This document shows, piece after piece, positions 1 to 64,000 of a DNA stretch of 64,000 bases. Source of the DNA: Xanthomonas indica. Its GTDB lineage: Bacteria; Pseudomonadota; Gammaproteobacteria; Xanthomonadales; Xanthomonadaceae. The position numbers were made by a program, and so were the translations under genes. Positions within the stretch are counted from its first letter, which is position 1; each line of letters begins with the position of its first letter. The stretch is from assembly GCF_040529045.1 (NCBI RefSeq), contig NZ_CP131914.1, forward strand, positions 2,898,501 through 2,962,500, given 5' to 3'. The notes under the pieces are model-generated. The model was not told the origin of the DNA, did not search any database, and worked only from the letters and a program-made list of their open reading frames with translations.

Positions 1-57
<57 letters not shown>

Positions 58-456
58 GTAACTGGACATGGCCATTTCGCTGCCGGCCGTGCTGCGCAGT
101 GCAATAGCCGCCACTTGGGTCGCGCTTTCGCCGCCGGAAACCGACAAGCGAACTGGGCTGTGCTGCCAAACGTCCGGAGCACTTACCGTAGCAGGCCGCC
201 GGTGGGCGAGCCGGCACGCCTGCGAACCATTGGTTCGCGCGCCGGCGCAGCGCCCCCGCGCAGGCGCGGGGGCCGGGCTTCCGCTGCCGGAAACCGCAGG
301 GTCGGTCAGCGCGCAGCCAACTGCCGGAGCACGTACTGCAGCAGGCCGCCGTGGTGGGCGAGCCGGCGCGCTTGCGAACCATGGTTCGCGCGCCGGCGCA
401 GCGCCCCCGCGCTGGCGCGGGGGCCGGGCTTCTGCTGCCGGAAACCGCAGGGTCGG

Positions 457-3216
<2,760 letters not shown>

Positions 3217-3385
3217 GCGGGGAACTCCTGATTGCGGATGGCTTGCATTGGCGCGCTTTCGCGAGCCTGCTTGCGAGTGCCGGGACGTTGCGTTGCCGGC
3301 ATTGCGTCGCGTTGCGGCGCGGCCGGAAGGCGCGGCGGCCCAAGGCGTCGGGCGGAAGCTTACACGTTCAGATGTAGCGCTCGTG

Positions 3386-4288
3386 TCACGGCTTGCCGCG
3401 CCAGCGGCTCATCAGCATCTGCAGGAAACGTTCGGCGCTGGGCGAGAGCAGCGCGCTGCGCCGGCGCACGATGCCGATGGTGCGCGAGACCACCGGGTTG
3501 CCGATCGGCCGGGTCACCAGGATCGGATGCTCGCCGTCGGGCGTGGCCATTTTCGGCAGCACCGACACGCCGATGCCCGCCTCGACCATGCCAAGCGAGG
3601 TGGACAGGTGGGTCACTTCGTAGTGCCAGCTCAGCTTCAGGTTCTCGCGCGCCAGCGCGCCGTCGAGCAGGGTGCGGTTGCCGCTGGTACGGTGCACGGT
3701 GATCAACTGGTGCTGGGCGAGGTCGGCCCATTCGATCCGGCGTTTTTTCGCCAATGGATGGTCGCGGCGGCAGGCCAGCACGAACGGATCTTCGGCGAGC
3801 ACGTCGAAATCCAGGTTGGGATCGTTGGCGCCCATGAAGTTGATGCCGAACTCGACCTCGCCGCGCTCCACCGCCTGCAGGCCCTCGGTGGCGGGGATGT
3901 CGAGAATGCGGAAGCGCACGTGCGGATGCGCCTCGCGGAAGCGCGCCATCACGCTGGGCAGGAAGTAGAACGCGGCGGTCGGCAGGCAGGCGATGGTGAC
4001 GGTGGCGCCGCGCGCGTCGTCGTGGCCGCGCACCGAGAACAGCGAGCCGTCGAACTCCTCGATCATGCGCCGCACCAGCGGCAGCAGGTTCTCGCCGATG
4101 GCAGTGGTGGCCACGCTGCGGGTGGTGCGTTCCAGCAGCGGCGACCCGACCGCCTGTTCCAGCTTCTGGATGCGCCGGCTCAGCGCCGGCTGCGACATGT
4201 GCAGCGCCTCGGCGGCGCGATGGAAGCTGCGCGTCTCGGCCACCAGCAGGAACGCGCGCAGGTCCAGGATTTCGCAATTGATGCTCAT
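3386..4288 (-). CDS. LysR-family transcriptional regulator
   Basis: The 300-residue product has the LysR layout. An N-terminal winged helix-turn-helix covers about residues 8-65 ([20 protein letters not shown], followed by LERTTRSV), and a substrate-binding domain covers about 90-295. It is divergently transcribed from the PrpF/GalD-family isomerase, with only 104 bp between the start codons. This is the usual arrangement for a LysR protein controlling its neighbour. The shared gap is AT-rich and holds two direct ATCAATC repeats (4294-4300 and 4324-4330) 30 bp apart, which are candidate operator half-sites. acnA lies downstream in the same direction, so read-through or co-regulation is possible. 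The effector is unknown; an organic acid handled by the neighbouring operon is a reasonable guess. No good Shine-Dalgarno precedes the ATG. Confidence 0.9.
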
Positions 4289-4392
4289 AGGTAATCAATC
4301 ATAAAAAAATTAGCAATTCACAGATCAATCGGGGTCATGCCAGTATCGAATCAGACGAAGACATTCATCTTCATGGCGCATCAATCTACACC
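4289..4392. promoter_or_regulatory. Divergent promoter/operator region between lysR and the isomerase operon
   Basis: This 104-bp intergenic stretch is much more AT-rich than its surroundings, with an A7 run at about 4303. It carries ATCAATC twice as direct repeats at 4294-4300 and 4324-4330, three helical turns apart. It must contain both divergent promoters, and LysR binding here is inferred from the layout. Exact -35/-10 boxes are not clear by eye. Confidence 0.5.
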
Positions 4393-5499
4393 ATGTCCAA
4401 CGATCTGCTCGGCATTCCCTGCGTGCTCATGCGCGGCGGCACCTCCAAGGGGCCGTTCTTCTTCGCGCCAGACCTGCCGGCCGATCCGGCCCGGCGCGAC
4501 CGCCTGCTGCTGGAGGTGATGGGCGCCGGGCATCCGCTGCAGATCGACGGCATCGGCGGCGGCAACGCGCTGACCAGCAAGGTCGCCATCGTCGACCGTT
4601 CCAGCCGCGCCGACGCGGACGTGGACTATCTGTTCGCGCAGGTGCGGGTCGACCAGCAGGTGGTGGACACCTCGCCCAACTGCGGCAACATGCTGGCGGC
4701 GGTGGCGCCGTACGCGATCGAGCGCGGCCTGGTGCAGGCGCAGCATCCGCGCACCCAGGTGCGCATCCACAACGTCAACACCGGCAAGCTGATCGTGGCC
4801 ACGGTGGAAACGCCGCACGGCCGGGTGGTGTACCGCGGCGAGACGCGCATCGCCGGGGCGCCCGGCGCGGCGTCGCCGATCTGGCTGTCGTTCCTGGACG
4901 CGGCCGGCGCGCGCACCGGCAAGCTGTTGCCGAGCGGGCAGGCGCAGGACACCATCGACGGTGTCGCGACGAGTCTGGTGGATTGCGCCATGCCGATGAT
5001 GTTGCTGCGCGCCTCCGATCTTGGCGTGTGCGGCGATGCCTCGCCTGCCGAGCTGAATGCCGATGCCGCGCTGCTGGCGCGGCTGGAGGCGCTGCGGATC
5101 GAGGCCGGCGCGCGCATGGGTATCGCCGATGCCGGCAGCAAGGTGATTCCCAAGCCGGTGCTGCTGTCGGCACCGCAGCATGGCGGGGACCTGCAGGTGC
5201 GCTATTTCATGCCGCAGCAGTGCCACACCGCGCTGGCCATCACCGGCGCGGTCGGCATCGCCACCGCGGCGGCCACGCCGGGCACCCTGGCCAACGCCTT
5301 CGTCGGCGATGCGGCGCTGCCGCGCCACGTCGTCCTGGAACATCCGAGCGGCGCCCTGGAGGTGGGATTGAGCCGCACCGCGGCCGATGCGCCGATCGTC
5401 GCCAGCGTGGTGCGCACCGCCCGCCGGCTGTTCGAAGGGCGGGTCTTCGCGACCTCGCCCGTGTCCACCGAGGCCCGCCAATGGATCTCCGCGGCATGA
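4393..5499 (+). CDS. PrpF/GalD-family isomerase (annotatable as 4-oxalomesaconate tautomerase)
   Basis: The 368-residue product belongs to the PrpF family, whose members isomerise or tautomerise unsaturated tricarboxylic acids. PrpF acts on 2-methylaconitate and GalD on 4-oxalomesaconate from gallate. The N-terminus shows the family pattern IPCVLMRGGTSKGPFF, then IDGIGGGNALTSKVAIV, and TSPNCGNMLAAVAPYAIE, which holds the catalytic Cys region. The second half repeats the diaminopimelate-epimerase-like fold and includes RMGIADAGSKVIPKP. No other gallate or methylcitrate gene is in the window. The gene leads an ABC importer/porin operon and lies between two aconitases, so aconitate isomerisation is an attractive alternative. 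No clear Shine-Dalgarno precedes the ATG. The family is certain, the substrate is not. Confidence 0.88.
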   Translation: MSNDLLGIPCVLMRGGTSKGPFFFAPDLPADPARRDRLLLEVMGAGHPLQIDGIGGGNALTSKVAIVDRSSRADADVDYLFAQVRVDQQVVDTSPNCGNMLAAVAPYAIERGLVQAQHPRTQVRIHNVNTGKLIVATVETPHGRVVYRGETRIAGAPGAASPIWLSFLDAAGARTGKLLPSGQAQDTIDGVATSLVDCAMPMMLLRASDLGVCGDASPAELNADAALLARLEALRIEAGARMGIADAGSKVIPKPVLLSAPQHGGDLQVRYFMPQQCHTALAITGAVGIATAAATPGTLANAFVGDAALPRHVVLEHPSGALEVGLSRTAADAPIVASVVRTARRLFEGRVFATSPVSTEARQWISAA

Positions 5500-5580
5500 C
5501 ATGACCCGAACCGGCCGGGCGCCTGCATGCACGCACGTCCGCGACCGACAACGCACACGCTTCAATCCTGGGAGGGATCG

Positions 5581-6633
5581 ATGTTGTCCAGAACGTTCTT
5601 CACCGCGGCGCTCGCCGCGGCCGGCCTGCTGCTCCTCACCGCCTGCGGCAAGGGCGGCGGCGATGCGGCGAGCGCCGACGCCACCCCGGTGCGCATCAGC
5701 GTCGGGTCCTACAATCTCAACAACCTGCCGTTCTTCATCGCCGACGCCAACGGCTACTTCGACCAGGTCGGGGTCAAGGTCAAGACCGAGAACTTCGCCC
5801 AAGGCGGCTCCAAGGTGCTGCAGGCCTTGGTGGCCAACTCCACCGACGTGGCGGTGGGCTTCTACGACCACACCATCCAGATGCAGTCCAAGCGCAAGGA
5901 CGTGGTCGCCTTCGTGCTGCTCTCGCGCAATTCCGGGCTGGTGCTGGCCGGGCGCAACGACACCGCCTTCGATCCGGCCAGGCCGCAGACCATCAAGGGC
6001 CTGAAGGTCGGCATCACCGCGCCGGGGTCCTCGTCCGACTTCTTCGTGCGCCATTACCTCTCGCGCAACGGCATCCCCGAGAGCGCGGTGTCGTTGATCG
6101 GCGTCGGTTCCGGCGCGGCCGCGGTGGCGGCGCTGGAGCAGGGCAAGATCGACCTGCTGGTCAACTACGATCCGGCGGCGACCCTGATCAGCGAGCGCAG
6201 GATCGGCAGGATCCTGATCGACGCGCGCAGCGATGCCGGTGCGCGCCAGGTCTACGGCGGGCTGTACCCGACCTCGGTGATGTACGCCAACCGCAGCTTC
6301 CTGGAAAAGCGGCCGCAGGATGCGGAGAAGATCGTGCGTGCCGAGCAGATGGCGCTGCGCTTCATCGCCGACCACTCCGCCGAGGAGATCGTCGCGGCCT
6401 TGCCAGATGCCTACGTCTCCGGCGACCGCGCCACCTATACGCGGGCGGTGGAGAACGCCCGCGCCATCTTCACCCGCGACGGGCGCTTCGTCGCCGCCGA
6501 CCTGGAAACGCCGTTGACCGTGCTGCGCGCGTTCAACAAGGACGTGGCGCGCGCGGACATCGATCTGTCCAAGACCTACACCAACGCCTTCGTCGACCGC
6601 GCCAGCGGTGCGGGCAAGGCGGCCCAACCGTGA
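5581..6633 (+). CDS. ABC transporter substrate-binding lipoprotein (NitT/TauT type)
   Basis: This is a 350-residue periplasmic binding protein anchored as a lipoprotein. The N-terminus is a short hydrophobic signal ending in the lipobox LTAC with the lipidated Cys at residue 22. The NMT1/TauA-like fold follows, with ISVGSYNLNNLPFFIADANG near residue 40 and LKVGITAPGSSSDFFVRHYL in the middle. The ATG at 5581 is chosen because it has GGGAGG just upstream and gives an immediate signal peptide; an in-frame start at 5527 would add 18 unlikely residues. It is the first of three importer genes and its TGA touches the ATPase gene region. Relatives import taurine, nitrate, aromatic or organic acids. 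The substrate cannot be read from the sequence. Confidence 0.9.
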   Translation: MLSRTFFTAALAAAGLLLLTACGKGGGDAASADATPVRISVGSYNLNNLPFFIADANGYFDQVGVKVKTENFAQGGSKVLQALVANSTDVAVGFYDHTIQMQSKRKDVVAFVLLSRNSGLVLAGRNDTAFDPARPQTIKGLKVGITAPGSSSDFFVRHYLSRNGIPESAVSLIGVGSGAAAVAALEQGKIDLLVNYDPAATLISERRIGRILIDARSDAGARQVYGGLYPTSVMYANRSFLEKRPQDAEKIVRAEQMALRFIADHSAEEIVAALPDAYVSGDRATYTRAVENARAIFTRDGRFVAADLETPLTVLRAFNKDVARADIDLSKTYTNAFVDRASGAGKAAQP

Positions 6634-6644
6634 GCGGAGGAACC

Positions 6645-7478
6645 ATGGCACGCAACGCGACTGTGCAGCGCCTCAACGGCGCGCCGCACCTCGATCCGGC
6701 ACAGACGATGGTCGCGATCAACAACGTCACCATGTCCTTCGGCGATTTCACCGCCGTGCGCGACGTGGACATCCAGGTCGCCGATGGCGAGTTCCTGGCC
6801 ATCGTCGGCCCCACCGGTTGCGGCAAGAGCACCATCCTCAACTCGGTGGCGGGGCTGCTGTCGCCCTCCGCCGGCCAGGTCGTCATCGATGGCCGCCCGG
6901 TCGCCGGCGTACAGGAAGCGGTCGGCTACCTGTTCCAGCAGGATGCGCTGCTGCCGTGGAAGACCGCCTTCCAGAACGTGGAGCTGGGCCTGCGCTTCCG
7001 TGGCGTGGCCGAGGCCGAGCGCAGGCAGCGCGCCAATGCCTGGCTGGCCAAGGTCGGCCTGGCGGGGTTCGAGCACCGCTACCCGCACCAGCTCTCCGGC
7101 GGCCAGCGCAAGCGCGTGCAGATGGCGCAGGCGCTGATCGTCGAGCCGAAGGTGATCCTGATGGACGAGCCGTTCTCGGCGCTGGACATCCACACCCGCC
7201 ACCTCATGCAGAACGAACTGCTGCGGCTATGGCAGGAGCAGCGCCGCTCGGTGATCCTGATCACCCACGACCTGGAAGAGGCGATCGCGCTGGGCGACCG
7301 CGTGGTGGTGCTGTCCTCCGGCCCCGCCAGCCGCGTGGTGCGCAGTTTCGACGTGGACCTGCCGCGTCCGCGCAACGTCGCCGAGATCAAGCTCGACGCG
7401 CGTTTTACCGACCTGTACCGCGACATCTGGGCCTGCCTGCGCGGCGAAGTGGAGAAGAGCTATGCACGCCAAGACTGA
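6645..7478 (+). CDS. ABC transporter ATP-binding protein
   Basis: The 277-residue ATPase energises the importer. It shows Walker A (GPTGCGKST), the Q-loop region (GYLFQQDALLPW), the signature LSGGQRKRVQMAQ and Walker B (VILMDEPFSALD), followed by the H-loop (LITHDLEEA). This is the TauB/SsuB/NrtD-type pattern. The ATG at 6645 follows GGAGGA closely; a GTG at 6630 overlapping the upstream stop is the alternative. It overlaps the permease gene by 17 bp, so the two are translationally coupled. Confidence 0.94.
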   Translation: MARNATVQRLNGAPHLDPAQTMVAINNVTMSFGDFTAVRDVDIQVADGEFLAIVGPTGCGKSTILNSVAGLLSPSAGQVVIDGRPVAGVQEAVGYLFQQDALLPWKTAFQNVELGLRFRGVAEAERRQRANAWLAKVGLAGFEHRYPHQLSGGQRKRVQMAQALIVEPKVILMDEPFSALDIHTRHLMQNELLRLWQEQRRSVILITHDLEEAIALGDRVVVLSSGPASRVVRSFDVDLPRPRNVAEIKLDARFTDLYRDIWACLRGEVEKSYARQD

Positions 7479-8238
7479 CAAACTCATCCAGCTCGCGCTG
7501 GTCGTGGCCGTGTTCGGCGGCTGGGAGGGCGGCATCGCCCTGGGCCTGATCGACCCGTTCTTCTTCCCCGCGCCGACCGCGATCGTGCAGCAGGCCTGGA
7601 CCTGGCTGTCCGATACCGGCTTCTACCAGCACGTCTACATCACCTTGACCGAAACGGCGCTCGGCTATGTCATCGGTACCGCGCTGGGCGTGGCCGGCGG
7701 CGTCTGGCTGGGCCTGAGCCGGCGCTCGGCGCGGATCCTGGATCCCTTCATCAAGGGCTTCAATGCGATCCCGCGCGTGGTGCTGGCGCCGATCTTCGTG
7801 CTGTGGCTGGGCCTGGGCCTGTGGTCGAAAGTGGCGCTGGCGGTGACCCTGGTGTTCTTCACCACGTTCTTCAACGCCATGCAGGGCGTGCGCGAGGTCA
7901 ATCCGGTGGTGCTGGCCAATGCGCGCATCCTCGGCGCCAACCGCCGCGACCTGCTGCGTCACGTGTACTTCCCCGCGGCGGCGAGCTGGATCCTGTCGTC
8001 GTTGCGCACCTCGGTGGGCTTTGCCGTGGTCGGCGCGATCATCGGCGAATACCTCGGCGCCTCCGCCGGCCTGGGCTACCTGATCGCGCAGGCCGAGGGC
8101 AACTTCAATGCCGTGGGCGTGTTCGCCGGCATCATCATCCTGGCCGCCTTCGTGCTGCTCATCGATGCGCTGCTTGACGTGATCGAGAACCGCCTGATCA
8201 CCTGGCGTCCCAACGCGCAGAACCAGGCCACCAGCTGA
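7462..8238 (+). CDS. ABC transporter permease (TauC/SsuC type)
   Basis: The 258-residue inner-membrane permease has about six transmembrane segments, the first at residues 8-27. The binding-protein-dependent transport signature lies near residues 145-180, with the EAA-type loop VNPVVLANARILGANRRDLL. It overlaps the ATPase gene. A 14-bp perfect hairpin follows the stop and separates it from the porin gene. Confidence 0.94.
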   Translation: MHAKTDKLIQLALVVAVFGGWEGGIALGLIDPFFFPAPTAIVQQAWTWLSDTGFYQHVYITLTETALGYVIGTALGVAGGVWLGLSRRSARILDPFIKGFNAIPRVVLAPIFVLWLGLGLWSKVALAVTLVFFTTFFNAMQGVREVNPVVLANARILGANRRDLLRHVYFPAAASWILSSLRTSVGFAVVGAIIGEYLGASAGLGYLIAQAEGNFNAVGVFAGIIILAAFVLLIDALLDVIENRLITWRPNAQNQATS

Positions 8239-8246
8239 CCACGGCC

Positions 8247-8275
8247 GCGCGCCACCGGCCAGGCCGGTGGCGCGC
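8247..8275 (+). terminator. Strong hairpin between permease and porin genes
   Basis: GCGCGCCACCGGCC and its exact reverse complement are separated by one base, giving a very stable stem nine bases after the permease stop. There is no following T-run. It may attenuate or stabilise the upstream message rather than act as a canonical terminator. Confidence 0.5.
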
Positions 8276-8358
8276 CTGTCGCGCGCATCACATCCCCCCG
8301 CACCATCGCAACGGGCCAGCGCCAGGCCAGGCGCCCGGCTGGCCGGAGAGACCCATCC

Positions 8359-9807
8359 ATGCATCCCCATCCCGTGCTGCCCCGCGCAGCGCTGACGCTG
8401 GCGCTCGGCCTGTTGCTCGGCGGCGCCAACGAGGCCGCTGCGCAAACCGTGCCGGCCGCGCCGGCCACGTTGAGCCAGGCCGAACTGACCGCGCTGGTGC
8501 GGCAGCAGGCGCTGCAGATCCAGCAACTGCAAGCGCGGCTCGACGCGCTGCAGGCCCCCGCCGCGCCGAGTCCGGTGCCCGCCACCACGGCGTCCGCCAC
8601 CACCGCGCCGGCGCTGGAAGGCCGCGTCGCCGCGCTCGAATCGGCGCAGGCCAAGGCGCCGAAGGTGTCGTGGTCGAAGGGCGCCCCGGAGTTCGCCAGC
8701 GCCGACGGCAACGTGGTGTTCCGGCCGCGCGGCCGCCTGTTCGTCGATGCCTCCAGCACCGACGGTTCCGCTGCCAGCCAGCGCAACCTGTCCGGCACCG
8801 AGATCCGCTCGGTGCGACTCGGCGCCGAAGGCCGCTATGGCCAGCTCGGCTGGGTGGTGGAGGGCGACTTTGCCGACAACGCGGTGGCCTGGAAATCGGT
8901 GTACGCCAGCGTCGACCATCGCCTGTTCGGCCTGCCGGCCGAGCTGAGCGTGGGCAATCGCCTGAACGATCGCGGCATCGATGGCGCCAGCAGCACGTCC
9001 AACACCCCGTTCCAGGACCGCAACGTGGTCGGCACGCTGATCCTGCCGCAGCGCGGCCTGTTCGGCGTCGGCCTGACCGAGCGCGTCTACGGGCGCGACT
9101 GGCACGCCAGCCTGTCGGTGGCGGGCAACGACCTCAACAATGCCGGCGACGACAACGACAGCCTGACCTGGGCGGCGCGCGCGCACTGGAATCCGCTGGC
9201 CGGCAAGGACGCGACCGTGCACCTGGGCGCCTGGGCCTTCCACGAGGAGATCGCCGCCGGCGCCAGCGGCGTGCTGCGCAGTTCGGCGATCGCCGGGCAT
9301 TTCAACGACCAGGTCCGGATCGCGCCGGGAACGCTGCTGGGTGCGCAGCGCAGCGACGGCTACGGCGCGGAGCTGGCCGGGGTCGTCGGCCCGGCCTGGG
9401 CCAGCGGCGAGTGGGGCACGCGCAATCTGCGCGGGCGCGACGCGGCCGGCGGCTACGATCTGGATCACCAGGCCTGGGCGGTGTCGGCCGGCTGGTTCCT
9501 GTCCGGCGCGCTGCCCGCGTATGCCGGCAAGACCGGCACCTGGGGCCGGGTCAAGGTCGCCGATCCGGCCACCGCCGGCGGCGCCGGGGCCTGGGAACTG
9601 AAGCTGCGCTACGAAGACGTGGACTACGCCGAGCTGCCGAGCGGCGGCCGCGGCCATGCCTGGACGCTGGGGACCAATTGGTACCTCAACGATGTCAGCC
9701 GACTGATGCTCGACGTGATCCGCTGGCAGACCGACAACCGCAGCGGCACGGTGCAGGGCAGGGACCAGGGCACGACCTTCAACACCCGCCTGCAGGTGGC
9801 GTTCTGA
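8359..9807 (+). CDS. OprO/OprP-family outer-membrane porin
   Basis: The 482-residue protein begins with a signal peptide (hydrophobic core about residues 8-28, cleavage after AAAQ). A short coiled coil follows (about residues 40-65, RQQALQIQQLQARLDAL), as in phosphate/pyrophosphate-selective porins. The rest reads as alternating beta-strands (for example GQLGWVVEGDFADN and LKLRYEDVDYAEL) and ends in Phe, the outer-membrane insertion signal. GGAGAG precedes the ATG. Its place after the ABC importer suggests that it carries the same substrate across the outer membrane. OprO/P relatives are anion-selective, which fits an organic acid. Selectivity itself is inference. Confidence 0.88.
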   Translation: MHPHPVLPRAALTLALGLLLGGANEAAAQTVPAAPATLSQAELTALVRQQALQIQQLQARLDALQAPAAPSPVPATTASATTAPALEGRVAALESAQAKAPKVSWSKGAPEFASADGNVVFRPRGRLFVDASSTDGSAASQRNLSGTEIRSVRLGAEGRYGQLGWVVEGDFADNAVAWKSVYASVDHRLFGLPAELSVGNRLNDRGIDGASSTSNTPFQDRNVVGTLILPQRGLFGVGLTERVYGRDWHASLSVAGNDLNNAGDDNDSLTWAARAHWNPLAGKDATVHLGAWAFHEEIAAGASGVLRSSAIAGHFNDQVRIAPGTLLGAQRSDGYGAELAGVVGPAWASGEWGTRNLRGRDAAGGYDLDHQAWAVSAGWFLSGALPAYAGKTGTWGRVKVADPATAGGAGAWELKLRYEDVDYAELPSGGRGHAWTLGTNWYLNDVSRLMLDVIRWQTDNRSGTVQGRDQGTTFNTRLQVAF

Positions 9808-9989
9808 GCCGCTGAAAGAGGGAGGGGCGGCCCTGCATTCGCGCGGGTCACCGGCACGGCGTTCCCGCGCGGGCGTGCGGCGGCTGCCGAGGAGGCCGCG
9901 AGGTCGTTGCGTGTGGCGGGCACAGCGCCCGGGTACCTGACCGGGCGCTGTGCCGCGGCGCGTCCGTCGCTGGCGGTATGGCTGCCCGA

Positions 9990-10010
9990 GTATGTATAAT
10001 CCGTGCATAC
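9990..10010 (+). promoter_or_regulatory. vapBC promoter with inverted repeat over the -10 box
   Basis: A perfect TATAAT lies at 9995-10000, with TGGCGG as a poor -35 at 9971-9976. The -10 is flanked by GTATG (9990-9994) and CATAC (10006-10010), an inverted repeat suited to autorepression by the antitoxin dimer. Transcription would start about 20 bases before the antitoxin ATG. Confidence 0.65.
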
Positions 10011-10028
10011 CGAACCGGGCCTACACCG

Positions 10029-10292
10029 ATGGAAGCCACTGTCGCCGAACGCGGTCAGATCACCCTTCCCAAGGCCGTGCGCGATGCGCTCGGCCTGAGC
10101 AAGGGCACCATCCTGAAAGTGGAGCTGGACGGCGGCCGGATCATCCTGCGCAAGAGCGTGGACGATGCCATCTCGCGCGCCCGTGGCCGCTTCAAGCTCG
10201 ACGGCTTCGCCAGCACCGACGAAGCGATGCGTGCGATCCGCGGCCGCGCCCCGGGCGATCCGTTCGAACCCGAACCCGACGCCGGCGCATGA
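10029..10292 (+). CDS. vapB: AbrB/VapB-type antitoxin
   Basis: The 87-residue product has a SpoVT/AbrB swapped-hairpin DNA-binding domain at residues 1-48 (VAERGQITLPKAVRDALGLS). An acidic, proline-containing tail (about 60-87) should wrap the toxin. The ATG at 10029 is preferred over an upstream in-frame ATG at 9978 because the latter would place the promoter inside the gene. Its TGA overlaps the toxin ATG (ATGA), the usual coupling in type II modules. Confidence 0.88.
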   Translation: MEATVAERGQITLPKAVRDALGLSKGTILKVELDGGRIILRKSVDDAISRARGRFKLDGFASTDEAMRAIRGRAPGDPFEPEPDAGA

Positions 10293-10696
10293 TCGCCATC
10301 GACTCGTCCGTGCTGGTGGATCTGCTGGCCGACGGCCCGCAGGCCGACGCCGCCGAAGCCTGCCTGCGCCAGTGCCTGAGCACCGGCCCGGTGGTGGTCT
10401 GCGACATCGTCCTGGCCGAAGTGTGCAGCGCGCTGCGCGACGGCGCCGAGGCGTTGTCGGTGCTGGAGGACATGAGCATCCGCTTCAGCGCGCTGGAGGC
10501 CAAGTCGGCCTTGCGCGCCGGCGAGATGCAGCGCCGCTTCCGCGCCCGCGGCGGCAAGCGCGAGCGGGTCGTGGCCGATTTCCTGATCGGTGCGCATGCG
10601 CTGCTGCAATGCGATGGCCTGATCACCCGCGACGACCGTTTTTTCCGCGATTACTTCAAGGGCTTGAAGATCATCGTCCCCAAGCCTGCCGGCTGA
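10289..10696 (+). CDS. vapC: VapC-type PIN-domain ribonuclease toxin
   Basis: The 135-residue PIN domain should cleave RNA when free of VapB. The acidic metal-binding residues are visible: Asp5 in [13 protein letters not shown], Glu in VLAEVCSAL, and Asp residues in [11 protein letters not shown] and ITRDDRFF. The set is complete, so the toxin looks intact. It lies only 52 bp upstream of acnB in the same direction, so its transcript may run into acnB. Confidence 0.88.
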
Positions 10697-10748
10697 CGCC
10701 GCGCAACCGCTACCGCTCATTCCCACCGTTTTTTCCCGGAGAACCCGC

Positions 10749-13340
10749 ATGTTGGAAGCCTACCGCCACCACGTTGCAGAGCGCGCCGCGCTCGGAATCC
10801 CGCCGCTGCCGCTGAGCGCGCAGCAGACCGCGCAGGTCATCGAACTGCTGAAGAATCCGCCGGCCGGCGAAGAGCAGTTCCTGGTCGAACTGCTGAGCCA
10901 CCGCGTGCCGGCCGGCGTCGACGACGCCGCCAAGGTCAAGGCCTCGTACCTGGCCGCGGTCGCCTTCGGCAGCGAGAAGACCCCGCTGATCTCGCCCACC
11001 CGCGCCACCGAACTGCTGGGCAGCATGCTCGGCGGCTACAACATCCATCCGCTGATCGAACTGCTGGACAACCCGGAGCTGGGTGCGGTCGCCGCCGAAG
11101 GCCTCAAGCACACGCTGCTGATCTTCGATGCCTTCCACGACGTGCAGGAGAAGGCCGAGGCCGGCAACGCGCACGCCAAGGCCGTGCTGCAGAGCTGGGC
11201 CGAGGCCGAGTGGTTCACCAGCAAGCCGGAAGTGCCGCAGAGCCTGACCATCACCGTGTTCAAGGTGCCGGGCGAGACCAACACCGACGACCTGTCGCCG
11301 GCGCCGGACGCCACCACCCGCCCGGACATCCCGCTGCACGCGCTGGCGATGCTGAAGAACAAGCGCGACGGCGCGCCGTTCGAGCCGGAAGAGGACGGCA
11401 AGCGCGGCCCGATCCAGGCCATTGCCGACCTCAAGGCCAAGGGCCACCTGGTCGCCTACGTCGGCGACGTGGTCGGCACCGGTTCCTCGCGCAAGTCGGC
11501 GACCAACTCGGTGCTGTGGTGGACCGGCGAGGACATCCCCTACATCCCCAACAAGCGCTTCGGCGGCGTGTGCCTGGGCTCGAAGATCGCGCCGATCTTC
11601 TACAACACCATGGAAGACGCCGGCGCGCTGCCGATCGAGCTGGACGTGTCGCAGATGGAGCACGGCGACGTGGTCGAGCTGCGTCCGTACGAGGGCAAGG
11701 CGTTGAAGAACGGGCAGGTGATCGCCGAGTTCGCGATGAAGTCCGACGTGCTGTTCGACGAAGTGCGCGCCGGCGGCCGTATCCCGCTGATCGTCGGCCG
11801 CGGCCTCACCGCCAAGGCGCGCGAGTTCCTGGGCCTGCCGGCCTCGAACCTGTTCCGTCTGCCGATGGACCCGCCGGACACCGGCAAGGGCTTCTCGCTG
11901 GCGCAGAAGATGGTCGGCCGCGCCTGCGGCCTGCCGGAAGGCCAGGGCATGCGCCCGGGCACCTACTGCGAACCGAAGATGACCTCGGTGGGCTCGCAGG
12001 ACACCACCGGCCCGATGACCCGCGACGAGCTGAAGGACCTGGCCTGCCTGGGCTTCTCCGCCGACCTGGTGATGCAGTCGTTCTGCCACACCGCGGCGTA
12101 CCCGAAGCCGGTGGACGTCAAGACTCACCACACCCTGCCGGAGTTCATCTCCACCCGCGGCGGCGTGTCGCTGCGTCCGGGCGACGGCGTGATCCACAGC
12201 TGGCTCAACCGCATGCTGCTGCCCGACACCGTCGGCACCGGCGGCGACTCGCACACCCGCTTCCCGATCGGCATCTCGTTCCCGGCCGGCTCCGGCCTGG
12301 TGGCCTTCGCCGCCGCCACCGGCGTCATGCCGCTGGACATGCCCGAGAGCGTGCTGGTGCGCTTCAAGGGACAGATGCAGCCGGGCGTGACCCTGCGCGA
12401 TCTGGTCAACGCGATCCCGCTGTACGCGATCAAGCAGGGCCTGCTGACCGTGGCCAAGCAGGGCAAGAAGAACATCTTCTCCGGCCGCATCCTGGAAATC
12501 GAAGGCCTGCCGGAGCTGAAGGTGGAGCAGGCGTTCGAACTGTCCGACGCCTCGGCCGAGCGGTCGGCCGCCGGTTGCACGGTGCGCCTGAACAAGGAGC
12601 CGATCGTCGAGTACCTGACCAGCAACATCACCCTGCTGAAGTGGATGATCGCCGAAGGCTATGCCGACGCGCGTTCGCTGGCGCGGCGGATCAAGAAGAT
12701 GGAGGAGTGGCTGGCCGACCCGCAACTGCTCGAGCCCGATGCCGATGCCGAATACGCGGCGGTGATCGAGATCGACCTGGCCGACATCCACGAGCCGATC
12801 GTGGCCTGCCCGAACGACCCGGACGACGTGAAGACCCTGTCCGACGTGGCCGGCGCGGCGATCGACGAAGTGTTCATCGGCTCGTGCATGACCAACATCG
12901 GCCACTTCCGTGCCGCGGCCAAGCTGCTGGAAGGCAAGCGCGACATCCCGACCCGCCTGTGGGTCGCGCCGCCGACCAAGATGGACGCCTCGGAGCTGAC
13001 CAAGGAAGGCCACTACGGCACCTTCGGCGCCGCCGGTGCGCGCATGGAAATGCCGGGCTGCTCGCTGTGCATGGGCAACCAGGCGCAGGCGCGCGAGGGC
13101 GCCACCGTGTTCTCGACCTCCACCCGCAACTTCCCCAACCGCCTGGGCCGCAACACCAACGTGTACCTGGGCTCGGCGGAACTGGCGGCGATCTGCTCGC
13201 GCCTGGGCCGGATCCCGACCAAGGACGAGTACATGGCCGACGTGGGCGTGATCAAGACCAGTGGCGAGCAGATCTATCGCTACATGAACTTCGATCAGAT
13301 CCAGGACTACCAGGACGTGGCCGCCACGGTCGCGGCCTGA
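10749..13340 (+). CDS. acnB: Aconitate hydratase B (bifunctional aconitase)
   Basis: The 863-residue AcnB is the main TCA-cycle aconitase type in many Gammaproteobacteria, and family members can also dehydrate 2-methylisocitrate. The order is a HEAT-like N-terminal domain (about residues 1-160), the swivel domain (about 165-390, with [20 protein letters not shown]) and the catalytic [4Fe-4S] domains. Cluster cysteines lie in [10 protein letters not shown] and [14 protein letters not shown] precedes the ATG. It is followed by a strong intrinsic terminator shared with a convergent gene end. AcnB sits downstream of vapBC and is unrelated in fold order to the AcnA-type enzyme at the start of the window. 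Confidence 0.97.
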
Positions 13341-13399
13341 TCGCCCCGGCGATGCGCTGACGCGACGGTGCCGTGCATCCGGCACCGTCGCCACGAAGA

Positions 13400-13423
13400 A
13401 GCCCGGCAGTGCCGGGCTTTTTT
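13400..13423 (+). terminator. Intrinsic terminator of acnB
   Basis: AGCCCGGC, a 3-nt loop and GCCGGGCT are followed by five further T residues. A second hairpin (11-bp stem, 13363-13390) lies just before it. Confidence 0.9.
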
Positions 13424-13475
13424 GTGGGTGTTGCTGCGTTTCGGGGCGCGGTCGATCTGCCGCGCTCGCGTGGGC

Positions 13476-16073
13476 TTACGTCTGCGGCGCGGGCGCGCGT
13501 CCCTGCAGCCAGTGCTCCAGCGCCGCGGCCGGCAGCGCCGGTGCGAACAGGAAGCCCTGCAGCACGCGGCAGCCCAGCCGCGCCAGAAATGCACGTTGCG
13601 CTTCGGTCTCCACGCCCTCGGCGACGGTGTGCAGGCCCAGGGTTTCGCCGATGCGCAGCACCGAGGTGGTCAGGGCGCGCGAGGTCTGGCAGTGCTCCAG
13701 GTCGCTGACGAAGCTCATGTCCAGCTTCAGCTCGTTGACCGGCAACTGGTGCAGATGGCTGAGGCTGGAATAGCCGGTGCCGAAATCGTCCAGCGACAGC
13801 AGCACACCGCTGGTCTGCAGTTGACGCAGGTTGGCCAGCACCGCATTGGGATTGGAAAGCATGACGCTCTCGGTCATCTCCAGGGCCAGGTCGGCCGGCT
13901 GCAGACCGGAGGCGGCGAGCAGGCCCTCGACCCGCGCCGGCAGCTGCGGATCGGCGAAATTGTTGGCCGACAGGTTCACCGCCACGCGCGGCACCGGGAT
14001 GCTACGCAGGCGCCAGTCGGCCATCTGCCGGCAGGCCTCGCGCAGGACCCAGTGTCCGAGCTCGTCGATCAGGCCGCATTCCTCGGCCATTGGCACGAAC
14101 CGCGACGGCGAGATCGCGCCGAGGTTGGGATGCTCCCAGCGCAGCAGCGCTTCCACGCCGTACAGCGCATGCGGCGCCTGGCTGTCCAGTTGCGGCTGGT
14201 AGTGCAGTTGCAGCTTGTCGCGATGCAGGGCGTCGCGCAGCGCGGTCTCCATCGCCACGCGTTCCTGCGCCATGCGGTTCATGTCGGAACTGAAGTAGCA
14301 CACGCTGTCGCCGCCCTCGCGCTTGGCCCGGAACATGGCCAGGTCGGCATGGCGCAGCAGGGTCTCGATGTCGCGGCCGTCGTCGGGGAACATCGCCACG
14401 CCGATGCTGGCGCTGGGGTGCAAGGTCACCTGGCCGACCACCAGGGGCTCGGCCAATGCCAGCAACAGGCGCTCGGCGACACCGGCGGCCTGCGCGACGC
14501 TGCAGTTCGGCAGCATCAGCACGAATTCGTCGCCGGCCTGGCGGCCGACCAGGTCGGTCATGCCCAGGGTGTCGCCGATGCGATGGGCGATGTCGCGCAG
14601 CAGGCCGTCGCCGGCGGCATGGCCCTGGGTTTCGTTGACACGCTTGAAGCGATCGATGTCCACGAACAGGATCGCCACCGGCGCACCCTGGTGCTCGGCC
14701 GCGGCCAGCGCCTGCTCGGCGCGGGCGCTGAACATCACCCGGTTGGGCAAGCCGGTGAGCGAATCGTAGAAGGCGAGTTGGTGCACGCGTGCCCTGGTCT
14801 GCTCGCGTTCCAGCGCCAGCGCGCACAGATGCACGCACAGTTCGATCAGGCGCAGGTGCCAGGGCAGCGGCTCGCGCACCTGCCGGTAGCACAGCGCGAA
14901 GCTGCCGAGGACGCGGCCGCTGCTGGACTTGATCGGGGTGGCCACGCAGGTGCCCAACTGCACATGCTGCACCAGCCCCATGTAGTCGGCGAACAGCGGG
15001 TCGGTGCGCGGGTCGAGCACCAGCACCTGCTTGCTGCGCCAGATCGAGGTGGCGAGGGCGCCGGAGCGCGGTCCCGCGCGCATGCTGGTCATGGTCTCGC
15101 CGAACTGCGCCGGCATGCTCGGTGCCGCCAGGGGCTGCAGGCAGCCGCTGCCGTCGACGCTGACGATCGCGGCCATCAGTTCCGGCGCGATGCGCTCGAC
15201 CTCCTTGCAGATCAGCGTGGCGACCTCGACCAGCGGCTGTTCGCGGACCAGCGCATCCAGCACGTTCTTGTGCAGCACCTCGTGCATCTTGCTCTGGGTG
15301 ATGTCGGTGAACGAGAGGATGTAGTGCTGTTGGCTGCCGTCCTCTTCGGCGATGGGAGTGGCCACCAGGGTGGCCCACAGCGGGGTGCCGTCCTTGCGGT
15401 ACACCAGGATGTCGGTCTGGTGGCCGAAGCCGGCACGCACGCGTTCGCGGGTGTGCTGCACCGTCTGCAGGTCGGTGCCGGGGCCGGTCAGCACGTTGCT
15501 GGGCAGGTGTCCCAGCACGTCGCGCTCGGCGTAGCCGAACACCTGGCTGAAGCCGGCGTTGACGTAGAGAATGTTCAATTCCGGATCGCAGACGACGATC
15601 GCGTTGTCGCTGGAGTCCAGCGCGAGCGACAGCAGCCGCATCCTGGCATCGCGGGCGCGCTCGGCGCTGACGTCGCGCACGAACAGCACCTGCAACTGGC
15701 TGGTGTTCTGCGGCACCCGGGCCGCGCTCACCGCCAGCCAGCGCGCGGCGCCGTCGGCGTCGCGCAACAGCAGTTCGTAGCTGCCGCTGCCGTCCTCGTG
15801 CAGGCAACTGGCGAGGAAGTCGTCGCGCACCTCGGCGTCGACCAGCTCGCCGAGCGGATAGCCCAGCACCTGCGCGCGCGGGCGGTTCCACAACGCTTCG
15901 GCGGTGTGGTTGAAGGCGACCACGCGCGCCTTCGCATCGATCACCAGCACCCCTTGCGGGGCGTAGTGCAGGCAGTGCAGCAGATCGAGTTCGGAACAGG
16001 CCGCGGCCGCGCGCGCCGTTTCCACACTGGGGTCGCTGGGGACGCTCGATGTGGTGGCGCGGCGGCCCGGCAT
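13476..16073 (-). CDS. PAS-PAS-GAF-GGDEF-EAL cyclic-di-GMP signalling protein (DosP-like architecture)
   Basis: This is an 865-residue soluble sensor-regulator. Domains in order: PAS1 (about 35-135), PAS2 (about 150-265), GAF (about 280-425), GGDEF (about 430-595) and EAL (about 605-860). The EAL site looks intact (GVEALLRW, LEMTESV, DDFGTGYSSL, EGVETE), so phosphodiesterase activity is likely. The GGDEF site reads AGDEF, and the inhibitory-site Arg of RxxD is absent upstream, so cyclase activity is uncertain. The order matches E. coli DosP, but haem binding cannot be judged here. It starts three bases after the cheB stop and is the last gene of the cheR-cheD-cheB unit, tying c-di-GMP turnover to receptor adaptation genes. 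No membrane segment is seen. Confidence 0.93.
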   Translation of the reverse strand: MPGRRATTSSVPSDPSVETARAAAACSELDLLHCLHYAPQGVLVIDAKARVVAFNHTAEALWNRPRAQVLGYPLGELVDAEVRDDFLASCLHEDGSGSYELLLRDADGAARWLAVSAARVPQNTSQLQVLFVRDVSAERARDARMRLLSLALDSSDNAIVVCDPELNILYVNAGFSQVFGYAERDVLGHLPSNVLTGPGTDLQTVQHTRERVRAGFGHQTDILVYRKDGTPLWATLVATPIAEEDGSQQHYILSFTDITQSKMHEVLHKNVLDALVREQPLVEVATLICKEVERIAPELMAAIVSVDGSGCLQPLAAPSMPAQFGETMTSMRAGPRSGALATSIWRSKQVLVLDPRTDPLFADYMGLVQHVQLGTCVATPIKSSSGRVLGSFALCYRQVREPLPWHLRLIELCVHLCALALEREQTRARVHQLAFYDSLTGLPNRVMFSARAEQALAAAEHQGAPVAILFVDIDRFKRVNETQGHAAGDGLLRDIAHRIGDTLGMTDLVGRQAGDEFVLMLPNCSVAQAAGVAERLLLALAEPLVVGQVTLHPSASIGVAMFPDDGRDIETLLRHADLAMFRAKREGGDSVCYFSSDMNRMAQERVAMETALRDALHRDKLQLHYQPQLDSQAPHALYGVEALLRWEHPNLGAISPSRFVPMAEECGLIDELGHWVLREACRQMADWRLRSIPVPRVAVNLSANNFADPQLPARVEGLLAASGLQPADLALEMTESVMLSNPNAVLANLRQLQTSGVLLSLDDFGTGYSSLSHLHQLPVNELKLDMSFVSDLEHCQTSRALTTSVLRIGETLGLHTVAEGVETEAQRAFLARLGCRVLQGFLFAPALPAAALEHWLQGRAPAPQT

Positions 16074-16076
16074 GCG

Positions 16077-17150
16077 TCAGCGGGCCTGCGCGGACAGCGC
16101 GATCAGGCGCTCGGCGATCTTGTCCAGCGGCAGCACCTCCTGCGCTGCGCCCAGGCGGAAGGCGGTGCCGGGCATGCCCCAGACCACGCTGGTGGCCTCG
16201 TCCTGGACCAGGGTGCTGGCGCCGGCCTGCAGCATTTCCAGCAGGCCGCGTGCGCCGTCGTCGCCCATGCCGGTGAGGATCGCGCCGATGGCGTTGGCAC
16301 CGGCGTTGCGCGCCACCGACTGGAACAGCACGTCGACCGCCGGCTTGTGCCGGTTGACCGGCGGGCCGTCGTCGATCTTGCAGCGCCAGCGGGCGCCGTC
16401 GCGGATCACCTGCAGGTGCTTGCCGCCGGGCGGCAGGTAGGCATGGCCGGGCAGGATCGCTTCGCCTTCGGTGGCCTCGCGCACGGCCATCGCCGAGTGC
16501 CGGTTGAGGCGGTCGGCGAAGGCGGTGCTGAAGCCGGCCGGCAGGTGCTGGGTCATCACCACCGCCGGGGCGTCGGCCGGCATGCCTTCCAGGACCACGC
16601 GCAGCGCCTCGGTGCCGCCGGCGGAGGCGCCGATCGCGATCAGCCGGTCGGTGGTGCGGAACTTCAGCGAGGACACCGCGGCGGGCGTGGCGGTGGCACC
16701 GGCCGGCTTCGGCGTGGCCGGCCGGTCCAAAGCGCGGACCTTGGCCTTGGCCGCGTTCTTGACCTTGGCGATGATCTCTTCGGCGTATTCCTCCAGACCG
16801 CGGGCCACGTCGAGCTTGGGCTTGGAGACGAAGTCGACTGCGCCCAGCGACAGCGCCTGCAGGGTGGTGTCGGCGCCGCGCTCGGTGAGCGAGGAGATCA
16901 TCACCACCGGCGTGGGCCGCAGCCGCATCAGGTTTTCCAGGAACGCCAGGCCGTCCATGCGCGGCATTTCCACGTCCAGGGTGATGACGTCCGGATTCAG
17001 GCGCTTGATCTTCTCGCGCGCCAGCAGCGGGTCGGCGGCCGAGCCGACCACCTCCACGCCGGGCGCGCCGGACAGGATCTCGGTGAGGATCTGCCGCACG
17101 ACCGCGGAGTCGTCGACGATCAGGACACGGCAAGGGGCTTCCAGGCTCAT
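16077..17150 (-). CDS. cheB: Chemotaxis response regulator protein-glutamate methylesterase CheB
   Basis: The 357-residue CheB demethylates and deamidates receptors. The N-terminal receiver carries phospho-acceptor Asp59 ([14 protein letters not shown]). A linker (about 125-165) leads to the methylesterase domain with its catalytic triad: Ser in [11 protein letters not shown], His in TQHLPAGFS and Asp in [10 protein letters not shown]. The ATG at 17150 overlaps the cheD stop as ATGA, and this start places the receiver immediately at the N-terminus. It is the only cheB in the window. Confidence 0.97.
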
Positions 17151-17749
17151 TCGAACAACTCCACGGCGCCGGTGACAGGGGCTTTGGCCAGACGGGCGCG
17201 CACCGCCGACTCGGCCGCGGCGATCTCGGCCTCTTCGTGCGCGTGCGGCAGGCGCTGCACGACCACGCGGCCGGTGCCGGGGAAGAACCAGATCTTGCGC
17301 GGATGGATGCCGCGCAGATCCTCGGCCACCACCGGGATCTGCTCGGCCTTGAGGTAGTTCAGGACGAAGTCGGCGTTGCGCGTGCCGACCGGGTTGTTGG
17401 TGAAGCCCTTGAGCACGTTGCCGCCGCCGAACACCTTGGCTTCCAGGCGGTTGCGGGCGGCGCCGCGCTTGAGCAGGTCGTTGATCAGCACTTCCATCGC
17501 ATAGCTGCCGTAGCGCGCCGGCGCGCCGTCGCCGCTCTGGCCGTCGGGCAGCATGAAGTGGTTCATGCCGCCGATCTTCAGCAGCGGGTCGCGGATGCAG
17601 GCGGCCACGCACGACCCCAGGATGGTGGTCAGCGCGGTGTCGTCGTCCACCACCAGGTACTGGGTGGGCAGCAGCTTGGCGGCCGTCGTCTGGAAGCGCG
17701 TATCGTGATAGCGCATCACCTGGTCTACAGCCATGGCGGCGGGGCTCAT
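17147..17749 (-). CDS. cheD: Chemoreceptor glutamine deamidase CheD
   Basis: The 200-residue CheD hydrolyses receptor glutamines to methylatable glutamates. The family signature [16 protein letters not shown] carries the catalytic Cys47, and GGMNHFMLP carries His64. [10 protein letters not shown] and the C-terminal [14 protein letters not shown] also fit the family. It overlaps cheR upstream and cheB downstream by ATGA junctions, so the three should be made in fixed proportion. Confidence 0.96.
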
Positions 17750-18612
17750 GCGCGGTCCTTTTGCGCCCGGCGGTACAGCGTGCGGCCGCAGGGCTGGATC
17801 AGGTCGGCGGCATGCAGATAGTTTTCCGAATGGCCGGTGTAGAGCATGCCGTCGTCGTCCAGGTGCGGGATCAGCCGCGACAGGATGCCGCGCTGGGTGG
17901 GCTTGTCGAAATAGATCATCACGTTGCGGCAGAACAGCGCCAGGTAGGGCCCGGCGACGTCGTAGCGCGGCTCCAGCAGGTTGAGCTGGCGGAACTCGAG
18001 CAGGTCGCGCAGCGCCGGCAGCACCCGGCACTGGCCCTCGTTGGCGCCGCTGCCGCGCTGGAAGTACTTGCGCTTCAGCGCCGGGTCCAGGCTGGCGACG
18101 CGCTCCAGCGCGTACACGCCGCGCGAGGCGGTGGCCAGCACCTGGGTGTCGACGTCGGTGGCCAGGATCCGCACCGGCGGGGTCAGCGTGCCGAACGCCT
18201 CGCAGGCGGTGATCGCCAGCGAGTAGGGTTCCTCGCCGGTGGACGAGGCGCAGGACCAGATCTTCAGCGGCGCCGCGCCGGAATGCTTCTGCAGCTCCTC
18301 GCGCAGCCGCTCGAAATGGTGCGGTTCGCGGAAGAACGAGGTCAGGTTGGTGGTCAGCGCGTTGGTGAACGCCTCCCATTCGTCGCCGCCGTCGCGCTCC
18401 AGCCAGTCCAGGTAGTCGCGGAAGGAGCGCAGCCCGAGCACGCGCAGGCGCCGCGACAGCCGGCCGTAGACCATGTCGCGCTTGGCCGGGGCCAGGGCGA
18501 TGCCGGCCTTCTGGTAGATGAGGTCGCAGACCCGCTTGAAATCGCGGTCGCTGAAGTCGAAGTCGCGATTGTCGGAACCGGAGGAGGGCGAAGCGGGAGT
18601 CTGGATGGCCAT
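17746..18612 (-). CDS. cheR: Chemotaxis protein methyltransferase CheR
   Basis: The 288-residue AdoMet-dependent methyltransferase acts on receptor glutamates. It has an N-terminal helical domain (about 18-90, [20 protein letters not shown]) and a catalytic domain with the AdoMet motif [17 protein letters not shown] and the CheR motif [14 protein letters not shown]. Its beta-subdomain would dock on the W-Q-x-F tails found on most receptors of this locus. A sigma-28-like promoter lies 29 bases upstream of the ATG, making cheR-cheD-cheB-(GGDEF/EAL) one late-flagellar-type operon. Confidence 0.97.
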
Positions 18613-18640
18613 GGTGCGCAGCGATGGTCGGTCAACCGGG

Positions 18641-18667
18641 TTATCGGCCGGGAATGGACGAAATTGA
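18641..18667 (-). promoter_or_regulatory. Sigma-28 (FliA)-like promoter of the cheR operon
   Basis: The minus strand reads TCAATTTC-N11-GCCGATAA. The -10 is a perfect match to the E. coli FliA consensus (TAAAGTTT-N11-GCCGATAA), and the -35 keeps most key bases. It ends 29 bases before cheR. Confidence 0.85.
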
Positions 18668-18709
18668 CAGCCGGCGGTCAGGAACGGCCGCCGGCGGTGG
18701 TGTCGCTGC

Positions 18710-20944
18710 TCAGAACTCCTGCCACTGCGCCTCGCTGGCGCTGGCGGCGACTGCGGCGACGGAGCGCGGGCGTGGCGCCGGCCGGGTCCTGGCCCGGGCC
18801 GGGGCAGGCGCGGCGTGCGCGAGCGGCGCGTTGGCGGCTGCGCCGTGGTAGGTGTCCAGCTTGAACGCGGCGATGGCCGCGCCGAGCTGCCCGGCCTGGT
18901 CCTCCATCGAGCGCGCCGCGGCGGTGGCTTCCTCGACCAGCGCGGCGTTCTGCTGGGTGCTCTCGTCCATCTGCACCACGGTCTGGTTGACCTGTTCGAT
19001 GCCGGCGGACTGCTCCTGCGACGCCGCGGCGATCTCGCCCATGATGTCGGTGACGCGGCGCACCGAGGTCACGATCTCGCTCATGGTGCGGCCGGCCTGG
19101 TCCACCAGTGCCGAGCCTTCGGCGACGCGGCCGACCGACTCGTCGATCAGGGTCTTGATCTCCTTGGCGGCACTGGCCGAGCGCTGGGCGAGGGTGCGCA
19201 CTTCGCTGGCGACCACGGCGAAGCCGCGGCCCTGGTCGCCGGCGCGGGCGGCTTCCACCGCCGCGTTCAGCGCCAGGATGTTGGTCTGGAAGGCAATGCC
19301 GTCGATCACGCCGATGATGTCGGCGATCTTCTTCGACGAGGCCTCGATGCCGTTCATGGTGGTCACCACCTGGCCGACCACCTCGCCGCCCTGCGAAGCG
19401 ACCGCGGCGGCGCCGGCGGCGAGCTGGTTGGCCTGACGCGCATGCTCGGCGTTCTGCTTCACGGTGGAGGTCAGTTCCTCCATCGACGCGGCGGTGCGCT
19501 CCAGGCTGGCTGCCTGCTGCTCGGTGCGACGCGACAGGTCGTGGTTGCCAGCGGCGATCTCGGTCGAGGCGACATTGATGTTGGCGGCGGCGGCCTGGAT
19601 GCGGCCGACGATCGCCGCCAGTTGCGCGGCGGTGGCATTGGCGTCGTCGCGCATGCGCCCGAACACGCCGTGGTACTCGCCGTGCATGCGCGCGGTGAGG
19701 TCGCCGGCGGCGATGGACTGCAGCAGCGTCGACAGCTCGCCCAGGTTGCGGTCGCTGACCGCCATCATCGCGTTGAGGTCCTGCACCATCGCACGGAAGC
19801 CGAACTGGAAGCGGTCCGGATCGCCGCGCGTGCCGAACGCGCCGGCCGCGGCCGCCTCCGCCAGCTGCTTGATCTGGTCGCTCATCGCGGTCAGGTTCTG
19901 CTTGGCCATGTCCATGGTTTCGGTGAGCACGGCCTTTTCGCCGGGCAGGCGGTCCATGTCCTCGGACAGGTCGCCGATGGCATAGCGCTGGATGATCTGC
20001 AGCAGGCGCATCTTCACCGCGATGTGCGAGGCGACCAGCTCGTTGGTGCCCTTGACCATCTGCCCGTACTCGCCGGGGAAGGCGGTCTCGTCCATGCGAT
20101 AGCTGATGGTGCCGCGCGCGTGCTGCTGCGCCATCTCGTCCTGAGCGCGGATCACCGCGTGGATGCGCGAGCGCATGACCAGCATGTCGTCCATCAATTC
20201 GCCGATCTCGTCCTGGCCGTGCGGGTAGGTGGCGCCCTCCAGTTCGCCGCGGGCCACCGCCTGCGACAGGCGCTTGGCCGCGTGCAGCTGGCGGGCCATG
20301 CCGCGCGCGATCAGCCAGGCGGTGACGCCGGCGAACAGCACGGCCAGCGCCAGCAGCGCCAGGATCAGCGTCTTGGTATTGGCCATCTGGCGATGGGCGA
20401 GCTCCATCTCCCGGTTCAGTTCGGCGACGTTGTACTCGGTCAACGCCACGATGCGCTCGAACAAGGTGCGGCGCAGCGCCCGCGAGCGGTTATCGGAGAT
20501 GCTCTGCGCCGCCGCCACGTCGCCGGCGCGCAAGGCGGCGCCCATCTCGGTATTGGCCTGCAGATAGGCCTTCAGCGTTTCCTGGACGCCGGCGTACATC
20601 TGCACCTGCTTGGGGTCGCGCATCATCGCGGCGATGACCTGCTGGTGCTTGGCCACCTCGTTGCGCACCTTCTGCATGCGCTTGAAATAGTCGGCCTGGG
20701 CTTGCGGATCGTTGGCGCGCGCCAGTTGCGCCAGTTCGTAGGTGCGGAACTCGCCCAGTTGCGCGCGCACCTCGGACAGGGCCTGGGTCGCCGGCACCCA
20801 GTCCCGCTCGATGTGCTGGAGTTCGGAGATCGACAGGTTGGTGCGGGAATAGGTGAACGCGCCCAGCACCAGCGTCAGCAGGGTGGTCAGGGCGAAGGCG
20901 CAGATCAGCTTGTCGCGGATTTTCAGATGCGGGAGCACGTTCAT
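18710..20944 (-). CDS. Methyl-accepting chemotaxis protein, 4-helix-bundle-type sensor, WQEF tail (MCP 1)
   Basis: This 744-residue receptor has TM1 at 12-32, a helical periplasmic sensor of about 155 residues (33-189) and TM2 at 191-213. A string of HAMP-like units follows (for example [20 protein letters not shown] and [18 protein letters not shown]), then the signalling hairpin. The conserved tip is intact ([20 protein letters not shown]). The last four residues are WQEF after a flexible Ala/Pro/Arg linker, a CheR-tethering pentapeptide of the NWETF type. It lies nearest cheR. Its sigma-28-like promoter is about 310 bp upstream. The ligand is unknown. Confidence 0.96.
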
Positions 20945-21346
20945 GGGCGTTCCATGTGCGGTAACGGGGTGGAAACCGGGGAGAAGGGGGCCGCGGCGTC
21001 AGCTGGCGGCGAGGGGGCGAGGCGAGGGCGGCGCGCAGGCGCGCCACCGGTCGAGGCCGGCGCGTGCCATGCGCGCGCGGCTCCAGTGCCTGGATGGCTG
21101 GCGCGAAACCACGGACAGGACCTGCGGGCACGCGTCGACGCGGCGCGGTGGCAGGAGACTGGACGATGGTGGATGTGGACGGCAAGGCATCACGTGCTCC
21201 CTGAACGGTCGCGGCCGTGACCCGGCGGTGTCATACCGGGCACGGAGCGTGATCTGATATCGACTAGTGCGGCGATTGCTTGAACCGTGCCAGGGTGCCA
21301 ATCGCCATGCCGTGCCTGATTGTGTCTATTGCAACGGTATGCCCGC
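20945..21346. other. Intergenic region with long leader of MCP 1
   Basis: This 402-bp gap holds the sigma-28-like promoter at 21257-21283 and a roughly 310-bp untranslated leader. A minus-strand ORF of about 63 codons starting near 21190 has AGGGAG upstream but encodes Pro/Arg/Ser-rich sequence with no recognisable features, so I do not call it a gene. Nothing else is visible. Confidence 0.5.
21257..21283 (-). promoter_or_regulatory. Sigma-28-like promoter of MCP 1
   Basis: The minus strand reads TCAAGCAA-N11-GTCGATAT. The spacing is exact and six of eight -10 positions match. Confidence 0.65.
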
Positions 21347-23572
21347 TCAATCGGTCTCGGTGGTCGAGGCGGCGGTGCGGACCAGCCGCAGCGCTGCCGG
21401 CCGCGCCGCGCCGCGCACCGGCGTGCCAGTCGCATACGCCGCCGCAGCGCCCGGGCTGGCCGGGATCGCGTCCAGCCGGAACACCGCCGCGGCCTCGCCG
21501 AGCCGGCGGCCCTGGTCTTCCAGCGCCCGCGCCGAGGCGCTGGCTTCCTCGACCACGGCGACGTTCTGCTGGATCGCCTGGTCCATCTGCGCCACGGTGC
21601 GGCTGACCTGCTCGATGCCCATCGACTGCTCCTGCGAGGCCGCCGAGATCTCGCCCATGATGTCGGTCACCCGCTGCACCGAGGCCACGATCTCCTGCAT
21701 GGTGCGCCCGGCCTGGTCGACCAGGACCGAGCCTTCGCTGACGCGGCCGACCGAATCGTCGATCAGCGTCTTGATCTCCTTGGCGGCGTTGGCCGAGCGC
21801 TGCGCCAGGGTCCGCACTTCGGTGGCGACCACGGCGAAGCCACGGCCCTGTTCGCCGGCGCGCGCGGCTTCCACCGCCGCGTTCAAGGCCAGGATGTTGG
21901 TCTGGAAGGCGATACCGTCGATCACCGAGATGATGTCGGCGATCTTCTTCGACGAGGCCTCGATACCGCTCATGGTCTCGACCACGCGGCCGACCACGTC
22001 GCCGCCCTGCGAGGCCACCGAGGCGGCGCCGGCGGCCAACTGGTTGGCCTGGCGCGCGTGCTCGGCGTTCTGCTTGACGGTGGAGGTCAGTTCCTCCATC
22101 GAGGCGGCGGTCTCTTCCAGGTTGGCCGCCTGCTGTTCGGTGCGGCGCGACAGGTCTTCGTTGCCGGCGGCCAGTTCGGTGGTGGCGCCGTGGATGCTGC
22201 GTGCCGCGGTCTGGATGCGGCCGACGATGTCGGCGAGCTGGTCGGCGGTGATGTTGGCGTCCTCGCGCATCTGCGCGAACACGCCGTGGAAGTCGCCGTG
22301 CATGCGCGCGCTCAGGTCGCCGGCGGCGATGGACTGCAGCAGGGCCGAGAGCTTGCCCAGGTTGCGGTCGCTGACCTCCATCATCGCGTTGAGGTCCTGC
22401 ACCATCAGCCGGAAGTCGTGCTGGAAGCGCTCGGCGTCGCCGCGCACGCTGAAGTCGCCGGCCGCGGCGGCCGCGGCCAGGCGCTTGATCTCGGTGTTGA
22501 TCGCCAGCAGGCTGGCCTTGGCCGCGTCCATCGATTCGTGCAGCACCGCACGGCTGCCGGGCAGGCGGCGCGCGTCGCGATGCAGGTCGCCGTTGGCGTA
22601 CTCGTTGAGCACGGCGATGGCATCGACGATGGCATCCAGGTGCTCGAACATCATGCGGTTGATGCTGGCGGCCAGTTCGCCGTATACGCCGGGGAAATCC
22701 TCCGGCATGCGGTGGGACATGTCCTTGTCGGCGTGCAGCACGGCCATCCGCGCGGTCTCGCTGGAGAAGCGTTCCAGCATCCGGATCATCTCGCCGGTGG
22801 CGCGCAGCATCTCGCCGGCCTCGTCGCGGCCGGGATTGTCGATGCGCACGCTGAGATCGCCGCGCGATACCGCGCGGATCGCGTCCAGGCTGCGCGACAC
22901 CGGCCGCAGCACCGAACTGCCGATCAGCCAGTTGATGCCGAAGGTGAGCAGCACCAGGATGCCGCCGGCCAGGGTCATGACCCCGGTGAAGACCAGCGCC
23001 TGCGCCTGCACGTCGTCCATGTAGACGCCGGTGCCGATGACCCAGTGCCAGGGCGCGAACGGCGCGTTGTAGGAAACCTTCTCCACCGGCGTGGTGTTGC
23101 CGGGCTTGGGCCACAGGTAGTCGACATAGCCGCCGCCGGCCTCGGCCGCCTTCACGAAATCCCGGAAGATCGGCTTGCCGTCGGCACTGAGCACCTGGCC
23201 GATGTCCTTGCCGATCAGGTCCTTGCGGGTGGGGTGCATCAGCATGGTCGGGTGCATGTCGTGCACGTAGAAGTAATCCACGCCGTCGCGGGCGCGCATC
23301 GATTCCAGGGTGCGCAGGGCGGTGTGCTGCGCCTCGTCCAGCGGCATGCTGCCCTTGTCCACTTCGGCCGCATAGGCACGGACCACGCCCAGCGCCAGCT
23401 CGATCTGGCTCTTCAGCGCCTGCTCGCGCGTGTTGCGGATGTCCAGGTACTGCATCCGCGCGGCGATCACCGCCAGCAGGACGATACCGGCGCCCAGCAG
23501 GATGGTCTGCCACAGGAACTTGCGGCGCAGTGGCAGATCCGAGAGGCGGGTGAGCAGCGAGCGAGACGACAT
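21347..23572 (-). CDS. Methyl-accepting chemotaxis protein with single-Cache sensor, no CheR tail (MCP 2)
   Basis: The 741-residue receptor has TM1 at 19-38 and a periplasmic sCache_2 domain (about 45-190) showing [15 protein letters not shown] and the late strand [17 protein letters not shown]2 lies at about 193-217. Poly-HAMP of the [14 protein letters not shown] type follows, then an intact signalling tip. sCache_2 receptors commonly sense small carboxylates, but the ligand cannot be assigned. Unlike most neighbours it ends in TTETD without a Trp-containing pentapeptide, so CheR tethering must come from other receptors in mixed arrays. Confidence 0.95.
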
Positions 23573-23602
23573 CGACCAGTTCCTTGGAAGGTACCCAGGG
23601 AT

Positions 23603-23630
23603 TTAGCGGCCCCGGCAACGATGAAATTGA
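23603..23630 (-). promoter_or_regulatory. Possible sigma-28-like promoter of MCP 2
   Basis: The minus strand reads TCAATTTC-N12-GCCGCTAA. The -35 is identical to that of the cheR promoter, but the spacer is one base longer than the usual 11. It ends about 30 bases before the MCP 2 start. Confidence 0.5.
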
Positions 23631-23680
23631 GCGTGTGGCGCGACCGATTCGTAGACAATCCGCGCGCCGGCGTCGCCATC

Positions 23681-23709
23681 AAAAAAATCCCCGGCGCGGA
23701 GGCCGGGGA
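23681..23709 (-). terminator. Intrinsic terminator of MCP 3
   Basis: On the minus strand TCCCCGGC, a 6-nt loop and GCCGGGGA are followed by seven T residues. Confidence 0.9.
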
Positions 23710-23738
23710 GGGGGATGCAGCGACAGGCCGGGCCGGTC

Positions 23739-26129
23739 TCAGAACTCCTGCCAGTCGGAATCGGCCAGCGCGGGTTCGACCTTGCGGGCGCGCACCGCCG
23801 CCGGCTTGGCGGAGGCGACGGCCGTCGGCTTCTTCGCCACCGGTGCCGGCTTCGGCGCGGCCACGGCCACGGCCTGCGGTGCATGCACCACCGCGGCCTG
23901 CGCCGATTGGTCGACGCGGAAGATCGACACGGACTCGATCAGCTGGCCGGCCTGCTCTTCCATCGAGCGGGCGGCGGCGGTGGCTTCTTCCACCAGCGCG
24001 GCGTTCTGCTGGGTGGTCTCGTCCATCTGGGTGACGGTCTGGTTGACCTGCTCGATGCCCGCCGACTGCTCCTGCGAGGCCGCGGCGATCTCGCCCATGA
24101 TGTCGGTGACGCGCTGCACCGAGGCCACGATCTCGGTCATGGTCTGGCCGGCCTGGCGGACCAGGGTCGAGCCGTTGGCCACCTGGCCCACGGAGGCGTC
24201 GATCAGGCCCTTGATCTCCTTGGCGGCGTTGGCCGAGCGCTGGGCGAGGGTGCGCACTTCGCTGGCCACGACCGCGAAGCCGCGGCCCTGTTCGCCGGCG
24301 CGCGCCGCTTCGACCGCGGCATTGAGCGCCAGGATGTTGGTCTGGAAGGCGATGCCGTCGATGACGCTGATGATGTCGCCGATCTTCTTCGAGGAGGCCT
24401 CGATGCCGGTCATGGTCTCGACCACGCGGCCGACCACGTCGCCGCCCTGCGAGGCGACCGAAGCGGCGCCGGCAGCGAGCTGGTTGGCCTGGCGCGCGTG
24501 TTCGGCGTTCTGCTTGACGGTGGAGGTCAGTTCCTCCATCGAGGCGGCGGTCTCTTCCAGGTTGGCGGCCTGCTGCTCGGTGCGGCGCGACAGGTCGTCG
24601 TTGCCGGCGGCGATCTCGCCGGCCGCGGCATTGATCGCGTTCGCCGCCTGCTGGATACGGCCGACGATGGCCGCCAGCTGCTCGGCGGTGGCGTTGGCGT
24701 CGTCGCGCATGGTCGCGAACACGCCCTGGAAGTCGCCATGCATGCGCGCGGTGAGGTCGCCCTGCGACAGCGCGGTCAGCAGCTTGGACACTTCGCCGAT
24801 GCTGTCGCCGTTGGCCTGCAGCAGGCCGTTGAGCTGCTGCGCCAGCTGCAGGAAGAAGCCGTGCTTGCCGTCGAGGCCGACGCGCCCGCTGAGGTCGCCG
24901 GCGGCGGCCTCGCGCACGATCTTGGCCACTTCCTGCTCGACCTGGGCTTCCAGGGTGCGGTCGCGCGATTCGCAGACGAAGCCGATATGGGCGCCGTGCT
25001 GGTCGCGGATGGCGGTGATGGTCTGGGCGATGCGCGCGTCGGCATAGGCCATCTCGCGTTCCATCACGCCCTTCTTCTCCAGCTCCGCCAGGGTCTTGGG
25101 ATCGTGCTGGTTGCCGTACTCCAGCACCGTCACCGGCGAGCCGACCAGCGGCAGGCTCGAATCGAAGGCCGGCGCGACCGAGTGGATCTGCTCGGCGTAC
25201 TTGTCGGTGAGGCCCTGCATCGAGGGGTTGGCGTAGACGATGTTGTAGTCCAGGTCGACGATGAACATGCCGATCGAGGAGTTGTCCAGCGCGGTGCGGA
25301 TGCGCAGGTTCTCGGACGCGACCGCGGCGTCGCGCTCGATGCGCCCGCGCAGGTCCTGCTGCATGCGCTTGAGCGCCTGCATCAGCTCGCCGATTTCGTC
25401 CTTGCCGTTGGCGTCGATATGCCCGTCGAGCTTGCCGCCAGCGACGTCGCTGGCCACCTTGACCGCGTCGCGCACGCTGTTGGCCAGCATCCGCCCGAAC
25501 AGGAAGGCCATGCCGATCGCCGCGACCAGGCCGATCAGCAGGCAGGCCAGCAGGGTCGCCGAGGCCTTGCCGTAGGTGCCGCTGGCGGCGTCGGCCGCGG
25601 CCTTGGCCTGGCGATCGTTCTCGGCGATCAGGGCGACGACATCGTCCACCACCTTGTTGTGCAGGGTGCGGGTCTCGCCGGTGAAGGTGTCGATGGCGTC
25701 GTCATGCAGGTCCAGCTGCAGCATTTCGTTGACGGACTGATAGGAGGCGCTGGCCTTCTTCCAGTCGGCGACCAGTCGGTCATAGAGCGCCTTTTCCTGC
25801 GGGCTGGCGATCCTCGGCGGATACTTGGCCAGGATCTGGTCCATCTGCTTCTTCAGCGCGATCGCGCGTGCCGCCGATTCCTTCTTCAGCGCATCGCTGC
25901 TGCGGATCAGGCCCTGGTAGGCCGCATTGCGGTACTCGCCCAGGATGCCGCGCATTTCGCCGCCGGTGCGCACGCTCGGCACCACCTGCGACGACACGTT
26001 CTTGGTCACGCCGTCGAGCGAATTCAGGCCGCGATAGGCGGCCACGCCCTGGATCAGCATCAGCACCAACACGACGCCGAATGCCAGCATCAGCTTGGGC
26101 ATCACCTTGAGATCTTTTATCCACTGCAT
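23739..26129 (-). CDS. Methyl-accepting chemotaxis protein with PAS domain, DWQEF tail (MCP 3)
   Basis: The 796-residue receptor has TM1 at 11-31, a helical periplasmic domain (about 32-188) and TM2 at 191-213. A HAMP is followed by a PAS domain (about 275-395, with [20 protein letters not shown] and [20 protein letters not shown]), then HAMP-like units and the signalling hairpin. The C-terminus is DWQEF. The ATG at 26129 is chosen because it gives a charged N-terminus directly before TM1; the open frame extends further upstream without homology. It lies about 100 bp downstream of a small exported protein gene and shares its sigma-28-like promoter. Confidence 0.95.
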
Positions 26130-26230
26130 GAGCGCGTTTCCCGTAATTCGGAGGGGGCGACAAGGGGCAAGAACGGCAAACGCCGCCGCGCCGGACCGCC
26201 TGCACGGGTCCAGCACGGCGGCGTCAGGGC

Positions 26231-26611
26231 TTACTTGATGGTGGCCAGCTTCAGGCTGGACGGCGCGCTGACCTGGATTTCGGCGCGCGAGCTGTCGCGC
26301 TCGATCTTGCCGATCACGCACACATCCTTGCCTTCCAGCGTCTCCGGCGGGAAGCCGAACTTGCTGCGGTCGGCGCCGGCGATGCGGGCGGAGAAGGTGT
26401 GACGCGGGAACATGCCGCCCATGTACAGGAAGGTCGGCTCGCCTTCGGAATTCTGCGCGTACTTGGCTTTCTCGACCTTGCCGCAGACCATGCCGTCCTT
26501 GCCGACGAAACGGGTGGCCATCTCCGGCGGGATCATCTGCTGGGACTGGGCGAAGGTGCTGGGGCTGGCGGCGAACAGCAGGACCAGCAGCATGGGAAAG
26601 CTCGGTTTCAT
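26231..26611 (-). CDS. Small exported protein, probable OB-fold domain
   Basis: The 126-residue product has a signal peptide (residues 1-22, hydrophobic core MLLVLLFAA, cleavage near TFAQ). The mature domain alternates strands in an OB-fold-like pattern ([20 protein letters not shown], then [20 protein letters not shown]). It is therefore likely periplasmic. I do not recognise a named family. The start is the ATG followed directly by the signal peptide; a GTG at 26707 would overlap the promoter. It is the first gene after a sigma-28-like promoter and probably co-transcribed with MCP 3, hinting that it works with that receptor, perhaps as a ligand-binding partner (inference). Confidence 0.75.
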
Positions 26612-26673
26612 GGAACGACTCCTTAAGGGCGGGGGGATGAAGTGAGGGCCGTGTGATGCCAGCCACTCTTCAG

Positions 26674-26700
26674 CTATCGGCCTGAAACCGGTTAACTTGA
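26674..26700 (-). promoter_or_regulatory. Sigma-28-like promoter of the exported protein/MCP 3 unit
   Basis: The minus strand reads TCAAGTTA-N11-GCCGATAG, close to consensus in both boxes with exact spacing. Confidence 0.85.
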
Positions 26701-26730
26701 TTCTCACAAGTGATAAACAGTTCGCATTTC

Positions 26731-26759
26731 AAATAAAAAACCCGCCGGGAGGCGGGTTT
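26731..26759 (-). terminator. Intrinsic terminator of cheW
   Basis: On the minus strand AAACCCGCC, a TCCC loop and GGCGGGTTT run into a TTTATTT tail, about 30 bases after the cheW stop. Confidence 0.9.
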
Positions 26760-26787
26760 CGTCTACAGCCGGGCGAACCGCCGTCCG

Positions 26788-27282
26788 TCAGGCGGCCTCG
26801 TCGACGTGGGCGTGCTGCTGGCCGAACTCGGCGCTGTCGAGCAGGGTCTCGATATCCAGCAGAATCAACATCTTGTCGTCCTGAGTGCCGATGCCGGAGA
26901 TGAAGCGGGTGTCGACCGCGGCGCCGAACTCGGGGGTCGGGCGGATCTGCTCTTCGTTCAGCGGGATCACGTCGGAGACGCTGTCCACGACGATGCCGAC
27001 CACGCGGTTCTCGACGTTGAGCACGATCATCACGGTGAAGGCGTCGTAGCGCGCCTCCTTCAGGCGCAGCTTCAGGCGCAGGTCGATCACCGGCACGATG
27101 GTGCCGCGCAGGTTGATCACGCCCTTGATGTACTCGGGGGCGTCCGGGACCCGGGTCACCGAGTCGTAGCCGCGGATTTCCTGCACCTTGAGGATATCCA
27201 CGCCGTAATGTTCTTCGCCGAGGGTGAAGCTGAGGAATTCGCCGCCGGTGGCGCCGGAGGTGGAGGTGGTCTTGTCGTTCAT
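26788..27282 (-). CDS. cheW: Chemotaxis coupling protein CheW
   Basis: The 164-residue stand-alone CheW links receptors to CheA. The domain spans about residues 18-155 and shows GEEHYGVDILKVQEIRG, the RVPDAPEYIKGVINLRGTIV core and a typical C-terminal strand pair (KMLILLDIETLL). The ATG at 27282 is set by AGGAG eight bases upstream. It sits inside the receptor run with its own near-consensus sigma-28-like promoter and terminator, so it is a single-gene transcript. Confidence 0.96.
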   Translation of the reverse strand: MNDKTTSTSGATGGEFLSFTLGEEHYGVDILKVQEIRGYDSVTRVPDAPEYIKGVINLRGTIVPVIDLRLKLRLKEARYDAFTVMIVLNVENRVVGIVVDSVSDVIPLNEEQIRPTPEFGAAVDTRFISGIGTQDDKMLILLDIETLLDSAEFGQQHAHVDEAA

Positions 27283-27348
27283 CGTGTGCTCCTGGTGCGC
27301 ACGGGATTGCGGGTGGTGGCGTGGGTGGGGAAGCGCGACTCTGATGCT

Positions 27349-27375
27349 AGATCGGCGCGGCGCCGCCAAACTTTA
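27349..27375 (-). promoter_or_regulatory. Sigma-28-like promoter of cheW
   Basis: The minus strand reads TAAAGTTT-N11-GCCGATCT: a perfect -35, exact spacing and six of eight -10 bases. Confidence 0.88.
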
Positions 27376-27404
27376 GGCCGCGAACGGCTCGCCGCTGCCG
27401 GCGT

Positions 27405-28187
27405 TCAGGAAAGCACGCCGCTCTTGCGGGCGCTGCGCTGGCGCTCGATGCGGAACACGTAGCGCTGGATCGCCGCATCGGCGCCGCGCGGCAGGTCCAG
27501 GAAGCGCATGCCCACCCGCAGGGTGTCCTGGCCGTTGGCGAGCTTGGAAACATACATGTTGCAGACCTGCAGGGTCAGCCGGATGGCATCGGCGTCGGGC
27601 AGCTGCAGGATGCAGTTCGGGCAACTCTGCTGCAGCTGCGGCATGGGCTGGCCCTGCACCAGCGCCACCGCCAGGCCGCCGCCGCTGATGTCCACCACGC
27701 GCAGCTTCAGTTCCACCTGGCCGGCGTCGTCCTCGAAACGCAGCACGCACAGCGGCGATTCGGTGACCGGGGTCTCCAGGCGGAAATGCTCGCGCCGCTG
27801 CAGGTAGTACAGCGACTCCGGCAGCGCCGCGCGGAAGCCGGACTGGCCGTTGTGTTCGGTGCGCTCGGGGCGTTCGATGCGGAAACGCACCCGCACCTTG
27901 TCCAGCTGCGCGAAGCACAGCAGGTACTCGGCCTGCTCGGCGGCGCGATTGGAGGCTTCGTTGACGCTCAGGTCCAGCAGCACGCTGTCCTCGTCCAACT
28001 CCAGCAGCGCGGTGGAGAAGGCCTGGTCGCGGCCGCCCACGTGCGCACTGACCTGCGAGCGCTGCTGGATCAGCGACTGCAGCAACTGGCGGATCTGTCG
28101 TGGCTTGGTCAGCAGGAAGCGGTCGTCCTCCACCGCTTCTTCCGGCGAAGACGGGACGGGGGAGTCGCTGGGAGTGCCTTCGGCCAT
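27405..28187 (-). CDS. ycgR: YcgR-like flagellar brake protein (YcgR-N + PilZ, c-di-GMP receptor)
   Basis: The 260-residue protein has a YcgR-type N-terminal beta domain (about 25-125) and a C-terminal PilZ domain (about 127-245). The PilZ c-di-GMP motifs are complete: the RxxxR motif is in QRREHFR and the D/NxSxxG motif in VDISGGGL. Relatives slow or bias the flagellar motor when c-di-GMP is high. It lies between MCP 4 and cheW. A GCCGATAG sequence covers the end of MCP 4 (28248-28255), but its -35 partner is poor, so the promoter is unclear. With the GGDEF/EAL protein of this locus it gives both enzyme and effector for c-di-GMP input. Confidence 0.9.
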
Positions 28188-28247
28188 GGTGGACAGTGCG
28201 TACGGGAGGTGGGTGGGGCGGCACCGCGTCGGATCGCCCCACGCATG

Positions 28248-30455
28248 CTATCGGCTGAGCAGGGCGTTTTTGTAGCCCGGCTGCGCGTTGCCGCCAGTGG
28301 CGACGGCGCTCAGCCGCGGACGCTGCTCCAGAGTGAAGGATGCCACGGCGCGTGCCAGTGCGCCTGCCTCCTGTTCCATCGAGCGGGCACTGGCGCTGGC
28401 TTCCTCGACCAGGGCGGCATTCTGCTGGGTGGCCTCGTCCATCTGCGCGATGGTCTGGTTGACCTGCTCGATGCCGGCCGACTGCTCCTGCGAGGCCGCG
28501 GCGATGTCGCGCATGATGTCGGTGACGCGCTGCACCGACGCCACGATCTCGCGCATGGTGCCGCCGGCCTGATCGACCAGGGCCGAGCCTTGGGCGACGC
28601 GGCCGACCGAATCGTCGATCAGGGTCTTGATCTCCTTGGCCGCGTTCGACGAACGCTGGGCGAGGGTGCGCACCTCGCTCGCGACCACGGCGAAACCGCG
28701 GCCTTGTTCGCCGGCACGCGCGGCTTCGACCGCCGCGTTGAGCGCCAGGATGTTGGTCTGGAAGGCGATGCCGTCGATCACCGAGATGATGTCGGCGATC
28801 CTCTTCGAGGACGCCTCGATGCCGCTCATGGTGGTGACCACCTGGCCGACCACGCTGCCGCCCTGCGAGGCGACTGCCGCCGCGCCGACCGCCAACTGGT
28901 TGGCCTGGTGCGCATGCTCGGCATTTTGCTTGACCGTGGAGGTCAGCTCTTCCATCGACGCGGCGGTTTCCTCCAGGCTGGCGGCCTGCTGCTCGGTGCG
29001 TCGCGACAGGTCGTCGTTGCCGGCGGCGATTTCGCCGGCCGCGGTGTTGATCGCATCGGAAGCACCCTGGATCTGCCGCACGATCGCCGACAACTGCTCG
29101 GCGGTGGCGTTGGCGTCGTCCTTCATGTTCGCGTACACGCCCTGCAGGTCGGCGTCGATGCGCCGCGACAGGTCGCCCTCGGCGAGCGCGCGCAGCATCT
29201 GCTGGATGTGGCCCAGGCCGGAGGCGCTGGCGGCGAGCATGGCGTTGATCTGTTCGCCCAGCTGCAGCAGGAAGCCGTGCTTGCCGTCCAGGCGGATGCG
29301 TCCGCCGAGGTCGCCGGCCACCGCGCCGCGCACGATGCCGGCGATCTCTTCTTCCACCGCCACTTCCTCGGTGCGGTCGGCCCACTCCACCACGAAGCCC
29401 AGGCGTTGGCCGGCCGCGTCGGTCACCGGATTGACGATCAGGCGCATGGTGTGGCCGCCGACGCGGATCTGCGCGCGGTGGGTGCCCTTCAACTCGGCGA
29501 GCATGCGCGCCTGGTGTTCGGGATGGCGGTGGAACACGTCGATGGTCTTGCCCAGCAGCGCGCTGGCGTCGAACTGCGGCAGGTCGCGGCGCAGGTCGTC
29601 CTGCACGTCGCTGAGCATCTGCAGCAGCGGCCGGTTGACGTAGACGATGCGGCGCTCGGCGTCGGCGATCATCACGTTGGTGGTGACGTCGTCCAGCGCG
29701 CTGCGGATGCGCTGGTTTTCGCGCTGGGCCTCGCTGTCCTGTTCGCGGCTGTGCAGCAGTTGCGCATTGGCCGCGACCAGGGTGTGGGCGATGGAACCTT
29801 CCGGCAGGGTCAGCGCACGGATCGCCTCCGGCAGCGGTTGCTGCTGGGCGATGGCGCGCGCGGCCTGCGCCAGGTCGTGCGGATCGTGGCCCACGTCCAG
29901 CAGTTGCCGGCGCATCTGCACCGCCATCGGCACCAGGATCGCCGCTTCCACCGCCACGTACAGCGCATGGATGGCCAGGATGCCGAGCCCGGCGTCGGCG
30001 GTGAACACGCGCACCGGCAGGCCGCGGTGCTGCAGCCAGAAGAACAGCACGTGGTGCACGGCGATCGCCGCGGCGGCGACCACGATCGGACGCCAGTCGC
30101 GGTAGTACAGCAGCAGGGCGATCAGCAGGATGACCCCGAAGTGCACCTCGATCATGCCGCCGGCCTGCTGGATCAGCGCGGCCGCCAGCACCATCAGGCC
30201 CAGCGCCACGGTGCAGCGGCTCAGCAGGCTGCCCGGATACAGCTTCACCTGCAGGGCGACGACCACCAGGGTCGGCAGGCTGACCGTCAGCCACAACGTC
30301 CACGCGCCCTGATGCCAGGCGGCGACGAGGCTGGCCAGGGTGGCCAGCACAGAGACCGCGACGAACAGCCGGTCGGCCTGTGCCGCCAGCCTCTGCAGAT
30401 AGACGTAGCGCTCGTGGCCGATGAGAAGACTGCCTGGGTGAGGCGACGCGCTCAT
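28248..30455 (-). CDS. Methyl-accepting chemotaxis protein with polytopic membrane sensor and PAS domain (MCP 4)
   Basis: The 735-residue receptor differs from its neighbours. It has about six transmembrane helices in the first ~190 residues with almost no periplasmic domain. His residues stand out in [12 protein letters not shown] and [14 protein letters not shown], flanking YYRDWRP. A PAS domain follows (about 240-355, [20 protein letters not shown]), then HAMP-like units and an intact signalling tip. It ends in NALLSR, with no Trp-type CheR tail. Its ATG overlaps the TGA of the upstream small membrane-protein gene. The membrane region could sense a lipophilic signal, a redox state or a bound metal; this is inference. 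Confidence 0.94.
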
Positions 30456-30955
30456 GCGAGGGATTCCTTGGAGTCGGTGGGGCATCCGCACGCGGCGGGG
30501 GAGATCAGCGGCGATGCACTGCCGCTGGCGAGCAATCGGGGGATCAGCGCAGCCGCGGCGATGGACGTGCCGCATCCGCCCAGTTGGGCCGGGCCGGCAT
30601 AGATCAGGCGGGCCTGCGCATCGAAGACGATGAGCGCGTAGGGCAGGGTCGGCGGTGCCGCGCGGTCGCGCAGGTCGACGCTGCGAATGCCTGGCAGGGA
30701 CGCCGTTGCCGGTGTGGCGCACGCGCAACCGGCCACGCGCAGGCGGAACGCGACGGGCTGGCCGGCGTTGGCGGCGGCCGGCGCGAAGGCCAGCAGGCGC
30801 GCCCGAATGCCCTCGGCGCTGTCGGCCGGTGGCGGTGTGGCGAACGCGACCAGGTGCGCAATGGCCCAGACGCTCCACACCACCAGCAGCAACAAACCCA
30901 GCGGCAATCGCAGGAAACGCCGCGGTCGGTCGGCATCCGGGGAGGGTGTCTGCAT
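30452..30955 (-). CDS. Membrane-anchored Cys-rich protein, possibly thioredoxin-like
   Basis: The 167-residue product has one N-terminal transmembrane helix (about 18-38, [20 protein letters not shown]) and a periplasmic remainder with several Cys: [17 protein letters not shown] and AACGCPT. The run [16 protein letters not shown] followed by a Cys pair is reminiscent of thioredoxin-like DUF6436-type proteins, but a standard CxxC is not obvious. The ATG at 30955 is preferred over a GTG at 30982, which would lie too close to the promoter. It is coupled to MCP 4 by an ATGA overlap, suggesting that it assists that receptor. Confidence 0.7.
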
Positions 30956-30998
30956 GGAAGGCGGCCAGGACGGCGCCGGCACTTACCGGCTGTTCACG

Positions 30999-31025
30999 TT
31001 ATCGACAATGGCTATCGTTCCTTAA
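30999..31025 (-). promoter_or_regulatory. Sigma-28-like promoter of the Cys-rich protein/MCP 4 unit
   Basis: The minus strand reads TTAAGGAA-N11-GTCGATAA. Seven of eight -10 bases match and the spacing is exact. It ends 44 bases before the ATG at 30955. Confidence 0.72.
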
Positions 31026-31230
31026 GGTGGCATTCATCACATTTCACGCTCCGGTCACGTTGCCAGTTCTCGATTCGAGGCAAAACACGACCGACAGACA
31101 TGGAAACGCCATGGCCGCGGAAGGTGCCGCGGCCGATCGGTCGTCCGGGGTGTCGCCGCGTGAGCCGCGGTGCCGTCGAGCGGGTTGCACAGCGGGCAGG
31201 CCGGCGCTCGCCCGGCCTGCGCGTGCCGGC

Positions 31231-33732
31231 TCAGGCGAGCGCGTGCGACGACCTGTGCGAGGACAACGCTGCCGGCGCGCGCACCGATGCCGATGCCGAT
31301 GCCTCCACCTTGAACACCGCCACGGCCTGGCGCAACTGTCTGGCCTGTTCCTCCATCGCGCGTGCGGCGGCGGTGGCTTCCTCCACCAGCGCGGCGTTCT
31401 GCTGGGTGCTCTCGTCCATCTGGGTGACGGTGCGGTTGACCTGTTCGATGCCGGACGATTGTTCCTGCGAGGCGACGGCGATCTCGCCCATGATGTCGGT
31501 GACGTGCTGCACCGAGGTCACGATCTCCCGCATGGTGCTGCCGGCCTGTCCGACCAGGGCCGCGCCCTCGGCGACCTGCTCGACCGAGTCGTCGATCAGG
31601 GTCTTGATCTCCTTGGCCGCGTTGGCCGAGCGCTGCGCCAGGGTCCGCACTTCGGTGGCGACCACGGCGAAGCCGCGGCCCTGTTCGCCGGCACGCGCCG
31701 CTTCCACCGCCGCGTTCAAGGCCAGGATGTTGGTCTGGAAGGCGATGCCGTCGATCACCGAGATGATGTCGGCGATCTTGCGCGACGCGGCCTCGATGCC
31801 GCTCATCTTGTCCGAGACCTGGCTGGCCAGCACGCCGCCCTGCGCGGCGACCGAGGCGGCGCCCGCGGCCAACTGGTTGGCCTGGCGCGCGCGTTCGGCG
31901 TTCTGCTTCACGGTGGAGGTCAGTTCCTCCATCGAGGCTGCCGTCTCTTCCAGGCTGGCCGCCTGTTGCTCCGTACGCCGTGACAGGTCGTCGTTGCCGG
32001 TGGCGATCTCCGCCGCGGCACCATTGATGCTGCCGGCGGCGGTCTGGATCCGCGACACGATGGCGGCCAGCTGCCCGGTGGTGGCGTTGGCGTCGTCGCG
32101 CATGGTGGCGAACACGCCCTGGAACTGGCCCTGCATGCGCGCGGTCAGGTCGCCGGCGGCGATGGCGCGCAACAACGACGACAGCGCCTGCAGATTGTCG
32201 TCGGACGTGGCCATCAACTGGTTGAGGCTGTCGACCATCAGGCGGAAATCGTACTGGAAGCGTTCGGCATCGCCGCGCACGCTGAAGTCGCCGGCCGCGG
32301 CGGCCCCGGCCAGGTGCTTGATCTCGGTGTTCATCGCGGTCAGGTTGTGCTTGACCGTGTCCATCGTCGCGGTGAGGCGGGCCTTCTCGCCGGGCAGGCG
32401 GTCCATGTCCTCGGACAGGTCGCCGATCGCATAGCGGCCCATGATCTGCGCCAAACGCTCGGTGACCGCGATGTGCGCGGCGGCCAGCGTATTGCTGTCG
32501 CGGACCATGCGGCCGTAGTCGCCGGGGAAGGCGCTTTCGTCCATGCGGTAGCTGGTCTGACCCAGGTCGTGGCGGCGTGCCATCTCGGTCTGTGCGGCCA
32601 GCACCTCGCGCAGTTGTTGCTGCATGCGGTGCATGTCGGCCAGCAGCCGTCCGCTTTCGTCGCGGCTGGGAACCACGATGCGGGCATCCAGGCGGCCCTC
32701 GGCGATGTCGGCGGCGACACCCGCGGCACGGCGCACGTTGCGGGTCAGGGTGATCAGGGTATGCACGCACACCGCCGCGATCAGCAGGGTCAGCAGGCCG
32801 AGCCCGGCAACGGCGGTCCACATCGCCTGCAGCGAGGCGTCCAGGTGCCGTTGCGACTGGCGCTGCAGCGCCTGCAATGCGGTGGCGCTGAGGCCGTGCA
32901 GCGCCTCGTCCCAGCCATGCAGGGCCGCGTTCCAGTGCTGGCCGGCATCGGCACTGCCGCTGTCCAGGGCCTGCGCCAACTGCGGCAGGGCGCGGGCGGC
33001 GACGTCCGTTTCGGTGGCGACGGCGCGCGATAGCGCCGGATCCGGCTGCTCGAGCAGGCCCAGGGCCTTCTTCAGCTCATGCTGCAGGCGGGCCTGATCG
33101 CGCGCCAGTTCGGCGATCTGCGCGCGCAGCACCGGCGTGTCGGCGCCGGCCTGGGACGGGTCACGCATCGCATCCAGGCGGGTCAGCGTTTCGCTGGTGA
33201 CCGGGGCGTAGATCAGGCTGCTGACCACCAGGTGGTAGCTCTCCACGTAGGGCGTATAGACCAGTTGGCTGTCGTCGCGCAGCGCGTCCAGCGCGTCGTC
33301 GGCCTGGTCTGCAACCGCCACGAAGTCGTTGCGCCTGGTCTGCAAGGTCTGCTGCAACTGCGCCAGTGCCGCCGTGCTGCGCTCGAAGCCGGGCAGGGCC
33401 GGGACGGTCCGCTGCAGTTCGCGCAGCGCCCGGTCGGCCGTCGCGCGTGCCTGTGCCGCGTCGGCGGCGCTGCCGACCTGTTCTTCCTGCAGTGCCGCCA
33501 GCAAGGTGAGCATCTCGCGCAGCGGCGCGTAGCTGCGCAGTTCGGCGCGGCTGACCTCCACGCCCTCGTTGAGCGTGCGGGTGTACAGCAGCAGGGGAAT
33601 GACCAGCCCGATCAAGGCCAGGACACCGATCAGGCTGAGCTTGCGCGCAATGGGAAGGTCGTGCCAGACCCGCAGACGGGAGTGGCGTTCGGAGGCGGGC
33701 GGAGCGGCGTGGTTCGCAGGATGCGACGTCAT
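31231..33732 (-). CDS. Methyl-accepting chemotaxis protein with large helical periplasmic sensor, no CheR tail (MCP 5)
   Basis: The 833-residue receptor has TM1 at 31-51 and an unusually long, Ala/Leu/Gln-rich helical periplasmic region of about 250 residues (52-303). TM2 is at 304-326. Poly-HAMP of the [13 protein letters not shown] type follows, then an intact signalling tip. It ends [10 protein letters not shown] with no Trp-type tail. The sensor family is not recognised; a long four-helix or double-bundle module is likely. A 242-bp stretch in the HAMP region is identical by eye to MCP 11. No strong Shine-Dalgarno precedes the ATG. Confidence 0.94.
32222..32463 (-). repeat. 242-bp block identical to 49670-49911 (MCP 5/MCP 11)
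   Basis: By eye every base from TTGAGGCTGTC to CGCTCGGT matches between MCP 5 and MCP 11, while the flanking HAMP and sensor codons differ. Identity at synonymous positions points to recent gene conversion or unequal recombination. Confidence 0.75.
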
Positions 33733-33887
33733 TGCGCGGGTCTCTGAGGGAAAGCGAAAGAAGGCAGGTGCCCCGCAGGGAGCGCATGCCAAGGAAAGGC
33801 AGGGTGGAACAAGTGGCCGTCGAGGTCGCCTGACCAGCACGTGCGCATGCGATGGATCGGCAGCGCTCGACCGGCTCGGGCAGATCT

Positions 33888-33914
33888 TTAGCGGCCGCCA
33901 CGGGCGAAACTTTG
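33888..33914 (-). promoter_or_regulatory. Sigma-28-like promoter of MCP 5
   Basis: The minus strand reads CAAAGTTT-N11-GCCGCTAA: seven of eight bases match in each box with exact spacing. It lies 156 bp upstream of the ATG. Confidence 0.85.
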
Positions 33915-34379
33915 AATCTGTGATGGCGGCCGAATTACGCCGCCCTCCGTGTTGCAATACCACCGCGAAGCCAATTGGGCAGCACATACGCGGTGCGCGC
34001 CCGCGCGGATGCAGCCGCGCGGCAGGTTTGACGCAATCCGCGCACGGCGACACGCTCCTGCCGCTCCTGGGTCGACGCGAAGCGCTGCGGGACGGCGGTG
34101 ACCGACCGGTGGCGGCCCGCTTGCGTCTGCTCAGGCTCGCCGGCTGCGGACACGGCATGCTGCCGCCGCGAGCGATGCCGGAGCACGCGTTGCTCGCAGG
34201 CAGCGTGACGCCATGCACCGGGCACGGCGTCGGGGTGGGAAACGCGGGGAGGTTCCGGAACGGCACGCGATGCGGCGCTCGAAGGGCCGGACAGGCAGTC
34301 GCTGGCGGTGGGTATCGACGTCGCCGGCGTTCGATGGGGCCGAGGATGGCCGCAGGTGTCGCGTGTAGGGGCGCGCGTG

Positions 34380-34406
34380 CTGGCCAGGCCGCAGCGGCCT
34401 GGCCAG
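34380..34406 (-). terminator. Hairpin downstream of MCP 6
   Basis: CTGGCCAGGCCGC and its perfect complement are separated by one base, starting eight bases after the MCP 6 stop. There is no T-run, so termination strength is uncertain. Confidence 0.5.
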
Positions 34407-34413
34407 TGTGGCC

Positions 34414-36657
34414 TCAGAACGTCTGCCAGGCGTCGCCGTTGCTGGCGGCGGCCACGAGCGGACGGTGCGCGGCCGGTTGCGGAGCAGGGCCGGCCTTGCT
34501 CGCGACTCGGGGCGCCGGCGTGGCCGGCACCGCGCGAACCGTTGCCGGCCGCGTGATCGTGGCGACACGGTCGATCTTGAACAGCGCCACCGCATCGCTC
34601 AGTTGCACCGCCTGTTCCTCCATCGAGCGGGCGGCGGCGGTGGCTTCTTCCACCAGCGCGGCGTTTTGCTGGGTGGTCTCGTCCATTTGGGTGACGGTCT
34701 GGTTGACCTGTTCGATGCCGGCGGATTGCTCCTGCGAGGCCGCCGAGATCTCGCCCATGATGTCGGTGACGCGCTGCACCGAGGCCACGATCTCCTGCAT
34801 GGTGCGGCCGGCCTGGTCGACCAGCGCCGAGCCGGTGGCGACGCGGCCGACCGAGTCGTCGATCAGCGTCTTGATCTCCTTGGCGGCGTTGGCCGAGCGC
34901 TGGGCGAGGGTGCGCACCTCGCTGGCGACCACCGCGAAGCCGCGCCCCTGCTCGCCGGCGCGCGCCGCTTCCACCGCGGCATTGAGCGCCAGGATATTGG
35001 TCTGGAAGGCGATGCCGTCGATGACCGAGATGATGTCGGCGATCCTCTTCGAGGACGCCTCGATGCCGCTCATGGTCTCGACCACCTGGCCGACCACGCT
35101 GCCGCCTTGCGAGGCGACCGAGGCGGCACCCACCGCCAGCTGATTGGCCTGGCGTGCGTGTTCGGCGTTCTGCTTCACGGTGGAGGTCAGTTCCTCCATC
35201 GACGCCGCCGTTTCTTCCAGGCTGGCGGCCTGCTGCTCGGTACGGCGCGACAGGTCGTCGTTGCCAGCGGCGATCTCGGTGGCGGCGGCATTGATGCTGA
35301 CCGCCGCGGTCTGGATGCGGCCGACGATGCCGGTCAGCTGGTCGGCGGTGGCGTTGGCGTCGTCGCGCATGGTCGCGAACACCCCGTGGAACTCGCCGTC
35401 CATGCGTGCGGTCAGGTCGCCGGCGGCGATGGACTGCAACAGCGCCGACAGCTTGCCGAGATTGCGATCGCTCACCTCCATCATCGCGTTGAGGTCCTGC
35501 ACCATCAGGCGGAAGTCGTGCTGGAAGTGTGCGGCATCGCCGCGGGCACTGAAGTCGCCGGCCGCGGCCGCCGCGGCCAGGCGCTTGATCTCGGTGTTGA
35601 TCGCCAGCAGGCTGGCCTTGGCCGCGTCCATCGATTCGTGCAGCACCGCACGGCTGCCGGGCAGGCGGCGCGCGTCGCGGCGCAGGTCGCCGTTGGCGTA
35701 TTCGTTGAGCACGCCGATGGCGTCGACGATGGCGTCCAGGTGCTCGAACATCATGGTGTTGATGCCCTTGCTGAGCTCGCCGTACACGCCGGGGAAGTCC
35801 TGCGGCATGCGGTGGCTGATGTCCTTGTCCGCATGCAGTTCGATCATCAATGCGGTTTCGCTGGAGAAACGCTGCAACTGGGTCTGCATGCGGCCCATCG
35901 CGATCAGCAGGCGGCCGGGCTCGTCGCGCGCGGTAGTGCTCACGTCGTTGTCCAGGCGGCCGTCGGCGATCGCTTCGGCGGCGCGGGTGGCGCGCGACAG
36001 TGGCCCGGTCAGGCTGCGGGTGATGGTCCAGCCCAGCAGGCCGCTGACCAACAGGACGGCGAGGCCGCCGGAGATCAGGACGATGCGGCCACGCGTCATC
36101 GCCGCCGAGGACGCCGCATAGGCCTCCTTGCTCAGGCGCCGCTGCAGGTCGGCATTGGCGCGGATCGCCGCCTGCTGCTTGTCCATCGCCACCGCGGCAT
36201 CGCCGAGCAGCAGCGCCTGCGCCTGTGCATTCTGGTCCTTTTCGCCCAGCGCGAGCACCTGATCGTTCAGCTGCATCGAGCGCACGCGCGAGGCCTCGAT
36301 CGTGTCCATGGCCTGGCGTTCGGCCGGGCTTGCCGGCATGGCCGCCAACGCGTCGTGGGCGGCCTTGAAGCGGGCCCGATTGCCTCGCACGATGTTCAGC
36401 ATCTTCTGGTTGGCCGCGTCGCCGTCGACGATGCTGATGGAGAGCAGGCCCACCTGCACGTTGGTGTTGGCGTCCAGCATTTCGTTGGAAAGCCGCACTT
36501 TTTCCATGTTGCCGTTGACGATGCTGTTCAGCTCGCGATGCGCCCTGGCCATGGTCAGCAGGCCCATGGCGACCAGCACGCCGGACAGCAGGATGAGGAT
36601 GCCGAACGCCATGCTCAGGCGCCGACCGACGTTGTAGCGTTGCAGAAGTGCGTTCAT
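34414..36657 (-). CDS. Methyl-accepting chemotaxis protein, 4-helix-bundle sensor, AWQTF tail (MCP 6)
   Basis: The 747-residue receptor has TM1 at 13-33, a four-helix-bundle-type sensor (34-189) and TM2 at 191-211. The poly-HAMP region is of the [20 protein letters not shown] type, and the signalling tip is intact. It starts with [14 protein letters not shown], a leader shared with MCPs 7, 11 and 12, so these sensors form a recent paralogue group. The tail is AWQTF, the only W-Q-T-F variant here. The ATG at 36657 is chosen for the shared leader and the AGG upstream. Confidence 0.95.
35549..35790 (-). repeat. 242-bp block identical to 52132-52373 (MCP 6/MCP 12)
   Basis: By eye the two genes are identical from CTGAAGTCG to GTACACGCC, including third codon positions. 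MCPs 2 and 7 carry near-identical versions with scattered changes. This is consistent with ongoing gene conversion in the poly-HAMP region. Confidence 0.72.
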
Positions 36658-36749
36658 AGCCGACCTTTGGGGGACAGAGGGAAGCCCGGTCGCAAGCGCT
36701 GGCAATCAGCGGCTGCGACGCGACCTGGTGGTGCCTTGTCGCACCCTCA

Positions 36750-36776
36750 ATATCGACGTGTCGGTGAGAAGTTGAG
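36750..36776 (-). promoter_or_regulatory. Sigma-28-like promoter of MCP 6
   Basis: The minus strand has GTCGATAT as -10 and CTCAACTT at N11 (or TCAACTTC at N10) as -35. The -10 is good and the -35 is weaker. It lies about 93 bp upstream of the ATG. Confidence 0.55.
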
Positions 36777-36968
36777 CATTCCTCACCGAATTGTTGGCAG
36801 CCGGTTAGGAAGCTGTCTGCGTTCCGACTGGTTTCAGTCGGCGAGGGCGGAATCCGACGTGGTTCCGACATGTGCTGGCGCGTAATGCGCCGGCCTATAC
36901 CTTGCGTATGCGGGCATGTGCATGTGGTGCACTGCCTGCACGACGGACATGGGGCAGGCCGCCGCATC

Positions 36969-36997
36969 CGGTCGCCATGCCGGCGGCATGGCGACCG
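36969..36997 (-). terminator. Hairpin downstream of MCP 7
   Basis: A 13-bp stem with a 3-nt GGC loop lies six bases after the MCP 7 stop. There is no T-run. Confidence 0.45.
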
Positions 36998-37003
36998 TGC
37001 GAC

Positions 37004-39253
37004 TCAGAACTCCTGCCAGTCGCCGCCGACCGCGACCGCGGCGCGCTTGGCGGTTTGCCGCTGTGGACGTGCCGCCACCTTGGCGACTCGCGGCGCGCTG
37101 GCCGCAACGGACGGCGCCCGCGCCGGCGCTGGGTGCACGCCAGCGGCGGTGCCGCCGATGCTGTCGATCTTGAACAAGGCCACCGTGCTGGTGAGCTGAC
37201 CGGCCTGCTCCTCCATCGAACGTGCGGCCGCGGTGGCTTCTTCCACCAGCGCGGCGTTCTGCTGGGTGGTCTCGTCCATCTGCACCACGGTCTGGTTGAC
37301 CTGCTCGATGCCGGCGGACTGTTCCTGCGACGCGGCCGAGATCTCGCCCATGATGTCGGTCACGCGCTGCACCGAGGCCACGATCTCGCTCATGGTGCGG
37401 CCGGCCTGGTCGACCAGGACCGAGCCTTCGGCCACGCGCGTGACCGAATCGTCGATCAGGCCCTTGATCTCCTTGGCGGCACTGGCCGAGCGCTGCGCCA
37501 GCGTGCGCACTTCGCTGGCGACGACGGCGAAGCCGCGGCCCTGGTCGCCGGCGCGGGCCGCTTCCACCGCGGCGTTGAGCGCCAGGATATTGGTCTGGAA
37601 GGCGATGCCGTCGATGACACTGATGATGTCGGCGATCTTCTTCGATGCCGCCTCGATGCCGCTCATGGTCGCGACGACCTGGCCGACCACGCTGCCGCCT
37701 TGCGAGGCGACCGAGGCCGCGCCCACCGCCAACTGGTTGGCCTGGCGCGCGTGCTCGGCGTTCTGCTTGACCGTCGAGGTCAGTTCCTCCATCGACGCGG
37801 CGGTCTCTTCCAGGCTGGCGGCCTGCTGCTCGGTGCGGCGCGACAGGTCGTCGTTGCCGGCGGCGATCTCGGTGGCGGCGGCACTGATGCTGACCGCCGC
37901 GGTCTGGATGCGACCGACAATGCCGGTCAACTGATCGGCGGTGGCGTTGGCGTCGTCGCGCATGGTGGCGAACACGCCCTGGAACTCGCCTTCCATGCGT
38001 GCGGTCAGGTCGCCGGCGGCGATCGACTGCAACAGCGCCGACAGCTTGCCGAGGTTGTGGTCGCTCACTTCCATCATCGCGTTGAGGTCCTGCACCATCA
38101 GCCGGAAGTCGTGCTGGAAGTGCGCGGCATCGCCGCGGGCACTGAAGTCGCCGGCGGCGGCGGCCGCGGCCAGGCGCTTGATCTCGGTGTTGATCGCCAG
38201 CAGGCTGGCCTTGGCCGCGTCCATCGATTCGTGCAGTACAGCGCGGCTGCCGGGCAGGCGGCGCGCGTCGCGGCGCAGGTCGCCGTTGGCGTATTCGTTG
38301 AGCACGCCGATGGCGTCGACGATGGCGTCCAGGTGCTCGAACATCATGGTGTTGATGCCCTTGCTGAGCTCGCCGTACACGCCCGGGAAATCCTGCGGCA
38401 TGCGGTGACTGATGTCCTTGTCCGCATGCAGTTCGATCATCAACGTAGTTTCGCCGGAGAAACGCTGCAACTGACGCTGCATCGCATCCATGGCCAGCAG
38501 CAGGCGGCCGGGTTCGTCGTGTGCGTTGGTGGCCACGTCGTTGTCCAGGCGCCCGCTGGCGATCGCTTCGGCGGCGCGGGTGGCCCGACCCAGCGGCCCG
38601 GTCAGGCTGCGGGTGATCGTCCACGACAGCAGGGCGCTGAGCAGCAGGGTCGCGACGCCACCGGCGATCAGCAGGTTGCGGCCGGTGACCATCGCCTGCG
38701 TCGCCTTGGCATGAGCGACCTTCATCTGCGCTTCCTGCAAGGCGACGTTCTCGCGGATCTTGGCCTGCCAGGCCAGCGTGGCTGGGCGCGAGCGTTCGCT
38801 CAGGACCGTCTGCGCCTCGGCGTTGCGGTGCGCGGTGGCGAGCGCAATCACTTCATCGTTCATGGCGCGCGCGGTGGTGCGTGCGGCGTCGATGTCGGCG
38901 CGCAGTTTCACCGCATCCGCGTTGGCGGGCGGGAACGCCTCCAGTTCGTTGCGCAGTTCGGTGTAGCGCTGGCGCTTGGCCTTGATTTCCGCCAGTGCCT
39001 GATCGTTGAGTTCCTCGCGCGTCTCCATCGCCAGCGTGCCGAGCGCGATCAGGATGCTGGAGTTGGCGTCGAGCATGCCGTTGCTGATCCGGCTCTTTTC
39101 GACATTCACCTTGACGATGCTGTCCAACTCGGTGCGCGTGCGCGCCATCGACAGCAAGCCGATGGCGACCAGGGCGCAGGACAGCAGGATCAGCAGGCCG
39201 AAGGCGCCGCCGAGCCGGCGGCCGACGTTGTAGCGTTGCAGGAAGGAGTTCAT
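37004..39253 (-). CDS. Methyl-accepting chemotaxis protein, 4-helix-bundle sensor, DWQEF tail (MCP 7)
   Basis: The 749-residue receptor opens with [19 protein letters not shown]. It has TM1 at about 13-33, a helical sensor with the [20 protein letters not shown] pattern, TM2 near 190-212, HADKD-type poly-HAMP and an intact tip. The tail is DWQEF. AGAGG precedes the ATG by a normal distance. It is closest to MCP 12: leader, sensor and HAMP region all align, suggesting tandem or segmental duplication. Confidence 0.95.
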
Positions 39254-39423
39254 TGGTCGACCTCTTCGTTGACGATGTTCCTGGAGCATCCAGGGCCTAC
39301 TGCGTCCAGACGGGCTCCAGCAGCGCGTGTGCGCGTGGAGCGGCGGGGCGTGGCGGTCAGAAAAGAAGCAAGAAAACCAAGTGCCTTTTTTGTTTGACTC
39401 TGCAACGCCGTCGCTCGAATGTG

Positions 39424-39450
39424 ATATCGGCGTGACGGCGGATTCCTCGA
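39424..39450 (-). promoter_or_regulatory. Sigma-28-like promoter of MCP 7
   Basis: The minus strand reads TCGAGGAA-N11-GCCGATAT. Seven of eight -10 bases match, the spacing is exact, and the -35 resembles the TTAAGGAA of the MCP 4 unit. The leader is about 170 bp and contains a Lys/Phe-codon-like AT-rich patch (39361-39400). Confidence 0.7.
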
Positions 39451-39498
39451 TGCGTCGTTGGTCGTAAGGCGATTCCCGACGCTGTCTAATTCATTTCC

Positions 39499-41868
39499 TT
39501 ACGCAGTGAGTGGCTGCCACTGGCTGCCGATCGCGTCGGCGATGGCCTGGGCATTGGCCTGCGGCGCGTGCGCAGCGGCGGTCGTTGCGGTGGCATGGCT
39601 GGATGCGGTCGCGGCGACGGCGCCGGATGCAGGGGCGGCGCTGCGCGCGGCCTGCTGTTGTTCCACCCGGAACACCGCCACCGCATCGCTCAACTGCGCC
39701 GCTTGGTCCTCCATCGACCGCGCCGCGGCGGTGGCTTCCTCGACCAGCGCGGCGTTCTGCTGGGTGCTCTCGTCCATCTGGGTGACGGTGCGATTGACCT
39801 GCTCGATGCCGGCGGACTGCTCCTGCGAGGCCGCGGAAATCTCGCCCATGATGTCGGTGACCCGGCCCACCGAGGCGACGATCTCCTGCATGGTCTGGCC
39901 GGCACGCTGCACCAGCTCCGCGCCTGTGGTGACCCGCTCGACCGAGTCGTCGATCAGGCCCTTGATCTCCTTGGCGGCGTTGGCCGAGCGTTGTGCCAGC
40001 ACGCGCACCTCGCTGGCGACCACGGCGAAGCCGCGACCCTGTTCGCCGGCGCGCGCGGCCTCCACCGCCGCGTTCAAGGCCAGGATATTGGTCTGGAAGG
40101 CGATGCCGTCGATCACCGAGATGATGTCGGCGATCTTCTTCGATGCGGTTTCGATGCCGCTCATGGTGTCGACCACCTGGCCGACCACGGCGCCGCCCTG
40201 CGAGGCGACCGCGGCGGCGCCGGCGGCGAGCTGGTTGGCCTGGCGCGCATGCTCGGCGTTCTGCTTGACCGTGGCGGTGAGCTCCTCCATCGAGGCGGCG
40301 GTCTCTTCCAGGCTGGCGGCCTGTTGCTCGGTGCGCTGCGACAGGTCGCTGTTGCCCTGAGCGATTTCGGTGGCGGCGCTGTGGATGTCGCCTGCGGCAC
40401 GCTGGATGCGGCCGACGATGTCGGCCAGGCGCTCGGCGGTGCCGTTGGCGTCGTCGCGCATGGTGGCGAAGATGCCCTGGAAGTCGCCGTGCATGCGCGC
40501 GCCGAGGTCGCCGTCGGCCAGTGCGCTGAGCAGCCGCGAGACTTCGGCTATGCTGATCGCGTTGGCGTCGAGCAGGCCGTTGAGTTGCTGCGCCAGCATC
40601 AGGAAGAAGCCCTGCTTGCCGGTGCGGTCGATGCGCTGCGACAGGTCGCCGGCGGCGGCGCTGCGCACCACTGCGGCCACTTCCGCCTCCACCCGCGTCT
40701 CGGCGGTGCGGTCGCGCCATTCGCAGACGAAGCCCAGGTGCGCGCCCTCGGCGTTGCGGATGGCGGAAATCTCCTGGGCGATGCAGACCTCGCGATAGCG
40801 CACCTCGCGCTGCGCCGCGCCCTGTCGGTCCAGCCGTTGATAGATCTCCGCGTCCTGCGAATTGCCCACCTCCAGCAGCGCCACCGACTGGCCCAGCAGC
40901 GATGCGGCGCGGTCGAATGCCGGCGCGCAGGCGCGGATGTCCTCGGCGTGGGTCTGCAGCAAGGTCTGCAGCGCCGTGTTGGCGTAGATGATGGTCAGGT
41001 CGGGATCGGCGATGTACATGCCGGTGGAGGCGTTGTCCAGGGCGGTACGGATGCGCAGGTTCTCGGCGGCGACGCTGCGCTCGCGTTCGATGCGCTCGCG
41101 CAGTTCGCGCTGCATCCGCGCCAGCGCCGCCATCAGGCTGCGCCCGTGCCTGGCGGCGACCGGGATGGGCTGGTCCAGGCGGCCTTCGGCGATGTGCTGG
41201 GCCGCGTCCATCGCCACCCGCGGTTCGCCGCCGAGCAGCTGTGCGACCGAGCGCAGGATCCAGGCCGCGGCAGCGCCCAGGCACAGTACGGCGAGCAGCA
41301 CCGCGCCGGCCTGCTGCCAGGTGGCGCGCCGGCTCTGCTGCTCGGCGGCCTTGCGGCTCTGTTCGTTCAGCGCCAGGATGCTGTCGCTGATCGTATCCAT
41401 CTCGGTTTCCAGCCGAGCGAACTGCGCGGTGAAGTCCGCATAGGCGGCGCTGCTGTCGCCCTGGGTCTCGGCCAGCGTCACCACCTTGTCGGCGGCGGCG
41501 ATGTAGCGCTGCAGTGCCGGCCCCGCGGCATCCAGTTGCGCGCGCAGGGTCGCGTCCAGCGGCAGCTTTTGGTTGTCGTCCAGCGCCTTGCGGAACTCGC
41601 CGGCGTGTTCGCCCAGGGAGGCGCGCGCGGCCTTGACCCCGTCCGCATCCTGCCGCGCCGCCGCCAGCAACGCGGCGGTGACGTCGCCGCGCAGGGCGTC
41701 GTGCATCATGTCGGCCTGCATGTGGTTGCGCAGCGCGTCCGAGGACGTGACCTGCGCGGCGACCGAGCGCAGCAGGCCTTGTTGCGCGCTGTAGCCGACG
41801 CCGCCCAGCGCGAGCAGGGCGAGCACCGCCACCAGCACCAGGATCCCGAGCATATGCATGATTTTCAT
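39499..41868 (-). CDS. Methyl-accepting chemotaxis protein with PAS domain, altered CheR tail (MCP 8)
   Basis: The 789-residue receptor has TM1 at 4-26, a helical periplasmic sensor (27-186) with [19 protein letters not shown] near residues 49-67, and TM2 at 187-206. The PAS domain spans about 265-385 ([40 protein letters not shown]). HAMP-like units and an intact tip follow. The C-terminus is QWQPLTA, which looks like a W-Q-x-F tail that has lost its Phe and gained two residues, so CheR binding is probably weakened. It starts 13 bp after a beta-barrel gene and shares its promoter. Confidence 0.95.
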
Positions 41869-41881
41869 CGGTGTGGCCCGA

Positions 41882-42643
41882 TCAGAAACGGAAGGACAGG
41901 CCCGCGCCGAGCGCGTGGTCCGGCGAACGGTTGTTGAGGCCGCGGCTGTACACCACGTCCAGTTGCACGTCCTGGGTCAGCAGCCAGGCCGAACCGACGT
42001 CGAGCAGGGCGACGGTGCCGCCGTCGTCGGCATGCGCGATCTGCGGCAGCGCCAGTTCCACGAACGAGCGGGCGCGGTCGTTCCAGGCCTTGCCCAGCAC
42101 CACGCCGAAGATACCGGCGGTGTAGCGATGCCCGCCGTCGCCTTCGTCGCGGATCACGCCGGGCATCATGCCCAGCGAGACGCTGTCGCTGAGTTCCCAT
42201 TCGGCCACCAGGCGGAACGAGGGGCGTGCCCCGCTGCCGCGCACATCGCGCGCGCCGCTGGGCAGGTCCACGTGCAGCAGCCAGGCCAGCGAGGCGCCGC
42301 CGAGTTCGCTGGCCAAGTGATGCTTGAGGCCCAGCGAAATGTCGGAGAAGCCGGAGATGTCGCCGCCGACCGGGACGTCCACCGTCTGCCAGCCGTCGGT
42401 CTCCACACGCAGTTCCCAGGTCGGGCCGATGCCGTAGCGGAACAGGGTCGGGGTGGCGTAGCCATCGACGTCGCCGTCGCGTTCCCAGGCCACGCTGGTT
42501 TCCACCTGCAGGCGCCGGTCGCCGACGGTGAGGCTGGATTCGACGAAGTCGGGGCGATCGGTGGCGATCGGTTCGACCTCGGCCTGCGCCAGGCCGGCGA
42601 AGCCGCACAAGGTCAGACAACTGGCGATAATGCGTAGCTTCAT
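41882..42643 (-). CDS. Outer-membrane beta-barrel protein of the phenol-degradation MetA/transporter-like family
   Basis: The 253-residue protein has a signal peptide (1-21, cleavage after GLAQA) and an all-beta remainder ending in SFRF with C-terminal Phe. The opening [19 protein letters not shown] and the strand pattern ([32 protein letters not shown]) match the MetA-pathway family of small outer-membrane barrels. The function of this family is poorly defined. It lies directly upstream of MCP 8 in one transcription unit behind a near-consensus sigma-28-like promoter. A flagellar-regulated outer-membrane pore paired with a chemoreceptor is unusual and may supply its ligand (inference). Confidence 0.82.
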
Positions 42644-42748
42644 GGCGGCTCCCGTTGGCGGTTCGGTCGGAACCGGGGGGCCGGGCGCAGTGCGGCCGGC
42701 GCCGGGGTACGCGGAGTGCGGCGCCCCGGCATGGCAGTTCCGCTTTCT

Positions 42749-42775
42749 ATATCGACCCTGAATGCACTTTCTTTA
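42749..42775 (-). promoter_or_regulatory. Sigma-28-like promoter of the beta-barrel/MCP 8 unit
   Basis: The minus strand reads TAAAGAAA-N11-GTCGATAT, with exact spacing and TAAA intact in the -35. Confidence 0.82.
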
Positions 42776-42872
42776 CGAACGTGACGCCCTAAGCGCTCCG
42801 CGCTCGCCACGGCGCGAGGCGGCCGACCGCGAAGCGCGCAGGGCGCTCGCGGTGGTGGGGATCAGGCGCGGG

Positions 42873-45521
42873 TCAGAACTCCTGCCACTGCCCGTCGTCC
42901 GTCGCCGTGGTGACGCGCGGGACCGTCTTCAACGGGGCCGCAGTCGGTCGCCGAGGCGGTGTCGCCTTTGCCGCGGGAGCGGGCGGCACGGGACGGCGCG
43001 CCGGCGCCGGGGCGGCGATCGCCACGGCGGCGGCGGTCTCGAGCTTGAACAGCGCCACCGCCTGGTTGAGCTGGCCGGCCTGGTCCTCCATCGACCGCGC
43101 GGCGGCGGTGGCTTCCTCGACCAGTGCCGCGTTCTGCTGGGTGGCCTCGTCCATCTGGGCGATGGTCTGGTTGACCTGCTCGATGCCGGCCGACTGCTCC
43201 TGCGAGGCGGCGGAAATCTCGCCCATGATGTCGGTCACGCGCTGCACCGAGGCGACGATGTCCTGCATCGTGGTGCCGGCCTGCTCGACCAGGGCCGAGC
43301 CCTCGGCGACGCGCTCGACCGAATCGTCGATCAGGGTCTTGATCTCCTTGGCCGCATTCGACGAACGCTGGGCGAGGGTGCGTACCTCGCTGGCGACCAC
43401 GGCGAAACCGCGGCCCTGTTCGCCGGCGCGCGCCGCTTCCACCGCCGCGTTCAAGGCCAGGATGTTGGTCTGGAAGGCGATCCCGTCGATGACGCCGATG
43501 ATGTCGGCGATCTTCTTGGAGGCTGCCTCGATGCCGTCCATGGTGGTGACCACCTGGCCGACCACCGTGCCGCCCTGCGAGGCCACCGATGCCGCGCCCG
43601 CGGCCAACTGGTTGGCCTGGCGCGCATGCTCGGCGTTCTGCTTGACGGTGGAGGTCAGCTCTTCCATCGACGCAGCGGTCTCTTCCAGGCTGGCGGCCTG
43701 TTGTTCGGTGCGGCGCGAGAGGTCGTCGTTGCCGGCGGCGATCTCGGCCGCGGCGCCGTTGATGCTGATCGCCGCGGTCTGGATGCGCGCGACGATGGCC
43801 GCCAGCTGTTCGGTGGTGGCATTGGCGTCGTCGCGCATGGTGGCGAACACCCCCTGGAAGTCGCCATGCATGCGCGCGGTCAGGTCGCCGGCGGCGATGG
43901 CCTTCAACAGCGTGGACAGCGCCTGCAGGTTGCCGTCGGCGGTGGCCATCAGCTGGTTGAGGCTGTCGACCATCAGGCGGAAGTCGTACTGGAAGCGCTC
44001 GGCGTCGCCACGCACGCTGAAGTCCCCGGCCGCCGCAGCGCTGGCGAGGTGCTTGATCTCGCTGTTCATCGCAGTGAGGTTGCGCTTGACCGTGTCCATG
44101 GTCTCGGTGAGCACGGCCTTCTCGCCGGGCAGGCGATCCATGTCCTCGGACAGGTCGCCGATGGCGTAGCGGCCCATGATCTGCGCCAGGCGCAGCTTGA
44201 CCGCGATATGCGAGGCCGCGAGCGCATTGCTGTCGCGGACCATGCGCCCGTAGTCGCCCGGGAAGGCGCTTTCGTCCATGCGGAAGCTGATCTGCCCGGC
44301 ATCGTGGCGCTCGGCCATCTCCTTCTGCGCGTCGAGCACGGCGCGCAACTGCTGCTGCATGCGCTGCAGCGATCCCAGCAACTGCCCCAGCTCGTCGTTG
44401 CGCGGATACTGGATGCGGCTGTCCAGGCGGCCGGCGGCGACCGCGCTGGACACCTGCACCGCGCTGGCCAACGGCTTGACCACCAGCCGCCGCAGCAGCA
44501 GGTACAGGCCGCCGCTGAGCAGCAGCGCGGCGCACAGGCCGACCGCCACGATGGTCCACAGCAGGTTGCGCGCCTGCGCCATCAGCACTGTCTTCGGCAC
44601 CGCCACGCCCAGCGCGAAGCGCTCCTGGGCCTGGCCGATCTGCAGCGGCACATACACGTCCACGTCGGTGGTGCCGGTCTGCGGATCGACGGTGTCGCGG
44701 CTGACGGTCTTGCCCTGGGCGATGTCGGCGAGCAGGGCGCGGGTGGCCGGATCCTGCAGCTTCTTGCCGACCAGCGCAGGATCGCGGTCGGCGACGATGA
44801 CGCCACCGGGCGAGAGCAGGCGCACGCGGCCCTCGCCGAGCGGGCGCAGCTTGGCCACGCGCTGCTGCAGCGCGGCCAGGCCGAAATCGGTGGTGACCAC
44901 GCCGAGGAACTTGCCGTCTTCCAGGATCGGCGTGCTGACCGTGGTCATCAGCACCTTCTGTCCGGCGATCTCGTAATCGTAGGGTTCGGCGACGGTCGGC
45001 CGCAGCAGCTTGCGCGGATTCAGATACCAGTCGCCGGCGCCGGCCACGTCGTAGTCGCGCAACGGATCGCGCACCAGCTTTCCGTTCTGCCAGGACCAAT
45101 ACACCATGTAGCGGCCGCTGGCGTCGTGGCCGTCGCTGTTGGCGTAGTCCGCATCCTTGCCGTCCAGCGCCTGCGGTTCCCACAGCGTGCCGATGCCGGT
45201 CCAGTCGGGATGCTGCTGCAGTTCGCGGCGCAGGCTCTCGCTGAACAGCTCGCGTGCCTTGTCCTGGCCGCGCTGGGCGAGCAGGGCATTGGCCAGCGCC
45301 TGGTTGGAGACGGCGGATGCGCCGATGGTGCTGCCGATGCGCTCGGATTCCAGGCGCGCGGTGTCGGTCATGCCGACCTTGGCGGAGGCGAGCAGGGCGG
45401 AACTGCTGCGGGCGTAGATGATGGCGGCGGTAATGCCGAAGCACAGCAGGGCGATCGCGGCCACACCCAGCATCAGGCGGGTGGCGACACTGCTCGGGCG
45501 TGTGGAGGACGTCGTGGGCAT
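42873..45521 (-). CDS. Methyl-accepting chemotaxis protein with double-Cache sensor, WQEF tail (MCP 9)
   Basis: The 882-residue receptor has TM1 at about 16-36 and a large periplasmic dCache_1 domain (about 45-325). That domain shows [42 protein letters not shown] and [15 protein letters not shown]2 is near 335-358, followed by poly-HAMP of the [13 protein letters not shown] type and the signalling tip. The tail is QWQEF. dCache receptors often bind amino acids or related metabolites; the ligand is unassigned. The ATG at 45521 is preferred; a GTG at 45593 in the same frame would add 24 residues. It is the only dCache receptor in the run. Confidence 0.94.
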
Positions 45522-45623
45522 CGCGGTCGTCTCGATGGGAGGAATGGAGCGGTCGCGCGGCGTGGTCCCGGAAAGCGTCTGCTTTTGAGACACGTCAGGC
45601 AGAGCACATGCGCGATAGTGGCC

Positions 45624-45650
45624 TTATCGGCATGGCATCCCAGAAATGTA
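45624..45650 (-). promoter_or_regulatory. Sigma-28-like promoter of MCP 9
   Basis: The minus strand reads TACATTTC-N11-GCCGATAA: a perfect -10, exact spacing and a partial -35. Confidence 0.78.
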
Positions 45651-45806
45651 GTGGCGGTCGTGGTTCACCGCCGGGTGGCCGCACCGGTGCGGACCGCTTG
45701 GCCGGGGCCAGGCGCGCGGTCGACGGCGGCGCATGTCGGGCGGAGGCGGGGCGGCTCCGGAACGGCGCACTGCGGGGCGGCGCGGCCGCTGGGCGGGCAG
45801 GGTGGC

Positions 45807-45843
45807 AATAAAAAGGCCCCGGGAGCGGTTCGCTCTCGGGGCC
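45807..45843 (-). terminator. Intrinsic terminator of MCP 10
   Basis: On the minus strand GGCCCCG-A-GAGCG pairs with CGCTC-C-CGGGGCC (one A-C mismatch), followed by TTTTTATT. Confidence 0.9.
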
Positions 45844-45875
45844 GTTGGTGCGAGACGGGCGGCTGGGAGACGCGC

Positions 45876-48119
45876 TCAGAACTCCTGCCAGCTGTCGTCG
45901 CCAGCGGCGACGGCGACCGGCCGGGCCGCCGGCCGTACCGAACGCGCGGCCGGCTTGGCCGCCGGCTTGGCGGCCGACCGCGCGACCGCGCGGACCGGCG
46001 TGCTGGCCGCGGCCGGCTGGACGGCGTGACTGCCGTTGGCCTCGATCTTGAACACGGCCACGGCCTGGCTCAGCTGGCTGGCCTGTTCCTCCATCGACCG
46101 CGCCGCCGCGGTGGCTTCTTCCACCAGTGCCGCGTTCTGCTGGGTGGTCTCGTCCATCTGGGTGACGGTCTGGTTGACCTGCTCGATACCGGCCGACTGC
46201 TCCTGCGAGGCAGCGGCGATCTCGCCCATGATGTCGGTGACGCGCTGCACCGAGGTCACGATCTCCTGCATGGTCTTGCCTGCCTGGTCGACCAGCGCCG
46301 AGCCCTGGGCGACACGGCCGACGGAGTCGTCGATCAGACCCTTGATCTCCTTGGCGGCGTTGGCCGAGCGCTGCGCCAGGGTACGCACCTCGCTGGCGAC
46401 CACGGCGAAGCCGCGGCCCTGTTCGCCGGCACGCGCGGCTTCGACCGCCGCGTTGAGCGCCAGGATGTTGGTCTGGAACGCAATGCCGTCGATGACGCTG
46501 ATGATGTCGGCGATCTTCTTCGACGAGGCCTCGATCCCGCTCATGGTCTCGACCACCTGGCCGACCACCGCGCCGCCCTGCGAGGCGACCGCAGCCGCAC
46601 CGGTGGCGAGCTGGTTGGCCTGACGCGCGTGTTCGGCGTTCTGCTTGACGGTGGAGGTCAGTTCCTCCATCGACGCAGCGGTTTCTTCCAGGCTGGCGGC
46701 CTGCTGCTCGGTGCGGCGCGACAGATCGTCGTTGCCGGCGGCGATCTCGCTGGCGGCGCCGTTGATGCTGACCGCCGCGGTCTGGATCCGCGCGACGATC
46801 GCCGCGAGTTGTTCGGCGGTGGCGTTGGCGTCGTCGCGCATGGTGGCGAACACGCCCTGGAACTGGCCGTGCATGCGCGCGGTCAGGTCGCCGGCGGCGA
46901 TCGACTGCAGCAGCGACGACAACGCCTGCAGGTTGCCGTCGGCGGTGGCCATCAGCTGGTTGAGGCTCTCGACCATCAGGCGGAAGTCGTACTGGAAGCG
47001 CTCGGCATCGCCGCGCACGCTGAAATCGCCGGCCGCCGCCGCGCCGGCCAGGTGCTTGATCTCGTGGTTCATCGCGGTGAGGTTCTGCTTCACCTTGTCC
47101 ATGGTCTCGGTGAGCACGGCCTTTTCGCCGGGCAGCCGGTCCATGTCGTCGGACAGGTCGCCGATGGCGTAGCGGCCCATGATCTGCGCTAGGCGCAGCT
47201 TCACCGCGATGTGCGAGGCCGCCAGGGCGTTGCTGTCGCGGACCATGCGGCCGTAGTCGCCGGGGAACACGGTTTCGTCCATGCGGAAACTGATCTGGCC
47301 CGCATCGTGGCGCTGGGCCATCTCGGCCTGCGCGGCGAGCACCGACTGCAACTGGCTCTGCATCTTGTCCATGCTCAGCAGCAGCACGCCGGCCTCGTCC
47401 TTGCTGCGCAGGTCGATCGTATTGTCGAGCTTGCCGCGGGCGATGGCGTCGGCCACGCCGATCGCGGTGCCGAGACGCTTGAGCAGCTGCCGGCGGATCA
47501 GGACCGCCAGGCCGATCGCGGCCACGATCACCAGCAGGTTGCCCAGCAGGATGGCCCACTTGTTCTGCGCGCGCACGGTGTCCAGGGTCGCGCTGCGCTT
47601 GGTCAGCAGGCCGCGTTCCTCGTCGGTGAACTCACCGAGCAGGCTGCGGATCGTTTGCATGGCCTTGCGGTCGCGGGCCTGGCCGAACTCGGCGGCGATC
47701 TGCGCCGGATCGTTGGATTGGGTGCGCAGCGCGATGATCTGCTTCTCGACGCCGACCAGATCGTCGAACGCCGCATGCACCTTCTCCAAGCGTGCCTGCT
47801 GGCGCGGATTGTCCGCGGTCAGGCGCTTGGCTTCGGCGAAATTCTTGTCGAACGCGGCCAGGCCGGCAGTGAACGGTTGCAGATGCTGCTGCTGGCCCGC
47901 CAGCAGGTAGCCGCGCGAGCCGGTTTCCACGTTGAGGGCGTCGATTTCCATCATGTCGCCGGTGGCCAGCACCTTGTAGGTGTGGTCGTTCATGTCGGCG
48001 GCATTGTTGAGCGAGAACAGGCTGCTCAGGCTGATCGAGCCGATGATCACCGTGATCAACACGATGATCGCAAAACTGAGTGCGAGCCTGGCGGAAAGAC
48101 TGAGATTCTTGAGCGTCAT
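45876..48119 (-). CDS. Methyl-accepting chemotaxis protein with CHASE3-like sensor, SWQEF tail (MCP 10)
   Basis: The 747-residue receptor has TM1 at 9-32 and a periplasmic helical domain of CHASE3 type (about 37-180). The hallmark [19 protein letters not shown] lies in it. TM2 is near 188-207, then [13 protein letters not shown]-type poly-HAMP and an intact tip. The linker before the tail is a Pro/Ala/Arg repeat-like run ([20 protein letters not shown]). The tail is SWQEF. AGGA precedes the ATG. Its leader is strikingly AT-rich. The CHASE3 signal is unknown. Confidence 0.95.
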
Positions 48120-48362
48120 CGTCGTGGTCCTGATGGGTGAAGCATTGGGGATGGCGTACCCCTTGCCTGAGTCGATGTCCGCGGAGGCGTCGGGCGCTGC
48201 CTTAACTATTTCTTCTGTAAATCAAAATCATCAAATTGATAGCTTTTTAACTTCAATAGATTTTTCAGATTGAAGCGTTTATTTCGATTGCGTTTTTCTT
48301 GCTTTAGCGCGTTGATGGCAAAATTTGTTCAAATTTGTAGACAATTTGTGTGCGCAAGTGAC

Positions 48363-48389
48363 GTATCGGCATGATGTCGGCGTTCTTTA
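48363..48389 (-). promoter_or_regulatory. Sigma-28-like promoter of MCP 10
   Basis: The minus strand reads TAAAGAAC-N11-GCCGATAC, with exact spacing and near-consensus boxes. It implies a leader of about 235 nt. Confidence 0.85.
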
Positions 48390-48509
48390 CGCGTCCATTG
48401 CGTGTGTTTAGCTGGGTTTCACGTTTACTTCACGCATGCCTGGATGCGCTTCACGCTCTGCGGCCACGGAGGTGTCACGCGATCCCGTCATGGCCGGTGA
48501 GGCCGGTCG

Positions 48510-48541
48510 AAAAAAAAGCCCGGGAGTTGACGCTCCCGGGC
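48510..48541 (-). terminator. Intrinsic terminator of MCP 11
   Basis: On the minus strand GCCCGGGAG, a 6-nt loop and CTCCCGGGC are followed by eight T residues. Confidence 0.93.
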
Positions 48542-48579
48542 ACGATGTCACGCAGTCGTCGGCAGCTCGGTCAGCGCGA

Positions 48580-50841
48580 TCAGAACTCCTGCCAGTCGGT
48601 GCCGCCGGCTGCAACGGCGGCGGCGCTCTTGGTCATCGGCCGGTGCACGGCCGTGCGCGGGGCCGGCGTCTTGACCGGCCGCCGTGCGCTGGCGCTGGCC
48701 AGTGCCGATGGCGGAACGGACGCGCGGTGGGCTGCCGCCGGCGCCTGCTGGTCGATCTTGAACAGGGCCACGGCCTGGCTCAGCTGGCCAGCCTGATCCT
48801 CCATCGAACGGGCCGCGGCGGTGGCTTCCTCCACCAGCGCGGCATTCTGCTGGGTGGTTTCGTCCATCTGCATCACGGTCTGGTTGACCTGCTCGATGCC
48901 GGCGGACTGCTCCTGCGAGGCCGCGGAGATGTCGCCCATGATGTCGGTGACGCGCTGCACCGAGCTCACGATCTCGGTCATGGTCCTGCCGGCCTGGTCG
49001 ACCAGGGCCGAACCCTGCGCGACGCGGCTCACCGAGTCGTCGATCAGGGTCTTGATCTCCTTGGCCGCATTCGACGAACGCTGGGCGAGGGTGCGTACTT
49101 CGCTGGCCACGACGGCGAAGCCGCGGCCCTGTTCGCCGGCGCGCGCCGCTTCGACGGCGGCGTTCAAGGCCAGGATGTTGGTCTGGAAGGCGATGCCATC
49201 GATCACCGAGATGATGTCGGCGATCTTCTTCGAGGAGGCCTCGATGCCGCTCATGGTCTGCACGACCTGGCCGACCACGTCGCCGCCCTGCGAGGCGACG
49301 GCCGCTGCGCCGCTGGCGAGCTGATTGGCCTGGCGCGCGTGCTCGGCGTTCTGCTTCACGGTGGAGGTCAGTTCCTCCATCGAGGCGGCGGTTTCCTCCA
49401 GGCTGGCGGCCTGCTGCTCGGTGCGCCGCGACAGGTCGTCGTTGCCGGTGGCGATCTCGCTGGCCGCGGCATTGATGCTGACCGCCGCGGTCTGGATACG
49501 CGCCACGATCGACGCCAACTGTTCGGTGGTGGCGTTGGCGTCGTCGCGCATGGTGGCGAACACGCCCTGGAAGTCGCCGTGCATGCGGACGGTGAGATCT
49601 CCGGCCGCGATCGACTGCAGCAGGGACGACAGCGCCTGCAGGTTGCCGTCTGCAGTCGCCATCAGCTGATTGAGGCTGTCGACCATCAGGCGGAAATCGT
49701 ACTGGAAGCGTTCGGCATCGCCGCGCACGCTGAAGTCGCCGGCCGCGGCGGCCCCGGCCAGGTGCTTGATCTCGGTGTTCATCGCGGTCAGGTTGTGCTT
49801 GACCGTGTCCATCGTCGCGGTGAGGCGGGCCTTCTCGCCGGGCAGGCGGTCCATGTCCTCGGACAGGTCGCCGATCGCATAGCGGCCCATGATCTGCGCC
49901 AAACGCTCGGTCACCGCGATATGTGCGGCGGCCAGCGCATTGCTGTCGCGGACCATGCGGCCGTAGTCGCCGGGAAACACGCTTTCGTCCATGCGGTAGC
50001 TGGTCTGGCCGGCGTCGTGGCGCTGGGCCATCTCCGCCTGCGCGGCGAGCACCGCCTGCAATTGCTGCTGCATGCGTCCCATGGCATTCAACAGGCGGCC
50101 GGTTTCGTCGCTGGCCTGGGTGCGCACGGCATTGTGCATGTCGCCGTTGGCGATCGCCTCGGCCGCGCGGGTCGCCAGGCGCAGCGGTGCGGTCAGGCTC
50201 TGAGTGATGGTCAGCGCCAGCAGTGCGCTGAGCGCGAGCGCGAACACGGTGCCGCCGATCAACAGCATGCGGCCACGTTCCATCGAATCCAGCGCCGACT
50301 GGTAGGCCTCGGCGGCCTGGGATTTTTGCCGATCGGCGAATTCGCGGATCTTGCTCTGCCATGCCAGGGTCGCCGGCAACGCGTCGCGATTGAGCATCTC
50401 CACGGCCTTGGCGGTGTCGCCCGCTTCGCGCGTTGCCACGATGGCGTCGTTGATCTTCTTCGCGGCGGCACGCTTGGCATCCATGTCCGCTCGCATCGCG
50501 CGGCCGGTCGGGGTGCTGGAGAGCGTGTCGATCTTGGCGCGTGCCGCTGCGTAGCGCTCGCGCTGTTTGCTGAACGTCTCCAGTGCCTGCTTGCGGATTG
50601 CCGGGTCGGTGGAGGTGGTGTAGGTGCTGAGCGCGACCAGCACGGAAGAATTGGCATCGAGCATCTGGTTGCTGAATTCGATCTTCGCCATGCGGTCCAG
50701 CACGATCATGTCCAGTTGCTTGCGCGCGTCGGCCATGCCGGACAGCCCGATGATCACCAGGACCACCGAAAGAAGAATCAGCAGGCCGAATGCGGCCGAC
50801 AGGCGCATCCCGACGTTGTAGCGTTGCAGAAAGCGGATCAT
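48580..50841 (-). CDS. Methyl-accepting chemotaxis protein, mosaic 4-helix-bundle receptor, DWQEF tail (MCP 11)
   Basis: The 753-residue receptor has the leader [19 protein letters not shown] and sensor of the MCP 6/7/12 group (TM1 about 13-33, TM2 about 190-212). After the first HAMP it switches to the [29 protein letters not shown] poly-HAMP of the MCP 1/5/9/10 group. A 242-bp identity to MCP 5 lies in that section. The gene therefore looks like a recombinant of the two subfamilies. The signalling tip is intact and the tail is DWQEF. AAGGAG stands seven bases before the ATG. A poor sigma-28-like match (ATCCGGAA-N11-GCCGATTC, 50881-50907) is the best promoter candidate. Confidence 0.95.
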
Positions 50842-50880
50842 ATCGATCTCCTTGAAAAGGGAATGCCGCCGCGCCGGTCG

Positions 50881-50907
50881 GAATCGGCACGGGGCGGGTT
50901 TCCGGAT
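50881..50907 (-). promoter_or_regulatory. Weak sigma-28-like promoter candidate of MCP 11
   Basis: The minus strand reads ATCCGGAA-N11-GCCGATTC. The spacing is right and the -10 begins well, but the -35 is poor. It lies about 40 bp upstream of the ATG. Confidence 0.35.
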
Positions 50908-50933
50908 GTAGCCAGTGCTGCGGTTGTGGTGGA

Positions 50934-50958
50934 GCGGCCGCCATGCTGGGGCGGCCGC
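50934..50958 (-). terminator. Hairpin downstream of MCP 12
   Basis: GCGGCCGCC, a 7-nt loop and GGCGGCCGC lie about 25 bases after the MCP 12 stop. There is no T-run. Confidence 0.45.
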
Positions 50959-50984
50959 CTGTAGCGAAAGACGGCTTGGTGTCC

Positions 50985-53243
50985 TCAGAACTCCTGCCAG
51001 TCGCCGGTGCTGGCCTCGGCCAGTGCGGCGGCCCGCACTGGCGCCGGCGCCGGCCGCGGCGTGCGCGGGGGCGGCGTCGGCACCGCGCTGCGCGATGCGG
51101 CCGGACGCGCGATCCGTACCACGGTGGAGGTGGCTGGCGCGGCGCTTGCCGTGTCCAACTTGAACACCGCCACCGACTCGGTCAGGTGCCCGGCCTGTTC
51201 TTCCATGGAACGCGCTGCGGCGGTGGCCTCTTCCACCAGGGCCGCGTTCTGCTGCGTGGTTTCGTCCATCTGCATCACGGTCTGGTTGACCTGCTCGATG
51301 CCGGCCGACTGCTCCTGCGAGGCGGCGGCGATCTCGCCCATGATGTCGGTGACGCGCTGCACCGAACTCACGATCTCCTGCATGGTCTTGCCGGCCTGGT
51401 CGACCAGGACCGAGCCTTCGGCGACGCGTTCGACCGAGTCGTCGATCAGGTCCTTGATCTCCTTGGCGGCGTTGGCCGAGCGCTGCGCCAGCGTGCGCAC
51501 TTCGCTGGCGACCACGGCGAAGCCGCGGCCCTGTTCGCCGGCACGCGCGGCCTCCACCGCCGCGTTGAGTGCCAGGATGTTGGTCTGGAAGGCGATGCCG
51601 TCGATCACCGAGATGATGTCGGCAATCTTGCGCGAGGACGCCTCGATGCCGCTCATGGTCTGCACGACCTGGCCGACCACGCTGCCGCCATGCGAGGCGA
51701 CGCTGGCCGCACCGCTGGCGAGTTGATTGGCCTGGCGTGCATGCTCGGCGTTCTGCTTGACCGTGGAGGTCAGCTCTTCCATCGAGGCGGCGGTTTCCTC
51801 CAGGCTGGCGGCCTGCTGCTCGGTGCGCCGCGACAGGTCGTCGTTGCCGGTGGCGATCTCGCTGGCCGCGGCATTGATGCTGACCGCCGCGGTCTGGATG
51901 CGGCCGACGATGCCGGTCAACTGATCGGCGGTGGCATTGGCGTCGTCGCGCATGGTCGCGAACACGCCCTGGAAGTCGCCATGCATGCGCGCGGTGAGGT
52001 CGCCGATGGCGATGGACTGCAGCAGGGCCGAGAGCTTGCCCAGGTTGCGGTCGCTGACCTCCATCATCGCATTGAGGTCCTGCACCATCAGGCGGAAGTC
52101 GTGCTGGAAGTGCGCGGCATCGCCGCGTGCGCTGAAGTCGCCGGCCGCGGCCGCCGCGGCCAGGCGCTTGATCTCGGTGTTGATCGCCAGCAGGCTGGCC
52201 TTGGCCGCGTCCATCGATTCGTGCAGCACCGCACGGCTGCCGGGCAGGCGGCGCGCGTCGCGGCGCAGGTCGCCGTTGGCGTATTCGTTGAGCACGCCGA
52301 TGGCGTCGACGATGGCGTCCAGGTGCTCGAACATCATGGTGTTGATGCCCTTGCTGAGCTCGCCGTACACGCCCGGGAAGTCCTGCGGCATGCGGTGGCT
52401 CATGTCCTTGTCGGCATGCAGCTCGATCATCAACGCGGTTTCGCTGGAGAAGCGCTGCAACTGTTGCTGCATCGCGTCCATCGCCAGCAGCAGGCGGCCA
52501 GGCTCGTCGCGGGCGTCGGTGGCGACGTCGTTGTCCAGACGCCCGGCGGCGATGGCCTCGGCGGCGCGGGTGGCGCGCGACAGTGGCCCGGTCAGGCTGC
52601 GGGTGATCGTCCAGGCCAGCAGGCCGCTGACGAGCAGCACCGCCAGGCCGCCGGCGATCAGCATGTTGCGGCCAGCTGCCATCGCCTGGGTCGCCTTGGC
52701 ATAGGCGTGCTTCATCTGCACATCCTGGATATCGGCGTTCTCACGGATCTTGGCCTGCCAGGCGGCGGTGGCCGGCCGTGCCTGCTCGCTCAGCACCGCC
52801 TGCGCCTCGGCATTGCGATTTGCGGCCCCCAGTGCGATGACCTGATCGTTGAGCTTGCCGGCGACGACGCGATCGGCGTCGATCTCCGCGCGCAGCTTCC
52901 TGATCTTCTCTTCGGTGGCCGGAAACGCCTCGAGTTGCCTGCGCATTTCCGCATAGTGCCGGCGATGCTCCTGGATGTCCGCCAGCGCCTGCTGGTTGAG
53001 CTCGCTGTTGGAGACCATCGTCAAGGTGCCGAGCGCGATCAGGATGTTGGCGTTGTCGTCGAGCATGCCGTTGCTGATGCGGACCTTCTCGACGTTGACC
53101 TTGACGATGCGGTCTAGCTCGCTGCGCGCCTGCGACATGGACAGCAGTCCAGCGGCGATCAGCAGGCAGGACAGCACGATCAACAGGCCGAATGCGCCGC
53201 CGAGACGGCGGCCGACGTTGTAGCGTTGCAAGAACGAAGTCAT
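50985..53243 (-). CDS. Methyl-accepting chemotaxis protein, 4-helix-bundle sensor, DWQEF tail (MCP 12)
   Basis: The 752-residue receptor has the leader [21 protein letters not shown]1 about 13-33, a helical sensor (about 34-190, [20 protein letters not shown]) and TM2 about 191-212. [20 protein letters not shown] poly-HAMP and an intact tip follow. The tail is DWQEF. It is closest to MCP 7 in the sensor, and a 242-bp HAMP segment is identical to MCP 6. The ATG at 53243 matches the shared leader; the open frame extends 38 codons further without support. It is the receptor nearest cheA and has its own promoter and leader of about 280 bp. Confidence 0.95.
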
Positions 53244-53525
53244 GTGTGGAACCCCTTTTATCGAGTGAGGAGCGGTTGCGCGCTCCAACGCGAAAGGGAG
53301 ACCCCGCCGTGGCGCCTGGCGGATGTGGCGAAATGCGCAACGGAAATCCGTGAGCACACGAACGCGCGCGCCGCGAGAGCGCCGACATCGAACGGTGTTT
53401 CCCTTTCCCCTGCAACATTCGCTTCAGCGCCCGGCGTGTGACGGCCGTGCGTTCCCCCTGAAGCGCCGGCACGCCTCCCCAGGCGGCCGGTTCGCGCACG
53501 TAGACAAAAACTGTGCGCTCTATTG

Positions 53526-53552
53526 CTATCGACAGTACCGGCGGATTCTTTA
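53526..53552 (-). promoter_or_regulatory. Sigma-28-like promoter of MCP 12
   Basis: The minus strand reads TAAAGAAT-N11-GTCGATAG, with exact spacing and TAAAG intact. Confidence 0.83.
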
Positions 53553-53678
53553 GGGTCCTGTGCTGTCCTTGCGTGGCCGTTGCCTGTCCGGCAATGGCGC
53601 GCTTATGACGGTGGCGGCAGCCGCAGCGGTACCGGCAGGACACGCGTTGCGGCCATGGCATCGCATGGCGCACAACGC

Positions 53679-53705
53679 AAAAGCCCCGGCATCGCTGCCG
53701 GGGCT
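53679..53705 (-). terminator. Intrinsic terminator of the STAS-cheY-cheA operon
   Basis: On the minus strand AGCCCCGGCA, a GCGA loop and TGCCGGGGCT are followed by TTTGCG. The T-run is short. Confidence 0.8.
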
Positions 53706-53737
53706 CGTGTGGGACGTGACGCGGGAAGATCCTGCGG

Positions 53738-55738
53738 TCAGGCCGCCTGCTGCACCCGCAGCGAGCGGACCAGGCCGCCGATGTCCACGATAAGGGCGAC
53801 GCGGCCGTCGCCGAGGATGGTGGCACCGGAGATGCCGCTGATGCGCCGGTAGTTGTTCTCGATGTTCTTGACCACAACCTGCTGCTGGCCGATCAACTCG
53901 TCCACTTCCAGCGCCAGCTTCTGCCCGTCGGCCTCGACCACCACCACCAACGGCTCGGCCTGCTCGGTGCGACCGAAACCGTAGGAGTCGCTGAGCGAGA
54001 GGATCGGCAGGTACTCGCCGCGGACGCGCAGCACGCGGCCTTCGCCGGCCATGGTGCGGATGTCGTCGGCCTTGGGCTGCAGCGCCTCGATGACGTAGGC
54101 CAGCGGCAGGATCAGGGTCTCGCCGGCGACCGCCACTGTCATGCCGTCGAGGATCGCCAGGGTCAGCGGCAGGCGGATCAGCACGCGGGTGCCGCGGCCG
54201 GATTCGCTTTCCAGCTGCACTTCGCCGCCCAGGCCCTGGATGTTGCGGCGGACCACGTCCATGCCGACGCCGCGGCCGGACAGGTCGGTGACCGCGTCGG
54301 CGGTGGAGAAGCCCGGGGCGAAGATCAGGTCCCAGACCTGCGCATCGCTCGGGTTGTCCGGCACCGCGATGCCGCGTTCGGCGGCCTTGGCCAGGATGCG
54401 GTTGCGGTTGAGGCCGGCGCCGTCGTCGCTGACTTCGATGACGATGTGGCCGCCCTGGTGCGACGCGGCCAGGGTGATGGTACCGGTCTCGTCCTTGCCG
54501 GCGGCGCGGCGCGCCTCCGGCAGTTCCAGGCCGTGGTCGATCGAGTTGCGCACCAGGTGCACCAGCGGATCGGCGATCTTTTCGATCAGGCCCTTGTCCA
54601 GCTCGGTGCCCTCACCAATCGTGCGCAGGCGCACCTGCTTGCCGAGGCGGGTGGACAGGTCGCGGACCAGGCGCGGGAAGCGGCGGAACACCGCGTCCAC
54701 CGGCAGCATGCGCACGCCGATCACCGCTTCCTGCAGGTCGCGGGTGTTGCGTTCCAGCAGGTCCAGACCGGCGAACAGGCGCTCGGCCACGGCCTGGTCC
54801 AGGCCGGTGGAGACCTGCTTGAGCATGGCCTGGGTGATGACCAGTTCGCCGACCAGATTGATCAGCGCATCGACCTTGTCGACGCTGACGCGGATCGAGC
54901 TTTCCGCTTCGTGCGCGGCGGCGGCATTGCCGGCCGGGGCGTTGGCGGCCACGGCCGCGGCCGGCGCGGCGGTGGCGGCGGTCGGCGGCGCGGTCAGCAC
55001 CGGGGCCGGCGCGGTGGCCAGGCTCGGCGGCGGCACCGGGCGGATCTCCAGTTCGCAGTCGTCGATGACCCAGGCGAAGGTGTCTTCGATCGCGCTGCGC
55101 GGGATCTTGCCGACCAGGCCCAGGTCCCAGGCCAGGTAGGCCTCGAGCGGGTCGAGTTCGGCGAAGCCGGGCAGGCGCGTGCTGCGGCAGGCGACCTGCA
55201 GCGGGCCGAGGTGTTCGAGTTCGCGGATGATGCGCAGCGGGTCGTTGCCGCTCATGAACAGCGACGGCGCCGGGGTGAAGCCGATCTGCCAGGCTTCCGG
55301 CTCGGCCGGCTGGTTCGCTGCCGGGGTGGCGGCGGCCGGCGCGGCGGGGCCGCCGTTCAACGCGTGCTGCAGGCGTTCGTGCACGGCCTTGACCGCGGCC
55401 GGATCGGCCGGGACGCCGTGTTCGGCTTCGCGCAGCAGGGCGCGCAGCACGTCCACCGAGCCGAGGATGGCGTCGATGGCGTGCGCTTCGACTTCGCGCT
55501 TGCCGGCGCGCAGCTCGTCGAGCAGCGTCTCCAGCACGTGGGTAAGGCCGGCCATCGCTTCGAAGCCGAAGGTGGCGGCGCCGCCCTTGATCGAGTGCGC
55601 GGCGCGGAACACCGAGTTGATGGTCTCGGGATCGCGATTGCCTTCTTCCAGCGACAGCAATCCGGCTTCCATCGCATCCAGTCCTTCGCGGCTTTCCTCG
55701 AAGAAGGTGGCGTGGAAACGCTGCAGGTCCATGCTCAT
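53738..55738 (-). CDS. cheA: Chemotaxis histidine kinase CheA (receptor-cluster copy)
   Basis: This 666-residue kinase has an HPt/P1 domain with phospho-acceptor His48 (FRAAHSIKGGA) and a P2-like response-regulator-docking region (about 150-235, with GNDPLRIIRELEHLGPLQVA). An Ala/Pro linker follows, then P3 dimerisation (about 285-345), the P4 ATPase and the CheW-like P5. P4 shows the N box LVHLVRNSIDHGLELPE, DDGAGLN and SGRGVGMDVVRRN. It should phosphorylate the adjacent CheY and the CheB of this locus. It follows cheY by 31 bp in the STAS-cheY-cheA operon. It differs from the second, flagellar-block CheA in linker, P2 and length, so two separate kinases exist. Confidence 0.96.
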   Translation of the reverse strand: MSMDLQRFHATFFEESREGLDAMEAGLLSLEEGNRDPETINSVFRAAHSIKGGAATFGFEAMAGLTHVLETLLDELRAGKREVEAHAIDAILGSVDVLRALLREAEHGVPADPAAVKAVHERLQHALNGGPAAPAAATPAANQPAEPEAWQIGFTPAPSLFMSGNDPLRIIRELEHLGPLQVACRSTRLPGFAELDPLEAYLAWDLGLVGKIPRSAIEDTFAWVIDDCELEIRPVPPPSLATAPAPVLTAPPTAATAAPAAAVAANAPAGNAAAAHEAESSIRVSVDKVDALINLVGELVITQAMLKQVSTGLDQAVAERLFAGLDLLERNTRDLQEAVIGVRMLPVDAVFRRFPRLVRDLSTRLGKQVRLRTIGEGTELDKGLIEKIADPLVHLVRNSIDHGLELPEARRAAGKDETGTITLAASHQGGHIVIEVSDDGAGLNRNRILAKAAERGIAVPDNPSDAQVWDLIFAPGFSTADAVTDLSGRGVGMDVVRRNIQGLGGEVQLESESGRGTRVLIRLPLTLAILDGMTVAVAGETLILPLAYVIEALQPKADDIRTMAGEGRVLRVRGEYLPILSLSDSYGFGRTEQAEPLVVVVEADGQKLALEVDELIGQQQVVVKNIENNYRRISGISGATILGDGRVALIVDIGGLVRSLRVQQAA

Positions 55739-55769
55739 GGGGCGGGAATCCGGAAAAGGAGGGGAGGGA

Positions 55770-56135
55770 TCAGCCCAGGACTTTCTGGACGGTGGCGATC
55801 AGCTGTTCGGGATTGAACGGCTTGACCAGCCAGCCGGTGGCGCCGGCCGCCTTGCCTTCGGACTTCTTCTCCGCCGCCGACTCGGTGGTCAGCATCAGCA
55901 TCGGGGTGAACTTGTAGTCCGGCAGCTGCCGCAGCTCCCGGATCAGGGTGATGCCGTCCATGTTCGGCATGTTGACGTCGGTGACCACCGCGTTGAAGCG
56001 CTGGCCCTTGGCGCGGCCCAGCGCGACCGCGCCGTCTTCTGCTTCTTCGACGGCAAAGCCGGCCGAGGTGAGGGCGAAGGAGACCATCTGGCGCATCGAC
56101 GCCGAATCGTCCACTACCAAGATACGTGCGCTCAT
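55770..56135 (-). CDS. cheY: CheY-type single-domain response regulator (receptor-cluster copy)
   Basis: This 121-residue stand-alone receiver has phospho-acceptor Asp53 (AVVTDVNMPNMDG), the acidic pair VVDDS, Thr in MLMLTTESAAEKK and Lys in GWLVKPFNPEQL. It lacks the [13 protein letters not shown] signature of the flagellar CheY in this window. It may act as a phosphate sink or on another target, but motor binding cannot be excluded. Its ATG overlaps the STAS gene stop (ATGA). Confidence 0.93.
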   Translation of the reverse strand: MSARILVVDDSASMRQMVSFALTSAGFAVEEAEDGAVALGRAKGQRFNAVVTDVNMPNMDGITLIRELRQLPDYKFTPMLMLTTESAAEKKSEGKAAGATGWLVKPFNPEQLIATVQKVLG

Positions 56136-56443
56136 GCCGCGTTCTCCACAGATTTCAGATTGTCAGGGGTTGCAGGAAGGCCCAGCGATTCGCTGACCCC
56201 TAGCAGGCGGGCCGCATCGCGAAAGGTCGCGTTGCAGGCCTCGAATTCGGTGCGCTTGCCGTCCTTGCGACGGGCATCGACGAATGCGCACAGCACCTGT
56301 ACGGATGCGGTATGGATGCGGCGCACTTCGCCGGCGTCCAGCCGCAGCACGTCGTCCGACGCAAGGAACGCGGTCAGGCGTTGTTTCAGGTCGGCGCTGG
56401 TCTCGATGCCGAGATCTTCGCCAAGGGGGACTGTGCTCATCAT
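56132..56443 (-). CDS. STAS-domain protein (anti-sigma-antagonist-like)
   Basis: The 103-residue single STAS domain has DLKQRLTAFLASDDVLRLDA, then the phospho-loop region VRRIHTASVQVLCAFVDARR, where Ser/Thr residues sit where such domains are phosphorylated. It is the first gene of the STAS-cheY-cheA operon, behind a sigma-28-like promoter. STAS partners are usually serine kinases or transport proteins; none is in the window. Its role in chemotaxis is unknown, possibly scaffolding or a phospho-switch. Confidence 0.82.
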   Translation of the reverse strand: MMSTVPLGEDLGIETSADLKQRLTAFLASDDVLRLDAGEVRRIHTASVQVLCAFVDARRKDGKRTEFEACNATFRDAARLLGVSESLGLPATPDNLKSVENAA

Positions 56444-56470
56444 TGCTCCGCACCAATGGTTCTATGGCAG

Positions 56471-56497
56471 ATAACGGCCGTGGCCTGAAAAGCTTTA
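56471..56497 (-). promoter_or_regulatory. Sigma-28-like promoter of the STAS-cheY-cheA operon
   Basis: The minus strand reads TAAAGCTT-N11-GCCGTTAT: seven of eight -35 and six of eight -10 bases match with exact spacing. It ends 27 bases before the STAS ATG. Confidence 0.78.
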
Positions 56498-56548
56498 GCG
56501 GCGGTTGGAAAGTGCGGCACCGTTCCCAGTTGCCGCCCGCCGCGCGGG

Positions 56549-57928
56549 TCAGTGCAGCAGTTGCTCGGCGTCGAGCAGGATCATCGGCTGTTGCGCCAGC
56601 CGCGCCACGCCGCGGAACAGATGGTTGGAAATGCGGCAGATGCGGGCATTGTCCGGCGGCTCGATCTGCTGGTCGCTGAGGCTGGCCACGTCTTCCACCG
56701 CGGACACGCGCAGGCCCAGGGTCTCGCCGTTCTCTTCCAGCACCACCACCCGGGTCTGCATGTCCATCTCGATCGGCGCGGCGCCCAGGTGCACGCCCAG
56801 ATCGAGCACCGGCACCACCTGTCCGCGCAGGTTCATGATGCCGAGCATCGCCGGCGGCGTGCCGCGCAGCGCCAGCAGCGGCACCGGCAGCACCACCTCC
56901 TGCACCTTCAGCAGTTCCAGCGCGTAGGCCTGCTCGCCGCAGCGCAGGCGCAGCCAGCGGGTGCGGCGCTCGGCCAGGCGGTCGGGGGCGATGGCCGAGC
57001 CGTGCGGCACGCTCGGGGCCATGAACGACTGCAGGTTCGGCGGCAGCTTGGCGCCGGCCGCCTGTGCGCGGCTGGCTTCGGCGCGGCGCTCCGGCGGCAC
57101 CGCCATCGGCGGGCGCTTGACCGCACGCGCGGCGGCGGCATCGTCTTCGGCAGCCAGGTCGCGCGGCACGGTGGCGCGCTGCCGTTCCATCGCCGCGACC
57201 GCATCCAGGTCGGCCTGGCGCTCGGCCTGCTGGGCCGGGGTCAGCGCGGCAGGCGCGGGTGCGTCCTGCGACATGATGCCGGCCAGGGCTGGATCCGAAT
57301 CGGCCTCGGCCAGGACCGCGGCAGCGATCTGTTCGGGCGTCGGGCCGGCCGGGGCGGGCGCCAGCGCTTGCTGCGACATGATGCCGGCCAGGGCCGGATC
57401 GGAATCGGCCTCGGCCAGGACCGCGGCAGCGATCTGCTCGGGCGTGGGACCGGCCGGGGCGGGCGCCAGCGCTTGCTGCGACATGATGCCGGCCAGGGCC
57501 GGATCGGAATCGGCCTCGGCCAGGACTGCGGCAGCGATCTGTTCGGGCGTCGGGCCGGCCGGGGCGGGCGCCAGCGCTTGCTGCGACATGATGCCGGCCA
57601 GGGCCGGATCGGAGTCGGCCTCGGCCAGGACCGCGGCGGCGATCTGTTCGGGCGTGGGACCGGTCGGGGCAGGCGCCAGCGCTTGCTGCGACATGATGCC
57701 GGCCAGGGCCGGATCGGCATCGGCCTCGGCCAGGACCGCGGCAGCGATTTGCTCGGGCGTGGGACCGGCCGCGGCTGCAGCAGCCGCAGCCGGCACCGTC
57801 TCCTCGGCGTCCGCCTGCATGTCGGCGACCGCGACCGGCGCGGGGCTCGGCGGCGTCTTCTGCTCTTCGGCGATCACGTCGTGGAGCAGGCCTTCCAGAT
57901 AATCGTCGATGATGCCAGGGGTGCTCAT
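56549..57928 (-). CDS. parP: ParP-like CheW-domain protein with N-terminal tandem repeats
   Basis: The 459-residue protein has an acidic N-terminus (MSTPGIIDDYLEGLLHDV), five 35-residue repeats of the form GPTPEQIAAAVLAEADSDPA plus LAGIMSQQALAPAPA (about 55-225), a Gln/Arg-rich segment (230-300) and a C-terminal CheW-like domain (about 312-459, RWLRLRCGEQAYALELLKVQ, LGIMNLRGQVVPVLDLG). Its ATG overlaps the stop of the ParA-like gene. In Vibrio and Pseudomonas the gene following the ParA-like parC in the che operon is parP. ParP binds ParC through a Pro-rich N-terminus and binds CheA and receptors through its CheW-like domain to hold arrays at the pole. The name here rests on context and domain order. 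Residues in the repeats suggest short amphipathic helices between Pro linkers. Confidence 0.82.
   Translation of the reverse strand: MSTPGIIDDYLEGLLHDVIAEEQKTPPSPAPVAVADMQADAEETVPAAAAAAAAGPTPEQIAAAVLAEADADPALAGIMSQQALAPAPTGPTPEQIAAAVLAEADSDPALAGIMSQQALAPAPAGPTPEQIAAAVLAEADSDPALAGIMSQQALAPAPAGPTPEQIAAAVLAEADSDPALAGIMSQQALAPAPAGPTPEQIAAAVLAEADSDPALAGIMSQDAPAPAALTPAQQAERQADLDAVAAMERQRATVPRDLAAEDDAAAARAVKRPPMAVPPERRAEASRAQAAGAKLPPNLQSFMAPSVPHGSAIAPDRLAERRTRWLRLRCGEQAYALELLKVQEVVLPVPLLALRGTPPAMLGIMNLRGQVVPVLDLGVHLGAAPIEMDMQTRVVVLEENGETLGLRVSAVEDVASLSDQQIEPPDNARICRISNHLFRGVARLAQQPMILLDAEQLLH
57254..57766 (-). repeat. Five 105-bp tandem repeats inside the parP-like gene
   Basis: The marker ACATGATGCCGGCCAGGG recurs at 57271, 57376, 57481, 57586 and 57691, exactly 105 bp apart. 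Units differ at only a few bases, mostly synonymous. The last unit diverges after MSQ. The in-frame length means copy number could vary without breaking the gene. Confidence 0.95.
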
Positions 57929-58707
57929 GCGGCTTGCTCCATCGGTGTCGCATCGCTGGCCAGCAGCCATTCCAGCGCGCGGCGGTAGGCGGCCAGGCCG
58001 CGGCCGGGGTAGTCGCCGGGCACGCCGGCCACGGTCAGCGCCTTGACGTTGCAGATCTTGGTATCGACCGGGATGGCGTCTTCCCACACCCGCTCGCCGT
58101 AGCTGTCCTGCATCTGCCGCAGGGTCTCGTTGCCGGCACGGGTGCGCTTGTCGAACAGGGTCGGCAGGATCGAGGCGGGCAGGGGGCGGCGCCGCGAGCG
58201 CTCGACCATGTCCACGGTGCGGACCATGCTGGCCAGGCCGTGCAGGGCCAGCGGTTCGGCCTGGGTCGGGATGATCACGCGGTCGGCCGCGGCCAGCGCG
58301 TTGATCATCAGCAGGCCCAGGGTCGGCGGGCAGTCGAGCAGGATGTAGTCGTGCTGGCCGGCGTGGCGGGCCATGGCCTGCTGCAGCGCCAGGCCCAGGC
58401 CGGGCTGGTTGGCGCTGCGCCGTTCCAGCGTGGCCAGCGCGGTCTGCCCGCAGACGAAGCTCAGGCGCTCGACCGCGGTGTCGCGGGCCAGTGCGGCGAG
58501 CTCGCCCGGCGGGGACGCGAACAGGTCGAGCACGCCCGGCGGCTGCGGTTCCTGCGGCACGTCGAAGGCCCGGGTCAGCGAGGCGTGCGGATCGAGATCG
58601 AGCATCAGCACGCGGTGCCCGAGCATGGCCAGCCCACGGCCCATGGCCAGCGTGGTGGTGGTCTTGCCCACGCCACCTTTCTGGTTGGCGATCGCCCAGA
58701 TGCGCAT
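57925..58707 (-). CDS. parC: ParA-family ATPase, ParC-like polar localiser of chemotaxis arrays
   Basis: The 260-residue ParA/MinD-type ATPase has a deviant Walker A (NQKGGVGKTTTTLAMG), Walker A' (LMLDLDPHASLTRAF) and Walker B (YILLDCPPTLGLLM). It lies between motD and the CheW-like parP, the order seen in Pseudomonas and Vibrio che operons, where this ATPase recruits chemotaxis proteins to the flagellated pole. It is not a chromosome-partition gene: no parB or parS context is present. It overlaps motD by one base and parP by four. Confidence 0.85.
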   Translation of the reverse strand: MRIWAIANQKGGVGKTTTTLAMGRGLAMLGHRVLMLDLDPHASLTRAFDVPQEPQPPGVLDLFASPPGELAALARDTAVERLSFVCGQTALATLERRSANQPGLGLALQQAMARHAGQHDYILLDCPPTLGLLMINALAAADRVIIPTQAEPLALHGLASMVRTVDMVERSRRRPLPASILPTLFDKRTRAGNETLRQMQDSYGERVWEDAIPVDTKICNVKALTVAGVPGDYPGRGLAAYRRALEWLLASDATPMEQAA

Positions 58708-59654
58708 CAGTTGACTCCTTCAATGGCAGGTACAGCGCGGGGACTGCCGGCGCTGCCGGCGGCCGCCGCGGCGGGGGGTGTCGGGGTGGCCGGCGCGGCG
58801 CCGGCGCTCAAGCGGTCCGAGGCCGACGGCGTCGCATCGGTGCTGTCGCCGGAATCGGCCAGGATCACCAGCACCACGCGGCGGTTGGCGTTGCGGCCGG
58901 CCGGCGTGTCGTTGCTGGCACGCGGGCGGAACTGGCCGTAGCCGATCATCGACAGCCGCGAGGGCTGCAGGCCCTGGTCGGCGAACAGGTGGACCACGCT
59001 GGCCGCGCGTGCCGCCGACAGTTCCCAGTTGGACGGGAACTGCGCGGTGGCGATCGGGGTGTTGTCGGTGTAGCCCTCCACGCGCACGCCGTTGGGCACG
59101 CCGGCCAGCACCTGCGCCAGTTCCGACAGGGTGGCGCGTGCGCTCTGGTCGAGCGCGGCCGAGCCGGAGCCGAACAGGATGTCGCTGTTGATCTCCACTT
59201 CGATCCACAGCCCGGCGCGGCGCACGGTGATCAGCTTCTTCTGGATCAGCGGCGCCAGTGCGGCGCCGAGGCGGTCGGCGATGCCGTCGAGCTGGCGCTG
59301 CGCGCGGCGCAGCTGCTGCGCGTCGCGCAGGTCGTCGCCGCGCTGCGCATTGCCCGAGGGCAGCCGGTTGGGATCGGGCAGGGTCAGTGCCGGGCTGGAC
59401 TTGATCGGGGTCGGCCGCTCGCCGCCCTGGCCCTGCAGCGCCTGGTCGCCGACCTGCACCGGGCGCAGCGTCTTCGGGGTGCCGCCGAACGCCGCGCTCA
59501 TCGCGTCGGCCATCACCCGGTACTTGGCTTCGTTGATCGTGGACAGCGCGTACATCACCACGAAGAAGGCGAGCAGCAACGTCATCAGGTCGGCATAGGG
59601 GATGGCCCATGCCTCGTGGTTGGCGTGCTCGTCGTGGGAATGCTTGCGGGCCAT
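58707..59654 (-). CDS. motD: Flagellar stator protein MotD (MotB family)
   Basis: The 315-residue inner-membrane protein has one transmembrane helix (about 18-38, AIPYADLMTLLLAFFVVMYA) carrying the proton-binding Asp22. A periplasmic plug/linker follows, then an OmpA-like peptidoglycan-binding domain (about 170-285, VEGYTDNTPIATAQ, SAARAASVVHLF, NANRRVVLVIL). A Pro/Ala-rich tail follows. With MotC it forms the second-type proton stator known from Pseudomonas. It is seven bases from motC. Confidence 0.93.
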   Translation of the reverse strand: MARKHSHDEHANHEAWAIPYADLMTLLLAFFVVMYALSTINEAKYRVMADAMSAAFGGTPKTLRPVQVGDQALQGQGGERPTPIKSSPALTLPDPNRLPSGNAQRGDDLRDAQQLRRAQRQLDGIADRLGAALAPLIQKKLITVRRAGLWIEVEINSDILFGSGSAALDQSARATLSELAQVLAGVPNGVRVEGYTDNTPIATAQFPSNWELSAARAASVVHLFADQGLQPSRLSMIGYGQFRPRASNDTPAGRNANRRVVLVILADSGDSTDATPSASDRLSAGAAPATPTPPAAAAAGSAGSPRAVPAIEGVN

Positions 59655-59661
59655 TCGGAAC

Positions 59662-60402
59662 TCAATGCAAGAATCCGGCCAGTTTCGATTCGATGTTGCG
59701 CGGGTTCTCGCCCTGGGCGATGGCGATCAACCCTTCGATGATCATTTCGCGCTCGCCGCAGCTGTGCTTGATCACGCTCTTGAGCTTGGCGGCCATCGGC
59801 AGGAACAGCAGGTTGGCCGAGGCGATGCCGTAGATGGTGGCGGTGAAGGCGGCGGCGATGCCGTGGCCGAGCTTGCTCGGGTCGGCCAGGTTCTTCATCA
59901 CCGCGATCAGGCCCAGCACCGCGCCGATGATGCCCAGCGTCGGCGCATAGATGCCCATGCCCTCGAACACCTTGGCCGCGGCCAGGTCGCAATGTTCCTG
60001 GCCTTCCAGGTCGATCTCCAGCATGTGCCGGATGGCTTCCGGCTCCACGCCGTCCACCAGCATCTGCAGGCCCTTGCGCACGAACGGATCCTGCTGCTGC
60101 GGCACCTGGTTCTCCAGGCCGAGCAGGCCCTGGCGGCGGGCGATGTTGCTCCATTCCACGATCTGCTTGAGCAGCGCCTGGCGATCGCTCGGCGGCGGCC
60201 ACAGGATCCACTTGGCGATCTGGAACGCACGGCGGAACACGGACGGCGGGGTGTGCACCAGGATCGCGGCGACGGTGCCGACGATCACGATCACGAACGC
60301 AGCCGGCGACCACAGCGCCGAAATGCCGGCGCCCTTGAGGATGCTGCCGCCGATGAGCGACAGAATCGCCAACAGCAGGCCGATGAGACTGAGCTTGTCC
60401 AT
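59662..60402 (-). CDS. motC: Flagellar stator protein MotC (MotA family)
   Basis: The 246-residue polytopic MotA homologue has four transmembrane segments (about 4-22, 30-50, 148-170, 180-205) and a large cytoplasmic loop. The PTLGIIGAVLGLIAVMKNL motif of TM3 and the ATIYGIASANLLFLPMA motif of TM4 are typical. The cytoplasmic loop holds Arg/Glu residues for FliG contact (KGLQMLVDGVEPEAIRHMLE). It begins the motC-motD-parC-parP group. A ~500-bp palindrome-bearing gap separates it from cheA, so whether it is read from fliA-cheA or from its own promoter is unclear. Confidence 0.93.
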   Translation of the reverse strand: MDKLSLIGLLLAILSLIGGSILKGAGISALWSPAAFVIVIVGTVAAILVHTPPSVFRRAFQIAKWILWPPPSDRQALLKQIVEWSNIARRQGLLGLENQVPQQQDPFVRKGLQMLVDGVEPEAIRHMLEIDLEGQEHCDLAAAKVFEGMGIYAPTLGIIGAVLGLIAVMKNLADPSKLGHGIAAAFTATIYGIASANLLFLPMAAKLKSVIKHSCGEREMIIEGLIAIAQGENPRNIESKLAGFLH

Positions 60403-60904
60403 GCAGGAGGTATCGGCCAGGGGGCTTGGGACTTGATGGGTTGGGGGGCGGGATTGGGGATTGGCAAGAGCGCGCGTGCTTAGGGTTGGTCGGAGTCTCG
60501 TAGGAGCGGCTTCAGCCGCGACGTGCGGACGCCAGCCAGGCGGCGAGCCAGTGACCAGGGCGCTACGGGCACCCGGTTTCGCGAATCAACAATCGCGAAC
60601 CGCTCATCCCGGCCTTATCGCGTCGCGGCTGAAGCCGCTCCTACAGCGGGAGGTGAGGCACACGGGAGCCGCTGTCGCGATTCCCCAATCCCCATTCCCG
60701 GATCCCAGCTTCATGGCGTCGCGGCTGAAGCCGCTCCCACAATGAAGGCATGCCAGTGGTGAACCGCTGTTGCGAATCCCCAATCCCGATTCCCAGCCTC
60801 ACCGCGTCGCGGCTGAAGCCGCTCCTACGAGGAGATCAGGAAAAACGAGGCGCCAGGGAAGCCGCTTTGACGATTCCCCATTCCCGATTCCCCAATCCCA
60901 GCTC
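60403..60904. other. Gene-free gap between the flagellar cheA and motC, filled by short repeats
   Basis: About 500 bp is composed largely of REP-like palindromes and degenerate GGGAATCGGGAATGG-type strings in several versions. No ORF, clear promoter or T-run terminator is visible. It interrupts an otherwise compact operon. Confidence 0.75.
60500..60828. repeat. Four REP-like palindromic elements
   Basis: The 22-bp sequence TCGCGGCTGAAGCCGCTCCTAC or its complement occurs at 60500-60521 (inverted), 60623-60644, 60719-60740 (one mismatch, CCCAC) and 60807-60828. Each contains the imperfect palindrome GCGGCTGAAGCCGC. Short C-rich strings like CCCCAATCCCGATTCCC lie between them. Such elements are dispersed in Xanthomonas and Pseudomonas genomes and can be mobilised by RAYT-type transposases; none is in the window. 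Confidence 0.85.
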
Positions 60905-62653
60905 TCAAGCCTTCAAGCCATCCACATCCAGGATCAGCGCCAGGCGGCCGTCGCCGATCAGGGTGGCGCCGGCGTAGCCGGGCAGGCCACGCAGGGAGCG
61001 CGGCAGCGGCTTGATCACCACTTCCTCGCGGCCGCGGACCTGGTCCACCACCAGGCCCATGCGCGATTCGCCGGCCTGCAGCACCACCACGGTGAGCAGC
61101 GGCAGTTGCGGGGCGTCGATGTTGAGCCACTGGCGCAGGTCCACCAGCGGCAGGGTGTGCGACTGCCGGTCGAGCACGGCGCGGCCGTCGAACCAGCCCA
61201 GCGAGCGGCGCGGCGCATGCAGCACTTCGACCACGCGCGCCAGCGGCAGCGCGTAGACGGTGTCGCCGGCCTGCACCAGCAGGGTCGGCAGGATCGCCAG
61301 GGTCAACGGCACGCGGATCAGGAAGCGGCTGCCGCGGCCCAGCTCCGACTGGATCTGGATCTGCCCGCTGAGTTCGCGGATGCGCGACTGCACCACGTCC
61401 ATGCCGACGCCGCGGCCGGAGATGTCGGTGACTTCGGACTTGGTCGAGAAGCCGGGCAGGAACACCAGGTGCAGGCATTCCTCGGTGCTCAGGCGGGCCG
61501 CGGCCTCGGGGTCGATCAGGCCCTTCTCGCGTGCCTTGGCGCGCAGCCGTTCCGGGTCGATGCCGGCGCCGTCGTCCTGCACCTCGATGCTGACGTAGTC
61601 GCCTTCCTGCTGCGCCGACAGGCGCACGTGGCCGCCGCGCGGCTTGCCGGTGGCCTCGCGCAGCGCCGGCGCCTCGATGCCGTGGTCGATGGCATTGCGC
61701 ACCAGGTGCACCAGCGGATCGGCCAGCGCCTCGACCAGGTTGCGGTCCAGTTCGGTGTCGGCGCCGATCAGTTCCAGTTCCACTTCCTTGTTGAGGGAGC
61801 GGGCGACGTCGCGCGCCACCTTGGGGAAGCGCGAGAACACCTTGCCGACCGGCTGCATGCGCGTGCGCATCACCGCCGACTGCAGGCGCGCGGTGGCGAT
61901 GTCCAGGCTGCTGACCGCGCGATCCAGTTCCTCGTCGCGCAGGCGCACGCGCAGGGTCTTGAGCCGGTTGCGCGAGAGCACCAGTTCGCCGATCAGGTTG
62001 ACGATCGCGTCCAGGCGCTTGGTGTCCACGCGCACGGTGTGTTCGGGCTCGGCGGCCTTGGCCGGGGCGGCCGCGGCCTTGGGCGCGGGGCTGGGTGCGC
62101 GCGGCGCCGGCTGCAGCGCCTGCGGCGTGGCCGCCGGCGGCGCATCGCCGTGCAACTGGTCCAGCAGCGCCTCGAATTCGTCGTCGCTGATCAGGTCCGC
62201 ATCGCCGGCTGCGGCGGCCTTGGGCGCGGGCGCCGGCGCGGCGCTCTTGGCCGGTGCCGGCGCCGGGGCGGCGTCGCCGTGCGCATCGAACTGCGCGATC
62301 AGCTCAGGCGGCGCGCGCGGCGGCTCCTGGCCGCTGCCGAAGGCGTCGAGCATCGACTGCAGATAGTCCAGCGACTGCTGCGCGGCGTCGAAGTGCCGCG
62401 CCTGCAAGGTGGCCTGGCCGGCACGGGCCATGCCCAGGGTTTCCTCCGCGGCGTGGCACAGCTCGACCATGGCGTTGATCGCCAGAAAGCCGGCGCCGCC
62501 CTTGAGCGTATGGAAGCCGCGGAACACGGCGTTGAGCTGGCCGCTGTCCTCTGGCGCCTGCTCCAGCGACACCAACTGCTCGCCGAGCCGGTCCAGGATC
62601 TCCTGGGCCTCGATGATGAAATCGGCAGCGATGTCGTCGGGTACGGCGCTCAT
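60905..62653 (-). CDS. cheA: Chemotaxis histidine kinase CheA (flagellar-block copy)
   Basis: This 582-residue kinase has an HPt/P1 domain with His48 (FRGFHTLKGGAGF). A long Ala/Pro linker follows, carrying the acidic motif DLISDDEFEALLDQLHG (about 153-169). P3 (about 215-275, RLDAIVNLIGELVLSRNRLK) comes next, then P4 (LVHLVRNAIDHGIEAP, DDGAGID, SGRGVGMDVVQSR) and P5. No classical P2 is evident; the DDEFEALLDQLHG motif may serve as a docking peptide. It follows cheZ by four bases in the fliA-cheY-cheZ-cheA order of Pseudomonas-type polar flagellates and should control the motor through the adjacent CheY. Confidence 0.96.
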   Translation of the reverse strand: MSAVPDDIAADFIIEAQEILDRLGEQLVSLEQAPEDSGQLNAVFRGFHTLKGGAGFLAINAMVELCHAAEETLGMARAGQATLQARHFDAAQQSLDYLQSMLDAFGSGQEPPRAPPELIAQFDAHGDAAPAPAPAKSAAPAPAPKAAAAGDADLISDDEFEALLDQLHGDAPPAATPQALQPAPRAPSPAPKAAAAPAKAAEPEHTVRVDTKRLDAIVNLIGELVLSRNRLKTLRVRLRDEELDRAVSSLDIATARLQSAVMRTRMQPVGKVFSRFPKVARDVARSLNKEVELELIGADTELDRNLVEALADPLVHLVRNAIDHGIEAPALREATGKPRGGHVRLSAQQEGDYVSIEVQDDGAGIDPERLRAKAREKGLIDPEAAARLSTEECLHLVFLPGFSTKSEVTDISGRGVGMDVVQSRIRELSGQIQIQSELGRGSRFLIRVPLTLAILPTLLVQAGDTVYALPLARVVEVLHAPRRSLGWFDGRAVLDRQSHTLPLVDLRQWLNIDAPQLPLLTVVVLQAGESRMGLVVDQVRGREEVVIKPLPRSLRGLPGYAGATLIGDGRLALILDVDGLKA

Positions 62654-62657
62654 AGAT

Positions 62658-63266
62658 TTACAGTCCCAGGCCCGAGAGCAGGTCGTCGGCGTCGTTCTGC
62701 GACACGCCGTGGCGGTCCAGGCCGGGCAGGGCCGGGCCGGCCAGGCTGCCGTCGGCCTTGCGTTCTTCCTTCGGCGGCAGACCCAGCGCGCCGAAGCCTT
62801 CGTGTACGCGGCGCACGATGCCGGCGACGCGGCGGATGATCTGCCCGGTCAGGTCCTGGAAGCTCTGCGCCAGGGCCATTTCGGTGAGGTTGTGGCGGAT
62901 CTTGTCGAGGATCTCGCTCTGGTCGCCGCTGAGGCCGCCGGCCGCCAGCTGGTTGGCCAGCGCACGGCATTCCTCGGCCAGGTCCAGGGTGCGGTGGCTG
63001 GCCTGTTCGGTCATCTCCACCACGTGGTCCAGGCGCGAGCAGGCATCGTCCAGCTCGCCGGCCTCGCTGGGCACCATCGGCAGTTCGCCGAGCGCCTGGC
63101 CCAGATCGCGCGCGAGCCGGCTCAGGCCCTGCATCATCGGCCGCGTGCGCCAGGCGGCGAGGGTGTCGATCTCCCTGCGCCAGCCGGCCTCGTCGCCGTT
63201 TTCCAGCGCGTCCAGCGCGCCTTGCAGGCGTTCGATCAGGGCAGTACGTTCGGCGGTGGCTTCCAT
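62658..63266 (-). CDS. cheZ: CheY-P phosphatase CheZ
   Basis: The 202-residue helical protein dephosphorylates CheY. The active-site segment ALAQSFQDLTGQIIRRV carries the catalytic Gln and acidic residue, and the C-terminal NDADDLLSGLGL is the CheY-binding helix. It abuts cheY directly. Confidence 0.95.
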   Translation of the reverse strand: MEATAERTALIERLQGALDALENGDEAGWRREIDTLAAWRTRPMMQGLSRLARDLGQALGELPMVPSEAGELDDACSRLDHVVEMTEQASHRTLDLAEECRALANQLAAGGLSGDQSEILDKIRHNLTEMALAQSFQDLTGQIIRRVAGIVRRVHEGFGALGLPPKEERKADGSLAGPALPGLDRHGVSQNDADDLLSGLGL

Positions 63267-63659
63267 TTAGGCAGTCGCCCCCAGGCGCTCGAAGATCTTG
63301 CCCAGCTTCTCCTGCAGCGTCTGCGCGGTGAACGGCTTGATGATGTAGCCGTTCACGCCGCACTGCGCGGCCTCGATGATCTGCTCGCGCTTGGCCTCGG
63401 CGGTGACCATCAGCACCGGCAGGTGCTTGAGCTTGTCGTCGGCGCGGATGTTGCGCAGCAGATCGATGCCGGTCATGCCCGGCATGTTCCAGTCGGTGAC
63501 CACGAACTCGAACGGCGCCGAGCGCAGCGCGGCCAGGGCGCTGTTGCCGTCTTCGGCCTCGGCGGTATTGGTGAAGCCCAGATCGCCGAGCAGATTCTTG
63601 ACGATGCGTCGCATCGTCGAGAAATCGTCCACGATCAAAATCCGCATGTTCTTGTTCAC
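63267..63659 (-). CDS. cheY: Chemotaxis response regulator CheY (flagellar)
   Basis: This 130-residue receiver has the classical flagellar signature [18 protein letters not shown], phospho-acceptor Asp in [12 protein letters not shown], Thr in [11 protein letters not shown] and Lys in [12 protein letters not shown]. It binds the switch when phosphorylated. The GTG at 63659 is chosen because AGGAG sits six bases upstream; a GTG one codon earlier is too close and an ATG at 63647 is too far. It follows fliA by about 20 bp. Confidence 0.95.
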
Positions 63660-63678
63660 CACTGACTCCTAAGGGTTC

Positions 63679-64000
63679 CTATTCTTCGTCTTCCAGACCG
63701 GCATCGGCGACCTCGAACGCCTTCAGGCGTCCGCGCAACCGTACCGTGGCCTGGCCATGGATCTGACACACGCGCGACTCGCTGACCCCGAGCACCGCGC
63801 CGATTTCCTTGAGGTTCAATTCCTGCTCGTAGTACAGCGACAGCACCAACTGCTCGCGTTCGGGCAATTGCGCGATGGCCTTGCCCAGCTCGCGGCCGAA
63901 TTCGCTGCGCTCGAGCATCTGCTGCGGATTGGGTCCGCCCTTGGCGATGGTATCCAGCTCGCCATGGTCCTCGATGCGCGACTCCAGGCTCAGCACCTGG
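63679..64000 (-). CDS. fliA: Flagellar sigma factor FliA (sigma-28), C-terminal part
   Basis: The gene enters from beyond the right edge, so only about the last 106 codons are present. Region 4 is clear: LPEREQLVLSLYYEQELNLK and EIGAVLGVSESRVCQIHGQA, the helix-turn-helix that reads the -35 box. Region 3 residues precede it. It ends in an acidic tail (GLEDEE). It lies directly upstream of cheY in the same direction, as in Pseudomonas. Its product is the expected activator of the sigma-28-like promoters found through the receptor cluster. Confidence 0.94.
   Translation of the reverse strand, partial: QVLSLESRIEDHGELDTIAKGGPNPQQMLERSEFGRELGKAIAQLPEREQLVLSLYYEQELNLKEIGAVLGVSESRVCQIHGQATVRLRGRLKAFEVADAGLEDEE

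Follow-up and report, generated by a model that had tools for sequence, protein, structure and literature searches.

Tandem repeats in the linker of a ParP-like chemosensory protein as candidate docking modules

Background

Holding of chemosensory arrays at the cell pole by ParC and ParP has been described for Vibrio. The AIF-type C-terminal domain of ParP forms a clade of its own, and its tryptophan is needed for CheA binding in Vibrio. The accessible portion of one report (PMC5706961) describes Vibrio ParP as binding CheA through the CheA domain LID, which is said there to be restricted to ParC/ParP systems, and describes a proline-rich linker in ParP at the place where the protein studied here carries its repeats. 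The part of a second report available to us (PMC7534058) places LID between P2 and P3 of CheA. The matches listed in our literature search include no study of the repeats described here and none of ParP in Xanthomonas.

The parC locus and the ParP-like protein

The window analysed here is a stretch of 64 kb, which its relatives mark as Xanthomonas chromosome, and the features of interest are collected in Table 1. The start of the ParP-like gene overlaps the stop of the gene for a ParC-type ATPase, whose best Pfam matches are AAA_31 and CbiA, and a MotB-type gene (by Pfam) and CheA lie upstream of the pair. This layout, in a flagellar and chemotaxis cluster, bears out the original prediction of a ParC-adjacent, ParP-like gene. 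A frame that we take to be MotA-like is also found upstream. Elsewhere in the window are three consecutive MCP receptor genes (45876-48119, 48580-50841 and 50985-53357), the signalling parts of which look nearly alike by eye.

Table 1. Features of the locus, in window coordinates.
Feature	Coordinates	Strand	Basis or remark
ParP-like CheW-domain protein P0001, 459 aa	56549-57928	minus	Pfam CheW, E 3.6e-31, residues 326-458
CheW-type domain	56555-56953	minus	Pfam, tree, PDB sequence matches
C-linker, residues 229-325	56954-57244	minus	dN/dS ~0.39
Repeat unit 5 (diverged end)	57245-57349	minus	in-frame reading and Tandem Repeats Finder
Repeat unit 4	57350-57454	minus	in-frame reading and Tandem Repeats Finder
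Repeat unit 3	57455-57559	minus	in-frame reading and Tandem Repeats Finder
Repeat unit 2	57560-57664	minus	in-frame reading and Tandem Repeats Finder
Repeat unit 1	57665-57769	minus	in-frame reading and Tandem Repeats Finder
Variable N-linker, residues 23-53	57770-57862	minus	dN/dS ~0.64 in genus
N-terminal helix GIIDDYLEGLLHDVIAEE, residues 5-22	57863-57916	minus	presumed ParC-contact or dimerisation element
ParC-type ParA-like ATPase	57925-58707	minus	directly upstream of the ParP-like gene
CheA (Hpt, dimerisation, HATPase, CheW domains)	60905-62653	minus	Pfam
Single LID-like motif DLISDDEFEALLDQLHG	62123-62215	minus	CheA linker, Hpt to dimerisation domain

The ATPase falls in a ParC group with a match at E < 1e-49 in 83 of 229 genomes of the class. 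In fifteen further class genomes the matches reach no better than 1.5e-38 and resemble chromosomal ParA; the split between ParC and chromosomal ParA was placed by eye at this gap in E-values. A ParP profile, used as query, yielded mostly frames of CheW length, and the ParPs of the class were collected by way of the ParC search. A separate CheW-type frame occurs downstream of parC in 24 of the 27 class loci, mostly with a ParP-like frame between the two; at one locus (L152) the CheW-type frame comes directly after parC. In the family set, what follows parC is a single protein that combines helix, linker and CheW-type domain.

CheW is the only domain that Pfam finds above its cut-offs in the protein. 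Matches to Rap1a (E 0.00046) and Ferredoxin_N (E 0.0048) at residues 192-223 fell below the cut-off and were taken as chance. Within the N-terminal helix, Asp 8, Tyr 10, Leu 11, Leu 14, and Leu 15 are invariant among 15 diverse family members. Of the 27 frames found after parC elsewhere in the Gammaproteobacteria, 23 have a pattern of the Y-L-x-x-L-L type close to their start; the remaining four are one divergent frame, one wrong frame, and two CheW frames. Residues 5-22 are also drawn as a helix in a low-confidence AF2 model. From its sequence, this helix is the likely ParC contact. It occurs once, upstream of the repeats, which speaks against the original suggestion of a contact made by the repeats themselves.

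The linker of ParP is present and is here filled by the repeats. The W-x-x-G signature of ParP is found in the last 60 residues of 23 of the 25 ParP-like rows from other Gammaproteobacteria (one of the two misses is a wrong frame and the other is cut short) and in the last 60 residues of none of the 69 family rows (64 distinct). Its tryptophan is a candidate counterpart of Vibrio W305. In lacking this signature the C-terminal domain departs from the AIF type, and for the same reason we call the protein "ParP-like". In a tree the C-terminal domain groups with CheW (support 89/81), but a joint clade with ParP-AIF is not rejected (AU p 0.438). The second of our trees was built without eight long rows (seven class ParPs and a single own CheW) and with the first 14 CheW rows of the class. 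The domain could derive from AIF or from CheW, and the trees do not decide between the two.

The repeat array

The repeats are real: five in-frame units of 105 bp, each encoding 35 residues, occupy 57245-57769 on the minus strand and make up residues 54-228 of the 459-residue protein. Tandem Repeats Finder called 57266-57775 with period 105, 4.9 copies, 94% matches and a score of 908, the highest of its 12 rows in the window, with the runner-up at 587. The extent first proposed, 57254-57766, spans nearly the whole array. The statement that the repeats form the N-terminal half of the protein is right in bulk, except that 53 residues, comprising the conserved helix and a variable linker, precede the array. 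At window 174-505 there is another tandem repeat, G+C-rich, with period 151, 2.2 copies and 93% match.

The unit core has a consensus of approximately P-T-P-E-x-I-A-A-x-V-L-A-E-A-D-x-D-P-A-L-A-G-I-M. Pairs of units in the window differ at 3-14 of 105 bases, and the differences are mostly synonymous (pS 0.203, pN 0.028). A search for degenerate extra units gave p < 0.05 before the array in none of 20 home-genus arrays, and after the array in one of 20, which is the chance level. The unit is not a copy of the N-terminal helix by profile (p 0.46).

AF2 draws two helices in each unit, broken at D-P, in models of both the full-length protein (21 sequences, mean pLDDT 49, pTM 0.19) and the array (7 sequences, mean pLDDT 60, pTM 0.16). 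Neither model shows confident packing, and the models are too weak to be used for anything beyond helix propensity. Foldseek with the array model found no match in the PDB, and a solenoid is supported by neither the model nor this search. TAL-effector repeats have a period of about 34; nine PDB sequences came up at E values of 1 or less, none of them a TAL effector. In one genome (G004) the repeat region is weakly matched (E 6.2e-5 to 7.5e-4, 27-30% identity) at C1:4429700-4430983 and 1317054-1317842, in two long frames (1004 and 1114 residues) that may represent another tandem-repeat protein.

Copy number and distribution

The gene is present in all 20 genomes of the window's genus and in all 35 genomes of a sister genus (g17), which we guess to be Xanthomonas in the strict sense. 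In the home genus there are 3, 4, 5 and 6 units in 3, 2, 9 and 6 genomes, respectively, and in all 20 arrays the units tile at exactly 35 residues. X. albilineans has three units, strain GPE 39 four, X. bonasiae five, and NCPPB 1128 and AmX2 six. In the sister genus, a loose pattern finds the core 3, 4, 5, 6 and 7 times in 1, 2, 4, 16 and 7 genomes, counts that rest on 30 of the 35 genomes, as five genes could not be read from the start. A stricter pattern also gives 3-7 units with different shares, and repeats can collapse in the fragmented assemblies among those compared. Core spacing there is mostly 24-27 residues, and the array of one MAG (L045, identical to L082) has a 31-residue pitch. 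Variation in copy number, originally predicted between strains, is seen between species, with 3-6 units in 20 home-genus genomes and 3-7 in 30 sister-genus genomes. In the only same-species pair compared (the window and G006) each array has five units, with no clean one-to-one match between them.

Of 198 family genomes searched with the core peptide (E up to 0.01), 19, belonging to four genera, have the module at parP; away from that locus it was met only on one contig fragment (G108). The core profile of the sister genus matches the window's units with a score of 22.2, against 11.3 for the best of 500 shuffles. The profile also finds 3-4 copies in one ParP from each of three other genera (L081, L091 and L112), with none of 300 shuffles scoring as high. 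The genus of L091 had already been met by the core peptide, so that six genera have the module overall. Stenotrophomonas rows fail the unit profile (best p about 0.04), as do the genera with Ala/Pro linkers. The Stenotrophomonas ParP-like linkers (L048, L055, L084 and others) have repeats of their own, of the EPTWDDLPAEVIYET and DDAALEAAFEAA types. In many Xanthomonadaceae the linker of the ParP-like protein is plain Ala/Pro and free of the module, so the module is not essential to the system.

Selection and age of the units

Of 99 bases, 9.1 differ between units within a genome, while units of different genomes differ at 14.5 of 99 when compared at the same position and at 15.0 of 99 at other positions. 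The nearest relative of a unit lies in its own genome in 59.8 of 98 cases, compared with a mean of 4.1 and a maximum of 10.3 in shuffles. This pattern indicates that the units are homogenised by concerted evolution, a turnover in which the sequence is retained. The original prediction read the near-identity of the units as a recent expansion. At fourfold sites the units of one array diverge by 0.170 in the window, 0.205 in G006 and 0.200 in G009, whereas the CheW domain of the window differs from those of five close genomes by 0.059-0.129 at such sites. The set of units thus looks older than those splits, and a recent expansion is not what these values suggest.

Pooled dN/dS values in the home genus (NG86, over non-independent pairs and in GC-rich DNA, as are all such values here) are 0.075 for the CheW domain, about 0.09 for the unit core, 0.20 for the N-terminal helix, 0.20 for the inter-unit spacer, 0.39 for the C-linker (here the stretch between the last unit core and the CheW domain), and 0.64 for the N-linker. 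The single N-terminal helix is therefore less constrained in this genus than the units. The sister-genus values are 0.061 for the CheW domain, 0.108 for the core, 0.050 for the N-terminal helix, and 0.386 and 0.241 for the flanking linkers; the search patterns demanded parts of the core, and the sister-genus units, being picked by pattern, lean towards conserved ones. The constant spacing of 35 in the home genus means that its 58 interior units did not owe their inclusion to the search pattern. In these, 19 of 35 positions are invariant, among them P3, T4, P5, and P33, which the search pattern did not demand. The unselected interior units thus argue that the core is conserved for its sequence and not for length alone. 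By these substitution rates the unit core is under strong purifying selection, at about the level of the CheW domain.

LID-like motifs in CheA and ParP

The window's CheA contains one stretch that could be LID, DLISDDEFEALLDQLHG, in the linker from the Hpt to the dimerisation domain, and this motif turned up in 30 of 35 sources scanned (the window and L039-L072). The LID-like pattern that we derived is I-[ST]-[DE]-[DE]-E-F-E-x-L-L-D-x-L-H-G. The motif is our candidate for LID. A 31-residue query with the motif matches 85 of 229 class genomes, namely 76 of the 83 ParC genomes and 9 of the 146 without ParC (Fisher p 1.3e-41). The motif is often tandem: by pattern, 18 of 25 class loci (L153-L177) have 2-4 copies, five have one, and two have none. 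Each of 11 Stenotrophomonas rows has two copies, and one genome (G267) gave five matches.

The motif is not confined to CheA. It occurs in 1-3 copies in the ParP linker of five of the 69 family rows, three from genus g16 (L096, L098 and L101) and two from genus g9 (L109 and L110), and in none of 25 class ParP rows. In g9, where the ParP linker (L109, L110) has 2-3 copies, the motif is absent before the dimerisation domain of CheA in all three readable genes (L209-L211, from four genomes; G183 could not be read), and a genome search found it solely in the parP frame in 4/4 genomes. The flagellar-type CheA of the sister genus (L217-L224) lacks the motif in all eight genomes, and whole-genome searches of four sister-genus genomes found it nowhere at E up to 0.05. 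At three sister-genus loci (L205-L207) the parC and parP genes are apart from cheA, and a frame that we assume to be TonB-receptor-like lies upstream of the Mot genes.

CheA has at most one LID-like motif in all five genera with ParP units and two or three in six of the eight others (Fisher p 0.021), in a post hoc test on 34 hand-chosen genomes from related genera that ignores relatedness. The window's unit is not a degenerate LID by profile (p 0.43). As the units are not LIDs by sequence, any replacement of LID by them would be functional only.

Proposed function

The ParP-like protein probably ties the chemosensory array to the cell pole. As an adaptor, it would contact ParC through its single N-terminal helix, and its CheW-type domain would sit in the base plate of the array. 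The five repeats would then be two-helix docking modules strung along the linker between these ends, each core a selected element that may bind a partner, and together they could provide several weak grips on one partner, with a gain in avidity. Candidate partners are ParC, CheA/CheW, a polar landmark, and ParP itself. Species would differ in the number of grips, from three to seven, through gain, loss and homogenisation of units, and the modules could help to hold arrays at the pole. Our favoured reading, on which we put about an even chance, is that the repeats are such a multivalent strip of short helical docking modules in the tether and not a simple spacer.

The original prediction also allowed that the repeats set reach, and they could act only as a spacer, with copy number fixing the length of the tether between the pole-bound end and the array. 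Within the genus, linker length does grow with copy number, from 217 residues with three units to 341 with six, and the proline-rich linker described in the accessible portion of PMC5706961 occupies the same place in Vibrio ParP. Across 68 family rows, however, linker length ranges from 56 to 339 residues, so no fixed reach is kept, and the core shows roughly the constraint of the CheW domain, which the surrounding linkers do not, while spacer and pitch drift. We consider pure reach unlikely. Near-neutral gain of repeats by slippage, in a disordered linker that tolerates it, would agree with the free change of copy number between species of one genus. It is very improbable given the low dN/dS of the core, a within-array divergence greater than that between close genomes, and a common core in six genera that is retained as the pitch shifts (35, mostly 24-27, or 31 residues).

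The units might instead pair with one another or with the CheW-type domains of neighbouring ParP-like proteins, giving a polar network or condensate. Each protein has several near-identical helical modules, LID-like motifs occur inside the ParP of some relatives, and the available part of PMC5706961 says that Vibrio ParP dimerises through its N-terminus; the array model, itself weak, gives no confident packing (pTM 0.16). Such self-association seems to us rather unlikely.

Returning to docking modules in the tether, the distribution of LID-like motifs raises the possibility, which we hold as tentative, that docking modules are portable and interchangeable within the CheA-ParP-ParC system. LID would be a tandem module normally carried by CheA, which in g9 moved to ParP in 2-3 copies. 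The flagellar CheA of the sister genus would have lost LID, with the polar grip passing to an unrelated ParP array of 3-7 modules; the window's genus, with one LID in CheA and 3-6 units in ParP, would be intermediate. Lineages whose CheA has lost the motif, or where it has moved, offer a test of whether LID serves CheA itself or is only a grip for which any component of the array could be the carrier. The natural copy-number series of a conserved tether module likewise offers a test of whether tether valency sets array placement.

Comparison with known systems

The protein resembles Vibrio ParP in following parC directly, in its N-terminal helix of the Y-L-x-x-L-L kind, in its long linker, and in its C-terminal CheW fold. 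It differs in having no W-x-x-G near the C-terminus in any of the family rows and in a linker that contains a conserved repeat array. Like the LID of CheA, the unit is a short module and lies in a linker within this system, and the LID-like motif is itself often tandem; unlike LID, which lies in CheA in most lineages seen, the window's unit is unrelated to it by profile. The C-terminal 135 residues, with their Pfam CheW and PDB CheW matches, are those of a CheW coupling protein, whereas the long N-terminal extension with its helix and repeats, and the position behind parC, set the protein apart from one.
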